Shown: positions 1 through 64,000 of the stretch, in pieces
Layout: the number at the start of each line of letters is the position of its first letter
Numbering within the stretch: position 1 is the first letter of the stretch
NCBI RefSeq assembly: GCF_020091585.1
Contig: NZ_CP083582.1
Location: 682,001-746,000, forward strand
Length of the DNA stretch: 64,000 nt
Reading direction: 5' to 3'
Origin: Kovacikia minuta CCNUW1
Lineage (GTDB): Bacteria; Cyanobacteriota; Cyanobacteriia; Leptolyngbyales; Leptolyngbyaceae
The notes under the pieces: model-generated
Seen by the model: only the letters and a program-made list of their open reading frames with translations
Databases searched by the model: none
Told to the model about the DNA's origin: nothing
Made by a program: the position numbers and the translations under genes

Positions 1-245
1 AAAACTACGGACGCATGGTTGCTCAGCAACAGTATGAACCCGCAGGCTTTAAACTTTCGCTGGGTCTCAAGGATGTTACCCTGACACTCCAAACTGCCAG
101 AGAAAATCAAATGCCCCTTCCCCTCGCCAGCCTGCTCCACGATCGCCTGCTAGCAGCCGTTGCCAACGGAAAAGGAGACATCGACTGGACTGGACTTGCA
201 CTGACGATTTCTGAAGAAGCAGGGTTGGGAAAGGGGGAGGATTAG
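1..245 (+). CDS. 3-hydroxyisobutyrate dehydrogenase-like NAD(P)-binding protein, C-terminal fragment
   Basis: This is the last ~80 residues of a gene that begins before the window. The reading frame is open from base 3 and stops at TAG 243-245. An ATG at 15 is internal, because coding-like sequence (NYGR) precedes it. The stretch PAGFKLSLGLKDVTLTLQ followed by MPLPLASLLHDR matches the C-terminal all-helical domain of the beta-hydroxyacid dehydrogenase family (3-hydroxyisobutyrate, tartronate semialdehyde and glyoxylate reductases). In that family a Lys in the GLKD segment helps catalysis and a later helix binds substrate. The Rossmann domain lies outside the window, so the exact substrate cannot be judged. 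Confidence 0.8.
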   Translation, partial: NYGRMVAQQQYEPAGFKLSLGLKDVTLTLQTARENQMPLPLASLLHDRLLAAVANGKGDIDWTGLALTISEEAGLGKGED

Positions 246-255
246 GAATTAGGAA

Positions 256-360
256 TTAAGAATTGGGAGTTTTAAATTAATTCTAACTCCTGGCTCCTGG
301 CTCCTAGCTCCTCCCTTCTGCCCTCTGCCCTCTGCCTTTTCCCCCTACCCCTTACCATCC
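256..360. repeat. short tandem repeats (STRR-like)
   Basis: Heptamer-like units (ctcctgg/ctcctag, then tgccctc repeated) fill the gap between the dehydrogenase fragment and the oxidoreductase gene. The same unit types recur in most gaps of this window. No promoter can be singled out. Confidence 0.7.
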
Positions 361-365
361 AATCC

Positions 366-1433
366 ATGCCTCATCTATTCGAACCCCTGACTCAACGCGG
401 CATTACTTTTCGGAATCGGATTGCGGTTTCGCCCATGTGCCAATACTCCAGTACGGACGGGTATGCTAACGACTGGCACCGGGTGCATCTCGTGAGCCGT
501 GCCGTGGGTGGAGCCGGGTTGGTTTTCACTGAAGCAGCGGCGGTAGAACCGCGCGGACGGATCAGTCCTGAAGACTTAGGAATCTGGTCTGATCGGCATG
601 GGGAGGCACTGGCAGGGATTGTGGAACTGCTTCACAGTCACGGAGCGGTTTCAGGGATTCAACTGGCACATGCAGGTAGAAAAGCCAGCACCGCTTCCCC
701 CTGGAAAGGCGGCAAATCGGTTTCCGAAGAACAGGGAGGATGGCATCCGATCGTTGCGCCCAGTGCGATTCCCTTTAGCGACCATAGCCCTGTGCCAGAG
801 GCATTGAGCCAGGAAGGCATTCAGCAAATAACGGAGGCGTTTGTCCATGCAGCGCAGCGATCGCTACACGCCGGATTCAAATTAATTGAAATACATGCTG
901 CCCACGGCTACCTGCTGCACGAGTTTCTTTCACCGCTGAGCAATCAACGGGACGACGAGTATGGGGGTAGTTTTGAAAACCGTACCCGTTTACTGCGGGA
1001 AGTGGTACAGGCGGTACGCAATGTTTTGCCCGATAGTACACCACTCTGGGTGCGAATTTCGGCAACTGATTGGGTAGAAAATGGTTGGGATATTGAACAA
1101 AGCATTGCCCTGAGTGACAAATTGAAAACCCTGGGTGTCGATTTGATCGACTGCTCCTCTGGCGGAGCGGTTCCCCATGCCAATGTGTTTACCGGACCGG
1201 GTTACCAAACGCAGTTTGCCGAACAAATTCGCCAGAAAACAGGAATTGCAACTGGAGCCGTGGGACTGATTACCGCCCCCGAACAAGCCGACCAGATTGT
1301 GCGTACCGGGCAGGCTGATATGGTATTAATCGGGCGAGAATTTCTGCGGAATCCCTATTGGGCACTGCATGCCGCAAAACAATTAGGACAGGAAAATCTC
1401 TATCCCATGCAGTACGAACGAGCCTGGAAATAA
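366..1433 (+). CDS. namA: old yellow enzyme, NADH:flavin oxidoreductase (YqjM/NamA type)
   Basis: A 355-residue FMN-dependent ene-reductase of the single-domain, YqjM-like class, which reduces activated C=C bonds with NAD(P)H in the cytosol. The N-terminus VSPMCQYSS carries the Cys (residue 25) that tunes FMN in this class. HAAH (His177/His180) is the substrate-anchoring pair, and RDDEYGGSFENR is the family signature. The C-terminus AVGLITAPEQAD plus LIGREFLRNPYW binds the FMN phosphate. Length is normal for the class. It probably serves detoxification of electrophiles or nitro compounds; the natural substrate is not visible. The gene stands alone, flanked by repeat DNA. Confidence 0.9.
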   Translation: MPHLFEPLTQRGITFRNRIAVSPMCQYSSTDGYANDWHRVHLVSRAVGGAGLVFTEAAAVEPRGRISPEDLGIWSDRHGEALAGIVELLHSHGAVSGIQLAHAGRKASTASPWKGGKSVSEEQGGWHPIVAPSAIPFSDHSPVPEALSQEGIQQITEAFVHAAQRSLHAGFKLIEIHAAHGYLLHEFLSPLSNQRDDEYGGSFENRTRLLREVVQAVRNVLPDSTPLWVRISATDWVENGWDIEQSIALSDKLKTLGVDLIDCSSGGAVPHANVFTGPGYQTQFAEQIRQKTGIATGAVGLITAPEQADQIVRTGQADMVLIGREFLRNPYWALHAAKQLGQENLYPMQYERAWK

Positions 1434-1554
1434 AGTGGGTGTCAGGTGTCAGGTGTCAGGAACCCCAAAGAACCTGTACCTAAAGGTCTATTCTTGTCTA
1501 GAATTCAGATGATTAGCCCACTGCGTTAAAAAGTGGGTGACCAGTGGCATCTGC

Positions 1555-3078
1555 ATGGCTCGAACTCCTACCCTGTCCTACGATCGTGGTACCCTCATCC
1601 TGCATCCTCCCCCCCGTGGCAAAGATTGGATGGACTATGCAACCTGGGACGATCGAGTTGAAAAATTTCGGATTCCGGCAATCCAATATCGCCAACTGAT
1701 TACCGCATTACGGGCAACTGGGACGGAACTGGACGATCGGGCGAAGGAATTTCGCGAAATTGAACTGGTTCCCAGTTTGGAGATGGAACCCTATCGCCAT
1801 CAGCAGGAAGCGCTGGACGCCTGGATTAACGCAGGACGTACAGGCTTGGTCGTGTTGCCCACTGCCGCTGGAAAGACCTATCTGGCACAACTGGCGATGC
1901 AAGCAACCCAACGCAGTACATTAATTATGGTGCCAACTCTGGATTTGATGCATCAGTGGTACGCCCATCTCATTGCGGCTTTTCCCGATGGGGAAGTGGG
2001 TTTGCTGGGGGGTGGTTCCAGGGACAGAACCCCGATTTTGGTTGCCACTTACGATAGTGCGGCAATTCATGCTGAAACGTTGGGCAATCAGTATGCGCTG
2101 CTGGTGTTTGATGAATGTCATCATTTGCCGAGTGATTTTAACCGGGTGATTGCGGAATATGCGATCGCCCCTTATCGCCTCGGTTTAACCGCTACCCCCG
2201 AACGCACCGATGGTAAACACGAAGATTTAAGTGTCTTAATTGGTCCTGAGGTTTACCGCAAAAGTGCAGCGGAACTGTCGGGGACGGCTCTGGCAAAGCA
2301 TAAAACAACGCAGATTAAGGTCAATCTGTCGCAAAAGGAGCGTGATCGCTACGATGAGTTGATCCAGGTTCGCAACCAGTTTTTGCAGGACGCCAAAATT
2401 TTCCTGGGCACGGTGCAGGGTTGGCAGCGATTTGTGCAGGCAAGTGCCTGTTCCAAAGCGGGCAGGCGGGCAATGCTGGCGCATCGGGAAGCACGGGCGA
2501 TCGCCTTTGGCACGGAAGGCAAATTGCGGGTCTTAGCCGATCTGTTAGCGACCCATTACCCGGAACGCACGTTGATTTTTACCGATGACAATGCCACGGT
2601 TTATCGCATTTCCCAGGAGTTTTTGATTCCCGCGATCACCCACCAAACGGGCGTGAAGGAACGGCACGAAATTTTGACCCGGTTTAAGCAGGGGGAATAT
2701 CGATCGCTGGTTGCCTCAAGAGTCTTAAACGAGGGAGTTGATGTACCCGATGCGAGTGTGGCGATCGTTCTTTCTGGCACGGGTTCAACGCGTGAACATA
2801 TTCAGCGCTTAGGACGGGTGTTGCGCAAAGGCAAAGACCCGGACAAACTGGCACGGCTCTACGAAGTGGTTGCCGAAGACACCAACGAAGAAAACGTTTC
2901 CCGTCGCCGTCGGGGTCAGAAATTCCAACCGAAAAACCAGCCCCATCAATTGGAATTGGTGCCGACAAAATCTCCCTATTCCACTGAGCCAGCAGTGCTT
3001 CCCCGTGCCGCAGAAGCTTCTTCAAGCTGGAATCAAAAAATCATCCCAACAGGAGAAGCTCAGGTTGAGGAAGAGTGA
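1555..3078 (+). CDS. XPB/Rad25-like superfamily 2 DNA helicase
   Basis: About 507 residues. A GTG at 1537 would add six residues, but the ATG at 1555 (MARTPTLSYDRGTL) is the more family-like start. In order: a short N-terminal damage-recognition-like region, a Q-motif-like PYRHQQEALDAW, Walker A LPTAAGKT, motif II DECHH, motif III LGLTATPERTDG, then the second RecA fold with LVASRVLNEGVDVP and motif VI IQRLGRVLRKGK. This order is that of bacterial and archaeal XPB helicases, which open DNA in repair and often work with a Bax1-type nuclease. No such partner gene is adjacent. The C-terminal ~60 residues are basic, then low-complexity. Confidence 0.88.
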   Translation: MARTPTLSYDRGTLILHPPPRGKDWMDYATWDDRVEKFRIPAIQYRQLITALRATGTELDDRAKEFREIELVPSLEMEPYRHQQEALDAWINAGRTGLVVLPTAAGKTYLAQLAMQATQRSTLIMVPTLDLMHQWYAHLIAAFPDGEVGLLGGGSRDRTPILVATYDSAAIHAETLGNQYALLVFDECHHLPSDFNRVIAEYAIAPYRLGLTATPERTDGKHEDLSVLIGPEVYRKSAAELSGTALAKHKTTQIKVNLSQKERDRYDELIQVRNQFLQDAKIFLGTVQGWQRFVQASACSKAGRRAMLAHREARAIAFGTEGKLRVLADLLATHYPERTLIFTDDNATVYRISQEFLIPAITHQTGVKERHEILTRFKQGEYRSLVASRVLNEGVDVPDASVAIVLSGTGSTREHIQRLGRVLRKGKDPDKLARLYEVVAEDTNEENVSRRRRGQKFQPKNQPHQLELVPTKSPYSTEPAVLPRAAEASSSWNQKIIPTGEAQVEEE

Positions 3079-3227
3079 TGGGGGAGGTGGTAGGTGATAG
3101 GTGGTAGGTGGTAGGTGTCAGGGAATCGATAGTTGGTGACTAAGGGTTTCCAGCGTCACAAGATATCTTGGTTTTGTGGCTATGGCAATAAGTTGGCAAT
3201 GAGGGCAGCGTCAAAGGAGGGCGATCG

Positions 3228-3449
3228 CTCTATTTTTATTGGTTTTACTCAGACCTGGTTAGCACGAATTCAATGAACGCCTGCCCGAATTCAATGAACG
3301 CCCCTCCGAATTTAATGAACGTTCCTTTAATTTCAATTAACAAGCGATCGAATTCCATTTAGCAGAATCAGAATGGGAATCAGAGCGTTTGCTTTTCTTG
3401 GGGAGGAACAAACGTTCTATTTTTGCTGGTTTTCCTCAAGCTGAGTTAA
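3228..3449. repeat. direct repeats and iterated motif ahead of the three-gene cluster
   Basis: This 438-base gap (3079-3516) has no gene. It starts with STRR-type aggtggt units. Two imperfect direct repeats of ~36 bases (3228-3263 and 3414-3449, shared core ctatttttNNtggtttt) flank a cluster of three near-identical 14-mers, gaattcaatgaacg or gaatttaatgaacg, at about 3266-3279, 3287-3300 and 3308-3321. The helical-turn-like spacing of ~21 bases suggests protein binding sites, but their function is inference. Confidence 0.6.
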
Positions 3450-3516
3450 CTCAAGCTAGAATCTGGGCAACCTTCCTAAGGGTAAATCTTAAAATAGGGC
3501 AGAAAAGGGTAGCTCC

Positions 3517-4374
3517 ATGCAATTAATCGAACTCAAGTTTCTGTTGAAACTAATAGGATTTCCAAACTATCGAGCAAAAATCACAGATGAAAAACTGAAA
3601 CCTAGTGATAAGACTTCTGCTATAGAACGTGACAAAGTTTGCCGTACTCTCGGTGAGCGGGGTATCGTAGATTATTCCCGTGAAGTCAGTAAGTTCAAAA
3701 TTGATCTAACTGGTAAAGCTTTACTCAAATCAAACACTACAGAAGTAGCGCTAACAAACGAACAACTCAAGGTTCTTCAAGCTTGTGAAAAGGAAGCAAT
3801 TCCACCGGGAAAAGTAAAAGGCATCGCCGCAGAAGAACGACAGTCTGTAATTCAGGATTTACAAGCAAAGGGATTTATTAAAGTTGAGAAAGAAACAATT
3901 AAGGAAGTTTGGTTAACTAATCAGGGGCATGAGTATCTAATAGAAGAGTGCCTTCCTAGCGGGAATACCACCATCAGCTTAAACCTGCTGAAAAACTATC
4001 TCATTTTTTTGCGGAAAGCCACCCAATCTTCTGTGACAAATTCTACAACTCAACCTTCTACTTTAATTGAAGCGCCATCGAATTCGCCCAATTTTTCAGC
4101 GAAACCTGATGATGAAAAGATTCTTGAGACGATTAAAGCACTAGATGAAGAAATTGGGACAGAAAATTATTTACCGATTTTTCATCTTAGACAGAAGTTA
4201 CAACCACCCTTATCCAGGGATGAATTAGATCAGGCACTTTATCGCTTACAGCGGCAAGACAAGATTGACATCAGTTCTCTCGTGGAAGCGATTCATTACA
4301 CGCCAGAACAGATACAGGCTGGAATTCCGCAAGACTCCGCAGGTCCCTTGTTCTTTTTAGTTGTGAACGGATAA
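3517..4374 (+). CDS. tandem winged-helix protein, first gene of candidate defence operon
   Basis: A 285-residue protein of unknown family. Three winged-helix-like units can be traced: residues ~1-75 (CRTLGERGIVDYS then FKIDLTGKALL), ~78-150 (VIQDLQAKGFIKVE then VWLTNQGHEYL) and ~195-275 (LDQALYRLQRQDKIDIS). A low-complexity Ser/Thr/Pro linker sits near residue 170-195. Each unit has the pattern of helices followed by a short beta wing. It could be the DNA-binding or specificity part of the complex, or a regulator. The ATG is preceded by agggtag. The next gene starts 48 bases downstream, so it is likely co-transcribed. Base composition looks more AT-rich than neighbouring housekeeping genes, in keeping with an accessory gene. 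Confidence 0.75.
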   Translation: MQLIELKFLLKLIGFPNYRAKITDEKLKPSDKTSAIERDKVCRTLGERGIVDYSREVSKFKIDLTGKALLKSNTTEVALTNEQLKVLQACEKEAIPPGKVKGIAAEERQSVIQDLQAKGFIKVEKETIKEVWLTNQGHEYLIEECLPSGNTTISLNLLKNYLIFLRKATQSSVTNSTTQPSTLIEAPSNSPNFSAKPDDEKILETIKALDEEIGTENYLPIFHLRQKLQPPLSRDELDQALYRLQRQDKIDISSLVEAIHYTPEQIQAGIPQDSAGPLFFLVVNG

Positions 4375-4422
4375 TTTTTATTACCTCAAACCCTTTTTCA
4401 CAGACTATTTGGAGGTGGTGAC

Positions 4423-6396
4423 GTGGCGACGATTGAAGACATCATTCGGCAGGAAGTCAATCCTTTTGATCCAGTCACCTTCAAGACTGGAAATTTCTGG
4501 CAAGAGGACAATTATGTGGTTGCTTCGACTGTGGATTCTATTCACCAGGATGCAATTGTCCAAATTACTCAGGTTTTGAATCAGATAGCAAAAGATAACT
4601 ACACGCGGACTGTCATGCTGGCAGGTGATGCTGGTTCCGGTAAGAGTTATGTTCTAAAACGGTTGAAACAAACGCTTAACTCTAAAGCTTTCTTTGCTTA
4701 CATTTCACCATTTGTGGATAGTGACTACATCTGGCGACATACATTGCGGCAAACCGTTGATAGCATGATGCACAAACCGGAAGGAAAGGAGGAATCTCAG
4801 TTACTTCTCTGGCTTAAAAGCCTTTCCGTTTTTAGAGATCGTAATCTGATGAAGAAACTCCTGGGTGAGCGGAATCTTTTTATTAACAATTTCAAAGCTG
4901 CTAACCCATCTGGAATCTTTCAAGCCAAAGAGTTTTTTGGTGTGTTATACGACCTAACCAATCCAGACTTATACTTCACTGCCTGTAGCTGGCTGCGGGG
5001 AGATGATCTAGATGAAGATGATTTGAAAGCCTTAAAGGTTAAAAAATCGATTGATAGTGAAACAGCCGCTCAAGGAATTTTGGCGAATCTTGGTAAAATT
5101 TCGGTTTCTACCTATCCAATTGTCCTTTGTTTTGATCAGGTTGAAAGTAAGCAGTTACCCGATGGCTCTGCGGATATTCAACCAGTTTTTAACATCAGTA
5201 CGTCTTTTCATAATGAGCGTCTCAAGAACTTTCTAATTATTATCAGTATTGTTACAAATACCTGGCGGCAAAATAGCGATCGTATTCAGCAGTCCGATAG
5301 AGATAGAGTTGAAAAATTAGTGGCTCTGAAACCAATTACACTCGATCAGGCTGAATCACTTTGGACAAGTAGGCTGTCTTTTTTACATCATCAGGCAAGC
5401 CCCAAACCTGAATCAAACATTTATCCGCTGACAAGAGAGATGCTGGAGAAAAAGTTTCCTGGTGGGAAAACAACACCCCGATTGACGCTAGTTCTGGGTC
5501 AGCAGTCATTCCTTAAACATAAGTTAGGGGGTGAAATAGAAATCATTCAGACGGATATTGTAGCTTTTTTCAAGCTTTTGTGGGAACAAGAATTTAAGAA
5601 GACAGAGCAGAAAATAACGAGAATTCGTCATTTTTCTGAGCCTGAATTAATCTCAATGCTCTCTCGAACATTGGCTGCTTTACAGATGAAAGAAATTCAG
5701 CCTAAGCTGTTGCCTAGCCCCACCTATTCCAGCTATTCGTTTACCTGTCGAAATCCAAAGAGAGATGGAAAGATTGGTCTGATTTGGTCGGAAAACCCTA
5801 GCTCATCATTCTTTCATGTTATGAATGCTTGTCAGAGAGTTTCAGAAAAACAACAGTGTCGAGCATTATATCTGATTCGGGCTGAAGGAACAGGAAAAGC
5901 TAATAGCAAAAGTTATGGAATTTATAAGAAAATCTTCGTCGATTCTACAAACAATCGACATATCAAGCCAGATGTTGAATCCGTTCACTACCTGGCAACT
6001 TACGACAGAATGGTAAACTCTGTCCATTCCCAAGAATTAGTTGTTGCCGGGGAAACCATTAAACTCAGTGAGCTTGAAGCCCTGATTCGAGACTCGGAAG
6101 TGTTAAAAGGGTGTCCTCTTCTACAGGATTTGGGAATTTTTCCGCGACCAAAAATGAAGGAACCTGATTTGAGAAGAGAAAAGGAATTTTTGCTGAGTTT
6201 CGTCAAGATTCATCATCTAATTTCCAGAAAAGTTGCATCTCAAAATACCTTTAGCCAATTTCCAAAGCTGAATGATGCTCAAATGAAACACTTGATTCAG
6301 GAACTTTGTCAAGAGAAGCTAATCAGCATTTTAGATGAGTCTGTATCAGTGGAAGATCAGATTATCTATTTAGTTCCGAACCAATCAGTAGCCTAG
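4423..6396 (+). CDS. P-loop AAA-type ATPase, second gene of candidate defence operon
   Basis: A 657-residue protein with a GTG start set 6 bases after a strong ribosome site (ggaggt, 4411-4416). Walker A is GDAGSGKS (residues 68-75) and a Walker B-like strand is VLCFDQVE (~234-241). The N-terminus has an FxxxxxxVASTVDSIHQDAI segment that precedes the P-loop in several large ATPases of restriction-type systems. KTTPRLTLVLG near residue 355 may hold a sensor or arginine-finger helix. The C-terminal ~270 residues are of no recognised family and end in a winged-helix-like PKLNDAQMKHLIQELCQEKL. The 11-base gap to the next gene suggests translational coupling. It is plausibly an ATP-driven sensor or loader for the nuclease-motor; this is inference by analogy with DndF/DptF-like and BrxC/PglY-like ATPases, not a recognised homology. 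Confidence 0.8.
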   Translation: MATIEDIIRQEVNPFDPVTFKTGNFWQEDNYVVASTVDSIHQDAIVQITQVLNQIAKDNYTRTVMLAGDAGSGKSYVLKRLKQTLNSKAFFAYISPFVDSDYIWRHTLRQTVDSMMHKPEGKEESQLLLWLKSLSVFRDRNLMKKLLGERNLFINNFKAANPSGIFQAKEFFGVLYDLTNPDLYFTACSWLRGDDLDEDDLKALKVKKSIDSETAAQGILANLGKISVSTYPIVLCFDQVESKQLPDGSADIQPVFNISTSFHNERLKNFLIIISIVTNTWRQNSDRIQQSDRDRVEKLVALKPITLDQAESLWTSRLSFLHHQASPKPESNIYPLTREMLEKKFPGGKTTPRLTLVLGQQSFLKHKLGGEIEIIQTDIVAFFKLLWEQEFKKTEQKITRIRHFSEPELISMLSRTLAALQMKEIQPKLLPSPTYSSYSFTCRNPKRDGKIGLIWSENPSSSFFHVMNACQRVSEKQQCRALYLIRAEGTGKANSKSYGIYKKIFVDSTNNRHIKPDVESVHYLATYDRMVNSVHSQELVVAGETIKLSELEALIRDSEVLKGCPLLQDLGIFPRPKMKEPDLRREKEFLLSFVKIHHLISRKVASQNTFSQFPKLNDAQMKHLIQELCQEKLISILDESVSVEDQIIYLVPNQSVA

Positions 6397-6407
6397 TAGT
6401 ATTTGTA

Positions 6408-9020
6408 ATGTCTTATCTGACAAAATCTGATGATATTCGGGCAGCAATCTATCAGCTAACTGCCTATTCAAGGCTCTGGGTAGATACCGAAGTTGCTGAA
6501 TGGTGGACATTCTTTCCCAAATTGTCGTTGATTCAGGTATTGGCAAATTCTGATGATTTCAAGGGTGATTCTGTTTACCTGCTGGACGTTCTAAATCAGC
6601 CCGATCTGGTACAGCTATTGATTGACCAGATTATGGTTAATCCCAATATTGAAAAAGTCTTTCATAATGCCAGTTATGATGTGAAATTTTTGGGAAAAGG
6701 AAGCGCAAAGAATATCACCTGTACTTTGAAATTAGCGAAACAATTTCCAAAAGCTGTTTTAGGAACCTCCAACTGTAAACTTAAAACACTGGCAAAAGAG
6801 CTTTGCAACTTTACAAATGTTGACGCAGAGCAACAGGCAAGCGATTGGGGAAAGCGGCCCCTTGGCACAGAACAGCTACTTTACGCCAGAATGGACACAG
6901 TTTATCTGGCACAGATCCATCAGTATTTACTCAAGCTAGCGTGTCAAAAATCTCCAATTGTGAATAAGCCTGACCCGTCTAAAACTTCATCCTTCAGTGT
7001 GACGAAAGTCCGGGTTGCTTTTGAGTGCGCCCGTTTGTTCTATCTAGCGCATCATTTTGATGGCATGACGATGTTTCTGCCCAATGGTCAAACCGCTGGC
7101 ATTGGTAATTCATTTCACGATTTGTCTGATCAGTTTGTCAGGACTGCTTTGAAGGAACCTCAGTTTCGGGAATTATTCAAGCCTGAGCCTGACCAACTGA
7201 AAACGGAAGAGGTTTCAGCCAGGATGCAAGAGGCATTTTACAATCTGGTTTTCTTTCCTTATCTGCAATCTACAATTCAGACTAACCCAGGCAAAGCCAA
7301 TGCGCTCCATCAACTCTGGCAGGGGTTAACGGGATTAATCCAAAGATGGGCACAACTTCTGGTCAACAATCGGCGTTACTGCTCTGCGGATGAGGTGATC
7401 AGTAAAACATTTCTGGCGCAGGAACTCAACGTTCAGCATCAATTTACGTTGCCCAACGGGAGCCAACAACTTGTCAAAGGTCGATTTGACAGTTTGGTCT
7501 ATGATTTCGAGAAGCATCGCCTTTGCGTTGTGGAGTATAAAACCTACCAGTCTCCGGATCAGTCTGCTCAACTGGCTCAGGTTGCCCTCTACAGCTATAT
7601 GCTGAAGGAACGGGTTGGCGTGCCGATCGACTCCGCTGTCTACAGTGTTCTACCGGATTGGAAGGAGTTGACATTTACGTGGAATGAATTGGAGAAAACG
7701 GTGCATCAACTCATTCCCCACAAGCTCCAACAGATGCAGCAATGGGCTGCCTGGAAACAAGGTCAACCTGATTCCCCTCCTCCCACTGCCCAGCTTCATT
7801 TATGTGACATTTGCCCCCAACGAACAAAGTGCCAAACTTTCTTTACAGTTGATGATCAAGTCTCAAAACCTGCTGATCAGCTTCCAGTCATCACTCCTCC
7901 AGGAACAGATTTACCTGATGCAGGTTCTAAACCACCTGAAGTCAAATCTCCTGATCCTGTAACTCAAGATGCAGATGCGATCGCAAACGAATTAGTAGCC
8001 ACTCTAAAATCTTTCGGGGTTGGCACGACTCATTACGGGACTGCGATCGGCCCCGCATTTATTCGTGTGAAACTGAAGCCGAATTCTGGCGTTAAGGTTA
8101 ATTCCATCTTGAAATTGTCGGATGATTTGAGAGTGCAGTTAGGGATTACCAATCCTCCATTAATTGCACCCCAGGCAGGGTACGTGAGTGTCGATCTACC
8201 TCGCCCGGATCGCCAATCTGCCTATTTTGATCAATACATCCAACCTCAAACATTACCGCTGACTGCTCCAACCCGGATTGCGATTGGTGTGAATCTAGAG
8301 GGACAGTTAATTGAAGCTGATTTATCCGATCCCAACACCTGTCATTTCTTAGTGGGAGGGACGACAGGAAGCGGCAAGAGCGAGTTTTTGCGATCGCTTC
8401 TGCTCAGCCTTTTAGTTCGCCATTCTCCGCAACAATTGCAAATTGCTCTTGTAGACCCTAAGCGCGTGACGTTTCCAGAATTTGGGCAAATGCCCTGGCT
8501 CTACACTCCAGTGGTGAAAGAGAGCGATCGCGCCATTGAACTCATGGAAAACTTGGTTGGGGAAATGGAATCCCGCTATCAGAAATTTGAAGTGAACCGA
8601 TGCAATGATTTGAGCAGCTACAACCAGAAAGTCAGCCAGCAACCCGACAAGCTTCTCCCGCGAATTGTCTGCATTTTCGATGAGTATGCAGACTTTATGG
8701 CAGAAAAAGAAACCGCTAAGGTATTGGAGCTTAGCATCAAACGTTTAGGTGCAATGGCAAGAGCAGCAGGGATTCACCTGATCATTGCAACCCAACGCCC
8801 AGAAGCAAAAATTGTTACCCCTGTGATTCGCTCCAACTTGCCCGGACGAGTCGCCCTACGAACCGCTAGCGAGGCTGATTCTATGATTATCTTGGGTGGA
8901 AAACAAGTGGAAGCTGCTTATCTGTTAGGTAAGGGGGATCTACTCTACTTGGCTGGGGCAAACCTTCTCCGACTTCAAAGCTTGTATGCACCAACCATTC
9001 ACTTATCGCAGCAAAGGTAA
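6408..9020 (+). CDS. three-domain fusion: RNase D-like exonuclease, Cas4/AddB-like Fe-S nuclease, FtsK/SpoIIIE translocase
   Basis: An 870-residue protein with three recognisable parts. (1) Residues ~1-180 form a DEDDy 3'-5' exonuclease: LWVDTEVA (Asp26, Glu28), FHNASYDVKFL (His86, Asp91) and YARMDTVYL (Tyr159, Asp163). (2) Residues ~200-480 form a RecB-type PD-(D/E)XK nuclease: GRFDSLVYD (Asp361), VVEYKT (Glu376, Lys378), QVALY (Gln391, Tyr395). Cys207 plus C466-x2-C469-x5-C475 matches the 4Fe-4S pattern of Cas4, AddB and Dna2. (3) A Pro-rich linker leads to an FtsK beta/alpha motor at ~525-865: Walker A GGTTGSGKS (650-658), VDPKR, Walker B CIFDEYADF and ATQRP. No membrane segments are present, so it is not cell-division FtsK. 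It likely moves along double-stranded DNA while degrading it. I know of no described protein with this exact order of domains. Confidence 0.9.
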   Translation: MSYLTKSDDIRAAIYQLTAYSRLWVDTEVAEWWTFFPKLSLIQVLANSDDFKGDSVYLLDVLNQPDLVQLLIDQIMVNPNIEKVFHNASYDVKFLGKGSAKNITCTLKLAKQFPKAVLGTSNCKLKTLAKELCNFTNVDAEQQASDWGKRPLGTEQLLYARMDTVYLAQIHQYLLKLACQKSPIVNKPDPSKTSSFSVTKVRVAFECARLFYLAHHFDGMTMFLPNGQTAGIGNSFHDLSDQFVRTALKEPQFRELFKPEPDQLKTEEVSARMQEAFYNLVFFPYLQSTIQTNPGKANALHQLWQGLTGLIQRWAQLLVNNRRYCSADEVISKTFLAQELNVQHQFTLPNGSQQLVKGRFDSLVYDFEKHRLCVVEYKTYQSPDQSAQLAQVALYSYMLKERVGVPIDSAVYSVLPDWKELTFTWNELEKTVHQLIPHKLQQMQQWAAWKQGQPDSPPPTAQLHLCDICPQRTKCQTFFTVDDQVSKPADQLPVITPPGTDLPDAGSKPPEVKSPDPVTQDADAIANELVATLKSFGVGTTHYGTAIGPAFIRVKLKPNSGVKVNSILKLSDDLRVQLGITNPPLIAPQAGYVSVDLPRPDRQSAYFDQYIQPQTLPLTAPTRIAIGVNLEGQLIEADLSDPNTCHFLVGGTTGSGKSEFLRSLLLSLLVRHSPQQLQIALVDPKRVTFPEFGQMPWLYTPVVKESDRAIELMENLVGEMESRYQKFEVNRCNDLSSYNQKVSQQPDKLLPRIVCIFDEYADFMAEKETAKVLELSIKRLGAMARAAGIHLIIATQRPEAKIVTPVIRSNLPGRVALRTASEADSMIILGGKQVEAAYLLGKGDLLYLAGANLLRLQSLYAPTIHLSQQR

Positions 9021-9099
9021 TTGATAACGAAGCCTACCACCTGAATTTAGTATCACAGAATGCTTGAGTTATTTAGATCATTCTGGTAGAGTTTTCTGT

Positions 9100-9116
9100 T
9101 ATATCAGCCTGATATA
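9100..9116. promoter_or_regulatory. palindromic operator ahead of the PadR gene
   Basis: A perfect 8-1-8 palindrome, tatatcag-c-ctgatata, ends 5 bases before the ATG of the PadR-type gene. PadR regulators bind such AT-rich dyads as dimers, so autoregulation is likely. The site lies too close to the ATG to leave room for a separate ribosome site, so repressor binding could block transcription or initiation directly. Confidence 0.6.
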
Positions 9117-9121
9117 TCCTA

Positions 9122-9667
9122 ATGCTCCGCCTTGCCGCCCTGGGTTTATTTCAAACAGAGCCTCTGAATGGTTATCGCCTGAAGCAACAGCTCGAAATTT
9201 TTATGGGATGTTGCCTTTGCGTTAATTACGGGGCGATTTATCCACTCTTGAAACGGATGGAGGAGCAAGGTGAAATTGTGCTCTGTGCCGAGGAAGCGGC
9301 GGTCACTGGACAAAGCCGCAAGGTTTACAACATCACACCCTTAGGGTGCGATCGCTGGAAGCAGGAAATGATGTCAAGCCCCCAGGAGAGTTGGGTCAAT
9401 TCCCGCTCCCGGTTTGTAATTAAGTTTTTCTTTTTTAGCCATTTGCAGCCTGCTGAACGGGTGCAGTTGTTAGAGCACCGCTTGATGACCTGCCGCCTTC
9501 GGTTAGCCAAAAAGCAGGCTGAATTCGTTTCTGACGATCGCTATCAAATGCTTGTGAAGGAGCGATCGATCGCCATGATTCAATCTGAAATTCAATGGTT
9601 AACTGAACAGTTAGCAAATGAACAAGCAAGCACTCATTCACCCATACCTCCTTTGCAATTTAATTGA
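9122..9667 (+). CDS. PadR-family transcriptional regulator
   Basis: A 181-residue protein. The N-terminal winged helix (~1-85) has the PadR hallmarks GYRLKQQLE, YGAIYPLLKRMEEQG and a wing ending in YNITPLGCDRWKQEM. The C-terminal half is helical (VQLLEHRLMTCRLRL and following), as in PadR proteins that dimerise through the virulence-activator alpha-type domain. Such regulators usually control a neighbouring transporter and respond to phenolic or toxic ligands. The next gene downstream, 347 bases away on the same strand, is an RND efflux pump, the most likely target. A palindrome just upstream supports autoregulation. Confidence 0.85.
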   Translation: MLRLAALGLFQTEPLNGYRLKQQLEIFMGCCLCVNYGAIYPLLKRMEEQGEIVLCAEEAAVTGQSRKVYNITPLGCDRWKQEMMSSPQESWVNSRSRFVIKFFFFSHLQPAERVQLLEHRLMTCRLRLAKKQAEFVSDDRYQMLVKERSIAMIQSEIQWLTEQLANEQASTHSPIPPLQFN

Positions 9668-9722
9668 AGATTGTACACAGGACTACAAAATTAAAACTTG
9701 TGTCTGATAGCTTCAGGCATTT

Positions 9723-9826
9723 CTAACACACCGTTACAGAAACCAGGTTTCTTCTACAAGCCACTCAAATTTTTTGCCAGCACTTATAGGAAACTCGGTT
9801 TCTCGCAAGATGTACCGATGTCTTTC
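9723..9826. repeat. degenerate copy of the ~106-base palindromic element
   Basis: In the 347-base gap between padR and the RND gene, acagaaaccaggtttctt and aaactcggtttctcgcaaga followed by tgtaccgatg match the ends of the better preserved copies at 16128, 26402 and 34327. The termini are eroded and no CTAG ends remain. The rest of the gap holds only AT-rich short repeats. Confidence 0.6.
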
Positions 9827-10014
9827 GGTCTCTTCAATTTTTGTATCTCTATCAACCTCGGAGGGTTTAACCTCAAATTGCATTTCGTGATCCACGTTGG
9901 CGTTTAAAGCTCTGTGGTTTTGGCGAAATGTGTAAGCCTTGAATTCTTAATTCCCAGTTTTCATTCTCAATTTTCAATTTTTCATTCCCAATTCCCTACC
10001 CTTGAACTGGCAAC

Positions 10015-13000
10015 ATGTGGATAGTTCGCCTTGCGCTCCGCCGCCCTTACACGATCGTTGTGGCTGCCCTGATGATCGTCATTCTGGGCGTCATGACCAT
10101 TACCCGCATGACGACCGATATCTTCCCAGAAATCAACATTCCTGTGGTCAGTGTCATCTGGTCCTACAACGGCGTTTCACCCGATGAAATGGAGAAGCGC
10201 ATTGTCACCATCAGTGAGCGGGCATTTACAACGACGGTGAATGATATTGAACACATGGAATCCCAGTCGATGCGGGGGGTCAGTGTGATCAAAATCTTCT
10301 TTCAACCGGGAGCCAAAATTGAAGCTGCGGTTGCCCAATTAACTTCCGTTTCCCAAACGGTTTTGCGGGTGTTGCCACCGGGAATTACGCCGCCCTTCAT
10401 CCTCCGCTATAGCGCTTCTAACGTACCGATTTTGCAGATGAGTGTCGGTTCTAAGTCGCTGTCGGAGCAGGAAATTTATGACCTGGGGCTGAACTTCATT
10501 CGCACCCAACTTGCGACCGTTCAGGGGGCTTCGATTCCATTGCCCTATGGTGGCAAAGCTCGGCAGGTGATGGTCGATCTGGATACGCAGGCGTTGTATG
10601 CCAGGGGGCTTTCGTCAACAGATGTGGTGAATGCAATTAGTGTTCAAAACCTGATTCTTCCGGCGGGAAGTGCCAAGATTGGCGATCGGGACTACACAGT
10701 GCGGCTCAACAGCAGCCCGGAAGCAGTGGAAGCCCTGAACAACTTACCGATCCGGCAGGTCAACGGTGCGATGGTGTACATCCGGGATGTGGCACAGGTG
10801 CATGATGGCTTTGCGGTGCAAACCAATGTGGTGCGGCAGGATGGACAACGCGCCAGTTTGCTGACCATTCTCAAGAGTGGTGGGGCATCCACGCTTGATG
10901 TGGTCAACCGTATTCAAAGTGTTTTGCCACGGGTTAAATCCACTCTGCCCCCCAACCTGGACATGAAACTACTGTTTGATCAGTCCTTGTTTGTGCGGGC
11001 ATCGTTGGAAGGGGTAATCAAGGAAGCATTGATTGCTGCCTGCTTGACTGCGACGATGATTCTACTGTTTTTGGGGAGTTGGCGAAGCACGATTATTGTT
11101 GCGGTTTCGATTCCGCTGTCAATTCTTTGTTCCATCATTATCATGAGCTTGTTGGGACAGACGATCAACGTCATGACATTAGGTGGATTGGCGCTCGCAG
11201 TCGGAATTTTAGTGGATGATGCCACCGTTGAAATCGAAAATATTCACCGTAATTTAGGGCAGGGAAAACCTTTAACGAAAGCGATTCTGGATGGTGCCCA
11301 GCAGATTGCAACTCCGGCATTGGTGGCAACGCTTTGCATTTGCATTGTATTTACGCCTGTGGTTTTTTTAACGGGTGTTTCCAGATCGTTGTTTACGCCG
11401 TTAGCGATGGCGGTAGTATTTGCGATGCTGTCATCCTATGTGCTGTCCCGGACGCTGGTACCTGTGATGGCACGGTTTCTACTCAAACACGAACTGGGGA
11501 TGTATCAGGAGGATGGCGAGTGTGCTGGGAATTCCCACAACCTCTTCTGGCGATTTCATGCTGGATTTAACCAGCGATTTAACTCGATGCGCGATCGCTA
11601 CCATGCTGCTCTGGAGTGGGGGTTGAGTCATCGCATCTGGGTGTTGTTTGTGGCGATCGCCTTTTGTGCCAGTGCGGTTGCCCTGTTTCCGTTTGTCGGT
11701 GAAGACTTTTTCCCAACGGTCGATGCGGGACAGTTTCGGATGCATGTGCGTGCTCCCGCTGGCACTCGGATTGAAGCAACCGAACAGCTTTTTGGGCAGG
11801 TGGAACAGACCATCCGACGGGTCATTCCGGCTGAGGAAGTCTCGGTCATTTTGGACAATATTGGCTTGCCAGTGGGGGGAATTAACCTGGCGTTTAGTGA
11901 CAGTGCCACGATCGGCTCAGCCGATGGAGAAATTCTAGTCTCCCTCAATCATGAACATCACGGTTCCACCTGGCAATATGTCAAGAAACTACGGAAGGAA
12001 CTCAAAACGGAGTTTCCACAGGCGTCCTTCTTCTTCCAACCAGCGGATATCGTGAGCCAGATTCTCAATTTTGGCTTACCTGCCCCTGTGGATATTCAGG
12101 TTCTCGGTCGCAATGCGGAAAAAAATTATGCGATCGCCAAGCAAATTCGGGAAAAGGTGGCACAGATTCCCGGTGCTGTTGATGTTCACCTGCATCAAAT
12201 TGTTAATGCGCCAGAGTTGGGGATTGAGGTCGATCGCACCCAGGCACAGCAAACGGGACTGTCGCAACGGGATGTTGCCAGCAGTATTCTTACATCCTTG
12301 AGTTCCAGCGGGCAGACTTCCCCTAACTACTGGCTGAATCCCAAAACGGGGGTCAACTACCTGGTTGCGGTGCAAACGCCCACCGCTAAAGTAGACTCTG
12401 TGGATGCAATTGAGGGAACGCCGATTGGGTCTGCCGCTGCGGGCACTCCCCAACTTTTAAACAACCTGGCAACGGTGAAACGCCGCACATCGATTTCTGT
12501 GGTGAATCATTACAACGTTCAACCTGTTTTCGATGTCTATGCGAATGTGCAGGATCGGGATTTAGGCGGTGTTTCCAGGCAGATCGATCGTATCGTCGAT
12601 GAATTCCGTAAACAGTTGCCCAAAGGCAGTTTCATTGAAGTGCGTGGGCAGGTCGGGACAATGAAATCTTCCTTCCTGAGCATGGGAGTGGGATTACTTT
12701 TTGCCATTCTGCTGGTCTATTTCCTGATGGTGGTCAACTTCCAATCCTGGCTTGACCCGCTGATCATCATGATGGCATTGCCCAGTGCCCTGGCGGGTAT
12801 TGTCTGGATGCTGTTTGTCACCCAAACCACTCTCAGCGTTCCTTCTCTAATGGGATCGATCATGTGCATGGGAGTCGCAACTGCAAACAGCATTTTGCTG
12901 GTGACCTTTGCCAATGATCAGCGTTTGCTGGGTAAAGATGCCCGTCAAGCTGCATCCCTGGCAGGATTTACCCGCCTGCGTCCAGTATTAATGACAGCCC

Positions 13001-13251
13001 TGGCAATGATCCTGGGTATGGTCCCAATGGCGTTGGGGTTGGGCGAAGGTGGTGAACAAAATGCACCGCTTGGACGGGCAGTCATCGGTGGACTTACTGC
13101 GGCAACGTTTGCCACTCTGTTCTTCGTTCCTGTTGTGTACAGTAAGCTGCGCCGCAAACAACCAGCATCACTGGACGATGATCTGGATTCCGCCTCTGGT
13201 TTGGGGAGTGGGGAGTTGGCAGTGGGGAATGGGGGGTCGATCGCCCATTGA
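10015..13251 (+). CDS. RND efflux permease (AcrB/HAE1-like)
   Basis: A 1078-residue inner-membrane proton-driven exporter. There is one N-terminal membrane segment (IVVAALMIVILGVMTI), a large [11 protein letters not shown] porter domain, a block of segments with the proton-relay VGILVDDATVE (paired Asp), then a second porter domain and a second membrane block ending near LFFVPVVY. This is the duplicated layout of RND pumps. The C-terminal ~25 residues (SGLGSGELAVGNGGS) look like read-through of short-repeat DNA. It works with a [11 protein letters not shown] adaptor and an outer-membrane channel. The adaptor gene lies 1.5 kb downstream, beyond two unrelated genes, and no channel gene is present. 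Control by the upstream PadR protein is likely. Confidence 0.92.
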   Translation: MWIVRLALRRPYTIVVAALMIVILGVMTITRMTTDIFPEINIPVVSVIWSYNGVSPDEMEKRIVTISERAFTTTVNDIEHMESQSMRGVSVIKIFFQPGAKIEAAVAQLTSVSQTVLRVLPPGITPPFILRYSASNVPILQMSVGSKSLSEQEIYDLGLNFIRTQLATVQGASIPLPYGGKARQVMVDLDTQALYARGLSSTDVVNAISVQNLILPAGSAKIGDRDYTVRLNSSPEAVEALNNLPIRQVNGAMVYIRDVAQVHDGFAVQTNVVRQDGQRASLLTILKSGGASTLDVVNRIQSVLPRVKSTLPPNLDMKLLFDQSLFVRASLEGVIKEALIAACLTATMILLFLGSWRSTIIVAVSIPLSILCSIIIMSLLGQTINVMTLGGLALAVGILVDDATVEIENIHRNLGQGKPLTKAILDGAQQIATPALVATLCICIVFTPVVFLTGVSRSLFTPLAMAVVFAMLSSYVLSRTLVPVMARFLLKHELGMYQEDGECAGNSHNLFWRFHAGFNQRFNSMRDRYHAALEWGLSHRIWVLFVAIAFCASAVALFPFVGEDFFPTVDAGQFRMHVRAPAGTRIEATEQLFGQVEQTIRRVIPAEEVSVILDNIGLPVGGINLAFSDSATIGSADGEILVSLNHEHHGSTWQYVKKLRKELKTEFPQASFFFQPADIVSQILNFGLPAPVDIQVLGRNAEKNYAIAKQIREKVAQIPGAVDVHLHQIVNAPELGIEVDRTQAQQTGLSQRDVASSILTSLSSSGQTSPNYWLNPKTGVNYLVAVQTPTAKVDSVDAIEGTPIGSAAAGTPQLLNNLATVKRRTSISVVNHYNVQPVFDVYANVQDRDLGGVSRQIDRIVDEFRKQLPKGSFIEVRGQVGTMKSSFLSMGVGLLFAILLVYFLMVVNFQSWLDPLIIMMALPSALAGIVWMLFVTQTTLSVPSLMGSIMCMGVATANSILLVTFANDQRLLGKDARQAASLAGFTRLRPVLMTALAMILGMVPMALGLGEGGEQNAPLGRAVIGGLTAATFATLFFVPVVYSKLRRKQPASLDDDLDSASGLGSGELAVGNGGSIAH

Positions 13252-13267
13252 ATCAGGACACAAACAA

Positions 13268-13334
13268 AGATCCCCGACTTCTTTGTTGAAATCTGATTGT
13301 CACTGGCGAAATTGATCTAAGAAGTCGGGGATCT
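13268..13334. repeat. inverted repeat, likely terminator or mobile palindrome
   Basis: Two 16-base arms, agatccccgacttctt (13268-13283) and its exact complement (13319-13334), enclose a 35-base loop just after the RND gene. The arm sequence resembles the palindrome at 44712, so this is probably a dispersed repeat that can also act as a transcript end. No T-run follows. Confidence 0.65.
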
Positions 13335-13375
13335 GACGGACATCACACATCATGTTTTGAGGACTGAAGACTGAC

Positions 13376-13723
13376 ATGAAAACTTACCGAGGTTACTGTC
13401 ATTGCGGTAGAGTGCAATTTGAAATAAACGCCACACTCGATCCGGTTGCGCGTTGCAATTGTTCGCTTTGTTCTAGAAGAGGTGCAATCATGCACAAAGT
13501 TCCTGCTGACCAATTCAAACTGATTGCAGGCGAAGAATACCTGACGCTCTACCAATTTCATACGCAAACAGCCAAGCACTATTTCTGTAAAGTGTGTGGC
13601 ATTTATCCCTTTCACAGACCCCGCACTGCCCCTGATTTCTATGGAATTAACGTCGCCTGTCTGGAAGGCGTCGATCCATTCAACCTTGAACCAGGATTAG
13701 TGGATGGACGATCGTATAACTAG
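13376..13723 (+). CDS. GFA/CENP-V-domain zinc protein
   Basis: A 115-residue protein of the glutathione-dependent formaldehyde-activating enzyme (GFA) fold. Zinc-binding cysteines are clear: CHCG near residue 8, CNCSLC near 28-33 and CKVCG near 72. The segment YQFHTQTAKHYFC is typical of the family. Members bind zinc and are thought to bind thiol adducts such as S-hydroxymethylglutathione; activity on formaldehyde is not established for most of them. The next gene is a glutathione transferase, which fits a glutathione-linked detoxification role. The length is normal for a short GFA protein. Confidence 0.88.
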   Translation: MKTYRGYCHCGRVQFEINATLDPVARCNCSLCSRRGAIMHKVPADQFKLIAGEEYLTLYQFHTQTAKHYFCKVCGIYPFHRPRTAPDFYGINVACLEGVDPFNLEPGLVDGRSYN

Positions 13724-13724
13724 G

Positions 13725-13932
13725 TGTTAGGTGTTAGGTGCCAGGAAAGGATAAAGGATGAAGGATAAAGGATAAAAGGGGTGAGTGATCAGTTACCAGT
13801 TGGCAGTCATCAGTTATCAGTTATCAACTGTTTACTGTTCACTGTTTAGTGTTCACTGTTCACTATCTCTCAACTTAGAACTTAGAACTTAAAACTCAAA
13901 ACTTAAAACTCAAAACTCTTTCCCCATTCCCC
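13725..13932. repeat. short tandem repeat block
   Basis: Successive runs of gtgttag, aaggata, cagttatc, ttcactgt and aaaactc units fill the gap ahead of the glutathione transferase gene. A ribosome site (taaggag) follows directly at 13939. No gene is present. Confidence 0.75.
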
Positions 13933-13953
13933 ATTTTCTAAGGAGAACTATCG

Positions 13954-14652
13954 ATGATTGAGCTTTACTACTGGACAACGCCAAACGGTCACAAGATCAC
14001 CATGTTTCTGGAAGAAGCAGAATTGCCCTATACGATCGTTCCGATTAACATTGGCAAAGGCGATCAGTTTCAACCAGAATTTCTTAAAATTGCACCTAAT
14101 AACCGTATTCCCGCCATTATCGATCGCGAGCCTATTGATGGTGCTGAACCAATTTCTGTGTTTGAATCGGGTGCCATCCTGCTGTATCTTGCCGAGAAAA
14201 CGGGAAAGTTAATTTCAAGTAATTTGCGTGAACGGGTTGTAACGTTGGAATGGTTGTTCTGGCAAATGGGCGGTTTAGGTCCAATGGCAGGACAAAACCA
14301 TCATTTTGTCCAGTACGCTCCTGAAAAAATTCCCTATGCGATTAACCGTTATGTGAACGAAACCGGACGGCTGTATGCAGTTCTAAATAAGCAGTTGCAA
14401 GATCGGGAATTCGTTGCTGGTCATTATTCGATCGCTGACATCGCCATTTATCCCTGGATTGTGCCCTACAAAAACCAGAACCAGAATCTAGAAGATTTTC
14501 CCAACTTGAAACGCTGGTTTGAAACCATTCAATCTCGTCCTGCTACCGTTCGTGCCTACCAAAAAGCAGAAGAATTGAAAGCCCAGCAAGTTGACATGGA
14601 ACAATCACGATCTCTGCTGTTTAATCAATCGGCAAATACAGTGAAGAATTGA
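13954..14652 (+). CDS. glutathione S-transferase family protein (YfcG-like)
   Basis: A 232-residue cytosolic protein. The thioredoxin-like N-terminal domain (~1-85) has WTTPNGHKITMFLEE, the YfcG/YghU-type active-site segment, with cis-Pro in NNRIPAI and the glutathione-binding FESGAILLYLA. The helical C-terminal domain includes YSIADIAIYPWI, the GST N-capping motif. YfcG-like members act as disulfide reductases and peroxidases more than as classic conjugating enzymes. The ATG is 8 bases after aaggaga. It lies between the GFA protein and the RND adaptor on the same strand, as part of a probable detoxification group. Confidence 0.9.
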   Translation: MIELYYWTTPNGHKITMFLEEAELPYTIVPINIGKGDQFQPEFLKIAPNNRIPAIIDREPIDGAEPISVFESGAILLYLAEKTGKLISSNLRERVVTLEWLFWQMGGLGPMAGQNHHFVQYAPEKIPYAINRYVNETGRLYAVLNKQLQDREFVAGHYSIADIAIYPWIVPYKNQNQNLEDFPNLKRWFETIQSRPATVRAYQKAEELKAQQVDMEQSRSLLFNQSANTVKN

Positions 14653-14772
14653 AAATTAAGGATTTTGAGTTTGTCATTTGTCATTGGCCATTCGTCAACT
14701 GTGCTAATCCCTGTACATCTGTGTTTACATTCATTTTCTTCTCCACACCCTACACCCCCACACCCCCTTCCC

Positions 14773-16116
14773 ATGAGCACTCAAATTCCTAACCAACGCT
14801 CCGCTTTGTCTGATCAAATCAGCAGCATTAGAACCGCAGAAATGGCACGATTTCGGATGATTCTGTTGGGTGCTGGGGCTGTGCTGGCAGGGTTATTAGC
14901 GATTGGAATTGTGCCTCGCCTACAGCGAAATGCTGAAATCAATGCTTCTGCGAAGGAAGCCCAAACTGGATTGCTGACCGTGAACACAGTAATGCCCCAT
15001 CGAGCCGATGCGAAGGCAAACATTACCCTTCCTGGCAATATTCAAGCGGTTAAGGAAACAACGATTTATGCCCGCATGGACGGGTACTTGAGCCAGCGCT
15101 ATGTGGATATTGGCGATCGCGTTGCAGTCGGACAACTTCTGGCGGAAATCGATTCGCCCGAAACCGATCGCCAATTGGATCAGGCACGCGCCAACCTTGC
15201 CCAGACGCGCGCTGCCTATGCCCAGTCGGTTGCCAATCTGGAGCAATCGAGAGCGTCAGCATTACAGGCGCAAACCACTTCTAACTTTAACCGGGTTAGC
15301 TCCGATCGGTGGCGATCGTTGCAGCAAGAAGGAGCGGTTGCCCGTCAGGATTATGACGAGAAAAAAGCGGCCTATGATGCCAGCGCTGCCAATGTCAAAG
15401 CAGCACAGTCGGTGATTCGTGCCAACCAATCCAACGTGGCATCCTCGATCGCCAATATCAGAGCCAGCGAAGCGAACGTTGAACGTCTGCAAGCCACCCA
15501 ATCCTACAAGCGGGTTACGGCACCGTTTAATGGGGTCATTACCGCCCGCAATATCGATACAGGCGCATTAATTACGGCGGGAAGTGGGGGTTCTAATGCG
15601 GTCTGGCTTTACAAGGTTGCCCAACCCAACACGCTCCGAATTTTCGTGGATTTGCCCCAGACCTATGTCAGTTCAATTCGTCCGGGACAACCCGCAGAGA
15701 TTAGTGTGCGCGAACTTCCCAAGCGTGCCTTTATCGGCAAAGTAACCCGTACTGCCAGCGCCCTGGATACGGTTTCGCATACCCTGAGAACCGAGGTACA
15801 GGTCAACAATCCTGACCTCAAACTCCTACCCGGAATGTACGCTCAGGTAAAGTTTATGCTTAACCAATCGGCTCCAGCACTGATGGTGCCCGCCAACGCG
15901 ATCGTCGTTCGTTCGGATGGTTCCCAGGTGGCGATCGTTGGTGCAGACCAAAAGGTGCATTACCAGAAGGTAACGATCGGGCGGGACTATGGCAGCGAAG
16001 TTGAAATTGTCTCTGGCTTACAGGGGAACGAACAACTCGTTGTTAATCCTACCGATGATGTAGTAGAAGGCGTGAAGGTACAAACTGTGTCAGCCAAACA
16101 GAAACCAGATATGTAG
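14773..16116 (+). CDS. RND efflux [11 protein letters not shown] adaptor (membrane fusion protein)
   Basis: About 447 residues from ATG 14773. An ATG at 14665 would add 36 residues encoded by repeat-like DNA and is unlikely. One N-terminal membrane anchor (MILLGAGAVLAGLLAIG) is followed by a lipoyl half (NIQAVKETTIYARMDGYL), then a long coiled coil rich in Ala/Gln/Asn (~165-250) with repeats of SVANLEQSRAS type. The second lipoyl half (YKRVTAPFNGVITARN) and beta-barrel and membrane-proximal domains complete it. This is the HlyD/AcrA/CzcB layout. It links the inner-membrane pump to an outer-membrane channel and is the obvious partner of the RND permease at 10015-13251. Confidence 0.9.
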   Translation: MSTQIPNQRSALSDQISSIRTAEMARFRMILLGAGAVLAGLLAIGIVPRLQRNAEINASAKEAQTGLLTVNTVMPHRADAKANITLPGNIQAVKETTIYARMDGYLSQRYVDIGDRVAVGQLLAEIDSPETDRQLDQARANLAQTRAAYAQSVANLEQSRASALQAQTTSNFNRVSSDRWRSLQQEGAVARQDYDEKKAAYDASAANVKAAQSVIRANQSNVASSIANIRASEANVERLQATQSYKRVTAPFNGVITARNIDTGALITAGSGGSNAVWLYKVAQPNTLRIFVDLPQTYVSSIRPGQPAEISVRELPKRAFIGKVTRTASALDTVSHTLRTEVQVNNPDLKLLPGMYAQVKFMLNQSAPALMVPANAIVVRSDGSQVAIVGADQKVHYQKVTIGRDYGSEVEIVSGLQGNEQLVVNPTDDVVEGVKVQTVSAKQKPDM

Positions 16117-16127
16117 CTAATTGCGGG

Positions 16128-16233
16128 CTAGACCGCCGGTACAGAAACCGGGTTTCTTCTCTGAGATGCTCAAGTTTCGTTGAATATCCTCACCAGAAAC
16201 CCGGTTTCTCGAAATACTGTACCGATGCTCTAG
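16128..16233. repeat. 106-base palindromic element, copy 2
   Basis: The copy runs from CTAG to CTAG. Ends ctagaccgccggtacag and ctgtaccgatgctctag are imperfect 17-base inverted repeats, with inner inverted arms gaaaccgggtttct. Reverse-complemented, it differs from copies at 26402 and 34327 at only a few positions. It lies between the adaptor gene and a truncated Rpn-type gene. Confidence 0.85.
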
Positions 16234-16259
16234 GTCAGAGTGTCAATTCAGAAGAAACG

Positions 16260-16565
16260 TTGCGTCAAGCTATCCAAAAAGTGGAGCAGATTTCAGACCC
16301 AGCAACTCAAGCGAATCGGATGGCAGCATCAGGGATTTTAGCTGGGTTAAAATTAGAAGAGGAAGTGATTTACCGTCTACTGCGGAGGGACATTACGCAG
16401 GAATCTACAGTTTATCGTTCAATCTTGGCAGAGGGGAAAGCAGAAAAGCAAAGAGAGATTGCTATAAATCTTCTGCAAGCGGGCGTTGCTGTTAACATCA
16501 TTGTTTCTACGACAGGATTATCGCTCGAGGAAGTTCAACAACTTCAGCAGCAATTGAATGAGTAG
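16260..16565 (+). pseudogene. C-terminal remnant of an Rpn-family (PD-(D/E)XK) nuclease
   Basis: The ~101 residues, with TTG as the only apparent start, match the C-terminal third of the long Rpn/transposase-like proteins common in cyanobacteria. Typical segments are NRMAASGILAGLKLEEE, VIYRLLRRDITQEST, the charged ILAEGKAEKQREIAINLL and the terminal SLEEVQQLQQQL. The catalytic nuclease core is absent. The in-frame sequence upstream runs straight into the 106-base repeat, which appears to mark the break point. It is unlikely to be functional. Confidence 0.7.
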
Positions 16566-16775
16566 TAGGAGATGTCATTCGTTTTACGCCAACTGCTCCC
16601 AAAGCCCAACAGTACTGGTCTAGATACAGAAAAGTTTTCTTTGATTAAAAGCAAGTAATTTCGATCATGCGGCGCGATCGCTTCTGGTTGGGAATCGATG
16701 ACGGAGATGCGATACTGATTGAAGGAGTGAGATTCGCCCTCTTTTTTGTAGTGAAGATATAAAACTCAAAATTTC

Positions 16776-18200
16776 CTAACGTCCTACAGTAAGTGCCTGT
16801 TCTGTTTCATTATCAAACAGGTGAATTTTGTCGGGGGAGATCGACAGCCAGAGTTGCTGATCGATTTGTACGGAGCGATCGGGTTCGATGCGAGCTTGCA
16901 ACAGTGGTGAATCTTTAGCCCCAACCAAACGAACGGCAACAAAGGTTTCACTGCCCAAGGCTTCCACCAGATCCACCTGGACAGGTAGGTTTTTGGGGGC
17001 GGGAGCGCTGAGACTCAAATGTTCCGGGCGGATTCCCAAAGTCAGCGATCGTCCATCATAGGGTTGCAGAACGGCTGCCCAGGCTTCTGGTAACGTCAAC
17101 CGAAACTGGGGATGGGTAATCAGCAGGGGGGCTTTGAACTGCACCAGCAAAAAATTCATCGGGGGTGAACCGATAAACTCAGCCACAAAGCGATTGGCTG
17201 GACGGTTATACAACTCCAGTGGCGATGCAATTTGCTGAATCTGTCCTGCGTTCATCACCGCGATCCGATCGCCCATTGTCATTGCTTCCGTTTGATCATG
17301 GGTGACATAAATTGTGGTGGTACCCAACTGGCGCTGGAGTTTGACGATTTGCGATCGGGTCTCCGCCCGTAACTTAGCATCCAGATTGGACAATGGCTCA
17401 TCCATCAAAAACACCTGGGGATGCCGCGCCATTGCCCGCCCCAGTGCCACCCGTTGTTTTTGTCCTCCCGAAAGCTGCTTTGGCAACCGATTCAACAACG
17501 TTTCGATTTGCAAAATCTGAGCGACTTCCTGCACCTGCTGATAAATCGCCTTCTCCCTGGCTGAGCGATATTGCAATCCTTTTGGCAGGTTGCGGGTGGT
17601 GGAAATCAGGAGATTTTCAGCCCAGAGGGGAAAGGTGGGGTGTGGGGTGTGGGGTGTGGTGAGGGAGGAGTTTTGAGTTTTAAGTTTTGAGTTTTGAGTT
17701 GAAGTTGAGGACTGAGGACTGAGGACTGAGGACTGAGTCGTTTTTGTCCCCGCGTCCCCCTCTGCCTTCTGCCCTCTGCCCTCTGCCCTCTGCCTTCTAT
17801 CTCCTGCCTCCTGCCCCCCCTTCATCGTCCTGCGCAGTCCAAATGCCAGATTCTCGTACACCGTCATGTGAGGATACAGGGCATAGTTCTGGAACACCAT
17901 AGCGATGTCGCGCTCCTTGGGGGGCAACTCGTTGATCAGGCGATCGCCGACCCAAATATTGCCGCCTGTGAGTTCTTCCAAGCCTGCAATCAGCCGTAAC
18001 AGGGTACTCTTGCCGCAGCCAGAAGGCCCAACCAGAACCATAAATTCGCCATCCTGAATCGTCAGGTTGATCGCACGCAAAACGGCTGTCGGCTGTCGGC
18101 TGTCGGTTGTCGGGAGATCTTTATCCCCACTCCCCACTCCCCACTCCCCACTCCCTCTCTGAAAGCTCTTATAAATGTTTTCTAGAACAACTTGTGCCAC
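16776..18200 (-). CDS. sugar ABC transporter ATPase (UgpC/MalK type) with repeat-derived insertions
   Basis: A 474-residue cytosolic ATPase that would energise a carbohydrate importer. Walker A is GPSGCGKST (58-66), the Q-loop [12 protein letters not shown], signature LSGGQKQR (~243-250), Walker [15 protein letters not shown] and the switch His in YVTHDQTEA. The C-terminal TOBE regulatory domain includes LGIRPEHL. It is ~100 residues longer than usual because of two inserts: ~16-39 and ~128-195. Both read from short-repeat DNA (for example PHTPHPTF and [11 protein letters not shown]). All catalytic motifs are intact. No permease genes are adjacent; the binding protein at 23645 may belong to the same transporter. 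Confidence 0.92.
17630..17830. repeat. short-repeat block inside the ABC ATPase gene
   Basis: Runs of ggggtgt, gttttga, gaggact and ctctgcc units, identical in type to intergenic repeats here, lie within the reading frame between the Q-loop and the signature motif. The frame stays open across the whole block. Confidence 0.85.
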
Positions 18201-18279
18201 AATATTGCCTGCTTCACACGGACTACGGATGCATTCATTGATTTTAGTGCAAGAAGGCAGAAGGCAGTCGATGCTGATT

Positions 18280-18471
18280 TCAGGTAGCTCGTAGGTTTTG
18301 TGCTTTAAAGTATTGGATGGGGAGAAGTGATCGTACTGTTTGGATTAATTCAGCATGAGAGATAAGGATTAAACCAAGTGACAGAGTTATATCGCCAATA
18401 TCAATTGTTTGTCCATCCGCTTCACCGACTTGTATGTTGCATTTCGGATCATCAGTTTGGATCATTGACAA
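18280..18471 (-). CDS. small hypothetical ORF overlapping the upstream gene
   Basis: An ORF of 63 codons from TTG (or 61 from ATG at 18465) that overlaps the end of the next gene upstream. Its product would be mostly hydrophobic in the middle ([15 protein letters not shown]). No family is recognised and no clear ribosome site is seen. It may be chance. Confidence 0.25.
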
Positions 18472-19130
18472 CCAACATATTTGGCGGCAGTGAACTTAGC
18501 CGTATAGTACACTTGAAGTTGATCCAATGGAATTGAGAACTGGTTTGCGCCATAAGCTGACTGAGCAGCAGCGATCGCATCACCTTTAAATTGAATTAAA
18601 TCCTCACAACTATAACGATAACTAAGTTCAACACCGTCAGGTTGAGTCTCCCAACTCTGAACTGTTTGTAAGGCGTACTTCGCTCTTACATCAAACTTGC
18701 CTGTCAATTCACTTACCTCTTCGTAAAATTTCTGACGAAAACGTTCTGATTTGGCAATCGATTCAGGGAGTGGTTGCTCTGTTGGTTTAGTTTTGGTTTG
18801 AGGTTGAACTTTCGCAGTTATCTCTTTTCCAGATAGAGGAGGAGAAGATATTGGGGTAGTTTGAACAACAACAAGGTGGTTAGTTGATTTAGGTATCGCG
18901 CTCCATATCAAAATTGCCAGGAAAACAATAGGAAATATAAATAGAGCCACCCTAATTGTGCGCCTAGTCGCTCGCTCTGCATCTTCCAGGGTTTTGAATT
19001 GTCCCTTACGTACCATTTCATTCAGTCTCAGAAGCGAAACTGAGTGATTATCAGCTATTTGGTTAGCCCAGTGCCAGTAAGCCCTGCCCAAATTTAGAAT
19101 CCCTTTACCAATACCAGCAATTTGCTTCAT
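18462..19130 (-). CDS. single-pass membrane protein of unknown function
   Basis: A 222-residue protein of no recognised family. The first ~55 residues are cytoplasmic-like and charged (EDAERATRRTIR). They are followed by one membrane helix (ALFIFPIVFLAILIWSAI, ~62-80) and a Pro/Thr/Lys-rich linker. The outer domain (~135-222) contains Tyr-rich strands (VELSYRYSCEDLIQF) and two Cys that may pair. A short secreted protein gene follows the same strand upstream, 33 bases away, so the two may form an operon. It may be an envelope protein; nothing more can be said. Confidence 0.7.
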   Translation of the reverse strand: MKQIAGIGKGILNLGRAYWHWANQIADNHSVSLLRLNEMVRKGQFKTLEDAERATRRTIRVALFIFPIVFLAILIWSAIPKSTNHLVVVQTTPISSPPLSGKEITAKVQPQTKTKPTEQPLPESIAKSERFRQKFYEEVSELTGKFDVRAKYALQTVQSWETQPDGVELSYRYSCEDLIQFKGDAIAAAQSAYGANQFSIPLDQLQVYYTAKFTAAKYVGCQ

Positions 19131-19163
19131 TACTACTAATCCAGGAAGTACAAATGTAGAAGG

Positions 19164-19541
19164 CTAAATGTTGCAGCTAGGATCGTATTTACCTAACTCC
19201 ATCTGTAAGTCTTGGTATTGCTTCCAAAAAAGTGTGCCAGCCAATTGCCCTGCATGAGGATGACCAGCAGGCAAGCCTTCTATTGAGGCTTTCCCTGCAT
19301 ATGCCGCGCTTAATCCACTCAACGCCCATCCCTTCTCACAACTAGTTTTAGCCAGTTTAAGTGCCTGTTGAAATTCTGAGATGGCACCATTGAAGTTATT
19401 TTTCTCTACATTTGAGAGCGCAGCCTTTAACTGTCTTTCCACAGGTGACAAAGGGGCATCACTCTGGGCTTGGGCAATAGACTGTCCCAGCAGGTATATC
19501 ATCGCTGTGCCTGCAACAAATAGTATGAAGATCTGTCTCAT
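19164..19541 (-). CDS. small secreted helical-repeat protein
   Basis: 125 residues with a clear signal peptide (FILFVAGTAMIYLLGQSIAQAQ, cleavage after AQA near residue 25). The mature part is helical and TPR-like: AALSNVEKNNFNGAISEF, QALKLAKTSCEKGWALSGL. Two Cys (near 92 and 123) could form a disulfide. It is likely [11 protein letters not shown] or thylakoid lumenal. It shares strand and close spacing with the membrane protein downstream. No named family is recognised. Confidence 0.7.
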   Translation of the reverse strand: MRQIFILFVAGTAMIYLLGQSIAQAQSDAPLSPVERQLKAALSNVEKNNFNGAISEFQQALKLAKTSCEKGWALSGLSAAYAGKASIEGLPAGHPHAGQLAGTLFWKQYQDLQMELGKYDPSCNI

Positions 19542-19665
19542 TCGTGCTACTCCATTAAGTTATGTCCCTAAGAATGCCCCCACAGAACAAAACTATTTTC
19601 TTGCACGAGACCCTGATTTCCGGATATTTTTACTAACGTCCATAAACTACGAGTAATCATGTAGT

Positions 19666-19938
19666 TTAGGTTGTCTTCACATTCAAATACAGCTCCCGGT
19701 GGTTGCTCTCGCTATTTCTAACCACAATTGCCCCAATAGTGTTACCCAGTTCAGGGTAGATTTCTTCGCTCATTTGCCCTTCATTTAAAGGGTCAGGGAT
19801 TCTAATCAAATCTTTAACGAAAGGGTCGCCAATATCAACAAAAACCCCAGAGGGAGCATGATACTCAACCTTACCTTGGACAAATTGACCCGGCTTGTAC
19901 TTGGTTGTGATCTGCTCCCAACGGGTGTTATTCACCAT
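19666..19938 (-). CDS. S1-domain RNA-binding protein
   Basis: A 90-residue protein that is essentially one S1 (OB-fold) domain: KPGQFVQGKVEYHAPSGVFV is the canonical strand 1-3 region, followed by DIGDPFVKDLIRI and a C-terminal strand ELYLNV. Single-domain S1 proteins bind single-stranded RNA in translation or decay. The gene begins 7 bases after the stop codon of the HtrA-type protease, so the two are almost surely co-transcribed. Confidence 0.75.
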   Translation of the reverse strand: MVNNTRWEQITTKYKPGQFVQGKVEYHAPSGVFVDIGDPFVKDLIRIPDPLNEGQMSEEIYPELGNTIGAIVVRNSESNHRELYLNVKTT

Positions 19939-19945
19939 AATCTGT

Positions 19946-21217
19946 TTATTCAGATGCTGCGGCGCTTTGCAGTTCGCCGGGTTTGACGGTTAGCTCCTGG
20001 GTTTGTTCACCGCGTTGCAGTGTGAACTTGAGGGGTTGGTTGATTTTGCTTCTTTCAACCGCACTCTGGAGCTGTTCCGCAGTGGTTACTGCCTGTCCCT
20101 CTACCTCGGTCACCACATCCCCCCGTCGGATGCCTGCCTTGGCAGCGGGACTGTTGGGTATCACCTGCACCACCAGCACACCCTTAATTTCGGGAACGGT
20201 CATGGGGGAATTAGGGTCGCTGTTGGATTGCCTCGCCAGTTCGGGAGTGAGGCTCAACATCCGGACACCGACATAGGGATGCTGGACTTTTTCGCCCTTC
20301 GCCAGCACATCTTTAATGGCTTTGGCTTTGTCGATCGGAATCGCAAATCCAATCCCCTGAGCATCGGCACGAATCGCAGTGTTGATGCCAATCACTTCAC
20401 CCCGATCGTTGACCAACGGCCCACCCGAATTACCGGGATTAATCGCAGCATCCGTTTGAATGAAGTCCAAACGCTTGTCGGGAATACCAATCTGGGCGCT
20501 GGAGCGGTTGAGCGTGCTGATGATACCCAGGGTAACCGTGTTATCCAAACCGAGGGGATTGCCGAGGGCGATCGCCCAATCCCCAACTTCCAAATCAGTA
20601 GACCGTCCTAAGGGGGCTACAGGCAAATTCTTGCCATCAACCTTCACCACTGCCAGGTCGGAAGGTTCATCAATTCCCCTCACCTTCCCCTTGAGTTGGC
20701 GTCCATCCTTCAACGTCACCATTACCGTGTCTGCACCGCTAACCACATGGGCATTGGTCAAGATAATGCCATTGGAATCAATCACAAAACCTGAACCTTC
20801 TCCCCGCTGACGATACTCCTTCGGTTGCCCGTAGAAGGAACCATCACCAAAAAAATCCCGAAAGAACGGATCACTAAAAACGGGACCTGGATTTGCTGTA
20901 ATCGTGCGCTCCGTGTCGATCCGGACAACCGCAGGGCCAACCCGTTGCACGGCTGAAGCCACAAAACTACGGGTTATCGTTTTAATCGCTTCTGCTTTGG
21001 GGGAGATGGGTTGAGGCGCGATCGCCGCATCACTCTGATCCGCTGAACTAACTGCCGCAGGAGCTTCGATGCTGGGAAGGGCAGCCTGGAGACGCGACAG
21101 CAACGGATTCGGAAATGCCCATAGCGCTGACAGCGTTAATACCGCACTGAGTATAGACACCAGAACATAAGTGCCGATTTGCCGCAGGGGCGAAAAACGT
21201 TCCTCAGACAAGGACAT
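19946..21217 (-). CDS. HtrA/Deg serine protease (HhoA/HhoB/HtrA group)
   Basis: A 423-residue trypsin-fold protease with one C-terminal PDZ domain. An N-terminal membrane segment ([19 protein letters not shown]) anchors or exports it. The catalytic triad is His157 (TNAHVV), Asp187 (SDLAVVKV) and Ser264 (GNSGGPL). The PDZ domain spans ~315-410 ([19 protein letters not shown]). Cyanobacteria carry three such proteins that degrade damaged [11 protein letters not shown] and thylakoid proteins; which of the three this is cannot be decided by eye. It lies ahead of the S1 gene and downstream of dnaK on the same strand, giving a stress-response neighbourhood. Confidence 0.93.
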
Positions 21218-21340
21218 GGTAGGGGGTTAGGGGGTAGGGGATAGAAAGGGGGTAGGGGTAGGGGAGATGAGGGATGAGGAAGGGCTAAATTAGGTTTACC
21301 CTATACTTTACACCACACCTCACACCCCACACCCCACACC

Positions 21341-23239
21341 CTATTTCGACTCAATGAAATCGGCGTCAATCACGTCATCGCCAGATTGCGGTTGTCCACC
21401 TGCATTGGTGTTGCTGGTAGAACTACCGTTAGCTTGACCCGCTTGACCGTAGATCGCACTCCCTACTTGCATCAGGGCTTGTTGCAGATCGGTGGTGAGA
21501 GATTTCATCCGATCGTAGTTGTCTTGATTCACCGCTTCCCGCAGATCCTTCACCAGGGCTTCTACCCGGCTCTTTTCCGCTTCAGGAACCTGACCATTCA
21601 GGTCTTGCAACTGCTTCTCAGCCTGGTATGCCAGGGAGTCTGCGGTGTTTTTGGTATCCACCTGTTCACGCTGTTGCTGATCGGCTTCCGCATTGCGCTT
21701 CGCATCATCCACCATGCGATCGACTTCGCTCTTATCCAGGGTTGAAGATCCAGAAATGGTGATGGATTGGGTTTTCCCTGTACCCTTATCCTTTGCAGAA
21801 ATAGAAAGGATACCGTTGGCATCGATGTCAAAGGTGACTTCGATTTGAGGCACGCCACGGGGAGCGGGCGGAATCCCATCCAACCGGAAGGTTCCCAGAC
21901 TCTTGTTGCCACTTGCCATTTGCCGTTCGCCCTGGAGCACATGAATTTCCACATTGGACTGTCCATCTGCCGCCGTGGAGAAGACCTCCGACTTCTTGGC
22001 AGGAACCGTTGTGTTGCGCGGAATGATCGGGGTCATGACACCACCCAGGGTTTCCACACCCAGGGAGAGGGGGGTTACATCCAGCAGCAACATATCGGTT
22101 ACTTCACCAGACAACACCCCTGCTTGAACTGCCGCACCCACAGCAACCACTTCATCCGGGTTGACGCTCATATTGGGTTCTTTGCCCGTCAGGCGACGCA
22201 CCAGATCTTGCACAGCGGGAATCCGGGTAGAACCACCAACCAACACCACTTCATCGATGTCACCAGAGGCGAGCTTGGAATCGCGCAGGGCTTGTTCAAC
22301 TGGAGTCCGGCAGCGATCGAGCAAATCGGAGCAGAGTTCTTCAAATTTCGCCCGTGTCAGGTTCAGTTCCAGATGCTTGGGTCCATCTGCTGTCGCAGTA
22401 ATAAACGGCAGGTTGATATTGGCTTGAGTTGCACTCGAAAGTTCAATCTTGGCTTTCTCAGCCGCTTCCGTCAGACGTTGCAGCGCCTGCTTATCGTGAC
22501 GCAGATCAACGCCTTCGTTGCGCTTAAACTCACCGGCGATCCAGTCCACGATCTTCTTGTCAAAGTCATCACCGCCCAGATGGGTATCGCCACTGGTGGC
22601 TTTCACTTCCACCACGCCATCACCCACTTCCAGGATCGACACATCAAATGTGCCGCCTCCCAGGTCAAACACCAGGATGGTTTCGTTATGCTTTTTGTCT
22701 AACCCGTAGGCAAGGGCTGCTGCTGTCGGTTCGTTGACAATTCGCAGCACTTCCACTCCAGCAATCTTTCCGGCATCTTTGGTTGCCTGCCGTTGGGAAT
22801 CATTGAAATAGGCAGGAACGGTAACGACTGCCTGGGTCACCTTCTCACCCAGATACTTGCTGGCATCATCCACCAGTTTCCGCAACACCTGAGCAGAAAT
22901 CTCTTCTGGTGCAAATTTCTTACTCGCAGCAGAACTGTCGAGTTTGACGTTGCTGCCGTCTTGTACCACTTTGTATGCGACTTGTTTCGCTTCCTGGGTG
23001 ATTTCGTCATACTTCCGTCCAATAAAGCGTTTGACGGAGTAGAACGTATTTTCGGGGTTCATGACACCCTGACGTTTCGCAATCTGCCCAACCAGGCGAT
23101 CGCCATTCTTTGCGTATGCCACAACCGAAGGAGTGGTTCGTCCCCCTTCTGAATTGGCAATGACAACTGGCTGTCCGCCTTCCATCACTGCCACACAGGA
23201 GTTGGTTGTTCCCAAATCGATCCCAACTACTTTAGCCAT
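21341..23239 (-). CDS. dnaK: chaperone DnaK (Hsp70)
   Basis: A 632-residue Hsp70. The three ATPase signatures are present: [17 protein letters not shown] at the start, [16 protein letters not shown] (~195) and [14 protein letters not shown] (~335). The linker [11 protein letters not shown] leads to the peptide-binding domain. The C-terminal lid ends in a Gly/Ser/Asn-rich tail and DDVIDADF, close to the EEVD-like tail of bacterial DnaK. Cyanobacteria have several copies; the tail suggests the main DnaK2-type form. The upstream region shows no CIRCE dyad, and no dnaJ or grpE gene is adjacent. Confidence 0.97.
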
Positions 23240-23335
23240 TATTTCTCACCTCAGCTCTAATGCTCCCAGCCTACTGAATTAAATCCAAAAGGCAGGTTCG
23301 GTCGGGCGTCCTATTCCGCTGGTGATTTCCGTACC

Positions 23336-23442
23336 TGTGAAGGGTGAGGAGTGAGGAGTGAGGGGGTGAGGGGGTGAGGAGAATCTTTTATCCTTTATCC
23401 TTTCCCTGACACCTAACACCTGACACCTGACACCTGACACCG
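23336..23442. repeat. short tandem repeats upstream of dnaK
   Basis: gtgaggag, cctttatc and a series of cctgaca units lie in the 405-base gap 23240-23644. Apart from a possible gene fragment at 23448-23570, the gap holds nothing recognisable; the dnaK promoter could not be assigned. Confidence 0.7.
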
Positions 23443-23447
23443 ATTAA

Positions 23448-23570
23448 TTAGCCTTCCTCTTTTTTCTTCTGGGTCATACCGACGCCAAATCCGGCAATGC
23501 TGCTGATGGCGGCGATCGTTACTTTTTCAAGAAATTCTTTGTTTCCGGTTAGACCGGAATAAACCAGCAC
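23448..23570 (-). pseudogene. short hydrophobic ORF, possible gene remnant
   Basis: A GTG-started 40-codon frame, LVYSGLTGNKEFLEKVTI then SSIAGFGVGMTQKKKEE. It has a membrane-like stretch and a basic tail, with a stop codon in the same frame a few codons before the start. It looks like the C-terminal tail of a broken small membrane protein gene. Confidence 0.3.
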
Positions 23571-23644
23571 AGCAATGACGGCTTACTGTTTCTGAAACAG
23601 CCTGACCCAAGGGAACTATAGATCAAGACCCAACTCTCGCGCTG

Positions 23645-24946
23645 CTATTGCCGGGAATCCCATTCCTGGGCGGCATCGGCGATCGCCTGATCCACCGTTT
23701 TTTGTCCCAACATGGCTGCCTGCAAATTGTCGTAGATGCTCTTTTGCAGTTGTTTCATGTTTTTCATTGCCGGAATCAAAACTTCCGCGCTTTGCATCTG
23801 TTTGGCGCTAACAATGCGAGCTTTTTCGACGGGGGTAGCGTTTACCGGAGCGGTTTGAAAGTAGGAGTCCTGTAAAGCTTTGACGGTCGAGGGCAGAACG
23901 TTAGCAGCTTTGGCAAAGGAAAGTTGGTTGGCGTCATTGGTAACGAACAGGGCAAATTTCAGCGCTGCGTCGGGGACATCCGTATCTTTGGGAATCACCA
24001 GATCCATGACTGCAACATTTTTCTTGCCCGTTTCGCCCGTAATTTGGGGGGCAGAGGCGGATACTTTGGCGATCGTCGGGGCGTTGGTAGCGATCGTATT
24101 CAGGAATTCTGCCCCCGATGCCAGGATTGCCGTATCACCCCGCTGATAAAGATCGATCGCGTAGCGGTGTCCCTCCGTCAGTGCTTCCTTGGGAAGCAGT
24201 CCATTCTTATACAAATCAACCCAGTACTGGAAGGCTGCCTTACCCTGAGGCGTATTGAAAGCAGCTTTGCCCTCTGCATTCACCAACTGAACGCCCATTT
24301 GCACAAAAGATTCCAGCACCTCGCCCGAATCCTCTGGCACAAAGGTAACAAAGAAGGCATACTTGCCCGTTTTAGCTTTGATTTGTTTGGCAGCCTGCGC
24401 CAGTTCCGCATAAGTCGCGGGCGGTTTGCTAACGCCTGCCTGCTTCAGTAAATCGGTGTTATAAATCGCGATCCGCGTTGTCAAATACCAGGGCAACCCA
24501 AAGCTTTTACCATCCAGCGTATTTGCCTGCCAGATGTTTGGTAAATAAAGCTGACGCACCTCTGGCGTCACCTTCTCATCCAGGTTTAACCAGGCATTCC
24601 GTTCGGCAAGTTGGGAAGCAAAGTTGGGATTAAGGTTAACCACATCTGGAGCCGTTTTTGCCGAAACAGCCGTCAAAATCTTACGCTCCATATCTGCCCA
24701 GGGCACATCGACCCAACGGACTTTGAGCGTCGGATTTTCTTTTTCAAAGGTGGCAATGAGCTGGTTGAAATAATCGGTGAACTGGGGTTGAAGCTGCATC
24801 GTCCAGAATTCAACTTCTTGCTTGCCCGATGGCTGTTGTCCAGTAGTTGAGGGAGGAGTGCCCGATCCACAACTGATTGCCCAACTCAGTACCAAACCTA
24901 ACAGAGCAAACAGCCCTAACCGTTTCCAAGACCGTATCCAGCTCAT
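23645..24946 (-). CDS. ABC sugar transporter solute-binding lipoprotein
   Basis: About 433 residues from ATG 24946. An upstream ATG at 25015 adds 23 residues from repeat-like DNA and would displace the signal peptide. The lipoprotein signal is RLGLFALLGLVLSWAISC, with Cys as the lipid anchor. The mature protein is a family 1 extracellular binding protein: VEFWTMQLQPQF, FEKENPTLKVRWVDVPW, APDVVNLNP, SFGLPWYLTTRIAIYN. It binds sugar in the periplasm for an ABC importer. Permease genes are not in the window. The MalK/UgpC-type ATPase at 16776-18200 is a possible partner. Confidence 0.9.
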   Translation of the reverse strand: MSWIRSWKRLGLFALLGLVLSWAISCGSGTPPSTTGQQPSGKQEVEFWTMQLQPQFTDYFNQLIATFEKENPTLKVRWVDVPWADMERKILTAVSAKTAPDVVNLNPNFASQLAERNAWLNLDEKVTPEVRQLYLPNIWQANTLDGKSFGLPWYLTTRIAIYNTDLLKQAGVSKPPATYAELAQAAKQIKAKTGKYAFFVTFVPEDSGEVLESFVQMGVQLVNAEGKAAFNTPQGKAAFQYWVDLYKNGLLPKEALTEGHRYAIDLYQRGDTAILASGAEFLNTIATNAPTIAKVSASAPQITGETGKKNVAVMDLVIPKDTDVPDAALKFALFVTNDANQLSFAKAANVLPSTVKALQDSYFQTAPVNATPVEKARIVSAKQMQSAEVLIPAMKNMKQLQKSIYDNLQAAMLGQKTVDQAIADAAQEWDSRQ

Positions 24947-25206
24947 TTTGCGTATCACTCGATTGAGAATTATGAATAATGAATGATGAATTGAGAAGTC
25001 ATCTACATTCTGCATTTTACAGTCTCAATTCTTAAGAAGATGTTTGAGAAGCATGATTGGCAACGGATAAGTAGCGGATGAAACGGATAGTGAGTGGTTC
25101 TAGTTTGCAATTTCTCATCCGTTTCATCTGTTTCCCATTCGGTGCTAACTGATTTCCTACTTTAAGACAACCTCTAAACACTCAGATCTAAGCTCGATCG
25201 CCCACC

Positions 25207-25779
25207 TCAGCGTCCCGCCCCTAAAACCTTTTCGGCGGTAAGATTCAGGTCTGGGAAAACGGGAGACACGATCGCTTCACTGCCCTGGTAAACCTGCTCC
25301 TCATACAGTCCATCAACCCATTGCAAGACGGTCACTTTCTGGGCGATCGGGTCTACAATCCAGTATTCGGGAATGTGCCGTCCTGCGTATTCTGTGCGTT
25401 TGTAGCGGTAGTCGCGGGTTTCCTGGTTGGGGCTGACGACCTCAACAACCAGTAGGGGGGGAGGCATATCGTGGGTAATCAATGCCTGTTTTGCTCCGTC
25501 TAATGCAATCGCTGCCGCTTCTGACAAGAGCATCAAATCTGGCTCCCGTGCCGTTGCCCGTGCGCCACTGACTGAAATCTGTGTTCCGATTCTCAGGCAG
25601 TAGTAGGGAATACCCGTCTGCAAAAAATAAGCAAAAAGAAATGAAGCTATTTGATGATTCAGATCACTTTCTGGCGGCATCGCAGTTAGTTTCCCATCGA
25701 CCAACTCATAGCGAGTGTCTGTGCCATCGTCATAGTTCAGGTATTCCTCCAGGGTCATGAGTTTAGTGGCGATCGTCAT
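25207..25779 (-). CDS. Uma2-family (DUF820) putative endonuclease, copy A
   Basis: About 190 residues from MTIATKLMTLEEY; an upstream TTG-like start at 25803 is less likely. Uma2 proteins have a PD-(D/E)XK nuclease fold and are hugely expanded in cyanobacteria, with no settled role. Visible elements are YELVDGKLTAMPPESDLN, the Asp of REPDLMLLSE, the catalytic-type PPLLVVEVVSPNQETRDY and HIPEYWIVDP. It overlaps the end of the next upstream copy by 17 bases and shares most of its sequence, so the pair arose by tandem duplication. Active-site residues appear intact. Confidence 0.88.
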   Translation of the reverse strand: MTIATKLMTLEEYLNYDDGTDTRYELVDGKLTAMPPESDLNHQIASFLFAYFLQTGIPYYCLRIGTQISVSGARATAREPDLMLLSEAAAIALDGAKQALITHDMPPPLLVVEVVSPNQETRDYRYKRTEYAGRHIPEYWIVDPIAQKVTVLQWVDGLYEEQVYQGSEAIVSPVFPDLNLTAEKVLGAGR

Positions 25780-26362
25780 GGCTCTTACCTTGGTGCCCTG
25801 CACTTAAAATGATTTCGGCGCTGAGACTTAGATTGGAGAAGAGGGGGGAGATAATCGCCTCATGACCCTGGTAAACCTGCTCCTCATACAGTCCATCAAC
25901 CCACTGCAAGACGGTCACTTTCTGGGCGATCGGGTCTACAATCCAGTATTCAGGAATGTGCCGTCCCGCATACTCCGTTCGCTTGTGGCGGTAATCACGG
26001 TTCTCTTGTTTGGGGCTGACGACTTCAATCACGAGCAATGGTGGTGGCATGTCGTGGGTAATGAGACGTTGATTTACGCCATTCAAGGCAAGTGCTGCTG
26101 CTTCTGATAACACTGTCAGATCGGGTTGTCGTGCGGTTGCCCGCTTCCCACTGACAGCTATCTGGGCTTTCATACTCAAACAGTAATAGGGAATGCCAAG
26201 TTGCAGAAAATAGGCAAATAGAAAGGAGGCAATGCGATCGTTCAAATCACTCTCTGTTGGCATGGCAATTAATATTCCATCGACCAACTCATAGCGAGTG
26301 TCTGTACCATCGTCATAGTTCAGGTATTCCTCTAAGGTCATGAGTTTAGTGGCGATCGTCAT
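25763..26362 (-). CDS. Uma2-family (DUF820) putative endonuclease, copy B
   Basis: A 199-residue paralogue of the downstream gene with the same motifs: YELVDGILIAMPTESDLN, RQPDLTVLSE, PPLLVIEVVSPKQENRDY, HIPEYWIVDP. Where copy A ends at LGAGR, this one runs on as LSAGHQGKSHDDRH, reading into the start region of copy A before stopping. The two genes are probably transcribed together. Function is unknown; the fold suggests DNA cleavage. Confidence 0.88.
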   Translation of the reverse strand: MTIATKLMTLEEYLNYDDGTDTRYELVDGILIAMPTESDLNDRIASFLFAYFLQLGIPYYCLSMKAQIAVSGKRATARQPDLTVLSEAAALALNGVNQRLITHDMPPPLLVIEVVSPKQENRDYRHKRTEYAGRHIPEYWIVDPIAQKVTVLQWVDGLYEEQVYQGHEAIISPLFSNLSLSAEIILSAGHQGKSHDDRH

Positions 26363-26401
26363 GCAAGCCTCTTAGACGTGTCAGGAGTTAGGGGTTAGGA
26401 G

Positions 26402-26507
26402 CTAGAGCATCGGTACAGTATTTCGAGAAACCGGGTTTCTGGTGAGGATATTCAGCGAAAATTGAGCATCTCACAGCAGAAACCCGGTTTCTGTACCGGC
26501 GTTCTAG
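26402..26507. repeat. 106-base palindromic element, copy 3
   Basis: Runs from ctagagcatcggtacag to ctgtaccggcgttctag, opposite in orientation to copy 2. By eye it is identical to the copy at 34327-34432. The rest of the 377-base gap (26363-26739) is short tandem repeats (gacacct and similar) and a possible short hairpin near 26535-26605. Confidence 0.88.
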
Positions 26508-26739
26508 GGGCTAGGGAGATACTTTTTATGATATAGCCATCGCCATCAGGGTCAGGACATTGAATATTGCCAAAACCCCTGGCGCTGGCTATTTCTTACC
26601 TAACACCTATCCCCTGCTATGTTTCTTCCCTGACACCTGACACCTGACACCTGCACTCCTATCCCCTGCTATGTTTCTTCCCTGACACTTGACACCTATC
26701 CCCTGCTATGGAGTACAGAGGAGGGGGTGCTTACTCCCC

Positions 26740-27705
26740 CTAATATTTGAGCCAGATCCAATCGGTTTCAACGTGGGCGATCGCACCGCCTGGGAAGGGG
26801 TCAGTTTGAGAACGGTTGGGGGCTGCCAGGAGGGCAACGACTTTCTCAATCTGCTCAAAGTTAGGAGCACAGGCAATTTCAGACTTGAGCCACTGACGAA
26901 TTACCCGTCGCTGGAGGGCAAGGGGTGCCTGTCGCAGGAGAGAACGGTTGAAGCCCGGTTGGTCGGGATGACGCAATCGCTGGAGTAATACCGCTGCTTC
27001 CGTTTCCAAATAATCTACATCCGCCTGAAGCAGTTCGGCGGTTTGGGCAAGAGCCTGTTCTGTTTTGGGGTTGAAGTGCGTTTTGAGATAGGGAAGAAGT
27101 TCCTGCCGGATGCGGTTACGGGCATATTTCAAATTTTGGTTTGCCGCATCTTCCCAGATTTGCAACTGCATGTCCTGGCAAAACTGGGCGGTTTCGCTGC
27201 GGGTAACAGCCAGTAGGGGTCGAATCAGAACGACATCGGCAAGCAGCGATCGCCGCCAGGTGAGCGCTTGCAGCCCATCTGCACCACTCCCCCGAACGAG
27301 GTTATAGAGCAAGGTTTCAGCCCGATCGCTGGCAGTATGTCCGGTTGCAACATGGGAATAGGCATGCTGCCGAGCAATTTCACTCAGTGCCTGGTAGCGC
27401 CATTCCCGCGCCCCGGCTTCTGTAGGATTGACCTGGGCTGCTGTTTGAAGGTGAAAAGGCAGTTTCCAGGTATGGGCAAGGTTGTGGACAAAATCGGCAA
27501 TGCCAATATCCGTTTCCCAACAATGATCACAGTGGGCGATCGCCAGCTGCCACCCCCACTTTGGCTGTAAATCCAGTAATAGTTTCAGCAAACAAACCGA
27601 ATCCTGCCCCCCAGAAACGGCAACCAGCACCCGCCGTCCTGGTTCTAAGAGCCGCCGTTGTTTGAGTGTCTGGTGCAAATGGGCGTGGAGGGAAGTCCAG
27701 GGCAA
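26740..27705 (-). CDS. tilS: tRNA(Ile)-lysidine synthetase
   Basis: A 321-residue N-type ATP pyrophosphatase that converts C34 of the CAU-anticodon tRNA-Ile to lysidine, which switches both decoding and charging. The PP-loop is VAVSGGQDSVCLL (SGGQDS 31-36). Further family segments are AIAHCDHCWETD, the VATGHTASDRAETLLYNLVRGSG block and RPLLAVTR. The downstream part includes KYARNRIRQELLPYL, the TilS-specific motif. The C-terminal domain is short, as in other cyanobacterial TilS. It is flanked by repeat DNA on both sides. Confidence 0.95.
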   Translation of the reverse strand: MPWTSLHAHLHQTLKQRRLLEPGRRVLVAVSGGQDSVCLLKLLLDLQPKWGWQLAIAHCDHCWETDIGIADFVHNLAHTWKLPFHLQTAAQVNPTEAGAREWRYQALSEIARQHAYSHVATGHTASDRAETLLYNLVRGSGADGLQALTWRRSLLADVVLIRPLLAVTRSETAQFCQDMQLQIWEDAANQNLKYARNRIRQELLPYLKTHFNPKTEQALAQTAELLQADVDYLETEAAVLLQRLRHPDQPGFNRSLLRQAPLALQRRVIRQWLKSEIACAPNFEQIEKVVALLAAPNRSQTDPFPGGAIAHVETDWIWLKY

Positions 27706-28000
27706 GGGAGGGGGAAAGGATAAAGAGAAAGGATAAAGGCTGAAGGATAAAGGATAAAAAGGGAATGGGGAAGGGATAAAGAGAAAGGATAAAGGCTGAA
27801 GGATAAAGGATAAAAAGGGAATGGGGAAGGGAGATGAGGGATGAGGGATGAGGGATGAATTGAAAATTATGAATTATGAGTTGAAGGGGAGTGCTGGAGC
27901 TTTCTCTGGTTAGCTCTTAATTCTTAATTCTCAATTTTTAATTCTTCCCTGACACCTACTCCCTACTCCCTACTCCCTACTCCCTTCTGCCCTCTGCCTT
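27706..28000. repeat. short tandem repeat block including an 80-base duplication
   Basis: Units of aaaggat/aaggata, gatgagg and ctactcc dominate. The segment ggataaagagaaaggataaa to ggaatggggaaggg occurs twice in direct succession (about 27716-27774 and 27775-27833). No gene is seen. Confidence 0.8.
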
Positions 28001-28001
28001 T

Positions 28002-28415
28002 TTACTCAAAGTCGTCTTCTGGGTTGCCATAGATGGGGTCAAAGCGAGATTCTAGCTTTTCAGGGCGATAGGTATCTTCGAGGTTTGGGGTGGAATTATC
28101 TCGACGACGTTCTCTGTTGACACGACTGCGGCTATCAAGCAGCTTAGGGGGAGCGGATTCATCGGGACAAAATTCTAGCCGAATTCGAACTCTTCCCCTT
28201 TGCCAACCTCGATTGCCAAATCTCAGTGCTTCACACGCCAGTCCTTCACCAAACCAGCCCTCGTTCTCCTCAACCCAATCATCTTCGCGATCGCTGATTG
28301 CTTGAGCCAGAGAATCGATAAACTCACCCACCTTAAAAGTTGGGTTGGTCATTAATACCCGACCCACGCTAATAAACAACACTTCATCATCGTCCAGGGG
28401 TTCAAAGTTGTTCAT
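28002..28415 (-). CDS. KGK-domain cyanobacterial protein
   Basis: A 137-residue protein of the cyanobacterial KGK family. The N-terminal DDDEVLFISVGRVLMTNPTF followed by KVGEFIDSL is typical, and the name-giving motif appears as GWQRGRVRIRLEF, with Arg replacing both Lys. The last ~45 residues are charged and disordered (SRSRVNRERRRDNS). The family's role is not known. The gene lies 52 bases after the ccsB stop codon on the same strand and could be co-transcribed with it. Confidence 0.75.
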   Translation of the reverse strand: MNNFEPLDDDEVLFISVGRVLMTNPTFKVGEFIDSLAQAISDREDDWVEENEGWFGEGLACEALRFGNRGWQRGRVRIRLEFCPDESAPPKLLDSRSRVNRERRRDNSTPNLEDTYRPEKLESRFDPIYGNPEDDFE

Positions 28416-28467
28416 GTTTGAGCGGGAAATTGAGAATTAAGAATTAGGAATTAAGAATTTTGAATTA

Positions 28468-29514
28468 TCAAAGGAACCAACCATAGCTGTGCAATCCTTT
28501 GCCCAACAGGTTGACGCCCAGATAGCAAACCCAGACGACAAGGAATCCAGCAGATGCCAGAATTGCTGGGCGGCGTCCCTGCCAGCCTTTGGTGATGCGG
28601 GCATGGAGATAGGCGGCAAAGACCAACCAGGTGATCAACGCCCAGGTTTCCTTGGGGTCCCAACTCCAGTAAGATCCCCAGGCTTCATTCGCCCAGACCG
28701 CACCTGCAATGATGCCAATGGTTAGCAGGGGAAACCCCAGACCAATAATGCGGTAACTGATGTTGTCGAGGGTGTCTGCCAGAGTCAGGCGTTGGGGGGA
28801 GAGGGGTATGGGGTGTGGGGTGTGGGGTGTGGAGTCTGGGGGAGCTTCGAGAACGGCAGTTGCTGAACCGTTGGCATCTAAGCTAAGGGGGACATCTGTG
28901 GAAGAAATGGTGCCAGTCTTAGCGGTATTGACTTCTTCTTTAGAACGGTGAAGCTGGTAGTTTTTGTCGCGGAAGCTGCCTGTGCCGACGGAACTACCTC
29001 GCAGTTCGATGGCTTGACCACGGGTAACGACCAGAAAGGCGATCGCCAGCAGCGCCCCAACCATCAACGTGGCATAGCTCAGCATCATAATGCTGACATG
29101 CATCATCAGCCAGTTAGACTTGAGCGCAGGCACCAATGGAGCAGATTCCTGCATATTATCGGGTAGGGTAATTGCCGCGAAGGCAGCAATACTCATTGCC
29201 ACAGGAGCGGTTATGGTGCCCACTAAGCGGCTCCTGCTCATGTTTTCAGCAATCAGATGAATCGTGGTAATGCCCCAGGTGAGGAAGAAAAGAGATTCGT
29301 AGAGATTACTAATTGGGAAATAGCCCGCTTCTAGCCATCGGGCTGCTAATAGAGCAGCAACTGAGAGATTTGCGATCGCCATCCCCGTTGTCCCCATAAC
29401 CGCCAGGTAGGGTATCCGTGGAAACGCCGCTCCGACCCAGTAGATCAGCATCGTGGCGAACAGGATTGCGAATGAAGCGTTATCTAAAATATTCTGTAGC
29501 TTGATTAAATCCAT
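28468..29514 (-). CDS. ccsB: cytochrome c biogenesis protein CcsB (chloroplast CcsA-like)
   Basis: A 348-residue membrane protein of System II cytochrome c maturation, which carries heme across the thylakoid membrane and attaches it to apocytochromes with Ccs1. About eight membrane segments can be traced. The heme-handling WWD signature is [18 protein letters not shown], and conserved His residues are in [20 protein letters not shown] and FAAYLHAR. The loop at ~200-245 holds a repeat-derived insert ([14 protein letters not shown]) where other family members are shorter. The name follows the bacterial usage; in chloroplasts the same protein is CcsA. Confidence 0.93.
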
Positions 29515-29577
29515 GCCATCTCTTCTCCAGGCGATCGAAAGCAGCGCTTTAAACGGTCTTTCCTCTATCCTACGATG

Positions 29578-29764
29578 AGGGGAGGTGTCAGGTGTCAGGT
29601 GTCAGGTTTCAGGGAAGAATTAAAAATTGAGAATTAAGAGCTAACCAGAAAAGCTCAGCACTCACCTTCAACTCATAATTCATAATTCATAATTCATAAT
29701 TCATAATTCATAATTCATAATTTATTCCTCATCCCTCATCCCTCATCCCTCATCCCTCACCCTT
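29578..29764. repeat. short tandem repeat block
   Basis: A series of gtcaggt units, seven or so aattcat units and five catccct units lie between ccsB and the DUF3352 gene. No gene is present. Confidence 0.85.
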
Positions 29765-29765
29765 C

Positions 29766-31514
29766 TCATGGTGACGGGCTAGTTTCTGGCGAGGGGCTGG
29801 CTTCGGGAGACGCGGGTAACTTGGGGCTGGGAAGTGGTCCCGGTCTGTTGCCTTTTTGGAGCCAGACAAACACGTCATAGCGCGTGGTGCGATCGTCGCT
29901 AATGGAGGCGGTTACACCCAAAGAGCGAATCGCCGCGACCAATTCTCGGTTGCCTGGAGGCAGTTGCAAGAGTGGCAGGTTTTTGGAATTGATGGCGCGA
30001 TCGACGTTAACAAAGAAATGCCCGTTGTTGGGGTTCGGTTCGGACGGCACAGCGGTTTTGAAATCTGGGCTGTCTGCCAGAGATGCGGTCGGTTTGGGGA
30101 CCATTGAATTGGCGATCGGTGCGCCCAATGTCAGAAAAGCCACATCCCCATCCAGCCAACCTCTCGTAATAGTTGGTCCGCCAACGGGTAAAGACCAGTT
30201 GGTGACCGGGCGATCGCCCAATCTCGACTGCTCGACCTTGAATTTATACTTACTTGCCATTGCGTCGTCCAACCGCTTGAACGTATCTTCTGCGGCGCGC
30301 CGATCGCTGGCCTGAACCATAAACGCCAGACCAAATGGGAGGCTAGGGGAACCTCCCTCAGGGGCAGCAACCAGAGCCAGAGAAAACTCTCCCTGCATCC
30401 AATCCAGAAAATCCTTGTCCAGATCCATCCCGATCGTAGACTTTAAGCCATCGCGTAACGCTTGGGGATTGATCGGAGAAATCGGGTTCGCGGTTGCCCC
30501 CTGACTATAATCCTGCCAGAACTGCTTCAAATTACCGCCCGAAGCCATGATCAGGGTATCTGCTGGGAGCCGCCCTGGCATGCTTTTGGCCGTATTACTA
30601 ACACTGTATCGACGCTGGCTATCCGGTTTTAGCCAGGAAACACTCTTCAGCCGAACTCCTTCTGCTTCCAGAACAGCGGTTGCTGCCAATCCCTGCACCT
30701 GCTGCACCTGTGCCAAACTTTGCGGCGAAACGGATTTACCCGAGTTAGCAGCGGTTACGGCTGCCGCTGCGGGAAGATTCACATAGATTTTGCTGAAAGG
30801 TTGAGCCGCCTGAATTTTGCTCAATGCCTGACTGTAACCAGGAGTCGCAGCCAGAGCAGGCCCTCCCTTGTAGGTGTCGATCGCCCGATCCATTGCCTTT
30901 GGATCGTTGGTGACAACAACCAGCCTGCCCTCCAAAACAGCGACCGAGTAGTTCTGAGCCGCAGCCCCTTGCGTCTCCTTGATTGGAATCCCTTGATAGG
31001 TCCGGTCTACTAACTTACCCGATTGGGGTTTGAACCTTTCCAAGGTTTCCTTCGCCTTACCCCCATCCTGTACAGGCAAGACAATAATCGTGGACTGCTG
31101 GTTTTTGGGTACGGGGGGCAATGCTCCAGACCCACCCGCTGGTGGGGAAGCTGCCTGGGGAGGCAGGAACGAAACGGATACCTCTTTCCCAATCCAGGGT
31201 TTAATATCTCGTTCGTAATTAAATCCATTTGCGGTCAGGATGCGATCGCGCGCACCAGCAAGATTCTGATCCACTGCGGTCTGACTCTGAACCGTCCCAA
31301 ACTCCCGCAGCTTCTCCCACTGCCCCGTATCGGTAGAGACAGAAATCGTCATTAACGCATCCTGAGGAATCACCTCAGATCCCACGGGCAATTCGCCCGG
31401 ACTCGCACCTCGCTGAGTCAAGAGCCAATAAGCTGCGCCACCCCCACCCACTAAAAGCGCCGCAGTACCTAGCGTCAACAGTAAGGACGGCTTCTTCTTT
31501 TTTGTATCAACCAT
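29766..31514 (-). CDS. DUF3352 membrane-anchored protein
   Basis: A 582-residue cyanobacterial protein. After a short basic N-terminus (MVDTKKKKPS) comes one membrane segment (LLLTLGTAALLVGGGGAAYWL), placing the large remainder outside the cytosol. The body resembles DUF3352 proteins: VIPQDALMTISVSTDTGQW, RDIKPWIGKEVSVSF, VVTNDPKAMDRAID, PADTLIMASGGNLKQFW. Such proteins have been seen in thylakoid and plasma-membrane fractions, but their function is unknown. The C-terminus is a Pro/Ser tail with SPEASPSPETSPSP. Confidence 0.85.
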   Translation of the reverse strand: MVDTKKKKPSLLLTLGTAALLVGGGGAAYWLLTQRGASPGELPVGSEVIPQDALMTISVSTDTGQWEKLREFGTVQSQTAVDQNLAGARDRILTANGFNYERDIKPWIGKEVSVSFLPPQAASPPAGGSGALPPVPKNQQSTIIVLPVQDGGKAKETLERFKPQSGKLVDRTYQGIPIKETQGAAAQNYSVAVLEGRLVVVTNDPKAMDRAIDTYKGGPALAATPGYSQALSKIQAAQPFSKIYVNLPAAAAVTAANSGKSVSPQSLAQVQQVQGLAATAVLEAEGVRLKSVSWLKPDSQRRYSVSNTAKSMPGRLPADTLIMASGGNLKQFWQDYSQGATANPISPINPQALRDGLKSTIGMDLDKDFLDWMQGEFSLALVAAPEGGSPSLPFGLAFMVQASDRRAAEDTFKRLDDAMASKYKFKVEQSRLGDRPVTNWSLPVGGPTITRGWLDGDVAFLTLGAPIANSMVPKPTASLADSPDFKTAVPSEPNPNNGHFFVNVDRAINSKNLPLLQLPPGNRELVAAIRSLGVTASISDDRTTRYDVFVWLQKGNRPGPLPSPKLPASPEASPSPETSPSP

Positions 31515-31639
31515 GAGGACAGGGCTTTCCTAATTTGACATGATGGGCAATGCCCTTGTCACTCTAGCAAACCTGGGAGACAACGGAATAGAAATTATTA
31601 GGTGGTAGAGGGCGGGGAAAGGATGAAGGATGGGGGATG

Positions 31640-31790
31640 AAGGATAAAGAGTAAAGATTCCCCACACCCCACACCCCACACCCCACACCCCATCATCTCC
31701 CCACACCCCACACCCCACACCCCATTTTCTACTCAGATGAAAATCTTTTCCCCCACACCCCACACCCCACACCCCACACCCCATTTCCTC
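31640..31790. repeat. cacacccc heptamer tract overlapping a gene start
   Basis: More than a dozen acacccc units in several runs. The last run lies inside the first codons of the GH3 gene and encodes [11 protein letters not shown]. Confidence 0.85.
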
Positions 31791-33083
31791 AACGCATGCC
31801 TGACTGGAGTCAGGTTGCTCCTGGCGATCGCCCTTTTGTGGATTGCGACCCGTCTGAGAAATCCTTTGTTTGCAGATGTGAGAGCCTGGGCGTTCTGGCT
31901 GGCGCTGGCACTAAGTTTGGGGCTATTGATCGGCGAATTCGTAATCTGTAAAACTTCAAAGTCCAAAATTCACCATCGGTTGAATTGGGCAATTTTGACC
32001 CTTGCGCTGCTGGGGTTCCTAACCCTGACTGGTTCAGAACTTAAGTTTCTCTGGACGAAACACAGGGTGTTGCATGCCGAGAGTCAACCTCTGGAAAAAT
32101 TGGGTCATCATTTCATGGTCGGTTACCGGAATTTTGATGAGATTAAGGAGTTGGTTGAGCGGCGGGCGATCGGGGGCGTTTTCATCACAGCCAGAAATAT
32201 CCAACGTCAAACAAAATCGGCAATTCAAACCGAAATTCAGACGCTCCAAACAATTCGTCGCAATCAAGGGTTACCTCCCCTATGGATTGCAACCGACCAG
32301 GAAGGGGGCATCGTTTCTCGCTTTTCTCCACCCTTAACCCGCTTACCCGCCCTGGCAACCATTCCCACCAACCAGAAGCAGGTAACCCGCTATGCCAGAG
32401 TGCATGGACAGGAGCTTTCCGAAGTGGGGGTGAATGTAAACTTTGCTCCAGTCGTTGATCTCAACAAGGGTGTCGTGAATTCCCAGGACAAATTTTCTAA
32501 GATTTACCAGCGGGCGATTTCTGCCGATCCTGAAGTGGTAGCCAGGGTGGCACTATGGTACTGCCAAACCTTGCAGGAATATGGGGTACACTGCACCGCC
32601 AAGCATTTTCCTGGGCTGGGAAGCGTACAAACGGATACCCACCTTGAGTCAGCCGAATTATCTCAACCCATTGCCAAACTGGAGCGGGAAGATTGGGTGC
32701 CATTCCGAGCGTTGATGAATCAGCCGCAGGCATTTGTGATGGTGGGACACGCAAAGCTAACGGCGATCGATGCAGACCATCCCGTGTCATTTTCCAAATC
32801 GGTGATTTCTGACCTGCTCCGCAACTCCTGGAACTATGACGGGGTTTTAGTGACGGATGATTTTTGTATGCAGGCAGTCTACGCCAGTCGGGAGGGGTTG
32901 CAAACTGCTTCGATTGAAGCCTTGAACGCAGGTGTCGATCTGATCCTGATTTCCTATGACAGTGATCTGTTCTACGAGACAATGAATGCGCTATTACAAG
33001 CTGACAAAACCAATCAATTGAGTGATCAACAGCTAAAGATCAGCCGCAGCAGACTGGAACAACACAGAACCTCCCAGAGTTAA
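31737..33083 (+). CDS. membrane-anchored glycoside hydrolase family 3, NagZ-like
   Basis: A 448-residue protein. The first ~12 codons are short-repeat DNA, so the start is uncertain. Three membrane segments follow (VRLLLAIALLWIATRL, WLALALSLGLLIGEFV, LNWAILTLALLGFLTL), which is unusual for cytosolic NagZ. The catalytic domain begins near 115 (GGVFITARNI, WIATDQEGGIVSR). KHFPGLGSVQTDTH is the family's His/Asp general-acid loop and LVTDDFCM has the nucleophile Asp. Such enzymes remove N-acetylglucosamine from muropeptides in wall recycling. Location on the membrane may alter its substrate; this is inference. Confidence 0.88.
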   Translation: MKIFSPTPHTPHPTPHFLNACLTGVRLLLAIALLWIATRLRNPLFADVRAWAFWLALALSLGLLIGEFVICKTSKSKIHHRLNWAILTLALLGFLTLTGSELKFLWTKHRVLHAESQPLEKLGHHFMVGYRNFDEIKELVERRAIGGVFITARNIQRQTKSAIQTEIQTLQTIRRNQGLPPLWIATDQEGGIVSRFSPPLTRLPALATIPTNQKQVTRYARVHGQELSEVGVNVNFAPVVDLNKGVVNSQDKFSKIYQRAISADPEVVARVALWYCQTLQEYGVHCTAKHFPGLGSVQTDTHLESAELSQPIAKLEREDWVPFRALMNQPQAFVMVGHAKLTAIDADHPVSFSKSVISDLLRNSWNYDGVLVTDDFCMQAVYASREGLQTASIEALNAGVDLILISYDSDLFYETMNALLQADKTNQLSDQQLKISRSRLEQHRTSQS

Positions 33084-33187
33084 TTTTTGCTGACAAAAAA
33101 TCAACTGACTTGTAGTAAAAAATACATCGCTATTCTAAAAGGCTCCTGAAAAATGGGAACGAATTTTTCCTATTCAGTTCAAGCCCT

Positions 33188-34330
33188 ATGAAAATTTCGC
33201 TTCCTGCTGCTATTGTTCTCGGTGCTTTTACGTTCGCGAGTTTTGCTGCCTCTAAAGCAGAAGCTTTTGTGCTGGTTGCAAATAGTGAGAGCAACAACAT
33301 CATTCAGTTTGATGAGACGACCAATACCTTTCTGGGGGACTTCACAACACCAGGAATTGGGGGACTACGATCGCCCGATGACCTCACCGTTGGTCCCGAT
33401 GGCAACCTTTACGTTAGTTCTGGCGGTAGCAATAGCCTCAGTATCCTAGATCCTGACTACCCCACCGATTCAGCCATTTTGAAATTTAGTCTGACGGGCA
33501 AATATCTGGGAGTCGCAGCGGCAGGAAATGGCTTGAGCCGCCCCTACGGCAATGCATTTGGACCGGATGGCAATCTTTATGTCAGTAGCTTTCGTACCAA
33601 CCAGATCCTGCGGTATGACGGCAAGACTGGTGAATTTCTGGGGGTTTTTGCCTCAGACAATAACAACGGTCGCGGTCGCGAGAACGGGCTGAACGGTCCT
33701 AACGGTTTGCTGTTTGGCCCCGATGGCAGCCTTTACGTTGCAACGGAGGGTACCGCCAACGATGCCCAGGGAAATCTTGGGTTTCCCTATGCCAGTCAGA
33801 TATTGCGCTACACCCCAGAGCAGGTTGCTGGTACGGTGCCCACGACGACTCCCAGCGTCTTCGTTGATGTGCCAACCCCACTGGATGAAAGCCTGGGCTT
33901 TGTCAGTTTGCTGGGTTTAGCCCTCGCACCCGACCAACAAAGCATTTTTGTCAGCGATTTTGCAGGGGGAATCCGCCAGTATGGGCTGGCAGGAAATCTT
34001 CTCAATGTTTTGTCAACCAACTACACAGGAACCAGTCCAAGTAACAACTTCATCGGAGGTTTAACCTTTGGAGTGGGCGACGACAGTAATACGCTCTACG
34101 CAGCTGGGTTTGATTTCACCAATGAAAATGTTGGTTCTATCCTGGCGTTTGATGGCGCAACGGGTAGTTCAACTGCATTCTCAGGAGCGGCATATACGGA
34201 CCCAGGTCTGCTTCGGACGATCGGCATTGTGGCCGTTCCAGAACCCGCTTCCGTGGCAGGGGCGCTCCTTGCGGTTGGCGGATTGGGGGCAACCTGGAGA
34301 CGAAAACGGCGATCGCCCGCCAAATCCTAG
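33188..34330 (+). CDS. NHL-type beta-propeller protein with PEP-CTERM sorting tail
   Basis: A 380-residue secreted protein. Signal peptide: ISLPAAIVLGAFTFASFAASKAEA. The body has repeated propeller blades of the type SPDDLTVGPDGNLYVSSG, NAFGPDGNLYVSSF and GLLFGPDGSLYVAT. The C-terminus is a PEP-CTERM signal: VPEPASVAGALL, a hydrophobic helix and RRKRR. This tail is cut by an exosortase and sorts the protein to the envelope or exopolysaccharide. The stop codon TAG is supplied by the first bases of a 106-base repeat, so the original end may have been slightly different. Binding partners are unknown. Confidence 0.88.
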   Translation: MKISLPAAIVLGAFTFASFAASKAEAFVLVANSESNNIIQFDETTNTFLGDFTTPGIGGLRSPDDLTVGPDGNLYVSSGGSNSLSILDPDYPTDSAILKFSLTGKYLGVAAAGNGLSRPYGNAFGPDGNLYVSSFRTNQILRYDGKTGEFLGVFASDNNNGRGRENGLNGPNGLLFGPDGSLYVATEGTANDAQGNLGFPYASQILRYTPEQVAGTVPTTTPSVFVDVPTPLDESLGFVSLLGLALAPDQQSIFVSDFAGGIRQYGLAGNLLNVLSTNYTGTSPSNNFIGGLTFGVGDDSNTLYAAGFDFTNENVGSILAFDGATGSSTAFSGAAYTDPGLLRTIGIVAVPEPASVAGALLAVGGLGATWRRKRRSPAKS

Positions 34331-34432
34331 AGCATCGGTACAGTATTTCGAGAAACCGGGTTTCTGGTGAGGATATTCAGCGAAAATTGAGCATCTCACA
34401 GCAGAAACCCGGTTTCTGTACCGGCGTTCTAG
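34327..34432. repeat. 106-base palindromic element, copy 4
   Basis: Same length, orientation and, by eye, identical sequence to the copy at 26402-26507. Its terminal CTAG provides the stop codon of the preceding gene. Confidence 0.88.
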
Positions 34433-34518
34433 GAGCTGCGAGCTATCCGGTGATTGAGGAAGGCGTTTAAAGTCCAGTCCATCCACCGTTCTTGAGGATC
34501 TCAAATTAAATCAATATC

Positions 34519-34603
34519 GGCAATTCCAGTCATAGGGGCTTGGCATGCGGCAGATAGGCTGGCGGCAATGGCACAGGTTTTTGCCCGCATGCCAAGAATT
34601 GCC
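34519..34603. repeat. nested inverted repeat between the PEP-CTERM and rseP genes
   Basis: cttggcatgcgg (34539-34550) pairs with ccgcatgccaag (34585-34596), and outer arms ggcaatt (34519-34525) and aattgcc (34597-34603) pair as well. It could be a terminator or a small palindromic element. The remainder of the gap 34433-34725 shows nothing else. Confidence 0.55.
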
Positions 34604-34725
34604 ACCCTCCCTTACCCAATCACAATTAACTCCTTCTAGAGAGGTCAACATTCGCTGGTTTGTGTCAGCCTATTACAATAGATAAACCTGAGATAACGAT
34701 ATAGCTGAGCATAACCGGACTTTTT

Positions 34726-35832
34726 ATGGCGACTTCGACGGTCTTTTCTTATTTGCCTGCGATCGCAATTCTGGCACTTCTAATCTTTGTGCATGAACTC
34801 GGTCACTTCATGGCAGCCCGCCTGCAAGGGATTCATGCCAATCGGTTTTCGATTGGTTTTGGTCCCATCCTATGGAAATACCAGGGTCCAGAAACCGAGT
34901 ACGCCCTGCGTGCTTTGCCGTTAGGTGGTTTTGTGGGTTTCCCCGATGATGATCCGGACAGCACCATTCCCCCGGATGACCCCAATTTGTTGAAAAATCG
35001 CCCCGTTTTGGATCGGGCGATCGTCATTAGTGCAGGGGTAATTGCTAATTTAATCTTTGCCTATCTGGTTCTCGTTGTTCAGGTGGGAACGATTGGAGTC
35101 GCTGAAGGGTTTAACTTTGGGCCAGGTGTCCTGGTTCCAGAAGTGGTTTCTGTCGATTCTCCTGCTGCCAGGGGAGGGATGAAATCTGGTGACATCATCC
35201 TGACAGCGAACGGTCAGAAATTTAAAGCGGCGGCCTCCGATCAAGAGGCAAAGTCAGAAATTGAATCACTCCAGAAAGTCATTCAAACCAATCCCAATCA
35301 GCCAGTTCAGATTACCGTTCAACGGGATGATCAAACCCTCGACCTGACGGTTACCCCCAAGACTGGACCCGACGGAAAAGGACAGGTGGGTGTCCGTCTG
35401 GCTGCAAACGGTACCCCGATTTTTCGTGCTGCAAAGAACCCGTTTGAAGTTTTGAGCCTGGCTGCCAGAAACTTCCAAAATATTTGTTTAGTAACGGTTG
35501 AGGGATTTGGCAAACTGATTACCAACTTCAGAGAAACAGCCGGGCAGGTCAGCGGTCCGGTCAACATTGTTCGGGCTGGAGCAAAGCTTGCCTCCGATTC
35601 CAACTCCTCTGGATTGTTTTTCTACACCGCTCTAATTAGCATCAACCTGGCAATTATCAACATTCTGCCGCTGCCAGCCCTGGATGGTGGACATCTGGCT
35701 TTTCTTCTGTTTGAAGGAGTGCGAGGCAAACCGCTGCCCACTCGCATTCAAGACGGTGCCACCCAAACCGGATTGATGCTTCTACTCGGCTTGGGCATTT
35801 TCCTGATCGTCCGAGAACTGATCTTCCAATAA
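34726..35832 (+). CDS. rseP: site-2 intramembrane metalloprotease RseP
   Basis: A 368-residue M50 protease that cuts membrane-embedded substrates, classically anti-sigma factors. The zinc site is HELGH (His23, His27) in the first membrane segment, and the third ligand lies in LPALDGG (Asp320). A PDZ domain spans ~130-225 (VVSVDSPAARGGMKSGDIILTA is its ligand-groove region, shown here in part as SPAARGGMKSGD). Four membrane segments can be traced. The gene for endonuclease III begins 36 bases downstream on the same strand. Confidence 0.94.
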   Translation: MATSTVFSYLPAIAILALLIFVHELGHFMAARLQGIHANRFSIGFGPILWKYQGPETEYALRALPLGGFVGFPDDDPDSTIPPDDPNLLKNRPVLDRAIVISAGVIANLIFAYLVLVVQVGTIGVAEGFNFGPGVLVPEVVSVDSPAARGGMKSGDIILTANGQKFKAAASDQEAKSEIESLQKVIQTNPNQPVQITVQRDDQTLDLTVTPKTGPDGKGQVGVRLAANGTPIFRAAKNPFEVLSLAARNFQNICLVTVEGFGKLITNFRETAGQVSGPVNIVRAGAKLASDSNSSGLFFYTALISINLAIINILPLPALDGGHLAFLLFEGVRGKPLPTRIQDGATQTGLMLLLGLGIFLIVRELIFQ

Positions 35833-35868
35833 CCCCCCTTCCCCCTTCGCCTTTCCCCCTTCCCCTTT

Positions 35869-36591
35869 GTGAGTACCTCCCGCAAGTTATCAACGAAGCA
35901 ACGGGCGATCGAGATTTTGCTGCGTCTGAAACAGCATTATCCCGATGCCACCTGTTCATTGAATTACGAAACTCCCGTTCAACTCCTGGTCGCAACGATT
36001 TTGTCCGCCCAATGTACGGACGATCGCGTCAATCTGGTCACACCAGAGCTATTTCGACGGTTTCCCGATGCTGCATCGTTGGCAGGGGCAGACCTGGCAG
36101 AAATCGAAGCACTGGTAAAGTCCACTGGGTTTTATCGCAATAAGGCGAAAAATATCCAGGGGGCTTGTCGCATGATTATGGAAGAATTTGGGGGCGAAAT
36201 TCCTCAACTGATGGAAAATCTGCTGAAGTTACCAGGAGTTGCCCGTAAAACGGCGAATGTTGTACTGGCAAATGCGTTTGGTATCAACATGGGGGTTACG
36301 GTGGATACCCATGTGAAACGGCTGAGTTATCGGTTGGGGCTAACACAGCACACCGACCCAATTCGGATTGAGCGGGATTTGATGAAGCTACTGCCCCAGC
36401 CCGATTGGGAAAACTGGTCGATCCGGCTGATTTATCATGGTCGGGCAGTTTGTAAAGCGAGAAACCCGCTCTGCGATCGCTGCTTTCTCGCCGATCTCTG
36501 CCCTTCCGCCAACCTGGTGCAAAAGCCCTTAGCAACGCCTGAAGTCGAAGTGCTAGAACCCGTAACCCTGGAGACAGAAGCCGCTCTTTAG
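35869..36591 (+). CDS. nth: endonuclease III
   Basis: A 240-residue DNA glycosylase/AP lyase that removes oxidised pyrimidines in base-excision repair. The helix-hairpin-helix is LPGVARKTANVV with catalytic Lys127, and the catalytic Asp146 is in VDTHVKR. The 4Fe-4S cluster uses Cys195-x6-Cys202-x2-Cys205-x5-Cys211. The start is GTG. About 25 residues beyond the cluster extend past the usual bacterial end. It is probably co-transcribed with rseP. Confidence 0.96.
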   Translation: MSTSRKLSTKQRAIEILLRLKQHYPDATCSLNYETPVQLLVATILSAQCTDDRVNLVTPELFRRFPDAASLAGADLAEIEALVKSTGFYRNKAKNIQGACRMIMEEFGGEIPQLMENLLKLPGVARKTANVVLANAFGINMGVTVDTHVKRLSYRLGLTQHTDPIRIERDLMKLLPQPDWENWSIRLIYHGRAVCKARNPLCDRCFLADLCPSANLVQKPLATPEVEVLEPVTLETEAAL

Positions 36592-36688
36592 TACCTGTAA
36601 CCTGAAGCTCTTTGCCATTGGCTGTTTCTTCCCTGACACCTATCACCTGACACCTGATACCTGATACAAATTGATCTGAGTCTATAGG

Positions 36689-36718
36689 TGTCAATTTAGC
36701 CCTCAAACTCGCTATAAT
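36689..36718 (+). promoter_or_regulatory. probable promoter of rpsN
   Basis: A perfect -10 box TATAAT (36713-36718) lies 40 bases before the rpsN ATG. The best -35 is tgtcaa (36689-36694) at 18-base spacing, which is weak. The -10 is the main evidence. Confidence 0.5.
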
Positions 36719-36757
36719 GCTAAATTGTGTCTTTATTAATGAGCATCGGGATGATAC

Positions 36758-37060
36758 ATGGCTAAGAAAAGCATGGTTGAGCGGGAAAAGAAACGCCAAA
36801 AACTAGTCGATAAGTATGCCAAGAAGCGCGAGGAGCTGAAGGAACAGTTCTCTGCTGCTACCTCCCAGCAGCAAAAACTGGCAATCCATCGTGAGCTTCA
36901 GCAGCTTCCCCGCAACAGTTCCCCCGATCGCTTGCGGAACCGCTGTTGGGCGACAGGTCGTCCCAGGGGCTACTATCGGGACTTCGGCGTTTCTCGTCAC
37001 GTTTTGAGAGAAATGGCGCACCAGGGATTGCTGCCCGGTGTCGTGAAATCCAGTTGGTAA
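36758..37060 (+). CDS. rpsN: 30S ribosomal protein S14
   Basis: A 100-residue small-subunit protein of the long, zinc-free S14 type. [15 protein letters not shown] is the basic N-terminal helix, and the C-terminal block [16 protein letters not shown] followed by [16 protein letters not shown] is the universal S14 signature. It binds the 16S rRNA head near the decoding region. It stands alone rather than in a ribosomal operon, as is common in cyanobacteria. Confidence 0.98.
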
Positions 37061-37147
37061 TTTCAAGTTGTGAATTATAAGTTCTAAGTCTTAAGTTTTT
37101 TTTGAGAGATTTATAACTTAAAACTCAAAACTCAAAACTTAAAACTT

Positions 37148-37477
37148 TTATTGTCCGCAGCAGCGATCGATGCCGAGACTGTCTAAAAGCAGGTCGCTGA
37201 CTGCGTTGGCAATGGCAAACTGGCTAAAAAAGCTTTCCGAGAAGTCGAATGCTTCCATTTCGGTGACGATCGCGATGACGAGTGCGCCGAGATCATTTTC
37301 CCCTTCCATACGCTGCCGGACAAAGATCTGAGCAGCACGTTCGGCTATTTGTTGATTGACTCGCTCTGGGATAAATTCCTGGTCTAACCAACCCTGTAAT
37401 GCTTCACGTAGCCATTTTCCCTCCTGCTGTGGATTTCGGGCAGGTGGAAGGGTAATCGGTGGAATCGGTTCAACCAT
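37148..37477 (-). CDS. conserved cyanobacterial hypothetical protein
   Basis: About 109 residues from the ATG at 37477 ([19 protein letters not shown]). An ATG at 37516 would add 13 residues and overlap the divergent aat start, so it is less likely. The protein is acidic and helical ([27 protein letters not shown]), with [18 protein letters not shown] and a C-terminal IDRCCG. No function is known to me. It is divergently transcribed from aat, sharing a 37-base control region. Confidence 0.7.
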
Positions 37478-37514
37478 ACTTGCATTTTCCCACAGCCTTA
37501 AGATTGTGTCAGCC

Positions 37515-38102
37515 ATGAGCGGTAGTCAGTTCGATATTCCATCCATCATTCGTGGGTATGCACAGGGCTACTTTTTGATGGCAGACGAATCAGGGAATCA
37601 TCTGGGGTGGTACTCCAGCCGTCAACGGACACTCATTCCCTTAGATGAAAAGTTTCACTATCCCCGATCGTTGCGGCGGGTTTTGAATCAAAATCGCTTT
37701 ACCGTTGCGGTGAATCAGGATTTTGCTGGGGTGGTAGAAGGCTGTGCGAACCGGGAAACCACCTGGATTTCTGAGGAATTGAAGGAGATTTATTGGGCGT
37801 TACATCGGGCAGGATGGGCCCACAGCTTTGAAACCTGGCAGGGCGATCGACTGGCTGGCGGAATTTTAGGTATCGTTATCGGCGCTGCCTTTATTGGTGA
37901 ATCTATGTTTTATCGCATCCCGGAAGGCTCCAAGGTGGCGTTGGTGAAACTGGTCGAACGGTTACGCAATAATCATTTTGTTTTATTTGACGCCCAGATG
38001 ATGAATCCTCACCTGGAAAGATTTGGAGCGATGACCATTCAAGATGCCGAGTATCAGAACTTACTCGCCCAGGCATTACAACGCCAGTGCTCGTTGGAAT
38101 AG
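37515..38102 (+). CDS. aat: leucyl/phenylalanyl-tRNA-protein transferase
   Basis: About 195 residues from [18 protein letters not shown]; an upstream GTG-like start at 37356 would read across the divergent gene and is rejected. The enzyme moves Leu or Phe from tRNA to proteins with N-terminal Arg or Lys, marking them for ClpS/ClpAP-type degradation. Family segments are [49 protein letters not shown] and FIGESMFYR. The bacterial FPW signature is replaced by YFLMAD, as in other cyanobacteria. Confidence 0.93.
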
Positions 38103-38193
38103 CGAGTGCATGGGGCAGTGATTCTACGGCTAGAGGGCGATCCCGTGGCATTAATCATACTCAAAAGCAAAGGTGAAACTCTCCTAGGAGGGA

Positions 38194-38222
38194 TTGGGGA
38201 TCGCTGTTTCGTGCGTTATAGT
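38194..38222 (+). promoter_or_regulatory. possible promoter of the riboswitch transcript
   Basis: ttgggg (38194-38199), 17 bases, then tatagt (38217-38222). If used, the transcript would carry a leader of about 420 bases before the stress-protein gene. The 38103-38193 stretch shows nothing else. Confidence 0.35.
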
Positions 38223-38404
38223 GACAAAGGAAAGCAAGCCTAGCAAGCCGCTGTCGAGGCAAATTATGTTTTGTAAACAGCAGTTTTAATGCGTTGGCTC
38301 GCTTACATTAGCCATAGTGATCCTTGCATTTGTTTGACAGCAGGAAATCACCATCAATCAAGTGGGTAGCCTAATTTGACTTGCATCTACAGGAAGTTAT
38401 TCCT

Positions 38405-38531
38405 TAAGTAAGGCAGTGTCGGAACGGAGGAACCATCTTCCAGGGGCTAATCTCGGAATTCCGAGAGAGACACCTTCCAGTCTTAGCCCGTCAGCTAACT
38501 CCGTCGGCTATGGGAGGAGTATCCAAGACTA
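38405..38531 (+). ncRNA. ydaO/yuaA-type c-di-AMP riboswitch
   Basis: The leader contains the conserved blocks of the ydaO class in correct order: ggaacggaggaacca (38421-38435), gggg-cuaauc (38443-38452), a variable hairpin (ctcggaattccgag, 38452-38465), then ccgucagcuaac (38489-38500) with uccgucggcu. The last block is close to the family's most constant sequence, CCGUCAGCUAACCUCG. The class binds two c-di-AMP molecules and usually switches genes off when the signal is high. It precedes a universal-stress-protein gene on the same strand. Confidence 0.85.
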
Positions 38532-38614
38532 TCGCTTTAGCGGCAGTGGTCAAGGGAGTCTCCGGTAGACCCAACCTTAAAGTATCCGAGGGTTGCTGGT
38601 CTGTTACCTGACCC

Positions 38615-38645
38615 ACCTCTCCAAACCCCCCTATACCTGAGAGGT
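38615..38645 (+). promoter_or_regulatory. hairpin that can sequester the ribosome site
   Basis: acctctc (38615-38621) pairs with gagaggt (38639-38645). The right arm contains the gagg that precedes the GTG start at 38653. There is no downstream T-run, so control by masking the ribosome site is more plausible than termination. Confidence 0.5.
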
Positions 38646-38652
38646 TTAAACC

Positions 38653-39336
38653 GTGAATATCTTATCTGTGCTTGCGCGTCTTGAGGATGCGTTGGGTTGT
38701 GTTGGTCTGGCAAAGCAGATGATTCTGCTGCCCCAGAAAACCTCAGTCAACTTTTCTCCTCGAAAGGAGATCAATTTAGTGGTTGGGTATAATGGCTCTC
38801 CCCAAAGCCAAACCGCTCTCGATTTAACGCTTTGGATTGCCCATCAGACGCGTCTGGCAACCCGTACACAGGTTACAGTCCAGGTTGTTTATGTGGTTAA
38901 CCTGGAAACTGAATGTGGTCGATCGCCCTATGAACACCAGATCGCTCCGGCTAATTTTAGCAGCAGAAAATCGGTGGCACGGCGTCAGGTTGAAGCTTAT
39001 GGTAATGCTGCACAACACCCACGGACAAACAGTGCGATCGCCGAATTGCCCGTCCTGAACGAGCAGCCTGAGCAGCCTCAGTCCTGCCAGGTTGAGCAGT
39101 TTGATCAAGCCGATCGTATTCTCTGGCAAGCCCGTCATCTAGCAGATGAGTGGCGCGGGTCGCTCAAAACTCACCTGCGGTTTGGGCAGGTTGCCAAAGA
39201 AATTCGCGATGTCGTAATCGCGGAGTCGGCATCTTTATTACTCCTGGGATGCAATTCTTCAGACAATCCAGTTGTTCAACAACTTGGCACTGAATTTCCC
39301 TGTCCGATTTTGGGAATTCCACCCGCAACTCAATAA
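38653..39336 (+). CDS. universal-stress-protein family protein under riboswitch control
   Basis: A 227-residue protein with a GTG start. The fold begins with INLVVGYNGSPQSQTALDLTL and VTVQVVYVV, the first two strands of the USP alpha/beta fold. After a long Gln/Pro-rich insert (~95-150) it resumes with WQARHLADEWRG, TLRFG-like LKTHLRFGQVAKEIRD and ESASLLLLGCNSSD. The ATP-binding G-x2-G-x9-G(S/T) motif is not obvious, so nucleotide binding is doubtful. The first ~35 residues are an extension. Being downstream of a c-di-AMP riboswitch suggests a role in osmotic, potassium or envelope stress (inference). Confidence 0.8.
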   Translation: MNILSVLARLEDALGCVGLAKQMILLPQKTSVNFSPRKEINLVVGYNGSPQSQTALDLTLWIAHQTRLATRTQVTVQVVYVVNLETECGRSPYEHQIAPANFSSRKSVARRQVEAYGNAAQHPRTNSAIAELPVLNEQPEQPQSCQVEQFDQADRILWQARHLADEWRGSLKTHLRFGQVAKEIRDVVIAESASLLLLGCNSSDNPVVQQLGTEFPCPILGIPPATQ

Positions 39337-39389
39337 AATTAAAAATTAAAAATTGAACGTATCTTGTAGAGACGCGATTAATTGCGTCT

Positions 39390-40373
39390 CTACTGGCGTT
39401 TAATGCGATCGATTTCTCGCTGAAGTTCCTCAATCTGCCGACGCAGTTCATTCACTTCTGCCTGGGCTGTTGGGGGAGTTCCCACATTCGTTTCAAACTC
39501 GACTTCGACCGATCCTTCTGCTCCAGCACGGGGGTAGTTTCCAGCTTTGATCTGGCGATACTCCTCAGAAATTGCCCACTCTCGTAAAAAGTGAACCCGT
39601 TCTACCGTAAATGGGTGGCTTAGAAAAACGCCCTGGGAAAGGTTGTTATAAACCAAAAACTTATAGATCTGGTTCAGACCATCCTGATCCAGATTTTGAT
39701 AGCGCTCCGACTGGCGGATGAATTCTTCCAGGCTGATTTCGTGGGCGTGGTTGCTACTCCCACCAGCGATTTTCATCATGGAACACATCACAGGGTTCAG
39801 ATCGTCCATCACCAGAAGGGAGGCGCGATCGGCAGATAGTTCTGCCTTCCGCAGCCATTCATAAAAAGCAACCAATAACCCGGTGGTGATCAGCTCACTG
39901 AAGCCAAAGGTCATTCTTGCCAATCCTGAGACTGCCATTGTCGTCCAGATTGCCATTTGCATCAGGGTAGAGTGACCACATTTGATGTGCCCCAGTTCAT
40001 GGGCAATCACCGATCGCAACTCAGCTTCATTCAGAAGATCCAGCAATCCCGTGTTAATGGTCATACAGGGATGTTCCTGCCCTAATGCATAGGCATTCAC
40101 AACGGGATTCTGGGACACGAATAAATCGGGTTCGGGATGAACGTCCAAATCCCGCATACACTCCCGCAAAATTTGATAAACGTTTGCATACTGGCGTGGT
40201 CCGACCTGTATGCTGTTACCCATTTGAAAAATAAATTGGGGTCGTTCGGAAAGAAACTCGACAAATTTGCGGGCAACCAGGTCAAACCCCGGAACATTTC
40301 GGAGCGCTTGTTCTGCCTGTCGATCTAAAGGATGCCGAAAAGCTTCGCTAGAAATTCCCGTATAGGTGGGCAT
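39390..40373 (-). CDS. M48-family zinc metalloprotease (HtpX/Ste24-like)
   Basis: A 327-residue peptidase. The zinc site is VIAHELGHIKCGH (His125, Glu126, His129) with the third ligand likely Glu in AELSADRASLLVMDD. Hydrophobic helices near 140-170 (MAIWTTMAVSGLARMTF and ITTGLLVAFYEW) could associate with the membrane. The C-terminal ~40 residues form a coiled coil (AEVNELRRQIEELQREIDRI). The family degrades or processes misfolded membrane proteins. A short inverted repeat (tagagacgcgattaattgcgtctcta, in part) lies just after the stop codon and may end the transcript. Confidence 0.9.
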   Translation of the reverse strand: MPTYTGISSEAFRHPLDRQAEQALRNVPGFDLVARKFVEFLSERPQFIFQMGNSIQVGPRQYANVYQILRECMRDLDVHPEPDLFVSQNPVVNAYALGQEHPCMTINTGLLDLLNEAELRSVIAHELGHIKCGHSTLMQMAIWTTMAVSGLARMTFGFSELITTGLLVAFYEWLRKAELSADRASLLVMDDLNPVMCSMMKIAGGSSNHAHEISLEEFIRQSERYQNLDQDGLNQIYKFLVYNNLSQGVFLSHPFTVERVHFLREWAISEEYRQIKAGNYPRAGAEGSVEVEFETNVGTPPTAQAEVNELRRQIEELQREIDRIKRQ

Positions 40374-40380
40374 TCGTAAC

Positions 40381-40618
40381 TCCTGGGGGGGTGAGGGGAA
40401 AGGATAAAGGATAAAGGATAAAAGGGAAGATGAGGGAGGTGGGGGAGAAAGGGGTGTGGGGTTTGAGGGCTTCGACGGGAGCGCTCAGCCGAACGGCGGG
40501 GAGGATGGGGAGGAGATGGTTTCGTCCTTTGGACAGTTTAGCCTGTGTCAATTCTGAGGGTGATCACGATCGGAAGCGGACATCCCCTACACCCCACACC
40601 CTACACCCCACACCCCGT
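40381..40618. repeat. short tandem repeats between the protease and mocA-like genes
   Basis: aaggata, gggaggtg and acacccc units. The last run enters the 3' end of the nucleotidyltransferase gene, encoding its final residues. Confidence 0.75.
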
Positions 40619-41218
40619 CTTAATGCGATGTACCTCCCTTGAACGAGAATTGCGATAGTGTTCTGGGGTATTCAGGTCGATCAAGATTTCTGGGGTGTTC
40701 AGTTCCACCTGTTGAATTGCTGTGTGCCACATTTTGACAATTTGCCGTAAGCCCAGGGTTTCTTCGTTCAGGGTGTCCAGCAAAGACAGCGCACTTGCAG
40801 AAAACAGTAGGGGATGCCCCAGTTTGCCCTGATGTGTGGGTGCAATCATGAGGGCGTTGGAAGTCAGGTGAGCTTGAATCAACGATCGATAAATCCAGTT
40901 GGGGCGGGGTTGGTCTACGGCAGAAATTAACAACCCTGACAGTGATGGTGGAAGATGCTGCAATCCAATCTGGATTGAACTCACCTTTCCATTGGCGGAA
41001 CAGGGATTAATCAGGATTTGTGTTTCAGGGGGACAGTCCCGTTGGCGATCGCAGTTATGCGTCCCCAGTACAACAATTGGTGTCATGCCAGCCATCTGGA
41101 GTTGCTCTACTTGATAGGACAGCAAAGTTTTGCCATTGAGCCAGGGCAATCCCGCTTTGCAAGTTCCCATTCGGGTTGAGGCTCCTGCTGCCAGGACGAT
41201 CGCAGAATAGCCAACCAT
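40601..41218 (-). CDS. molybdenum cofactor nucleotidyltransferase (MocA/MobA-like)
   Basis: A 205-residue nucleotidyltransferase. The N-terminal nucleotide-binding signature is IVLAAGASTRMGTCKAGLPW, followed by TLLSYQVEQLQMAGMTPIVV and the metal-binding Asp in LISAVDQPRP. GKLGHPLLFSASAL is typical of MocA, which adds CMP to molybdopterin for xanthine-dehydrogenase-type enzymes. An XdhC-family gene lies 1.05 kb upstream on the same strand, which supports that role. The last few codons are in repeat DNA. A MobA-like GMP role cannot be excluded. Confidence 0.82.
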   Translation of the reverse strand: MVGYSAIVLAAGASTRMGTCKAGLPWLNGKTLLSYQVEQLQMAGMTPIVVLGTHNCDRQRDCPPETQILINPCSANGKVSSIQIGLQHLPPSLSGLLISAVDQPRPNWIYRSLIQAHLTSNALMIAPTHQGKLGHPLLFSASALSLLDTLNEETLGLRQIVKMWHTAIQQVELNTPEILIDLNTPEHYRNSRSREVHRIKTGCGV

Positions 41219-41221
41219 AGA

Positions 41222-41599
41222 TTAAAAATCTAGAATTTCTTTGATAACACTCTTTAAGTCTGCATCAGTAGGTCGTTTTGCAAACTGCTCATGACTGTAA
41301 ATCCAAACCAGCCTGATTGTATAAGTAGTTGAGTTTATCAAATACATTAACCTAATTTGCCCAGATGCCCCTTTTGCAACCCAGAGTTCCAGCTTATGAA
41401 ATGTCCACCCTTCTGGTAAGTGAATTTTCCCCGGTAAAGGTTCATTACGAGAATTGTTGGGGTATTGATCGTCAATCAAATCCTCTAAAGTCTTTGCAAT
41501 GAGTTCAATAAAGCTGCCCTTGTGGACTTTTGCAAGTTTCTTGAAAGAACGTTTGAAATTGTCTGATTCTTCAATCGAGAAGGGAGTTGAGCCAGTCAT
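41222..41599 (-). CDS. RelE/ParE-superfamily toxin
   Basis: About 125 residues from MTGSTPFSIEESDNFKRSF; a start at 41647 would give 16 more residues and is less likely. The pattern FKRSFKKLAKVHKG, followed by an amphipathic helix, FHKLELWVAKGASGQIRLMY and YTIRLVWIYSHEQFAKRP, is that of RelE/HigB-like mRNA interferases, with a basic Arg in the central strand. The gene overlaps the end of the Panacea-domain gene by 29 bases, the usual arrangement for coupled toxin-antitoxin expression. Confidence 0.75.
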   Translation of the reverse strand: MTGSTPFSIEESDNFKRSFKKLAKVHKGSFIELIAKTLEDLIDDQYPNNSRNEPLPGKIHLPEGWTFHKLELWVAKGASGQIRLMYLINSTTYTIRLVWIYSHEQFAKRPTDADLKSVIKEILDF

Positions 41600-42158
41600 G
41601 CACTTCTCCCTTCCTGATCCGATTGAAAGATTTTGCAGCAAGTGCATTCTTCAAAACTTCAGACATTGCTGCATTATATGTAGGGTTATCACGCTCAATC
41701 AGATCAAGCTTTTGGTAGCCTAATGCTTTCATGTCATCCGGTAGAATTGGCTCTATTGAACTTCCCTCAGGAGATAGACCCCTACGCGCGCGCTTCCAGG
41801 GAAATTCTCCATGAGTCATATCACTCAAGCGATAAGCATGGTAGCCACCGAAGTATTCCCAAACTTTTTCTAAAAGCTCTTTTTCGTCAGATGGAAGTTG
41901 CGACAAAGATGCTTCGCGAGGGATTGGTAACTGTTTAGCTTCGAAATCACTGTAGAACCTGTAAGCAGGAGGACAAACTGGCCCATAACGCCATGCTTGG
42001 ATTTCTTCTTCAAACAGGGGTTCGTTGTATAGCGCCAAATGTATGCTTTGAGCATAGTACAGAAGCTTCTGAACCTTCATATTGGTCATTTCAGCTTCGA
42101 TACCATCCTCATAAGCTCTCATAATGAAGTAGCGAGCCGCATTGAGACAGTTAATCAT
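41571..42158 (-). CDS. Panacea-domain (DUF4065, SocA/GepA-like) antitoxin
   Basis: A 195-residue protein. MKVQKLLYYAQSIHLALY followed by PLFEEEIQAWRYGPVCPPAY is the hallmark of the DUF4065/Panacea domain, used as an antitoxin against many unrelated toxins. A second conserved part is YGGYH-like FGGYHAYRLSDMTHGEFPW. The C-terminal ~35 residues (AMSEVLKNALAAKSFNRI) probably contact the toxin. It is first in a two-gene unit with the RelE-like gene. The unit sits between two molybdenum-cofactor genes on the same strand. Confidence 0.85.
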   Translation of the reverse strand: MINCLNAARYFIMRAYEDGIEAEMTNMKVQKLLYYAQSIHLALYNEPLFEEEIQAWRYGPVCPPAYRFYSDFEAKQLPIPREASLSQLPSDEKELLEKVWEYFGGYHAYRLSDMTHGEFPWKRARRGLSPEGSSIEPILPDDMKALGYQKLDLIERDNPTYNAAMSEVLKNALAAKSFNRIRKGEVHDWLNSLLD

Positions 42159-42272
42159 AGCTCAACCCCCGCAGCCTCTAAATAAACGCTTCATCCTAAC
42201 AAATTTGCAGAATATTCACCATCTAGCTATTATAAACGAATTATAGAAATAGTACAAATATATCATTATGTC

Positions 42273-43307
42273 TCACAAGCTCCTTTCTCTGACAGGCGAT
42301 TGCTCTACCTGTCCCGGCTTGGATGAAAGAGGTAAACCCGTACCACCCCGACGCACTTTAATCAATTCGGCGCAAATGCTAACAGCAATTTCTTCTGGGG
42401 TTAATGCTCCAATATCCAGCCCGATCGGTGCATGAATGGTTTGTGGCGATGCAATAAATTGCGTCTCTGCATCCAGGTTCATTTCCTGCTGCAAGGTATG
42501 CAAAACCGTTTTCACCCGTTTTTCGCTGCCAATCATACCGATATATTTGATTTCTCGTTGGACTAAAAGTTGTAATGCTGCCAGGTCATGCCTGTATCCC
42601 CGTGTTACCAGGGCGGCGTAGAGTTCGGGCATCTCTGGTACAGAATCGAGTGCTTCTGAAATTGGCTGTGCCAGAATTGCTGCTGCCTCTGGAAAACGCT
42701 GAGAATTGGCAAATTCGGGGCGATCGTCCTGTACCAGGATTCGGAATCCACATTGGTAGGCAATGTGAGCTAAAGGAACCGCAACGTGACCTGCGCCAAT
42801 AATCAGCAGGGTGGGGGGGGAGAGGAGAGGTTCGAGGAGAAATGAGGGATGAAGGATGGGGGATGAAGGGGGTGGTTCGGTGGGAGGTGGGAGGTGGAGG
42901 TGGGGCGATCGATCTTGTTCAAAAGGGGTTACGAGTGTTCCTGATTTGCCCGATTTCAGGCGCTCAATGATTTGATTGACAAGTACCCATGCAGTTTCTC
43001 CCTGCCAGCGTTCTAACCAGACCTGCATCATGCCTCCACAAACACCCTGCGTTTCCCGCTGGGGTGCCCCCGACAGATCAATTTCAACGAATTGCTTCTC
43101 GCCTGTTTCCAGAACCGATCGTGCTTGTCGAATTACCTTCGCTTCTCCTGCTCCACCCCCGATCGTCCCAATGATGCTGCCATCTGCCCGAATTACCATC
43201 TTTGCACCCACTTCCCTGGGGACCGATCCCTTAATCCGGGCAACCGTTGCCAGCACAACGGGTTGCTGTTTCAAAGCTTCAGCCATCTGTTGGTAAAACT
43301 CAAGCAT
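42273..43307 (-). CDS. XdhC/CoxI-family molybdenum cofactor insertion protein
   Basis: A 344-residue protein that delivers sulfurated cofactor to xanthine-dehydrogenase-like enzymes. The N-terminal domain contains VARIKGSVPREVGAKMVI, GTIGGGAGEAKV and TQGVCGGMMQVWLE with the conserved Cys. The C-terminal Rossmann domain begins LLIIGAGHVAVPLAHIA and includes VQDDRPEFAN and YIGMIGSEKRVKTV. Between them is a ~35-residue Pro/Ser/His-rich insert from short-repeat DNA (HLHLPPPTEPPPSS). No molybdoenzyme gene is in the window. Confidence 0.9.
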   Translation of the reverse strand: MLEFYQQMAEALKQQPVVLATVARIKGSVPREVGAKMVIRADGSIIGTIGGGAGEAKVIRQARSVLETGEKQFVEIDLSGAPQRETQGVCGGMMQVWLERWQGETAWVLVNQIIERLKSGKSGTLVTPFEQDRSPHLHLPPPTEPPPSSPILHPSFLLEPLLSPPTLLIIGAGHVAVPLAHIAYQCGFRILVQDDRPEFANSQRFPEAAAILAQPISEALDSVPEMPELYAALVTRGYRHDLAALQLLVQREIKYIGMIGSEKRVKTVLHTLQQEMNLDAETQFIASPQTIHAPIGLDIGALTPEEIAVSICAELIKVRRGGTGLPLSSKPGQVEQSPVRERSL

Positions 43308-43560
43308 GGGGATAGAAGGTGGCAGGTGGTAGGTGGTAGGTGGTAGGTGGTAGGTGGTAGGTGGCAGGTGGCAGGTGGCAGGTGGCAGGTGGTAGGGACA
43401 GGATAAAGGATAAAGAATAAAAACTCACTCCTCGCTCCCCCTTCTGCCCTCTGCCCTCTGCCTTCTGCCTTTCGTATATCAAGAGCCAGGAGCCAGAATG
43501 GAAGTTCCTCCTGACTCCTGGGTTGAGGTTCACGTTAGAGCCTAACACCTGATACCGGTT
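43308..43560. repeat. aggtggt/aggtggc repeat tract
   Basis: About a dozen consecutive ggtggta/ggtggca heptamers (43318-43394), then aaggata and ctctgcc units. This is one of the clearest STRR tracts here. No gene is visible. Confidence 0.88.
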
Positions 43561-43570
43561 CCCTGCCTCC

Positions 43571-43957
43571 TCATGCCAGGGAAGAAACCTGAGACTGGGT
43601 TGCCTGCCATAGCTTCAGGACAAAGAACTCGGTGCGATTGGAGAACGCCGTGATAAACATCCCTTCGTGGGCATCGGCACTCTCAGCAACCCAGCTTCCC
43701 TGCACACTGACTTCCACAAACTCGTCATCCACAGGGGTAACTGTAATGACCTGGCTTTGCTCCAGTCGCAACGCCATCTCCAGATGGGCAAGTCCGGGAA
43801 CATCCACAGGCAACAGGAAGGATGCTTTACCCGGTTCGATGTGCAGTCTTTGTCCCGCCCGCAGTGCCAGGACAACCCGCTGAGCTACCAGCGTTTCCAG
43901 AGGAGTCGCCATCCGCTCCAGGTGCAATCCAACATCGGTGTAAGTCAACTTCAACAT
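43571..43957 (-). CDS. alr0857-like cyanobacterial hypothetical protein
   Basis: A 128-residue protein that appears to match the cyanobacterial family named after alr0857. It is beta-rich: LKLTYTDVGLHLERM, AQRVVLALRAGQRLHIEP, ASFLLPVDVPGLAHLE, EFVEVSVQGSWVAES. No signal peptide or membrane segment is present. Function is unknown. A ribosome-site-like aggaggc precedes the ATG. Confidence 0.7.
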   Translation of the reverse strand: MLKLTYTDVGLHLERMATPLETLVAQRVVLALRAGQRLHIEPGKASFLLPVDVPGLAHLEMALRLEQSQVITVTPVDDEFVEVSVQGSWVAESADAHEGMFITAFSNRTEFFVLKLWQATQSQVSSLA

Positions 43958-44020
43958 CCTGTGTGCCTCCTTTTTAGGGTAGGGGGGAAGGGGTGTGGGG
44001 TGAGGGAGATGCGATCAAAA

Positions 44021-44051
44021 ACCCCCGCTTCTGAAACTCAGAAGCGGGGGT
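44021..44051 (-). terminator. strong intrinsic terminator
   Basis: A 14-base perfect stem (acccccgcttctga / tcagaagcgggggt) with a 3-base loop. On the minus strand it is followed by tttt. It lies 25 bases after the stop codon of the small gene at 44076-44297. Confidence 0.8.
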
Positions 44052-44075
44052 GGCAGTTTAGTCATACTGTTTGCC

Positions 44076-44297
44076 TTATGTGGGTGCCAGCTTACGCCTG
44101 CACCTCCCGCTCTGGATCAAATCATCCGAATTCAACCATTCTTGAATGGCACTAATATTCCTGCCGCCGCCAATGGATTTGCCGCAAACGAGTTGCACCA
44201 TTCCTCCAAACGCATACAGCACAACGGTTGCCGTCAGCCCCAGGGCGGGTCGGCGATGCGTTGCGCTGTGTAAGGTCGGTAGGAGAGTGCGGATCAT
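44076..44297 (-). CDS. small conserved-looking hypothetical protein
   Basis: 73 residues. A membrane-like helix (LGLTATVVLYAFGGMVQLV) is followed by GGGRNISAIQEWLNSDD, which has the look of a real protein rather than chance coding. The C-terminus is basic. A strong terminator lies just downstream on the same strand, which supports expression. No family is named. Confidence 0.55.
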   Translation of the reverse strand: MIRTLLPTLHSATHRRPALGLTATVVLYAFGGMVQLVCGKSIGGGRNISAIQEWLNSDDLIQSGRCRRKLAPT

Positions 44298-44373
44298 GGA
44301 AGGTCAAAAAATTAAATCTACTGTTTACATACTACAGATGTAGTATTTGTTTGTCCACTCTTTTAAGGAACAA

Positions 44374-44481
44374 GAATTAAATAACATCGACTTTTGTAGG
44401 TTGGGTTGAGTTCGCGAAACCCAACACCCCGCAGATGTTGGGTTTCATACTTCAACCCAACCTACGCAGGTTATTTAATTC
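44374..44481. repeat. 108-base nested palindrome, MITE-like
   Basis: Outer arms gaattaaataac (44374-44385) and gttatttaattc (44470-44481) enclose gtaggttgggttgag (44396-44410) and its near complement ending cctac (44465), with inner gaaacccaaca / tgttgggtttc. A degenerate relative is at 54388-54454. The whole could fold as a long hairpin. Confidence 0.7.
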
Positions 44482-44491
44482 GCAATCCTAA

Positions 44492-44614
44492 GCAAGGAAG
44501 TGGCACAAGTGGGAATACATCGCTGATAAAGGCAATTACGGAAAACCGAAGCGGTGGATTAAAAAGTTCCAGGGTCTAGAACTGAATGCTTCGCCCGTAC
44601 AGAATCCATCGTGA
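44492..44614 (+). pseudogene. orphan 40-codon coding-like fragment
   Basis: A stop-bounded frame lacking a start codon reads WEYIADKGNYGKPKRWIKK then FQGLELNAS. Its amino-acid make-up looks protein-like, so it may be a gene remnant, but no family was recognised. The remainder of the 503-base gap 44298-44800 holds only the two palindromes listed. Confidence 0.25.
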
Positions 44615-44711
44615 TGTAATTGAATTCGCGATCCTGAGCCACAGCCCTGTGGTGTGAGGTTAATCCAAATAAAACCGACGATAGGTGAATAGCCCTGACT
44701 TAGTGGATTTA

Positions 44712-44744
44712 AGATCCCCGGATTCTTTAAGAATCCGGGGATCT
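44712..44744. repeat. perfect 16-1-16 palindrome
   Basis: agatccccggattctt, one T, then its exact complement. The arms resemble those at 13268-13334, indicating a dispersed palindromic family. It sits 57 bases after the fruA stop codon and may serve as its terminator. Confidence 0.7.
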
Positions 44745-44800
44745 AGGCACCTGATTTTTGCTTGTTTCAGTGCCATTCGACTGTAGGTTAATCCTCTGGC

Positions 44801-46615
44801 TTAGGAGGAGGGGGATTCTGCCACTTTGGGCTTTGCTTTGGGTTGCCAGCGTTTGAGTTGGGTGGCAACGATCGCCGTGATCAGGGTGCCGATCGCGATC
44901 GCAGCCACGTAGGGTCCCCCGTTACCGACCGCATTGGGAATTGCTAAAACGAATATGCCGCCGTGGGGCGCACGCAAGGTGCAACCAAACAGCATCGACA
45001 GTGCCCCGGTAATGGCAGAACCAGCGATGCAGGCGGGAATCACCCGTAGCGGATCTTTTGCTGCAAAGGGAATGACGCCTTCGGTGATGAAGGAAAGCCC
45101 TAACACTGTTGCTACTTTGCCCGCCTGGTGTTCATCTTCTGTAAACAGGCGTTTTGCCAGGAGGGTCGCCAGCGCCAGACCCAGAGGTGGCGTCATTCCG
45201 GCTGCCATCACCGCTGCCATCGGTTGGGTAATATCGTTGGTCAGCAGCCCAACGGCAAAGGTATAGGCGGCTTTGTTAACGGGACCGCCCATATCGACTG
45301 CCATCATGCCCCCCAGAATCAACCCCAGCACAACAGCATTCGTTTGTCCCATCCCTTTCAGGAATGCAGTCAGACCATCCATGAGTCCTTTTACAGGTGC
45401 CCCAAAGACGTAAACCAGGAGTAACCCAACCACCAATGTGGAGAGCAGGGGAATCACCAGAACGGGTTTGATTCCTTCAAAGTTGGGCGGCAAATTGACT
45501 TTATCGCGCACGAACAACGCGATGTACCCGGCAAGAAATCCCGACAGGATACCTCCCAAAAACCCCATGCCCAAATTAGATGCAAGCATGCCACCAATTA
45601 AACCGGGAGCAAGACCGGGGCGATCGGCAATAGAAAACGCAATGAATCCCGATAGCACAGGTACGATGAGGGCAAAGGCAGCCTTACCACCAATTTGCAT
45701 CAGGGCATCGCCAATGCTACCGGGTTCGGGTTTCAGCCCAAACACAAAGGAAAGGGCGATGATCAAACCCCCCGCCACAATCACAGGCAGCATGTAGGAT
45801 ACTCCGGTCAGTAAATGCTTGTAGGGGCCAGAACGCTTGGCGGACTGTTGCGCTTTTGCCTGTTTTACGGCTTGCAGGTAATCTTCACCCTGTCCTGTGG
45901 CTGCCTGGGCTGCGGGTTCCGGTAGTGCCAGGGCTGATTCAAGCACATCCTTTCCATCTTTCAAGGCATGTTTCGTAGAAGTTTGAAAAACCCGTTTTCC
46001 CGTGAAGCGGGACAAATCAACGTAGGTGTCGGCGGCGATCGCCACGGCATCTGCCTGGGCAATATCTTCCGGTGTCAGCTGATTTTTGGCTCCCACAGAC
46101 CCTTGAGTTTCGACCTTGATGTTGTAACCCAGCTCTACAGCGGCTTTTCGCAGGGCTTCTGCTGCCATAAAGGTATGGGCAATGCCCGTGGGGCAGGAGG
46201 TAATTGCCACCAGGTGTTTGAGTGCGGTGGAATCAGCAACGGGTAAGGGCGGAACAGTCGAAACCTCAGGCGTGAGGGAAGCGGGTTCGTCGTCTTCCGG
46301 GTAGGATTCGGCGATCGCTGCTTCAATCACGGCTTTCGTGTTCCGGATTGTGCGACTGGTGGAAGTGGCGTAGACGGGTTTGCCAGCAAAGCGGGAGAGA
46401 TCGACGTGGATATCGGCTCCCACAATGATCAGATCCGCTTCGGCAATGGCTGTGTCAGAAAGGGGAGTTTTGATGCCTTCGGCACCCTGGGTTTCGACCT
46501 GGATGTCGTAACCCATAACCTGAGCCGTTTTCTTTAAAGCTTCCGCTGCCATGATGGTATGGGCAATCCCCGTGGGACAGGCAGTAACAGCGGCGATTTT
46601 TTTAATGGGTTTCAT
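44801..46615 (-). CDS. fruA: fructose PTS permease, EIIB'-EIIB-EIIC
   Basis: A 604-residue membrane component that takes up fructose and phosphorylates it to fructose 1-phosphate. Two EIIB domains lie in tandem: VTACPTGIAHTIMAAEAL (Cys13) and ITSCPTGIAHTFMAAEAL (Cys141). Both keep the phospho-accepting Cys, whereas in E. coli FruA the first lacks it. The EIIC domain (~265-590) has about ten membrane segments, including SYMLPVIVAGGLIIALSF, DMGGPVNKAAYTFAVG and RAPHGGIFVL. It is the last gene of the fructose operon, separated from fruK by 165 bases of repeat DNA. Confidence 0.94.
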   Translation of the reverse strand: MKPIKKIAAVTACPTGIAHTIMAAEALKKTAQVMGYDIQVETQGAEGIKTPLSDTAIAEADLIIVGADIHVDLSRFAGKPVYATSTSRTIRNTKAVIEAAIAESYPEDDEPASLTPEVSTVPPLPVADSTALKHLVAITSCPTGIAHTFMAAEALRKAAVELGYNIKVETQGSVGAKNQLTPEDIAQADAVAIAADTYVDLSRFTGKRVFQTSTKHALKDGKDVLESALALPEPAAQAATGQGEDYLQAVKQAKAQQSAKRSGPYKHLLTGVSYMLPVIVAGGLIIALSFVFGLKPEPGSIGDALMQIGGKAAFALIVPVLSGFIAFSIADRPGLAPGLIGGMLASNLGMGFLGGILSGFLAGYIALFVRDKVNLPPNFEGIKPVLVIPLLSTLVVGLLLVYVFGAPVKGLMDGLTAFLKGMGQTNAVVLGLILGGMMAVDMGGPVNKAAYTFAVGLLTNDITQPMAAVMAAGMTPPLGLALATLLAKRLFTEDEHQAGKVATVLGLSFITEGVIPFAAKDPLRVIPACIAGSAITGALSMLFGCTLRAPHGGIFVLAIPNAVGNGGPYVAAIAIGTLITAIVATQLKRWQPKAKPKVAESPSS

Positions 46616-46780
46616 GATGAAAGTTTTGAGTTGTGAGTTTTAAGTTGTGAGTTTTGAATTAATAGGGGGTAAGGAAAGTTTTGAGTTTTAGGTTGTGAGT
46701 TTTGAATTGAAATCTCCACATCCCCACGTCCCTGTCTCCCCGTGTCTTCTGGCTCCTGACTCCTGACTCCCGTGACTCCC

Positions 46781-47719
46781 TCATAGCGATTGCGTCATCA
46801 CTTGAGGCATAAAGGACTCGACGGTTTCGGGGGGCGGCAGGCGGGGTCCGACCTGGCTGAGGGCACCGATCGAGAAGGCGGTTGCGAGTCGGGCACAGTC
46901 TGCCAGCGGCAATCCCCGCAGTTTACCTGTGACCAGACCCGACACCATGGCATCGCCTGCACCCACGGTACTAACGACTTCGATTTTGGGAGGACGGGCA
47001 ACAATGACTTCATCGACTTCCGCAAAGATGGCTCCTTTGGCTCCCATTGAGACGACCACGCAATGAATCCCTTTTGCCAGTAACTCCTGAGCGACCTGAA
47101 CGATCGCCGCCTCACTCTCCAGCGTTTTGCCAAATAACTCCTGAAGCTCATCAATATTGGGTTTGATGGCATAGGGTGCAATCGGGAGTGCCTGCCGCAA
47201 ACTCTCGCCGCTGGCATCTAACACCACGGTTTTATCCCTGGCTTTGAGTCGATCGACCAGTTCCCGGTAGATGCCAGGGGAGAGTCCAGCCGGAATGCTG
47301 CCTGAAAGCACGAACCAATCACAATCCACAGCGAGGGCATCGATCGTCCGATACAGGGCATCAATATCTTTCACCGTTGGCATCTGTCCCGGAAAGTTGA
47401 TGTCCGTTACCTGCTTTTGGGCATCGTCGATGATTTTGACGTTGATGCGGGTTTTGCCAGGAATCAGGATGAAGCGATCGTGAATCCCTTTGTCGTCAAA
47501 GAAGGTTTGAAACAGCTCCGCTGTCTCCTTGCCCAGAAAGCCGGAAACGGCTACATCAAAGCCAAAGTCGGTGAGGAAGGATGCCACATTCACGCCTTTG
47601 CCCCCCGGATCGGATTGTTCCCACTCCACCCGATTTACCTCGCCTGCTCTGAAGTTAGGGATAGAAGCGGTCTGATCGATCGCGGGATTGAGTGTAATGG
47701 TGGCAATTTTGGAAGTCAT
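46781..47719 (-). CDS. fruK: 1-phosphofructokinase
   Basis: A 312-residue PfkB/ribokinase-fold enzyme that converts fructose 1-phosphate to fructose 1,6-bisphosphate. The N-terminus ATITLNPAIDQTASI and SDPGGKGVNVASFL are the family substrate loops. The ATP-site and catalytic motif is VSTVGAGDAMVSG, with catalytic base Asp256. It overlaps the DinB gene by 4 bases (ATGA type), which implies translational coupling. It completes the pathway from the PTS into glycolysis. Confidence 0.95.
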   Translation of the reverse strand: MTSKIATITLNPAIDQTASIPNFRAGEVNRVEWEQSDPGGKGVNVASFLTDFGFDVAVSGFLGKETAELFQTFFDDKGIHDRFILIPGKTRINVKIIDDAQKQVTDINFPGQMPTVKDIDALYRTIDALAVDCDWFVLSGSIPAGLSPGIYRELVDRLKARDKTVVLDASGESLRQALPIAPYAIKPNIDELQELFGKTLESEAAIVQVAQELLAKGIHCVVVSMGAKGAIFAEVDEVIVARPPKIEVVSTVGAGDAMVSGLVTGKLRGLPLADCARLATAFSIGALSQVGPRLPPPETVESFMPQVMTQSL

Positions 47720-48333
47720 CGGAGGTGGGGTGTGGGGTGTGGGGTGTGGGGTGTGATTCCCCAGATTTCGGCTTCAGAAAAACCAAGTTGGCGAAAATCG
47801 TTCTCTCGCAGTTTTGTGTCACTGATGCAAAAGAATTCATCCAGTTGAGGTGGCTCAATTAACGTGCCAGAAAGCATTGCATGAACCTGTCCCCGATGAT
47901 GAATTTGGTGTTGAAACAGGTGATTCAGCAATCGGGAAAGGGGTTCAATGTAAATACCATCCTGACGCGGAACATTGACTGAATGGTCGAGTTTGGTATC
48001 TGTTAATGTTTTGCAAAATTCAATTAGCCGCTGATCTGTTTTTTGTTGGGCAATTTGTAATTCTTGACAGGTTTCAAAGGGTTCTTCAGGATCAAAAAAT
48101 TGCCATGCTGCTTCGTTGACGGGTTCGTTGCGATCGCTGCGTTCCATTGCATCCAGGTAATACCAATCAACCGTCAAATTATGATTCAGCGTTGCCTTAA
48201 TTGAAGGGAAAAAACTCGTTCTCGTTGCCACAAAATCATCCTGACTCAAAGCATTACAGGCTCTCAGCAAACGATAATTTGCCCAGGCATTGTTGTAAGC
48301 CATCGTTAAAAAGTGGTGAGAAACAGATACCAT
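47716..48333 (-). CDS. DinB/YfiT-family protein within the fructose operon
   Basis: A 205-residue four-helix-bundle protein. Metal-ligand His residues lie in ATLNHNLTVDWYYLDAM and LLNHLFQHQIHHRGQVHAML, the DinB pattern. Known members are metal-dependent, thiol-linked transferases or hydrolases, or stress proteins of unknown role. The last ~14 residues ([14 protein letters not shown]) are encoded by acacccc-type repeat DNA, yet the 4-base overlap with fruK is kept. What it does in a sugar operon is unclear. Confidence 0.85.
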   Translation of the reverse strand: MVSVSHHFLTMAYNNAWANYRLLRACNALSQDDFVATRTSFFPSIKATLNHNLTVDWYYLDAMERSDRNEPVNEAAWQFFDPEEPFETCQELQIAQQKTDQRLIEFCKTLTDTKLDHSVNVPRQDGIYIEPLSRLLNHLFQHQIHHRGQVHAMLSGTLIEPPQLDEFFCISDTKLRENDFRQLGFSEAEIWGITPHTPHPTPHLR

Positions 48334-48494
48334 ATTGCAGTCACGATCCTAGTTCTACTCGTAACGATTTCAGAGAACTGGTTGCTTTTTCTTGAGATAG
48401 CTCTTCTGTAAGTACGGATATGGCTAACCGCTGTTGGTGTGAAATCAATTTCAAACAGATGAGCAGCAAAATAGTTCCCGTTTGACAACTAACA

Positions 48495-50945
48495 TTACAC
48501 CAGAGCACGAACTTCCTGAGCGTTGCGACACTTGAGGGCACGCTTTGCCAAATCTTGCGTTTGAGGCAGGGAGAAGCTTCGCAATTTCGCCTTGACCGCC
48601 GCCACACTGGGAATGCTGACGCTCAGTTCTGCCACGCCCAAACCCGTCAGGATCGCCGCTCCCAGAGGTTCTCCAGCAATGCCGCCACAGACCCCAACCC
48701 ATTTGCCATGAGCCGACGCCGCCTGCACGGTTTGGTGGATCATGCGCAACACCGCAGGGTGCAACCCATCTGCCTGCCGTGCCAAGGCAGGATGTCCCCG
48801 ATCCATTGCCAGAACATACTGGGTCAGGTCATTGGTGCCAACAGAAAAGAAATCGACTTCCTGGGCAAACTCGTCTGCCATTAGCACCGCCGAGGGCACC
48901 TCAATCATCATGCCGATATCAACTGGGACTGCTCCGATCTCTGTCCGTACTTCATCGGTAATTTGCCGGACTGCCTTCAGGTCTTCCAGGGTGGCAATCA
49001 TCGGGAACATGATTTTGACTGGCCCGACCTGGGAAGCGCGGAAAATTGCCCGCAACTGGGGCTTAAATAGATCCGGGCGTTGCAGACAGAGGCGAATTCC
49101 GCGTACTCCCAGGAAGGGGTTTTCCTCCGCGGGCAGGTTGAGGTAGGGAACGGCTTTATCGCCACCGATATCCAGGGTGCGGATAATCAGGGGCAAGCCG
49201 TTAAGCGATCGCGTCATCTGACGGTATGCCTCAAACTGCTCCTCCTCCGTGGGTGGCTCAGAACGATTCAAAAACAGAAATTCGGTGCGTAGTAACCCCA
49301 CGCCTTCCGCACCTGCGTTGACTGCCTGTTCTGCTTCCACGGCTGCCCCAATGTTTGCCACCACCTCTACCCGATGCCCATCGGTCAGAATTGCAGGCTG
49401 GTAGCATGCCAGTTTTTCTGCTTCCCGGATTGCCTGCAAATCCTTTTGGGCAGCTTTGGCGGTTTCCAGATCCGCTTCGGAGGGATGGGGGTAAAGGTTG
49501 CCACTTTCACCATCCAGAATACAACAGGTGCCATCGGCAAGATTGAGGATGGCTGGCCCTGCGCCGACGATCGCCGGGATATCGAGCGATCGGGCAATAA
49601 TCGCACTGTGGGAGGTGGGTCCGCCATAGGCCGTGCAGAAGCCCAGGGTTTTCTCCGGATTGAGTCCGGCAGTGTCGGAGGGGGTTAAATCCTCTGCAAT
49701 CAGCAGCACCGGGGCATCGGGTAGCGTCATCTCGGCCTCAACCTTATCCGCCAGTAACCGCAACACCCGCCGTCCGACATCGCGCAGATCGGCTGCACGG
49801 GCAGCCAGCAAAATATCAGTCAATTGTTCTAAGGAATGGGCGCGTTGCTCGTAAACCTGCTGCCACGCCCAGGCAGCACTGCGGTTGTGCGGCAGATAGG
49901 CGATCGCCTCTTCTATTAGGTCGGGATCTTCTAAAAACTCCTGATGGGCGAGGAAAATGGAGGCTTTACCCGCCCCCGATCGCACCTTCACATCCTCATA
50001 TAGCTCTTTCAATTGCGCCTTTGCCGTTTCCACCGCCTGCCGCAACCGTGTTTCTTCCTTAGCAGGATCTTTCGCCGTTGCTTCAAATACAATCTTGCCT
50101 CGCTTCAACTGAAACACTGAACCAATGGCTAATCCGGGAGAAGCGGCAATTCCAGGGATGGGGGCAGATTCAAAGGTCAGAGATCGACCCAGTGAAATTG
50201 AAATGGTTTCTTCCTCATCCTCCAGTCCGACTTCAATCTCCTGCCTCAGGGTTGCCAGTGCCTCATCTTCATCCACTCCCTGCGCCATCAGACGCACGGT
50301 GCCGCCGCCTTCAACCCCCAGTTTGAGCAACGACACCAAACTTTTCGCATTGGCAGATTGCGCCCCGTAGCGCACTCGGATCTCTGACTCAAACTCCTTC
50401 GCCAGATTAACCAGAACCGTCGCTGGACGGGCGTGCAAGCCAGCTTTTCCGGCAATTTGCACATCCACGAACTTGGCAAAGTCAGCTTCAGCGCTGATGG
50501 GTGCAGAGACTTGGGGCGATCGATCGGTTAAGCATTGGATAATATCCCCCGCATTGCTCGTCTTTGCCAGCTTTTGAACCGCTGCCTCATCATCCAGCAT
50601 ATAGGTCAGGTTCGAGAGAATTTCAATATGCTCGTCTGATTTTGCCGCAATCCCAACCACCAGATAAACCGTTTCGCCTGGGTTCCACTCCACCCCAGTG
50701 GGAACTTGCAACACTGCAATTCCTGTTTCCAGAATCAATTCCCGATCCTTGGGCAAACCGTGAGGAATCGCGATTCCGTTGCCTAAATAAGTATTGGCGA
50801 CCTTTTCCCGCCCCATCATACTGCTGACATAATCCGGTTTCATATGCCCGGTTTCAACCAACAGGGTTCCCACCTGACGAATGGCATCAGTTTTATCCGC
50901 AGCGGATGCTCCTAATTTGATGTTGTTTTTATTCAGATTTAGCAT
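48495..50945 (-). CDS. fruB: multiphosphoryl transfer protein: EIIA(Fru)-HPr-Enzyme I fusion
   Basis: 816 residues from ATG 50945; an earlier start at 51005 is unlikely. EIIA domain ~1-145 with active His62 (GIAIPHGLPKD); HPr domain ~158-245 with His171 (KAGLHARPATV); Enzyme I ~262-816 with His446 (GGPTSHSAII) and the PEP-site motifs RTEFLFLNR and SVGTNDLTQYVLAMDR. The fusion passes phosphate from PEP through all soluble steps to FruA. The Ser46-like region of HPr is KSLVSLLKLGV. It heads the operon; a ~160-base spacer precedes the DinB gene. The order resembles proteobacterial fruB-fruK-fruA. Confidence 0.95.
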   Translation of the reverse strand: MLNLNKNNIKLGASAADKTDAIRQVGTLLVETGHMKPDYVSSMMGREKVANTYLGNGIAIPHGLPKDRELILETGIAVLQVPTGVEWNPGETVYLVVGIAAKSDEHIEILSNLTYMLDDEAAVQKLAKTSNAGDIIQCLTDRSPQVSAPISAEADFAKFVDVQIAGKAGLHARPATVLVNLAKEFESEIRVRYGAQSANAKSLVSLLKLGVEGGGTVRLMAQGVDEDEALATLRQEIEVGLEDEEETISISLGRSLTFESAPIPGIAASPGLAIGSVFQLKRGKIVFEATAKDPAKEETRLRQAVETAKAQLKELYEDVKVRSGAGKASIFLAHQEFLEDPDLIEEAIAYLPHNRSAAWAWQQVYEQRAHSLEQLTDILLAARAADLRDVGRRVLRLLADKVEAEMTLPDAPVLLIAEDLTPSDTAGLNPEKTLGFCTAYGGPTSHSAIIARSLDIPAIVGAGPAILNLADGTCCILDGESGNLYPHPSEADLETAKAAQKDLQAIREAEKLACYQPAILTDGHRVEVVANIGAAVEAEQAVNAGAEGVGLLRTEFLFLNRSEPPTEEEQFEAYRQMTRSLNGLPLIIRTLDIGGDKAVPYLNLPAEENPFLGVRGIRLCLQRPDLFKPQLRAIFRASQVGPVKIMFPMIATLEDLKAVRQITDEVRTEIGAVPVDIGMMIEVPSAVLMADEFAQEVDFFSVGTNDLTQYVLAMDRGHPALARQADGLHPAVLRMIHQTVQAASAHGKWVGVCGGIAGEPLGAAILTGLGVAELSVSIPSVAAVKAKLRSFSLPQTQDLAKRALKCRNAQEVRALV

Positions 50946-51342
50946 GGAGATTAAGCTGAGATGATTAAAGTCAGAAGCAAAGCAATAAAAAGCATGAAAC
51001 CGCACCAGTAAAAGTCTTACGACCTCTGACGAAACTCAAAAGTCTATCAACTTTAAGTTGTTAATCTCAGCTTATCGCTAAGGATGATTTCAGCGAGTTG
51101 GGTTAAGGATTTTGCAAACAACGCGTTACAAATCGATATGGCGATTCCTGAACAAGCCCAGGGCATAGGATCATCAGGATCTTCAACAGAAGACGCAATA
51201 GTACCCGTGTGGGTCCTATTCTTTAGTTAAGAAAATTACTTTAATAGATTTGTCTGGGTCAGGTTTTAAGGACGAACGCAGACCGGGGTTGCTCTATAAA
51301 ACTGAGTCATAGACTCGTAACTTTTGCTAACGAGGGAATCTC
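50946..51342. other. intergenic region between divergent fruB and a hypothetical gene
   Basis: A 397-base gap that must hold the operon promoter. No FruR/Cra-like dyad or clean -35/-10 pair could be assigned by eye. A possible -10 is taatag near 51243 on the plus strand. No gene is seen. Confidence 0.4.
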
Positions 51343-52119
51343 ATGCTGCTTTCAAATTTTGAATTACTGCTCAAGCCAATTACTCCTGCGACAGGAACTG
51401 TCCCTAACTCCAACCGGAGCATTTTGCAGGGGTACTTTCTGACGGTCACTAATCTCAACCCTACACCGTTAAATTTGCGCTTACGTTTCAATGCTCAAAC
51501 CCCCTCCCTGAATAACTCCCAGCTACTCGTCATCAGGGACACGACTGGCGGTAATGTTGGACTCGGTAATCCTGCTGCGACTCCGCCTATTCCTCCTTCG
51601 CGGCTAACCGCCCAGAACACCTATGACTTTCGGCTAAATGGGGGAGATACTGGGCTGGTAATTCTGCAACCTGATATTACGACATTGAATCCTGCAAATG
51701 TGGCCGATCGAGTTGAATTCCGTGGATATGTCGAAATCTTTGCCGTACTACCATTTCCTTCACCAGGTCGGACTTTTCCGCTCTTAGTCACTCCTGAACA
51801 TCGAGGCACCTTTTTGCCATCTCCCGGTGGAAGCGAGTTTGATCAACTGATCTCCCCGCTTCCAACAATTTCAGGAGGGAGTCTGCTGAATGTCGATGCT
51901 GTTTCCGATCCGGTAATTGGAACCTTACCCCTTCCTGCACCCAGTATCCCAAACTCTCTAGGGGCAGAGAGTAGGACGAACGGAGCAAGTAATGGAAGCA
52001 GCCCTGCCCCCGAAAATGGGCAGCAACTCGAAAATATTCAGCAAATTCTCATGTTTATGGCTCAACAGATTGATGACCTCAATCAGCGGGTACCGAGTGA
52101 ACGCAAACCCGTTGCATAA
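51343..52119 (+). CDS. cyanobacterial hypothetical protein, beta-rich with disordered tail
   Basis: A 258-residue protein with a ribosome site (gaggg) 8 bases before ATG. Residues ~1-150 are rich in short hydrophobic strands (ILQGYFLTVTNLNPTPLNL, NTYDFRLNGGDTGLVIL, VEFRGYVEIFAVL). From ~195 it is Pro/Ser/Asn-rich, ending in a short helix LENIQQILMFMAQQIDDL that may oligomerise. No signal peptide is seen. The first ~130 residues could be an immunoglobulin-like fold (inference). Function is unknown. Confidence 0.65.
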   Translation: MLLSNFELLLKPITPATGTVPNSNRSILQGYFLTVTNLNPTPLNLRLRFNAQTPSLNNSQLLVIRDTTGGNVGLGNPAATPPIPPSRLTAQNTYDFRLNGGDTGLVILQPDITTLNPANVADRVEFRGYVEIFAVLPFPSPGRTFPLLVTPEHRGTFLPSPGGSEFDQLISPLPTISGGSLLNVDAVSDPVIGTLPLPAPSIPNSLGAESRTNGASNGSSPAPENGQQLENIQQILMFMAQQIDDLNQRVPSERKPVA

Positions 52120-52183
52120 AACTGAGGAGCAGCACTGTAAACCGATCGGGTTGTAACCCGCAGGACATCGCTCCATGCCACGG

Positions 52184-52215
52184 AGGTATTCAGGATTAAG
52201 GTATCCTGAATACCT
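52184..52215 (+). terminator. hairpin after the hypothetical gene
   Basis: aggtattcaggat (52184-52196) pairs with atcctgaatacct (52203-52215), a perfect 13-base stem with a 6-base loop, followed by ttct. It lies 64 bases after the stop codon. The T-run is weak. Confidence 0.5.
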
Positions 52216-52600
52216 TTCTAAGGCTGGTTGTATGTGCAGTTCAAGAGATTGATACACCGTGTGCAGTTAACCCATCAATTAGCCACTTCTTCAGGTTTTA
52301 GCAATGAACCCATCTAATTCTCTTCCCTTTCGATTTAAACCATTAACTGCTGCCTGGGCAGCCCTTCACCCCAATCCAAAAGGTGTTATTTTCTTCATCG
52401 GTGGTGCTTTTTTTGGGACTTTCCCAACGGTGTGTTACCGTTACCTGCTGCGGAATTTGTTTAATCAAGGCTACACGATTGTTGCCTTTCCCTTTCGGTT
52501 TTCCTTTCGCCACTGGTCGGTTGCTGTTAGCCTTGCTCGGTGCAAAACAGAAATTCGGCAAGAACTCATTCTCGAAGCAAAGCGATCAGGTTTTAAGTAG

Positions 52601-53077
52601 CTAGGTGCAATTAAATATAAAACGCTCCAGTGCATAATCACCTGCTTGGCTACGAGCTGTCATTCCATTCATGACAGCCATTGCTAAATCGTACTCGTTA
52701 TCAAACATCTGTCCTGCAATCTCATGACATTTCAGTTGATGCCACTGGGTTTCAATCGGATTCATCTCTGAACAGTAGGGCGGCAAAAAGAAAAAGAATA
52801 ATCCTTGCTCCTGCCACCGTGACCACTGTTGCCGCACCAGTTGACTGGTATGGAGAGAGCCATTATCCTGCACCACTACTGTGATGCGACCTGTTTGTGC
52901 CAAGGTTTGAGCGGCTTTGTCTGCCATCCAATCCATCACCTTAATGTAGCTTTTGCCCTTGAATCCGCCTTGCACTAAGGCATACTCAAACCGCTCTCCC
53001 GGTTGCCACAGACCCAAAATGCTAATCCGGTTGCCATAGCGCTTGAGTGTTTGTTCCATCCGTTTTTGTACGCCCAC
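52601..53077 (-). CDS. IS630 transposase, second frame (DDE catalytic half)
   Basis: A 158-codon frame from ATG 53077, but open upstream to the A-run near 53260 and reading [16 protein letters not shown] (first catalytic Asp) before that ATG. The second Asp is in [12 protein letters not shown] and the Glu in [13 protein letters not shown]. The full enzyme is probably made by ribosomal slippage between the two frames at the A-run. All three catalytic residues are present, so the element may be active. Confidence 0.85.
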
Positions 53078-53178
53078 CCGACTATAGCTGTAGCTGACTG
53101 GGCTCCAGAGGCAGAACCCTGCTTCATCGAGATACTTGAGTTCAATGTGCCCCGCTTGTGCGGCTAGCTCTAAGGTCT

Positions 53179-53664
53179 CTAAGTCTGCCTGCTTGCGCGC
53201 CTTTTGCAGGGGGTCTTGTTTTTTACGATGACTCTGTCGGGTGCGTTTCCATCGGTAGTTTTTTTTTTGAGGAGTCGGCGGAGTCGGTCACTACTTAAAT
53301 CGACGGAGCGCTCTTGTTTCAGCTTTTTGGCTAATTGCAAACTGTTGTAGGTTCGGGGTTCGTGCTCCAAACACTCTGTCAGATAGTCCAAGTCTGAGGC
53401 GTGCCACTTTGGTTTTGCACCCCGTCCTGGAGCTTCCCAGAGTCCACCTAAACCCTTTTCTTCCCAGCGTCGCAGCGTCGCTCTGACCGTATGAGGATGG
53501 CACTCGAACACGTCCGCAATCGCTGGCACGTTCCATCCCTGAGCGTTCAGCCGCAACATGTGGGCGCGGTCACGAGTGCGCTGGGGCAGGTTCTGAGCCA
53601 GTCGCAGTTCTGTTAAGGTTCGGTCTTCCTCAGCGGTCAAATGAATGCGTAAAGGGGCGGGCAT
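53179..53664 (-). CDS. IS630 transposase, first frame (DNA-binding half)
   Basis: A 161-residue frame with the helix-turn-helix part: [36 protein letters not shown] and [13 protein letters not shown], the paired-like region of IS630 transposases. It continues for ~30 codons beyond a run of ten A residues on this strand (53257-53266 as T on the plus strand). At that run a frame change would join it to the second frame, whose coding sequence is already open there. Confidence 0.85.
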
Positions 53665-54387
53665 GATAGGCGATTTTAGCGAACGCTTTATCTTACACTT
53701 AATTTCACCCTCCTACTTAATCACAATCTTTACGAAGAAGATCCTAACTCTGAAACCTTTAATTATTTATGGTTGGGGCATAGCTTAGGATGCAAATATA
53801 TTGCTTTATTAGAGCTATTATCAGATCTTGAAAAAACAGGCTTCAAATCTGTTTTGGATGGCTGCATCGGACAAGGCCAAGCTCAAAGTTTGGCTGATAC
53901 TCTGGCGAGTGTATCTCTTCACGAGATTTCACTCTTTAATCAGCCGTCTATCCTTCTCGATCCGGTCATTTCTGATCTTGACAATGCCGTTCCCGTTAAA
54001 AGCCTGAGAACGTTAGTATCAACTTTTATTCGAGTGCAACCATCCAGGGAACAAACCTACTGCCTGATTAATCGGTCTAAATTGTTTGCCCTGACATCGT
54101 TGATTTCGTTTAACAGCACTTTAGCAGAAGACACGATCGCTACCTTAAAGGAGCTATTGGGTTTGCATGTGCCTAATTTTCAAGCAATTCCAGTTGGAAT
54201 TCATTTAGCAGCATTGGGATTTCGGTCAGGCAATCCTGCCATTACAGCAGCCGTATTACAGGCAATTGAAAAAGTAAAATCTAGACAGCCTTTTTCTAGC
54301 CCTACCCAGTAGGAGGGATTCCCAAAAAATATCAATCTACTCCTTTTACGAAAGTTAGAAACATCGTAAGAGGTGGGTGGGATCAAA

Positions 54388-54454
54388 CGTAGGATGAGTT
54401 AGTAATGCCATAACCCATGCGGGTGTTGGGTTTCGTGCCTCAACCCAACCTACA
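54388..54454. repeat. degenerate palindrome related to 44374-44481
   Basis: cgtaggatgagttagtaatg, gtgttgggtttcgtgcctc and aacccaacctac match the inner part of the element at 44374. The remainder of the gap 54313-54699 holds nothing recognisable. Confidence 0.55.
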
Positions 54455-54699
54455 CAAGTTTTACATTTCATTCGTCCCATTTACTTACAGGTCAAATACT
54501 GAACTTGCATTTACAAATAACTCTCCTCCATTGGAATTAGGCAACCACAATCCGAACAAATGGATCGCAATTCTGTAGAGGTCAGGTAGACACTTGCAGC
54601 ATGAGACGTTATGAGCATTCTGAATTTGTTCTAGAAAGGAAATCTGGAACACGAGCAAGTGTCTTACTATCAAACAGAAGGTTGCTGAATACGGTTGCT

Positions 54700-55575
54700 A
54701 TGTTGGATATTTTGCTGGTCATGGCTCTGGGGTTTCTGGGAAGCTTTGGTCATTGCGTTGGCATGTGCGGCCCTCTGACCCTTGCCTTCTCCATGCCTGG
54801 TCATTCCATGACTCCGCCGAATTGGAAGCAGCAGTTTTATTTTCATGGGTTGCTGAATCTGGGGCGGATTGCCAGCTATGCCCTGGTGGGCGCGGGAATT
54901 GGGGCAGTGGGTTCGGTTCTGGTGGCAGGCGGGCAATTTGCCGGGATTGATAGTCTATTGCGTCGAGGACTGGCGATCGCCACGGGCATCCTCCTGATCT
55001 GGATTGGACTGGCTCAAATCGCTCCTGGATGGCTGCCCCGCATCCCATTTTTGCATCCCCTTTTGCAGGGGGAACTGCACCAGCGATTGGGGTCAGCGAT
55101 GACAAAATTATCCCTGCGTTCCCACTGGTGGACTCCATTTTTGTTGGGAATGACCTGGGGGCTGATTCCCTGTGGATTCCTCTACGCTGCCCAGATCAAA
55201 GCTGCCGAAACCGGAAATCTGTGGTGGGGAACGCTAACCATGCTGGCGTTTGGTCTGGGCACGGTGCCCTCCATGATGGGAATTGGCACCTTTAGTTCGC
55301 TGCTGAGTGCCGATCGCCGCAGTCAATTGTTCCGGTTAGGGGGTTGGGTAACCCTGGCGATCGGCATCCTTACCCTGCTGCGAACCGATGACATGGTGGA
55401 TTACACCGGCTATGCCGCCCTGGTTCTCCTCATCCTGGCTCTCATTGCCCGTCCCATTAGCCGCTTTTGGGCACAGCCCCTACAATACCGTCGCGCCTTA
55501 GGGGTGGGAGCATTTGCCCTCTCCGTCGCCCATACCCTGTTCATGCTGCGATCACAACTTTGCCTGGAACTTTGA
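54700..55575 (+). CDS. SafE/DsbD_2-like membrane protein, N-terminal part of a frameshifted gene
   Basis: About 291 residues from MLDILLVMALGFLGSFGHC; an ATG at 54601 would add 33 unlikely residues. The motif GHCVGMCGPL is that of the DsbD_2/UreH-like (sulfite exporter TauE/SafE-annotated) family, with six or more membrane segments and a second motif WGLIPCGFLYAA. It is linked to metal or thiol-redox traffic across membranes. Beyond ~250 the sequence changes to RRALGVGAFALSVAHTLFML, which looks like the first helices of a heme-binding ferric-reductase-like domain. It stops soon after at a TGA. The rest of that domain is in another frame downstream. Confidence 0.82.
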   Translation: MLDILLVMALGFLGSFGHCVGMCGPLTLAFSMPGHSMTPPNWKQQFYFHGLLNLGRIASYALVGAGIGAVGSVLVAGGQFAGIDSLLRRGLAIATGILLIWIGLAQIAPGWLPRIPFLHPLLQGELHQRLGSAMTKLSLRSHWWTPFLLGMTWGLIPCGFLYAAQIKAAETGNLWWGTLTMLAFGLGTVPSMMGIGTFSSLLSADRRSQLFRLGGWVTLAIGILTLLRTDDMVDYTGYAALVLLILALIARPISRFWAQPLQYRRALGVGAFALSVAHTLFMLRSQLCLEL

Positions 55576-55954
55576 AGCCCTACCCTTCATGCTGCCCACC
55601 TATCAAGTTTCCGTTTGGCTCGGCATCACTGCCCTGGCGCTGATGGCACCCGCCGCCCTCACCAGCTTTGATGGCATGGTGCAACGGTTAGGTAAATACT
55701 GGCGCATGATTCATCTGCTCACTGTGCCCGCTCTGGTTCTGGCAGCGGGTCACATAATTTTGATCGACTCTAACTTTCTGGGCGACATGGAGTGGACAAC
55801 CACCCAAAAGCTCTCCTCCGGGCTACTGGGCTTGTTCGTGTTCGTTGTTCTACTCCTGCGATCGCCCTGGCTTTGGGCACTGTTCTCACTAGAGAAATTT
55901 TATGCGGCACCCGTTAAGGAGAAGGACAAGGAAAGGATAAAGGATAAGGGATGA
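55514..55954 (+). CDS. ferric-reductase-like membrane domain, C-terminal part of the frameshifted gene
   Basis: The coding signal resumes at about 55544 as DHNFAWNFEALPFMLPTYQV. It then shows three or four membrane helices with ALTSFDGMVQRLGKYWRMIH and LLTVPALVLAAGHIILI. Paired His in successive helices are like the heme ligands of ferric-reductase or MsrQ-type domains. A single extra base near 55541-55544 relative to the upstream frame would restore one ~410-residue protein. The track start TTG and the first ten residues are therefore not real. The last residues (EKDKERIKDKG) come from repeat DNA. Confidence 0.7.
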   Translation: MPSPSPIPCSCCDHNFAWNFEALPFMLPTYQVSVWLGITALALMAPAALTSFDGMVQRLGKYWRMIHLLTVPALVLAAGHIILIDSNFLGDMEWTTTQKLSSGLLGLFVFVVLLLRSPWLWALFSLEKFYAAPVKEKDKERIKDKG

Positions 55955-56049
55955 AGGATGAAAAGGGGGGAAGAGGTGCCACGTGGCAGGTGTCAGTCAT
56001 TAGTTACCCAACGCCCAACACCTATGACCAATGACCAACAACCCATTTG

Positions 56050-56371
56050 CTACTTGCTGCCGTAATAAAAGGCAATTTCTTTTTCTTTTAAAGGGGCAAA
56101 ATCTGCGCCAATCAGGAGTTGATTGAGTTCGTCCTGGGGAATGTGTTTTGCCCCAATTCGGACGATGCGCGATCGCATGGTATTGGATACCGCCGCTTCG
56201 TTGCCGTCCTGCTTCCAGCCCCATCACCTTGTTATAGAGTTCCAGTTTGGCAGGGGGAATGGGAGAACCATCAAAATCAACCCCACGGGCGATCGCCCCA
56301 TCAATGGCGTCTGCACCTGTCGTACTTTGCGATTCAGAACTTTGCGATTGGGATGTTGTTTCAGAAGACAT
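56050..56371 (-). pseudogene. cyanobacterial hypothetical gene with a single-base frameshift
   Basis: The N-terminal part (from ATG 56371) reads DGAIARGVDFDGSPIPPAKL then ELYNKVMGLEA. From about 56205 the protein-like sequence continues in another frame: NEAAVSNTMRSRIVRIGAK, HIPQDELNQLLIGADFAPL and KEKEIAFYYGS to a stop at 56050-56052. The frame actually continuous with the start gives a basic, unlikely tail to 56000. One base gained or lost near 56200-56215 explains it. The intact product would be ~106 residues, soluble and of unknown function. Confidence 0.6.
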
Positions 56372-56513
56372 AATTGAGTCAGAGATTCTTAACAGCCAAA
56401 CTATAGCAGGTGGCAGGTGGTAGGTGACAGGGAAAGGATAAAGGATGAAGGATCAAGGATAAAAGTCATCACCCTATCACCCCATCATCTCTCCCATCTC
56501 CCTACTCCCCCCA

Positions 56514-57557
56514 CTAACTCCGCACAATTGCATCCAGCAATGGCTCAGCCCCAAAACGGACTGGATCGGTCGTGGGCAATCCGGTTTCGATTTGGGCTTG
56601 CTCGATCGCCTGCTCAGCCTCCCATGTTGACAGGTGGAAGGTGTTGAGGGCGATCGCAGCCACTTTTGCGGGTGCAAAGGAACCGCCTGCCGCTGCAACT
56701 GTTTCATAGACCCGCACCACCTCTTTTAGGGGAGGAATGGGAACATCGGGATAGCGCCGAATGTGGGTTTGTCCAGCCCTGTGAACGAGAATGAGATGGG
56801 TGGGTTGGCTGCCTCGCAGCAAAGGCAGGGTTGCCGTTGATGCCGGATTATGTAAAGAACCCTGTCCTTCAATCAACAGAATGTCGTAGTCGTTCCCTGC
56901 CCGCATCACCATTTGTTCCACGGCACCCGCTGCAAAATCGACTCGAATGGCATCCAGGGGAATGCCGCTGCCGGAAATCATGATGCCTGCCTGCCCGGTG
57001 GCAAGAAATTTGGAACGTAGCCCCCGTTTGGTAGCTGCCCGATTCAGTTCCAGACTAGTAGACATTTTCCCGACTGCCATATCGGTGCCAACGGTCAACA
57101 CCCGCAGACAGGGTAGGGTTCTTGCCTGACCTGTGCCAACGGGTAGGTTGGGGGGTTCCTCGCGCACATCCCAGATCCACTGTCCGGGTTTGAGCAATGC
57201 TTTGAACTCCGGGTCATCGTTCAGGCGGGCGTGCAGCCCATTTGCGATCGACACTCCAGCCCTGAGCGCATCTCGCACATCCCGCCGCCAGTCTTCTGGT
57301 AAGGCTCCACCTAACATGGCAATGCCGATCGCCAGGACATCCGGGTGATATTTGAGTGCCGCTTCAGCGGAAGCGACGATCGGTACCTGTCGGGGAATTT
57401 TTGTTAGCTCAGGCAAAGACCCTCCATCACATTCCCGGTCAATCACCGCAACGATATTGGCATCCGAGTAACGCAACATCGCCAACCCCGTTTTTCCATG
57501 CATGCCCCGAATGCCTTCGTGCAGAAGTATTGCAATCCGCTGATCCGGTTTAAGCAT
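56514..57557 (-). CDS. DUF1611 P-loop protein (DgcN-like)
   Basis: A 347-residue protein of the DUF1611 family. The N-terminal domain has RIAILLHEGIRGMHGKTGL and AVIDRECDGGSLPE. The C-terminal P-loop-like domain has LTVGTDMAVGKMSTSLEL as its nucleotide-binding loop, and ILLIEGQGSLHNPAST as a Walker B-like region. In other bacteria DUF1611 genes sit next to dipeptide epimerases or D-amino acid genes, and one member (DgcN) is reported in D-glutamate metabolism. Here it is divergent from a racemase gene, which fits that theme (inference). Confidence 0.85.
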   Translation of the reverse strand: MLKPDQRIAILLHEGIRGMHGKTGLAMLRYSDANIVAVIDRECDGGSLPELTKIPRQVPIVASAEAALKYHPDVLAIGIAMLGGALPEDWRRDVRDALRAGVSIANGLHARLNDDPEFKALLKPGQWIWDVREEPPNLPVGTGQARTLPCLRVLTVGTDMAVGKMSTSLELNRAATKRGLRSKFLATGQAGIMISGSGIPLDAIRVDFAAGAVEQMVMRAGNDYDILLIEGQGSLHNPASTATLPLLRGSQPTHLILVHRAGQTHIRRYPDVPIPPLKEVVRVYETVAAAGGSFAPAKVAAIALNTFHLSTWEAEQAIEQAQIETGLPTTDPVRFGAEPLLDAIVRS

Positions 57558-57803
57558 CAGAATGACTCCTCAGGGGATGGGGGAAGAAAGGATAAGGGAT
57601 GAAGGATAAGGGATGAAGGATCAAAGGCGATGGATAGGGCAATGGCGGATAGGGGAGGTTGGGATAAGGAGTCGATCGCAAATGGTGATTGAGAACTGTG
57701 CATCGAACACAATAACTTGAATTCTCTGAAAGTAAACTACAACCAGTTTATTTCCAACCCCTCCCTCCCTCACCCCCTCACCCTTTCTTTCCCCCCGCCC
57801 CCA

Positions 57804-58919
57804 ATGAACCAGCATCACATTGAGGTAAAAGTCTGTAAAAAAACGTTTGCAGAAAACATTCAACACCTACGCGAACGGGTTGCCCCAGCCAAACTGTGTG
57901 TGGTCATGAAAGCAAATGCCTACGGGCATGGTTTGAAAGCACTGGCGACTACCGCAGCAGATGCCGGAGCAGACTACATTGGGATCTGCACAAATCCTGA
58001 AGCTGCAATCATTCGCGATCTAGGTTTGGAGATCAAACTGATACGGTTGCGGATGGCACTGCCTATAGAACTGGAGGAGTCCTGCGATCGCCTTCATATT
58101 GAAGAACAGATTGGCACCCTGGAAGCCGCTGATTATCTATCCACATCTGGCATCCAACGGGGTCGAAAAATTCCGGTCCATCTCAATATCGACACCGGCA
58201 TGGGGCGCAGTGGTTTTTTTCCCTCCCAAATTGATCTGATCCGAAAAGTTTGTACCCTGCCTGGTCTTCAAGTTGTTGGCATCATGACCCATCTTGCCTC
58301 CGCCGATGGTAATACCCTCACCTTCACAGAGAAACAATTAGAAGACTTTTACACCCTCCAGCATGCCCTCAAAGATGACCTGCCGGATGGGGTTCTGACC
58401 CATACCCATAACAGTGCTGCCACTGTGCGGCTGGCAAGCAAATGTAATAGTCTGGTGCGGGTGGGAGCCGCTTGCTACGGCGTTCGCACGTCCCAGGAGT
58501 TTACCAACCCAACGGAATTGAAACCGATCATGTCCATCAAAACCAGGGTTGCACAGGTCCGAACCGTACCAGCCGGACAACCGATCGGTTATGGCAGCCT
58601 GTTTACTACCCAACGGGAGAGCTTAATTGCCTCGCTCCCGATCGGGTTTGGTGAAGGTTATCCCCGTTCCCTATTTAACAAAGGCATTGTTCTGATTCAC
58701 GGTCACCGTTGCCCCGTTGTGGGTCGAGTTTCACTCAACATCACCACGGTTGATGTCACGGATGTGCCCACGCAGGTTGAATGGGGTGACGAGGTGGTAT
58801 TAGTTGGACGGCAGGGCGATCAGGAAATTACCTTTGAAGAGTTGGCAGATAAGTTCCAGAGCGTCCATACCGAAATCAACCTGATGGCAGGGTTTATGAA
58901 TGAGATTTGTTATGAATAG
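57804..58919 (+). CDS. alr: alanine racemase-type PLP enzyme
   Basis: A 371-residue fold-III PLP enzyme from ATG 57804; an earlier start at 57717 would read repeat DNA. The PLP Lys36 is in MKANAYGHG and the opposite catalytic Tyr263 in PIGYGSLF. Other family segments are NIDTGMGRSGFF, GIMTHLASAD and SLVRVGAACYGV. The usual CMD motif near the active site is SLN here (residues 310-312). The C-terminus lacks the usual PR-x-Y ending. It should interconvert L- and D-alanine for the cell wall, but the changes allow a broader racemase; this is inference. Confidence 0.88.
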   Translation: MNQHHIEVKVCKKTFAENIQHLRERVAPAKLCVVMKANAYGHGLKALATTAADAGADYIGICTNPEAAIIRDLGLEIKLIRLRMALPIELEESCDRLHIEEQIGTLEAADYLSTSGIQRGRKIPVHLNIDTGMGRSGFFPSQIDLIRKVCTLPGLQVVGIMTHLASADGNTLTFTEKQLEDFYTLQHALKDDLPDGVLTHTHNSAATVRLASKCNSLVRVGAACYGVRTSQEFTNPTELKPIMSIKTRVAQVRTVPAGQPIGYGSLFTTQRESLIASLPIGFGEGYPRSLFNKGIVLIHGHRCPVVGRVSLNITTVDVTDVPTQVEWGDEVVLVGRQGDQEITFEELADKFQSVHTEINLMAGFMNEICYE

Positions 58920-59262
58920 GAATCGCCCCTCATCTCACCACTTGAATCAAAGCGATGAGACACAACATTCTATCAATCGTGCCAGGGAAGAATTTGGGTG
59001 GGCGATCGTACTGCTAGAAAACTTATGGCTCATGCACAACTGTGGACGATGACTGTGTTGCTTAACTGATGCTGTTGGAAGTTAGCGATCGTAAAATTTG
59101 CACCTTAATTTTAGGCTCTTAAAGTTCGTACAAAGAGACTTCCAGACTAACCGTTTTGAGATTTGTGAGCGATGGCATTGGCAGGTTATGGGCGATCGCA
59201 CAACAGCCTCTACTGAAAAGTAAAAGCCTTCTAAAACTCAAACCCAATCGATGCCAGATCTT
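58920..59262. other. intergenic region downstream of the racemase gene
   Basis: A 343-base gap between convergent genes. Several HIP1-like octamers (gggcgatcgc) are present. No gene, hairpin with T-run or repeat family was recognised. Confidence 0.4.
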
Positions 59263-59730
59263 CTACCGAACCTGCACTATTGGTTGAGCCGCAAAGGCAT
59301 CTTGAATTCGATCGACTTGCAGATCCATGACATCCATCCCAGCAATCTCAGACTGGGAGAAATAGCCATGCTCCGTGGTTTCATTGGTGGTGACGAGCGT
59401 GCCTCCGACTACCTCTACTTCAAAACTGAGGGCAACGATGTGGCATCGTTCCCCATCGGCATACTCCAGCAGGTAGTTCGGACTGCTGTAGACACCAATC
59501 AGTCGAATGATGTGGGCATGCAGGCCAGTTTCTTCTAACACTTCTCGAATGCAGGCTTCTGAAACCGTTTCGCCCGGATCGACCCTGCCACCCGGCATAC
59601 ACCAACGTCCATTATCCGATCGGCGCGTCAGCAGTAGTTTTTGCCCAGTTGCATCAAAGATGGCTGCGGAGCAACCCAAAGTCACCTTCCCTAATTTGGC
59701 GATCCGATCGCCCAAAAGAATTTTTGCCAT
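59263..59730 (-). CDS. NUDIX hydrolase
   Basis: A 155-residue hydrolase of nucleoside-diphosphate-linked substrates. The NUDIX box is complete: GRVDPGETVSEACIREV then LEETG, matching G-x5-E-x7-REUxEExGU. The N-terminal KVTLGCSAAIFDATGQKLLL and RSDNGRWCMPGG are typical of the fold. The substrate (for example an oxidised nucleotide or ADP-ribose) cannot be told from the sequence. The gene stands alone. Confidence 0.92.
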   Translation of the reverse strand: MAKILLGDRIAKLGKVTLGCSAAIFDATGQKLLLTRRSDNGRWCMPGGRVDPGETVSEACIREVLEETGLHAHIIRLIGVYSSPNYLLEYADGERCHIVALSFEVEVVGGTLVTTNETTEHGYFSQSEIAGMDVMDLQVDRIQDAFAAQPIVQVR

Positions 59731-60199
59731 TGCATCCTTGGTTTATGCCCTTTTAGATTTTAGATTGCAAAAACCTGAGGAGATCGGCTTTACAGAAAAT
59801 CCTCTGACCCTAAAATTCACTTAATCCTGATCTCAATCATTCCTGCAAGACCTTGCCCACACCGGAGACGCTCCAGTAAAACACGCTCCACAAACTGGTC
59901 GCGATCGCGTCCCAAACGGTACAAATTTGAGGTGAAAACGGTTCTGGTTTTCTTCTATACCTCAGGACAGAGCAATTTTTTAATTTTTTTCCTGCACCTG
60001 CCTCAAGGCGGATAGAGGACCAGCCAAAAGGCGTAACAATTCTCCTTATCTATAATTCTCCTTGAGATGTAAAATTTACTTAATCTTACCTTCACAAAAA
60101 AGATCATTCTTATGAGGAATTGATAAAGCTCCGGGGAATAGTAATATAGATTACAGTTTTTCTACCTGTAGTGCATCGTCGCGTTATATACCAATACTC
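59731..60199. other. long leader region ahead of the RlpA gene
   Basis: A 469-base gap, AT-rich in its second half. ggaggat-like motifs of a riboswitch were looked for and not found. A possible -10 (aatata, ~60143) lies ~55 bases before the ATG. A short hairpin near 59855-59895 is possible. No gene is seen. Confidence 0.4.
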
Positions 60200-61315
60200 A
60201 TGCCCATTTTTGGACTTGTTTGGGTTGCCTCCTGGGTAGGCTGCTTTTTTCCTTCCAGCCATGACCTGCTTCAGGCACCCATTCACTCATCGTGCGTTCT
60301 ACCTGATCAATCACTTAATCTTGTTACCGCCCACAACCCTCCAAACGAAGCGAAATCTACGTCGCTCAGGCTCAATTCCAGGTTAGGGTCATCCAATCAT
60401 TTGCAGGCAAATCAGCTTGCAGGAATAGCACCAAAATCTACTTCCGAAAATCTGCTAAAAGCTTTTAAAGAGTTCTTTCAGCTTGCACCCATTTCTACCA
60501 AAGTAAACCCTGCCGTTGTTGTTAACCCAGTTAAGGGCGATCGATCGTCGGATCAGCCGCATAATTTGAGTGTCAAACGGATTGGCTTTGGGCAGTGCTT
60601 ACCCGCCCAACCTGGCAATCGTTCCACGTCAAGCAAGAGTGCAGAAAGATTTCAGGTCAAACTAAAAGGTTCCGTTGTGGGGGAATTTCTCACCCGCAAG
60701 CAGGCAACCCAGGTTACTCAAAAAATAGAACGGCTCCTATCCGATCCAACGCTGAAACCTTCCCAGATTCAACCTGCGCTGGTAAAGGGGGTAGCCGCAG
60801 TCAAATGGGGTGATCACCTCCTATTTACGCTACCCAACAACCTATCCCAGGGAATGGGTTGTAACCCAGAACTTCTGGCAATTCGGTGGGCGAACAATCT
60901 GCGTCTTGCCCTGAAGGAGCCTGCCCTGGCGATCGCAGAGGCACAGGAACAAATGTATGGACTGCAAACCACCAACCAAACCATCACCGGCATGGCTTCC
61001 TGGTACGGTCCCTACTTCAACGGACGCCAAACCGCAACCGGCGAAACCTTCAATGAGAATGAGTTTACGGCTGCCCATCCTTCCCTTCCGTTCGATACCT
61101 ACCTGAAAGTAACCAACCTGCACAACGGCAAGTCAGTCATCGTTCGAGTCAACGATCGCGGTCCTTACTTTGACAACCGCACCTTAGACCTATCTAGAGA
61201 AGCAGCTCGCTCTCTTGATAGCGAAGAACCAGGCATTATCGAAATCGAAGCGGTAATCATGAAACCAACCTCCGCTTCTACTGTTGTAGCAGACACAAAA
61301 TTGACCGCTCTATAA
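60200..61315 (+). CDS. RlpA-family septal-ring lytic transglycosylase-like protein
   Basis: A 371-residue secreted protein. The N-terminus (IFGLVWVASWVGCFFPSS) is signal-peptide-like. Residues ~30-255 are a variable region with a weakly repeated module (GEFLTRKQATQVTQKIERLL). The C-terminal double-psi beta-barrel (~255-355) has GMASWYGPYFNGRQTATGE, FDTYLKVTNLHNGKSVIVRV and NDRGPYFDNRTLDLSREAA. The Asp in VNDRGPY and the GYGE-like region form the active cleft of RlpA enzymes, which cut glycan strands lacking stem peptides at the septum. No SPOR domain is present. Confidence 0.9.
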   Translation: MPIFGLVWVASWVGCFFPSSHDLLQAPIHSSCVLPDQSLNLVTAHNPPNEAKSTSLRLNSRLGSSNHLQANQLAGIAPKSTSENLLKAFKEFFQLAPISTKVNPAVVVNPVKGDRSSDQPHNLSVKRIGFGQCLPAQPGNRSTSSKSAERFQVKLKGSVVGEFLTRKQATQVTQKIERLLSDPTLKPSQIQPALVKGVAAVKWGDHLLFTLPNNLSQGMGCNPELLAIRWANNLRLALKEPALAIAEAQEQMYGLQTTNQTITGMASWYGPYFNGRQTATGETFNENEFTAAHPSLPFDTYLKVTNLHNGKSVIVRVNDRGPYFDNRTLDLSREAARSLDSEEPGIIEIEAVIMKPTSASTVVADTKLTAL

Positions 61316-61331
61316 CGAATCGCTCAGAAAT

Positions 61332-61973
61332 CTACAGAGTGGCACCCGCAGGGAGGATGATATGGCGGTTCTCGTCAATCATCAGCCGCCCTTCTTCCTT
61401 CAATTGACCCAGCAGACGCGTGACTGTCACACGGGTTGTTCCGATCGCACTGGCTAGATGCTGGTGGGTTAGCCTGATACTTAACCGGGTTCCCCCTGGG
61501 ACGGGCTGCCCCACTTCCATCTGCAACAGCAACAGCAATTGGCGCAACCGATCTTCGACCCGGCGACAACCAACCATTGCCAGCATCGCCTCTGTTTGTC
61601 GCAAACGGCGACTGAGATGGTGAAAAATCTCCCGCGCCAGAGTCGGAGATTGCTCAATCTCCATCATGGTAAATCCCATTAGATCCACATCTGAAAGAGC
61701 CGATGCTTGGTAAGGATGGATCAACGTCAACGGCATCCCAAACGGCATAGACGGACCCGCCAAACCTAACAGTGCTTCGTCTCCACTGGGATACAACGTA
61801 CTCAATTGCACCACCCCTCGGCAGACAATCCAGGTTTCCTGAGGGTTCATGGGGATGGACTGACCAGCCCGGAAACTACACAGGTTTCGCCCCTGGTAGA
61901 GATGCTCCAGAAGCTGTCTCAGATTGGGCGGAGTAACGGTTCTGGCAGCAGGGGTTTGAAGCATACAGATCAC
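61332..61973 (-). CDS. Crp/Fnr-family transcriptional regulator
   Basis: A 213-residue regulator. The N-terminal effector domain has the cupin-like pattern (NLCSFRAGQSIPMNPQETW, GVVQLSTLYPSGDEALLGL) but the cAMP-contacting RSALV-type phosphate motif is not obvious, so the ligand is unknown. A dimer helix (REIFHHLSRRLRQTEAMLAM) leads to the HTH domain with LTHQHLASAIGTTRVTVTRL. A start three codons later (MLQTPAART) is equally possible. It is convergent with the RlpA gene. Confidence 0.88.
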   Translation of the reverse strand: MICMLQTPAARTVTPPNLRQLLEHLYQGRNLCSFRAGQSIPMNPQETWIVCRGVVQLSTLYPSGDEALLGLAGPSMPFGMPLTLIHPYQASALSDVDLMGFTMMEIEQSPTLAREIFHHLSRRLRQTEAMLAMVGCRRVEDRLRQLLLLLQMEVGQPVPGGTRLSIRLTHQHLASAIGTTRVTVTRLLGQLKEEGRLMIDENRHIILPAGATL

Positions 61974-62129
61974 AGTGATGATGGAGCATTAGGGTTTAGC
62001 TTAAAACCTGGATTTGAAGGGAAGTTAATCGGTAGGTTGGCTTTTGGTTAAATTTCAAAGGGCGTAGGGATTAGGTGCCTTCTGCCCTCTGCCTTCTGCC
62101 TTTTGCCTTTCGCTCCACCAGCGCCCTGA

Positions 62130-62711
62130 TTATCTAAAGAAAAATCCATCCCAACGGTTGGTAATTTGAATACGCCCATACCCTAAAAATTGTCCATAGG
62201 ACTTTTCTCCGGCTGGAAAAGCTGTTACACCGTATAGATAGATGCCGCCAGTGTCAGGATTGCGGTTGGCATACAGCCCAACGGTGAGGGTTTTGCCAGG
62301 AGAGACGGGTGGATCGAAGGTAATGGTAATAGCTTTTGTTTTGGGATCTGCGGTGACATCCTGAATTGGTAATCTCGCTTCAGAGCGATCGCGGTTCCCC
62401 TCAAACGCAACCGTACCACCCAGGTCAAAGCGGGCATAATCCACATTGGCTTCCGGGGTAATGACAACTTTTTGCAACGGTTCCCCCGCATCCGACAACA
62501 GATTCAGCGTAAAGTAATACCTGGAGCTGATGTAGGGGGCTTTTTGGGTTGCCGTTGCCCCAACCAGACGTGGAGGCTGAGCAAAAGCAACAGACCCATC
62601 CGAAAGCTGCACCGCCTGGGCGGGCATGTTGGGGTTACTTACCAGTGCGTTTCCTAAACAGCCGACTGAAATCGCCAGTGCAACCCCCAACCCAAATCGA
62701 TCAGTATTCAT
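62130..62711 (-). CDS. DUF2808 secreted protein
   Basis: A 193-residue cyanobacterial protein with an N-terminal signal peptide (GVALAISVGCLGNALVS, then cleavage before AVQL). The mature part begins VQLSDGSVAFAQPPRLVGA and continues with YYFTLNLLSDAGEPLQKV, VSPGKTLTVGLYANRNP and GQFLGYGRIQI, all typical of DUF2808. It is predicted to be a [11 protein letters not shown] beta-sandwich; its function is unknown. Confidence 0.85.
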   Translation of the reverse strand: MNTDRFGLGVALAISVGCLGNALVSNPNMPAQAVQLSDGSVAFAQPPRLVGATATQKAPYISSRYYFTLNLLSDAGEPLQKVVITPEANVDYARFDLGGTVAFEGNRDRSEARLPIQDVTADPKTKAITITFDPPVSPGKTLTVGLYANRNPDTGGIYLYGVTAFPAGEKSYGQFLGYGRIQITNRWDGFFFR

Positions 62712-63102
62712 TATCTGAATCTTAGCTAAGTATGGATATTCCGGATTTTATTGCAGTCCGGTTTGCGATCGCCCCCCTCCCCAGCATGAAAAGCGGGAAG
62801 CAGAGACCAGGAGCCAGAAGATAAGGGACTCACCGAGAACTCCCATCCCCCCATCCCCCCATCCCCCCATCCCTGGGGTTGGATTCATCGAGCGAAATTG
62901 AACTTCATCGGAATCCCTGTCCCCATCACCTTTACAATAGATCTCTGTAGCAATGACTGAGCAAGGGCAATCCCACTTCGTTGATTAATCCTAGCGCTTT
63001 CCCCACAAGCTACCCGCGACCCTTAATCCTTAGAAATTAAAAAACTACCCCTGAATCAACTTGAAACGGGCTAGATGACTGATTACATAAAGGCAGCTTG
63101 AT
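62712..63102. other. intergenic region with short repeats
   Basis: A 391-base gap with a ccccatc repeat run at about 62844-62871. No gene or clear promoter is seen; the ribosome site for the next gene is aaaggcag (~63090). Confidence 0.45.
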
Positions 63103-63273
63103 ATGAGCGACACACTTAGATGGACTCCAGAGGCAAAAGCCAAACTCAAGCAGATTCCTTTTTTTGTGCGCTCTCAGGCGCGTGGACGGATTGAAGCCTT
63201 GGCACGAGAAGCGGAGCTAGACACGGTTACGATCGAATTGGTCGAACAGGCGCGATCGGAGTTTGGGCAATAG
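63103..63273 (+). CDS. small PCP-reductase-family protein
   Basis: 56 residues: [20 protein letters not shown], then [14 protein letters not shown] and EQARSEFGQ. It resembles the short PCP_red domain found at the C-terminus of the light-independent protochlorophyllide reductase B subunit and in small stand-alone cyanobacterial proteins. The stand-alone forms have no settled function. It is shorter than most gene finders report, but the match in length and pattern is good. Confidence 0.75.
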
Positions 63274-63338
63274 GGTTGTCAGGGATGAAGATACCTGTAC
63301 CCCGTACCCAACTTAAAACTCTTAAAAACTTAGAACTT

Positions 63339-64000
63339 CTAATTCTCAATTCTCTTGAGAGATGTAACACTGAGGTTGAGAATTGGAAATCGACGGATCA
63401 GCCCCCCAAAGGGAACTTCACGGTTAAGCTGATGGGCTTCCTGCCAGAGCGATCGTGATTCCTTAACCTGCCAACCATAGGGCTGAAAAAACTGGTTCCC
63501 ATCCTTGGGCGCAAACTGAAATTTGACCTCGCTGGCACCCCGTTCCTGTTTCACCCGCAGGTGTGCCAACTTCGCTGCCAGAGGTGAAACCAAATCGGTC
63601 AGCCAACCAGAAAAATGAGGCTGGCGATGCAAAGCCGTTGCCAGGTTACCAACCTGATGGGGACTGAGGTAAATCAGTAATCCTTCCGTTATCACAAGAA
63701 CCTTCTTTGCTGCCTGATTAATTTTGGAGAACAGGAGGTGACGCTGTTCTGGATGGGTCAAGTCGAGGGCGATCGACTCCAACTGACAAACAGGTTGCGC
63801 CCCCGCTAACTGCTCCTGCTTGTATGCCAATAGCGCGGGCAAATCCACCTCAATCCATCGCAGAGTGGCAGGTAAACCCATCCGATAGGGGCGCGTATCC
63901 AGTCCGGCTGCCAAATTGAGAATGGCGTCTCCCCCCTGTTGAATATGGTGCAAAATGAGCTGATCCAGAATGCAGGTGCGGGTCGTGACCAGCCAACCGA
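63339..64000 (-). CDS. class I SAM-dependent methyltransferase, LCMT/TIGR00027 type (cut by window end)
   Basis: The frame is open to the window edge; a TTG at 63953 is internal, preceded by WLVTTRTCILDQLILHHI. The SAM-binding motif is ILNLAAGLDTRPYRMGLP, followed by RWIEVDLPALLAYKQ and VLVITEGLLIYLSP, the signature of the leucine carboxymethyltransferase-like family (PPM1/Tcmp). The last ~40 residues fit the family end. About a quarter of the protein is missing at its N-terminus. Bacterial substrates are mostly unknown. Confidence 0.85.
   Translation of the reverse strand, partial: GWLVTTRTCILDQLILHHIQQGGDAILNLAAGLDTRPYRMGLPATLRWIEVDLPALLAYKQEQLAGAQPVCQLESIALDLTHPEQRHLLFSKINQAAKKVLVITEGLLIYLSPHQVGNLATALHRQPHFSGWLTDLVSPLAAKLAHLRVKQERGASEVKFQFAPKDGNQFFQPYGWQVKESRSLWQEAHQLNREVPFGGLIRRFPILNLSVTSLKRIEN

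Follow-up and report, generated by a model that had tools for sequence, protein, structure and literature searches.

A putative FtsK capture operon of cyanobacteria in which the ATPase gene is seemingly exchanged against a constant motor-nuclease gene

Three neighbouring plus-strand open reading frames in the genome of Kovacikia minuta CCNUW1 form an operon, g1-g2-g3, that we interpret, with a probability of about two in three, as a stand-alone anti-invader system of the 'FtsK capture' kind. New here is evidence from sequence comparison of relatives that g2, mostly along with the tail of g1, is replaced by divergent alleles against a constant g3. The stretch of DNA analysed, hereafter the window, comprises 64,000 nucleotides (contig NZ_CP083582.1, positions 682,001 to 746,000).

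Results

Domain architecture of the operon

Table 1. Features of the operon in window coordinates. The exchange in the last row was seen in relatives; the interval is the corresponding region of the window's copy.
Feature	Position	Strand	Details
g1	3517..4374	+	285 aa; ORF
g1 tail, residues 241-285, second half of winged helix 3	4237..4371	+	covaries with g2
g2	4423..6396	+	657 aa; GTG start; ORF
g2 Walker A GDAGSGKS, residues 68-75	4624..4647	+	G68, G73 and K74 invariant
g2 middle domain, residues 379-580	5557..6162	+	alpha-beta-beta-beta-alpha-beta order in model
g2 C-terminal winged helix, residues 584-651	6172..6375	+	secondary structure of model
g3	6408..9020	+	870 aa; exonuclease-nuclease-translocase fusion; ORF and Pfam
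g3 3'-5' exonuclease, residues 3-176	6414..6935	+	Pfam DNA_pol_A_exo1, 1.8e-26
g3 PD-(D/E)XK nuclease, residues 195-476	6990..7835	+	PDDEXK_1, 1.1e-14
g3 FtsK alpha domain, residues 518-598	7959..8201	+	Pfam FtsK_alpha, 1e-10
g3 FtsK/SpoIIIE motor, residues 622-798	8271..8801	+	Pfam FtsK_SpoIIIE, 3.8e-40
Exchanged region in relatives, g1 end and g2	4237..6396	+	pairs, AU tests, bins

The g3 protein joins two nucleases to a DNA motor. Its exonuclease, which we take from the motif to be of the DEDDy type, has D26, E28, D91, Y159 and D163 invariant among 25 homologues. In the same homologues, the second nuclease, which also matches the PADLOC Cas4 model (1.2e-7), keeps D361, E376 and K378 as well as all four of the cysteines 207, 466, 469 and 475, presumably the Fe-S nuclease pattern of Cas4/AddB. 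The motor, which aligns to the solved FtsK 2iuu at 1.6e-64, likewise has its catalytic residues invariant throughout the 25 homologues.

For g2, Pfam returned weak, below-cut-off matches to AAA_16, and the protein carries a Walker A motif in which G68, G73 and K74 do not vary in sets of 28 and of 37 homologues. An AlphaFold2 model (pLDDT 88, pTM 0.85) ranked closest to Orc/Cdc6 (Z 14-15; compact alignments of 238-254 residues at rmsd 3.6-4.3); since TnsC (13.8), RdrA (13.4) and BrxC (12.2) follow close behind, g2 is assigned by fold rank, not by a tree, to a predicted Orc/Cdc6 clade of AAA+ ATPases that is also TnsC-like. Its middle domain is a candidate inactive restriction-endonuclease fold (iREase), given the order of secondary structure elements in the model and a position matching that of the iREase in PMC10853773.

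The g1 protein gave nothing above the Pfam cut-off and no Foldseek match at E<=0.001. Its AlphaFold2 model (pLDDT 86, pTM 0.55) comprises three winged-helix units, with VIA-align of the model matching residues 1-148 to the MarR family (Z 8-10) and residues 194-285 to ScpA/MCM winged helices (Z about 8); judged from the model, g1 is possibly a DndG-like adaptor.

A sequence-only reading of this DNA had proposed three same-strand genes with gaps of 48 and 11 bases, which the ORF coordinates confirm, and its P-loop ATPase and exonuclease-nuclease-translocase fusion agree with the g2 model and the g3 domain matches. The tandem winged-helix protein that it placed first does appear to be built of winged helices, with three units in the model instead of two.

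Conservation and distribution

Named genomes were scanned for two peptide patterns taken from the FtsK motor, and 80 of 153 candidate relatives were retained. The order g1-g2-g3 on one strand is kept at 66 of these 80 loci, which places the arrangement beyond chance; ten of the other 14 have no visible g1 and/or g2 in the available sequence, and the remaining four carry either a surplus g2 or one divided between two ORFs. All 80 are cyanobacterial, a confinement that holds for these loci, as the other 73 candidates lie outside the set. Across 11 close pairs, dN/dS ranges from 0.08 to 0.31 (g2 being seemingly exchanged in four of them), the exception being one Moorena pair, in which g1 and g2 reach 0.53-0.58.

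Mapped across 339 sampled Cyanobacteriota genomes, the operon is patchy, not ubiquitous: long g3 matches (E<=1e-160) occur in 33, all of which also have g2, and eight further genomes have g2 and no long g3. At 1e-40, 69 genomes match g3, 36 of them through part of it alone; such partial matches include a separate exonuclease or another FtsK. In three of the 33 genomes (G051, G101 and G233), g3 does not adjoin g2. That g3 is always accompanied by g2 could not be upheld in view of a metagenome-assembled locus (L123), the nearest relative of the window's copy by identity: its g3 lacks residues 1-55, the 4.4 kb upstream contain no g2, and its genome has no match to g2 either.

Because the g3 tree largely tracks cyanobacterial orders, the operon looks, on sequence grounds, mostly vertically inherited, with losses. 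Decay is visible inside one sampled genus, where one genome (G284) has an intact operon, another (G199) a g3 reduced to the exonuclease, and a third (G251) keeps merely an exonuclease fragment. One copy lies on plasmid pPSE7367.01, predicted to be conjugative, several others belong to records whose titles read chromosome or nearly complete genome, and partial copies are found at a common chromosomal site, ileS-parA. One variant carries an inserted Ser/Thr kinase domain.

The neighbours tested in the window were an FMN oxidoreductase, an XPB-type helicase (upstream of the operon) and a PadR regulator; the helicase has one weak partial match in 40 other loci. The genes found repeatedly beside the operon (glycosyltransferase, parA, ileS) do not make a classical defence island, and both parA and ParB-like genes lie near the operon at the ileS-parA site. 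As a fourth operon gene parA was rejected: it occurs in 87 of the 339 genomes at E<=1e-60 and is absent from the window's at that threshold, and is thus a marker of the site.

Exchange of g2 and the g1 tail

Among 21 disjoint close pairs, g2 was scored as exchanged where its dS was >0.6 and >2.5 times that of g3. By this rule, a divergent allele has seemingly taken the place of all or part of g2 in seven pairs (g2 dS 0.64-2.71 versus g3 dS 0.15-0.76), g3 itself staying where it was. The g1 tail was clearly replaced along with g2 in five of the seven (dS 1.7-2.2, identity 0.53-0.72). In L152/L162, the tail dS is saturated, but the tail is about as conserved (identity 0.79) as the g1 core; in L164/L169, the difference is confined to the later part of g2. 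Faster evolution of g2 was ruled out as an explanation, since dS is elevated and not dN alone. Chimeric bins were likewise set aside: one of the seven pairs (L164/L169) consists of metagenome-assembled loci, and the other titles bear no such mark.

AU tests on g2 rejected the host clade in three of three completed tests (p 1.3e-6, 1e-67 and 2e-51), each clade being fully supported on g3, and recovered two control clades; the groups had been picked after low g2 identity was seen. In 213 pairs with g3 identity >=0.75, the g1 bins from residue 241 onwards correlated with g2 identity given g3 (partial r 0.85, 0.83 and 0.58), versus -0.20 to 0.22 for the twelve bins before it. Over all 2278 pairs, a partial Mantel analysis with g2 gave r 0.66 for the tail and 0.30 for the g1 core (0 of 1999 permutations as high for either), so the tail is not the sole g2-correlated part of g1.

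Tandem g2 copies, 39-53% identical, occur at four loci, and a distant type B operon (L108/L112) combines identities of 0.82 for g1', 0.42 for g2' and 0.87-0.93 for the nuclease part of g3'; both appear from their sequences to show the same tendency. No pair has g2 identity 0.05 or more above g3 identity (the largest excess is about 0.02), so no donor is pinned down. L129 and L146 have a g2 type in common (g2 0.66, g3 0.72). Some of the apparent exchange could instead stem from tandem copies in an ancestor, of which different descendants lost different ones.

Relation to named systems

The sequence-only reading had called the system undescribed, a claim that does not survive comparison with the literature. 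Rakesh, Aravind and Krishnan (2024; PMC10853773) predicted in silico, as anti-invader, Orc/Cdc6-coupled 'HerA/FtsK capture systems', whose operons, as their main text presents them, encode an Orc/Cdc6 ATPase, a multi-winged-helix protein and an FtsK-alpha motor with a fused 3'-5' exonuclease. By its sequence, g1-g2-g3 fits this architecture. The Orc/Cdc6-type AAA+ ATPase described there, like g2, has a further domain separating the AAA+ part from the C-terminal winged helix; the HerA/FtsK motor comes with FtsK alpha and the exonuclease fused to FtsK, as in g3; the active REase, of which the paper names two families, has its putative counterpart in the g3 nuclease, itself predicted active from its PDDEXK_1 match and invariant residues; and a subset has a protein of two to four winged helices, said to be DndG-related, alongside which the three of the g1 model can be set. 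An Orc/Cdc6, REase-ASCH and triple-winged-helix operon in the same paper resembles our type B operon. Its main text contains no word beginning 'cyanobacteri', and the loci may be listed in the supplement; cassette exchange, kinase insertion and the decay series are described here and not in its main-text sections on capture systems.

SspFGH, which pairs with sspBCD modification genes in the account of PMC8092258, shares the layout of an ATPase, a middle protein and an FtsK-ended protein. When compared with proteins of two cyanobacterial Ssp loci identified by PADLOC, the g3 motor aligned to SspH (hhalign 1.4e-39), the best local alignment running from profile positions 537-860 to SspH 1430-1763 and not over the full length. 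The profile comparison of g2 with SspF reached a probability of 11% through the P-loop only; of the 37 g2 proteins compared with SspF models, two matched at E<=0.001, with a best value of 3e-5, and neither g1 nor g2 matched SspG in profile comparison. Membership in SspFGH was therefore rejected on profile comparison, kinship being limited to the FtsK motor.

HerA-NurA and HerA-Sir2 complexes also couple an FtsK/HerA motor to a nuclease. In the present operons, the nucleases are as a rule part of the motor protein, which is accompanied by a winged-helix protein and an Orc-like ATPase. Searched at E<=1 against PADLOC and NCBIfam, both of which we take to include DndF, DndG and DndH models, g1-g3 matched none of these. 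The likeness to DndFGH (DptFGH) that the sequence-only reading had drawn is apt as to logic, since the division of labour between ATPase, winged-helix protein and motor-nuclease is analogous (partly after PMC10853773); the kinship is not borne out, g1-g3 being set apart by model search rather than by direct profile comparison.

Discussion

Several lines of evidence favour an anti-invader FtsK capture system: the invariant catalytic residues, the gene order at 66 of 80 loci and the presence of g2 in 33 of 33 genomes with long g3; the g2 exchange, AU tests, tandem g2 copies and type B operon; and patchiness, partial copies, the copy on a plasmid typed conjugative, the kinase insertion and the independent prediction made for such operons in PMC10853773. 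The self-contained three-gene DNA-targeting module of the sequence-only reading gains support from patchiness, plasmid and partial copies, and g2 exchange. We counted against our interpretation the flanks unlike a defence island, the order-following g3 tree, the three genomes with g3 apart from g2, and L123. In such a system, g2 would recognise some property of the incoming DNA, or of the machinery by which the invader replicates or is transferred, and would assemble on DNA upon ATP binding; g1 would connect it to the constant core through its variable C-terminal tail. We infer that g2 is the recogniser and that it loads g3, or else activates it; the FtsK-type motor of g3 would then pull double-stranded DNA past the Cas4-like nuclease and the 3'-5' exonuclease, the target probably being phage, plasmid or conjugative DNA.

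HerA motors take part in end resection together with NurA, and g3 might instead be a HerA-NurA or AddAB-like resection machine for DNA repair and end processing, loaded by g2 after damage; the order-tracking g3 tree and the XPB-type helicase upstream fit this idea. We consider it unlikely: long g3 is present in merely 33 of 339 genomes, the operon decays within one genus, the helicase is not a conserved neighbour, and replacement by divergent alleles is unexpected for a housekeeping repair loader. A domesticated partition or maintenance system of plasmids or mobile elements, rather than defence, is suggested by the copy on pPSE7367.01, by FtsK-like motor matches in 822 plasmid records and by parA and ParB-like genes near the chromosomal site. 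It is, however, the least probable of the readings considered, for one protein holds two nucleases that look active by sequence, many genomes with parA are operon-less, the window's genome has the operon and no such parA, and several copies sit in chromosomal records.

A further reading holds that the operon is a phosphorothioate-dependent restriction module encoded apart from the cyanobacterial dnd modification genes, whose partner cluster dndFGH is missing according to PMC8569181, and that it fills that gap. Of the 33 operon genomes, 30 have a DndC scoring above its curated cut-off, as against 54 of the 306 others. However, shared ancestry can explain this association, as DndC is also present in all 19 listed genomes of family f7 without long g3. 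Seven of these 19 keep a g2 or g3 fragment. DndC is missing, moreover, from three operon genomes, namely the window's, G051 and G159 (a draft of 200 contigs), and unprotected SspFGH and DndFGH harm the host according to PMC8092258. SspD at E<1e-100 is found in five of the 33. The window's genome combines an intact operon with a DndC-like fragment only and a weak partial SspD match (5e-4), so that strict phosphorothioate dependence is unlikely; neither full-length DndC nor SspD was found there, in line with the earlier observation of missing phosphorothioation genes. Given DndC in operon-less relatives and its absence from three operon genomes, we rejected this as the main reading and regard it as very unlikely.

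Within the anti-invader interpretation, g2 swapped and g3 kept is the pattern expected if g2 decides what is attacked; the exchange itself is one of divergent alleles and is silent on what they recognise. More tentatively, and with somewhat less than even confidence, the operon may be a modification-free restriction-like system that owes its specificity to an exchangeable AAA+ loader, with a cassette of g1 tail and g2 being recombined between operons under diversifying selection. If true, this would be like hsdS in type I restriction, a constant FtsK-nuclease engine being redirected to new invaders, and tandem g2 copies would be several recognisers for one engine.

The findings bear on why, in many cyanobacteria, dnd modification genes reportedly come without DndFGH: the operon often shares a genome with dnd genes, yet in three sampled operon genomes no full-length DndC was found. 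In the literature considered here, the FtsK-based capture class has hitherto consisted of predictions, and the exchange pattern points to the piece worth swapping. The g1 core and g3 stand out as constant and g2, mostly with the g1 tail, as variable, so that sister strains with different cassettes may serve as ready-made tests of specificity.

A three-gene operon ending in a nuclease-motor fusion

The operon comprises three genes on one strand, as the sequence-only reading had described, separated by 48 bases (g1-g2) and 11 bases (g2-g3). Pfam bore out the exonuclease-nuclease-translocase fusion it had seen in g3: a 3'-5' exonuclease (1.8e-26) and a PD-(D/E)XK nuclease (1.1e-14), followed in the C-terminal part by FtsK matches, to the alpha domain at 1e-10 and to the FtsK/SpoIIIE motor at 3.8e-40. 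AAA matches of g2 were all sub-threshold in Pfam, and g1 had no Pfam match above cut-off. Invariant across 25 aligned g3 proteins are the residues we take to be the DEDDy, PD-(D/E)XK and Walker motifs, along with four cysteines (207, 466, 469, 475) that presumably bind an Fe-S cluster of the kind known from Cas4/AddB nucleases.

Genes of the operon in the window
Gene	Position	Strand	Feature
g1	3517-4374	+	ORF
g2	4423-6396	+	ORF
g3	6408-9020	+	ORF

The AlphaFold2 model of g2 (pLDDT 88, pTM 0.85) shows an AAA+ core, then a middle domain and, at the C-terminus, a winged helix. Orc/Cdc6 proteins were the best solved matches of the core (Z 14-15), followed by TnsC (13.8), RdrA of RADAR (13.4) and BrxC of BREX (12.2). 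The g1 model (pLDDT 86, pTM 0.55) has three winged helices; its first half matched MarR-family chains (Z 8-10) and its last part ScpA and MCM winged helices (Z about 8), while Foldseek alone returned zero matches for it at E ≤ 0.001.

Flanking genes encode an FMN oxidoreductase, an XPB-type helicase and a PadR regulator, along with a large ORF that by eye is RND transporter-like. The helicase (window 1537-3078, upstream of the operon) matches PADLOC PbeA models (2e-52), its NCBIfam XPB match being below cut-off; its position beside the operon is not conserved among 40 loci compared.

Relation to predicted and named systems

Rakesh, Aravind and Krishnan (PMC10853773) describe operons whose Orc/Cdc6 ATPase contains an inactive REase ahead of its winged helix, and which also have an active REase and a HerA/FtsK domain, one set having FtsK alpha; some members encode a multi-winged-helix protein (2-4 units), and in others the motor is fused to a 3'-5' exonuclease. 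Interception of invader DNA is the role predicted there, a theme taken up by a 2026 BREX paper (PMC12839542). The window operon fits this description in its Orc/Cdc6-like ATPase, its PD-(D/E)XK nuclease, its motor with FtsK alpha and its multi-winged-helix protein, and the middle domain of g2 is a candidate inactive REase; the kind was therefore known in silico, against the proposal of an undescribed system. It belongs to a kind predicted before; what is new is evidence pointing to an exchangeable ATPase.

The suggested likeness to DndFGH-type restriction holds for the division of labour among ATPase, winged-helix protein and motor-nuclease. In a comparison using PADLOC-identified Ssp proteins, the motor was the sole part to align with SspFGH (PMC8092258), and no DndFGH model was among the matches of the operon proteins in PADLOC or NCBIfam. 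One cyanobacterial genome encodes SspC (part), SspD, SspF, SspG and SspH with a cysteine-desulfurase-like gene (L229:7998-19852).

As to phosphorothioation, DndC exceeded the cut-off in 30 of 33 operon genomes versus 54 of 306 others; according to a published survey, Cyanobacteria lack the dndFGH cluster (PMC8569181). Dependence of the operon on this modification is nevertheless unlikely, since DndC also occurs in all 19 genomes of one family (f7) without a long g3 and three operon genomes, the window's included, have none above cut-off. The window's genome has only a DndC-like fragment (L233:9123-9971; a transposase-like ORF was noted by eye in the region), possibly a relic of a modification locus.

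Distribution and variants

Among 339 sampled Cyanobacteriota genomes, 69 had g3 matches at 1e-40 (33 long, E ≤ 1e-160; 36 partial only). A strong g2 match (E ≤ 1e-100) was present in 41, including all 33 with a long g3; in three of the 33 (G051, G101, G233) g3 does not adjoin g2. When two motor patterns were run against 84,980 species genomes, 153 relatives turned up, and the 80 kept loci were all cyanobacterial. The order g1-g2-g3 occurred in 66 of these; four had g3 without g2 or g1, three of them starting at a contig end. The fourth, L123 from a MAG, is the window's nearest relative by identity and encodes a g3 (L123:4367-6889) without residues 1-55, with no g2 in the 4.4 kb upstream and no g2 match anywhere in its genome; it is possibly a relic or a g2-independent form.

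Plasmid pPSE7367.01, which was typed as conjugative, carries one copy, whose products bear the annotations hypothetical protein, P-loop NTPase fold protein and DNA translocase FtsK. Branches of the g3 tree mostly match cyanobacterial orders, with three changes required in Nostocales. We read the operon's history as old and mostly vertical, the operon having been lost repeatedly and transferred occasionally.

At L092 g3 is replaced by a 301-aa protein, 41% identical to the g3 nuclease region and without Pfam match at 0.001, and at L095 by a 186-aa exonuclease; six loci (L196-L200, L202) have g3 without the exonuclease domain. In the 1121-aa homologue at L089 (10508-13873) an inserted Ser/Thr kinase domain follows the exonuclease, and the nuclease region was detected by BLAST and missed by Pfam; upstream, at 5925-6788, lies a gene for a separate PD-(D/E)XK protein. 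One genome has its g3 coding region split into two pieces, ~7 kb from each other and separated by other ORFs (L086:3409-10503). Two g2 genes stand in tandem at L093 and L094, with no adjoining g3 (the L094 genome has g3 elsewhere), and L080 reads g1-g2-g2-g1-g2-g3.

In many genomes the operon is flanked by glycosyltransferase genes on one side and a parA-ileS pair on the other. We fetched 20 sites of this type, most of them from genomes that lack the full operon there, and found g2 alone at three. One further site had an exonuclease fragment that shares 90% identity with the beginning of g3 in a sister genome. Several of the 20 (within L208-L227), and also L098 (11356-13523), have a recurrent opposite-strand pair: a ParA ATPase fused to a part with a weak HSDR_N-like match and, next to it, a protein with a ParB_N domain; this pair is alternative cargo of the site.

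A wider family of Orc-like ATPases

Distant relatives of g2 were also recovered. At 16 of 20 fetched loci a g1-like gene adjoins, followed in all 16 by a same-strand gene of 459-518 aa; both scanned products contain DUF1802, one with an Mrr-type nuclease match just below cut-off. We call these loci type B (g1', g2', g3') and the window kind type A. The window's genome has its own type B operon outside the window (L103:9462-13696), a distant paralogous operon encoding a winged-helix protein, an Orc-like ATPase and a DUF1802 protein. At the other four loci (L114:8420-10771, L109, L118, L120) the ATPase and a DEDDh exonuclease form one fusion protein of about 780-816 aa. Profile comparison (g1 versus g1' 7e-13; g2 versus g2' 3e-33; g2 versus fused ATPase 2e-23) supports this kinship. 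Type B is also patchy, with matches (1e-30) in 53 of 339 genomes, at least two of these via type A g2 only.

Apparent exchange of the ATPase, often together with the g1 tail

Among 68 loci, 21 disjoint pairs had g3 identity ≥80%. Synonymous divergence of g2 was close to that of g3 in 14 and raised in seven (0.64-2.71 versus 0.15-0.76). In five of the seven, the last ~50 g1 codons were clearly replaced too (dS 1.7-2.2; core 0.15-0.82); the tail was ambiguous in L152/L162, divergence in L164/L169 was limited to the later part of g2, and in L129/L142 the g1 core diverged as well (0.82). With g3 divergence removed, the g1-g2 correlation over 213 related pairs was -0.20 to 0.22 across g1 residues 1-240, then rose to 0.85 in the first bin beyond them and 0.83 in the second; the range for g3 bins was -0.19 to 0.30. 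Over all 2278 pairs, partial Mantel values with g2 were 0.30 for the core and 0.66 for the tail (residues 241-285), neither reached in 1999 permutations.

Three clades fully supported on the g3 tree (L146+L193, L139+L154, L174+L177+L178) were rejected by the g2 tree with p-AU of 1.3e-6, 1e-67 and 2e-51, values that should not be read as blind-test results, since the groups were chosen after their low g2 identity had been noticed. Two control clades were recovered on the g2 tree with full support.

The type B pair L108/L112 shows the same tendency (g1' 0.82, g2' 0.42, g3' 0.75; within g3', nuclease 0.87-0.93 and DUF1802 0.55-0.60), which is absent from L110/L111. Tandem g2 copies, at 39-53% identity, are about as different as exchanged alleles. 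Possible routes are transfer and shuffling within tandem arrays; no donor was found among the loci compared. These data provide new evidence that the g2 ATPase is the exchangeable part of the operon.

Proposed function

In the model we favor, g2 would recognise some feature of the target, perhaps a sequence, a structure or an invader protein, g1 would join g2 through the g1 tail, and g3 would serve as the constant engine, drawing DNA in and cutting it. A ring-shaped FtsK motor would be naturally suited to an Orc-like loader. The operon is a real, conserved system, and its predicted role is most likely anti-invader.
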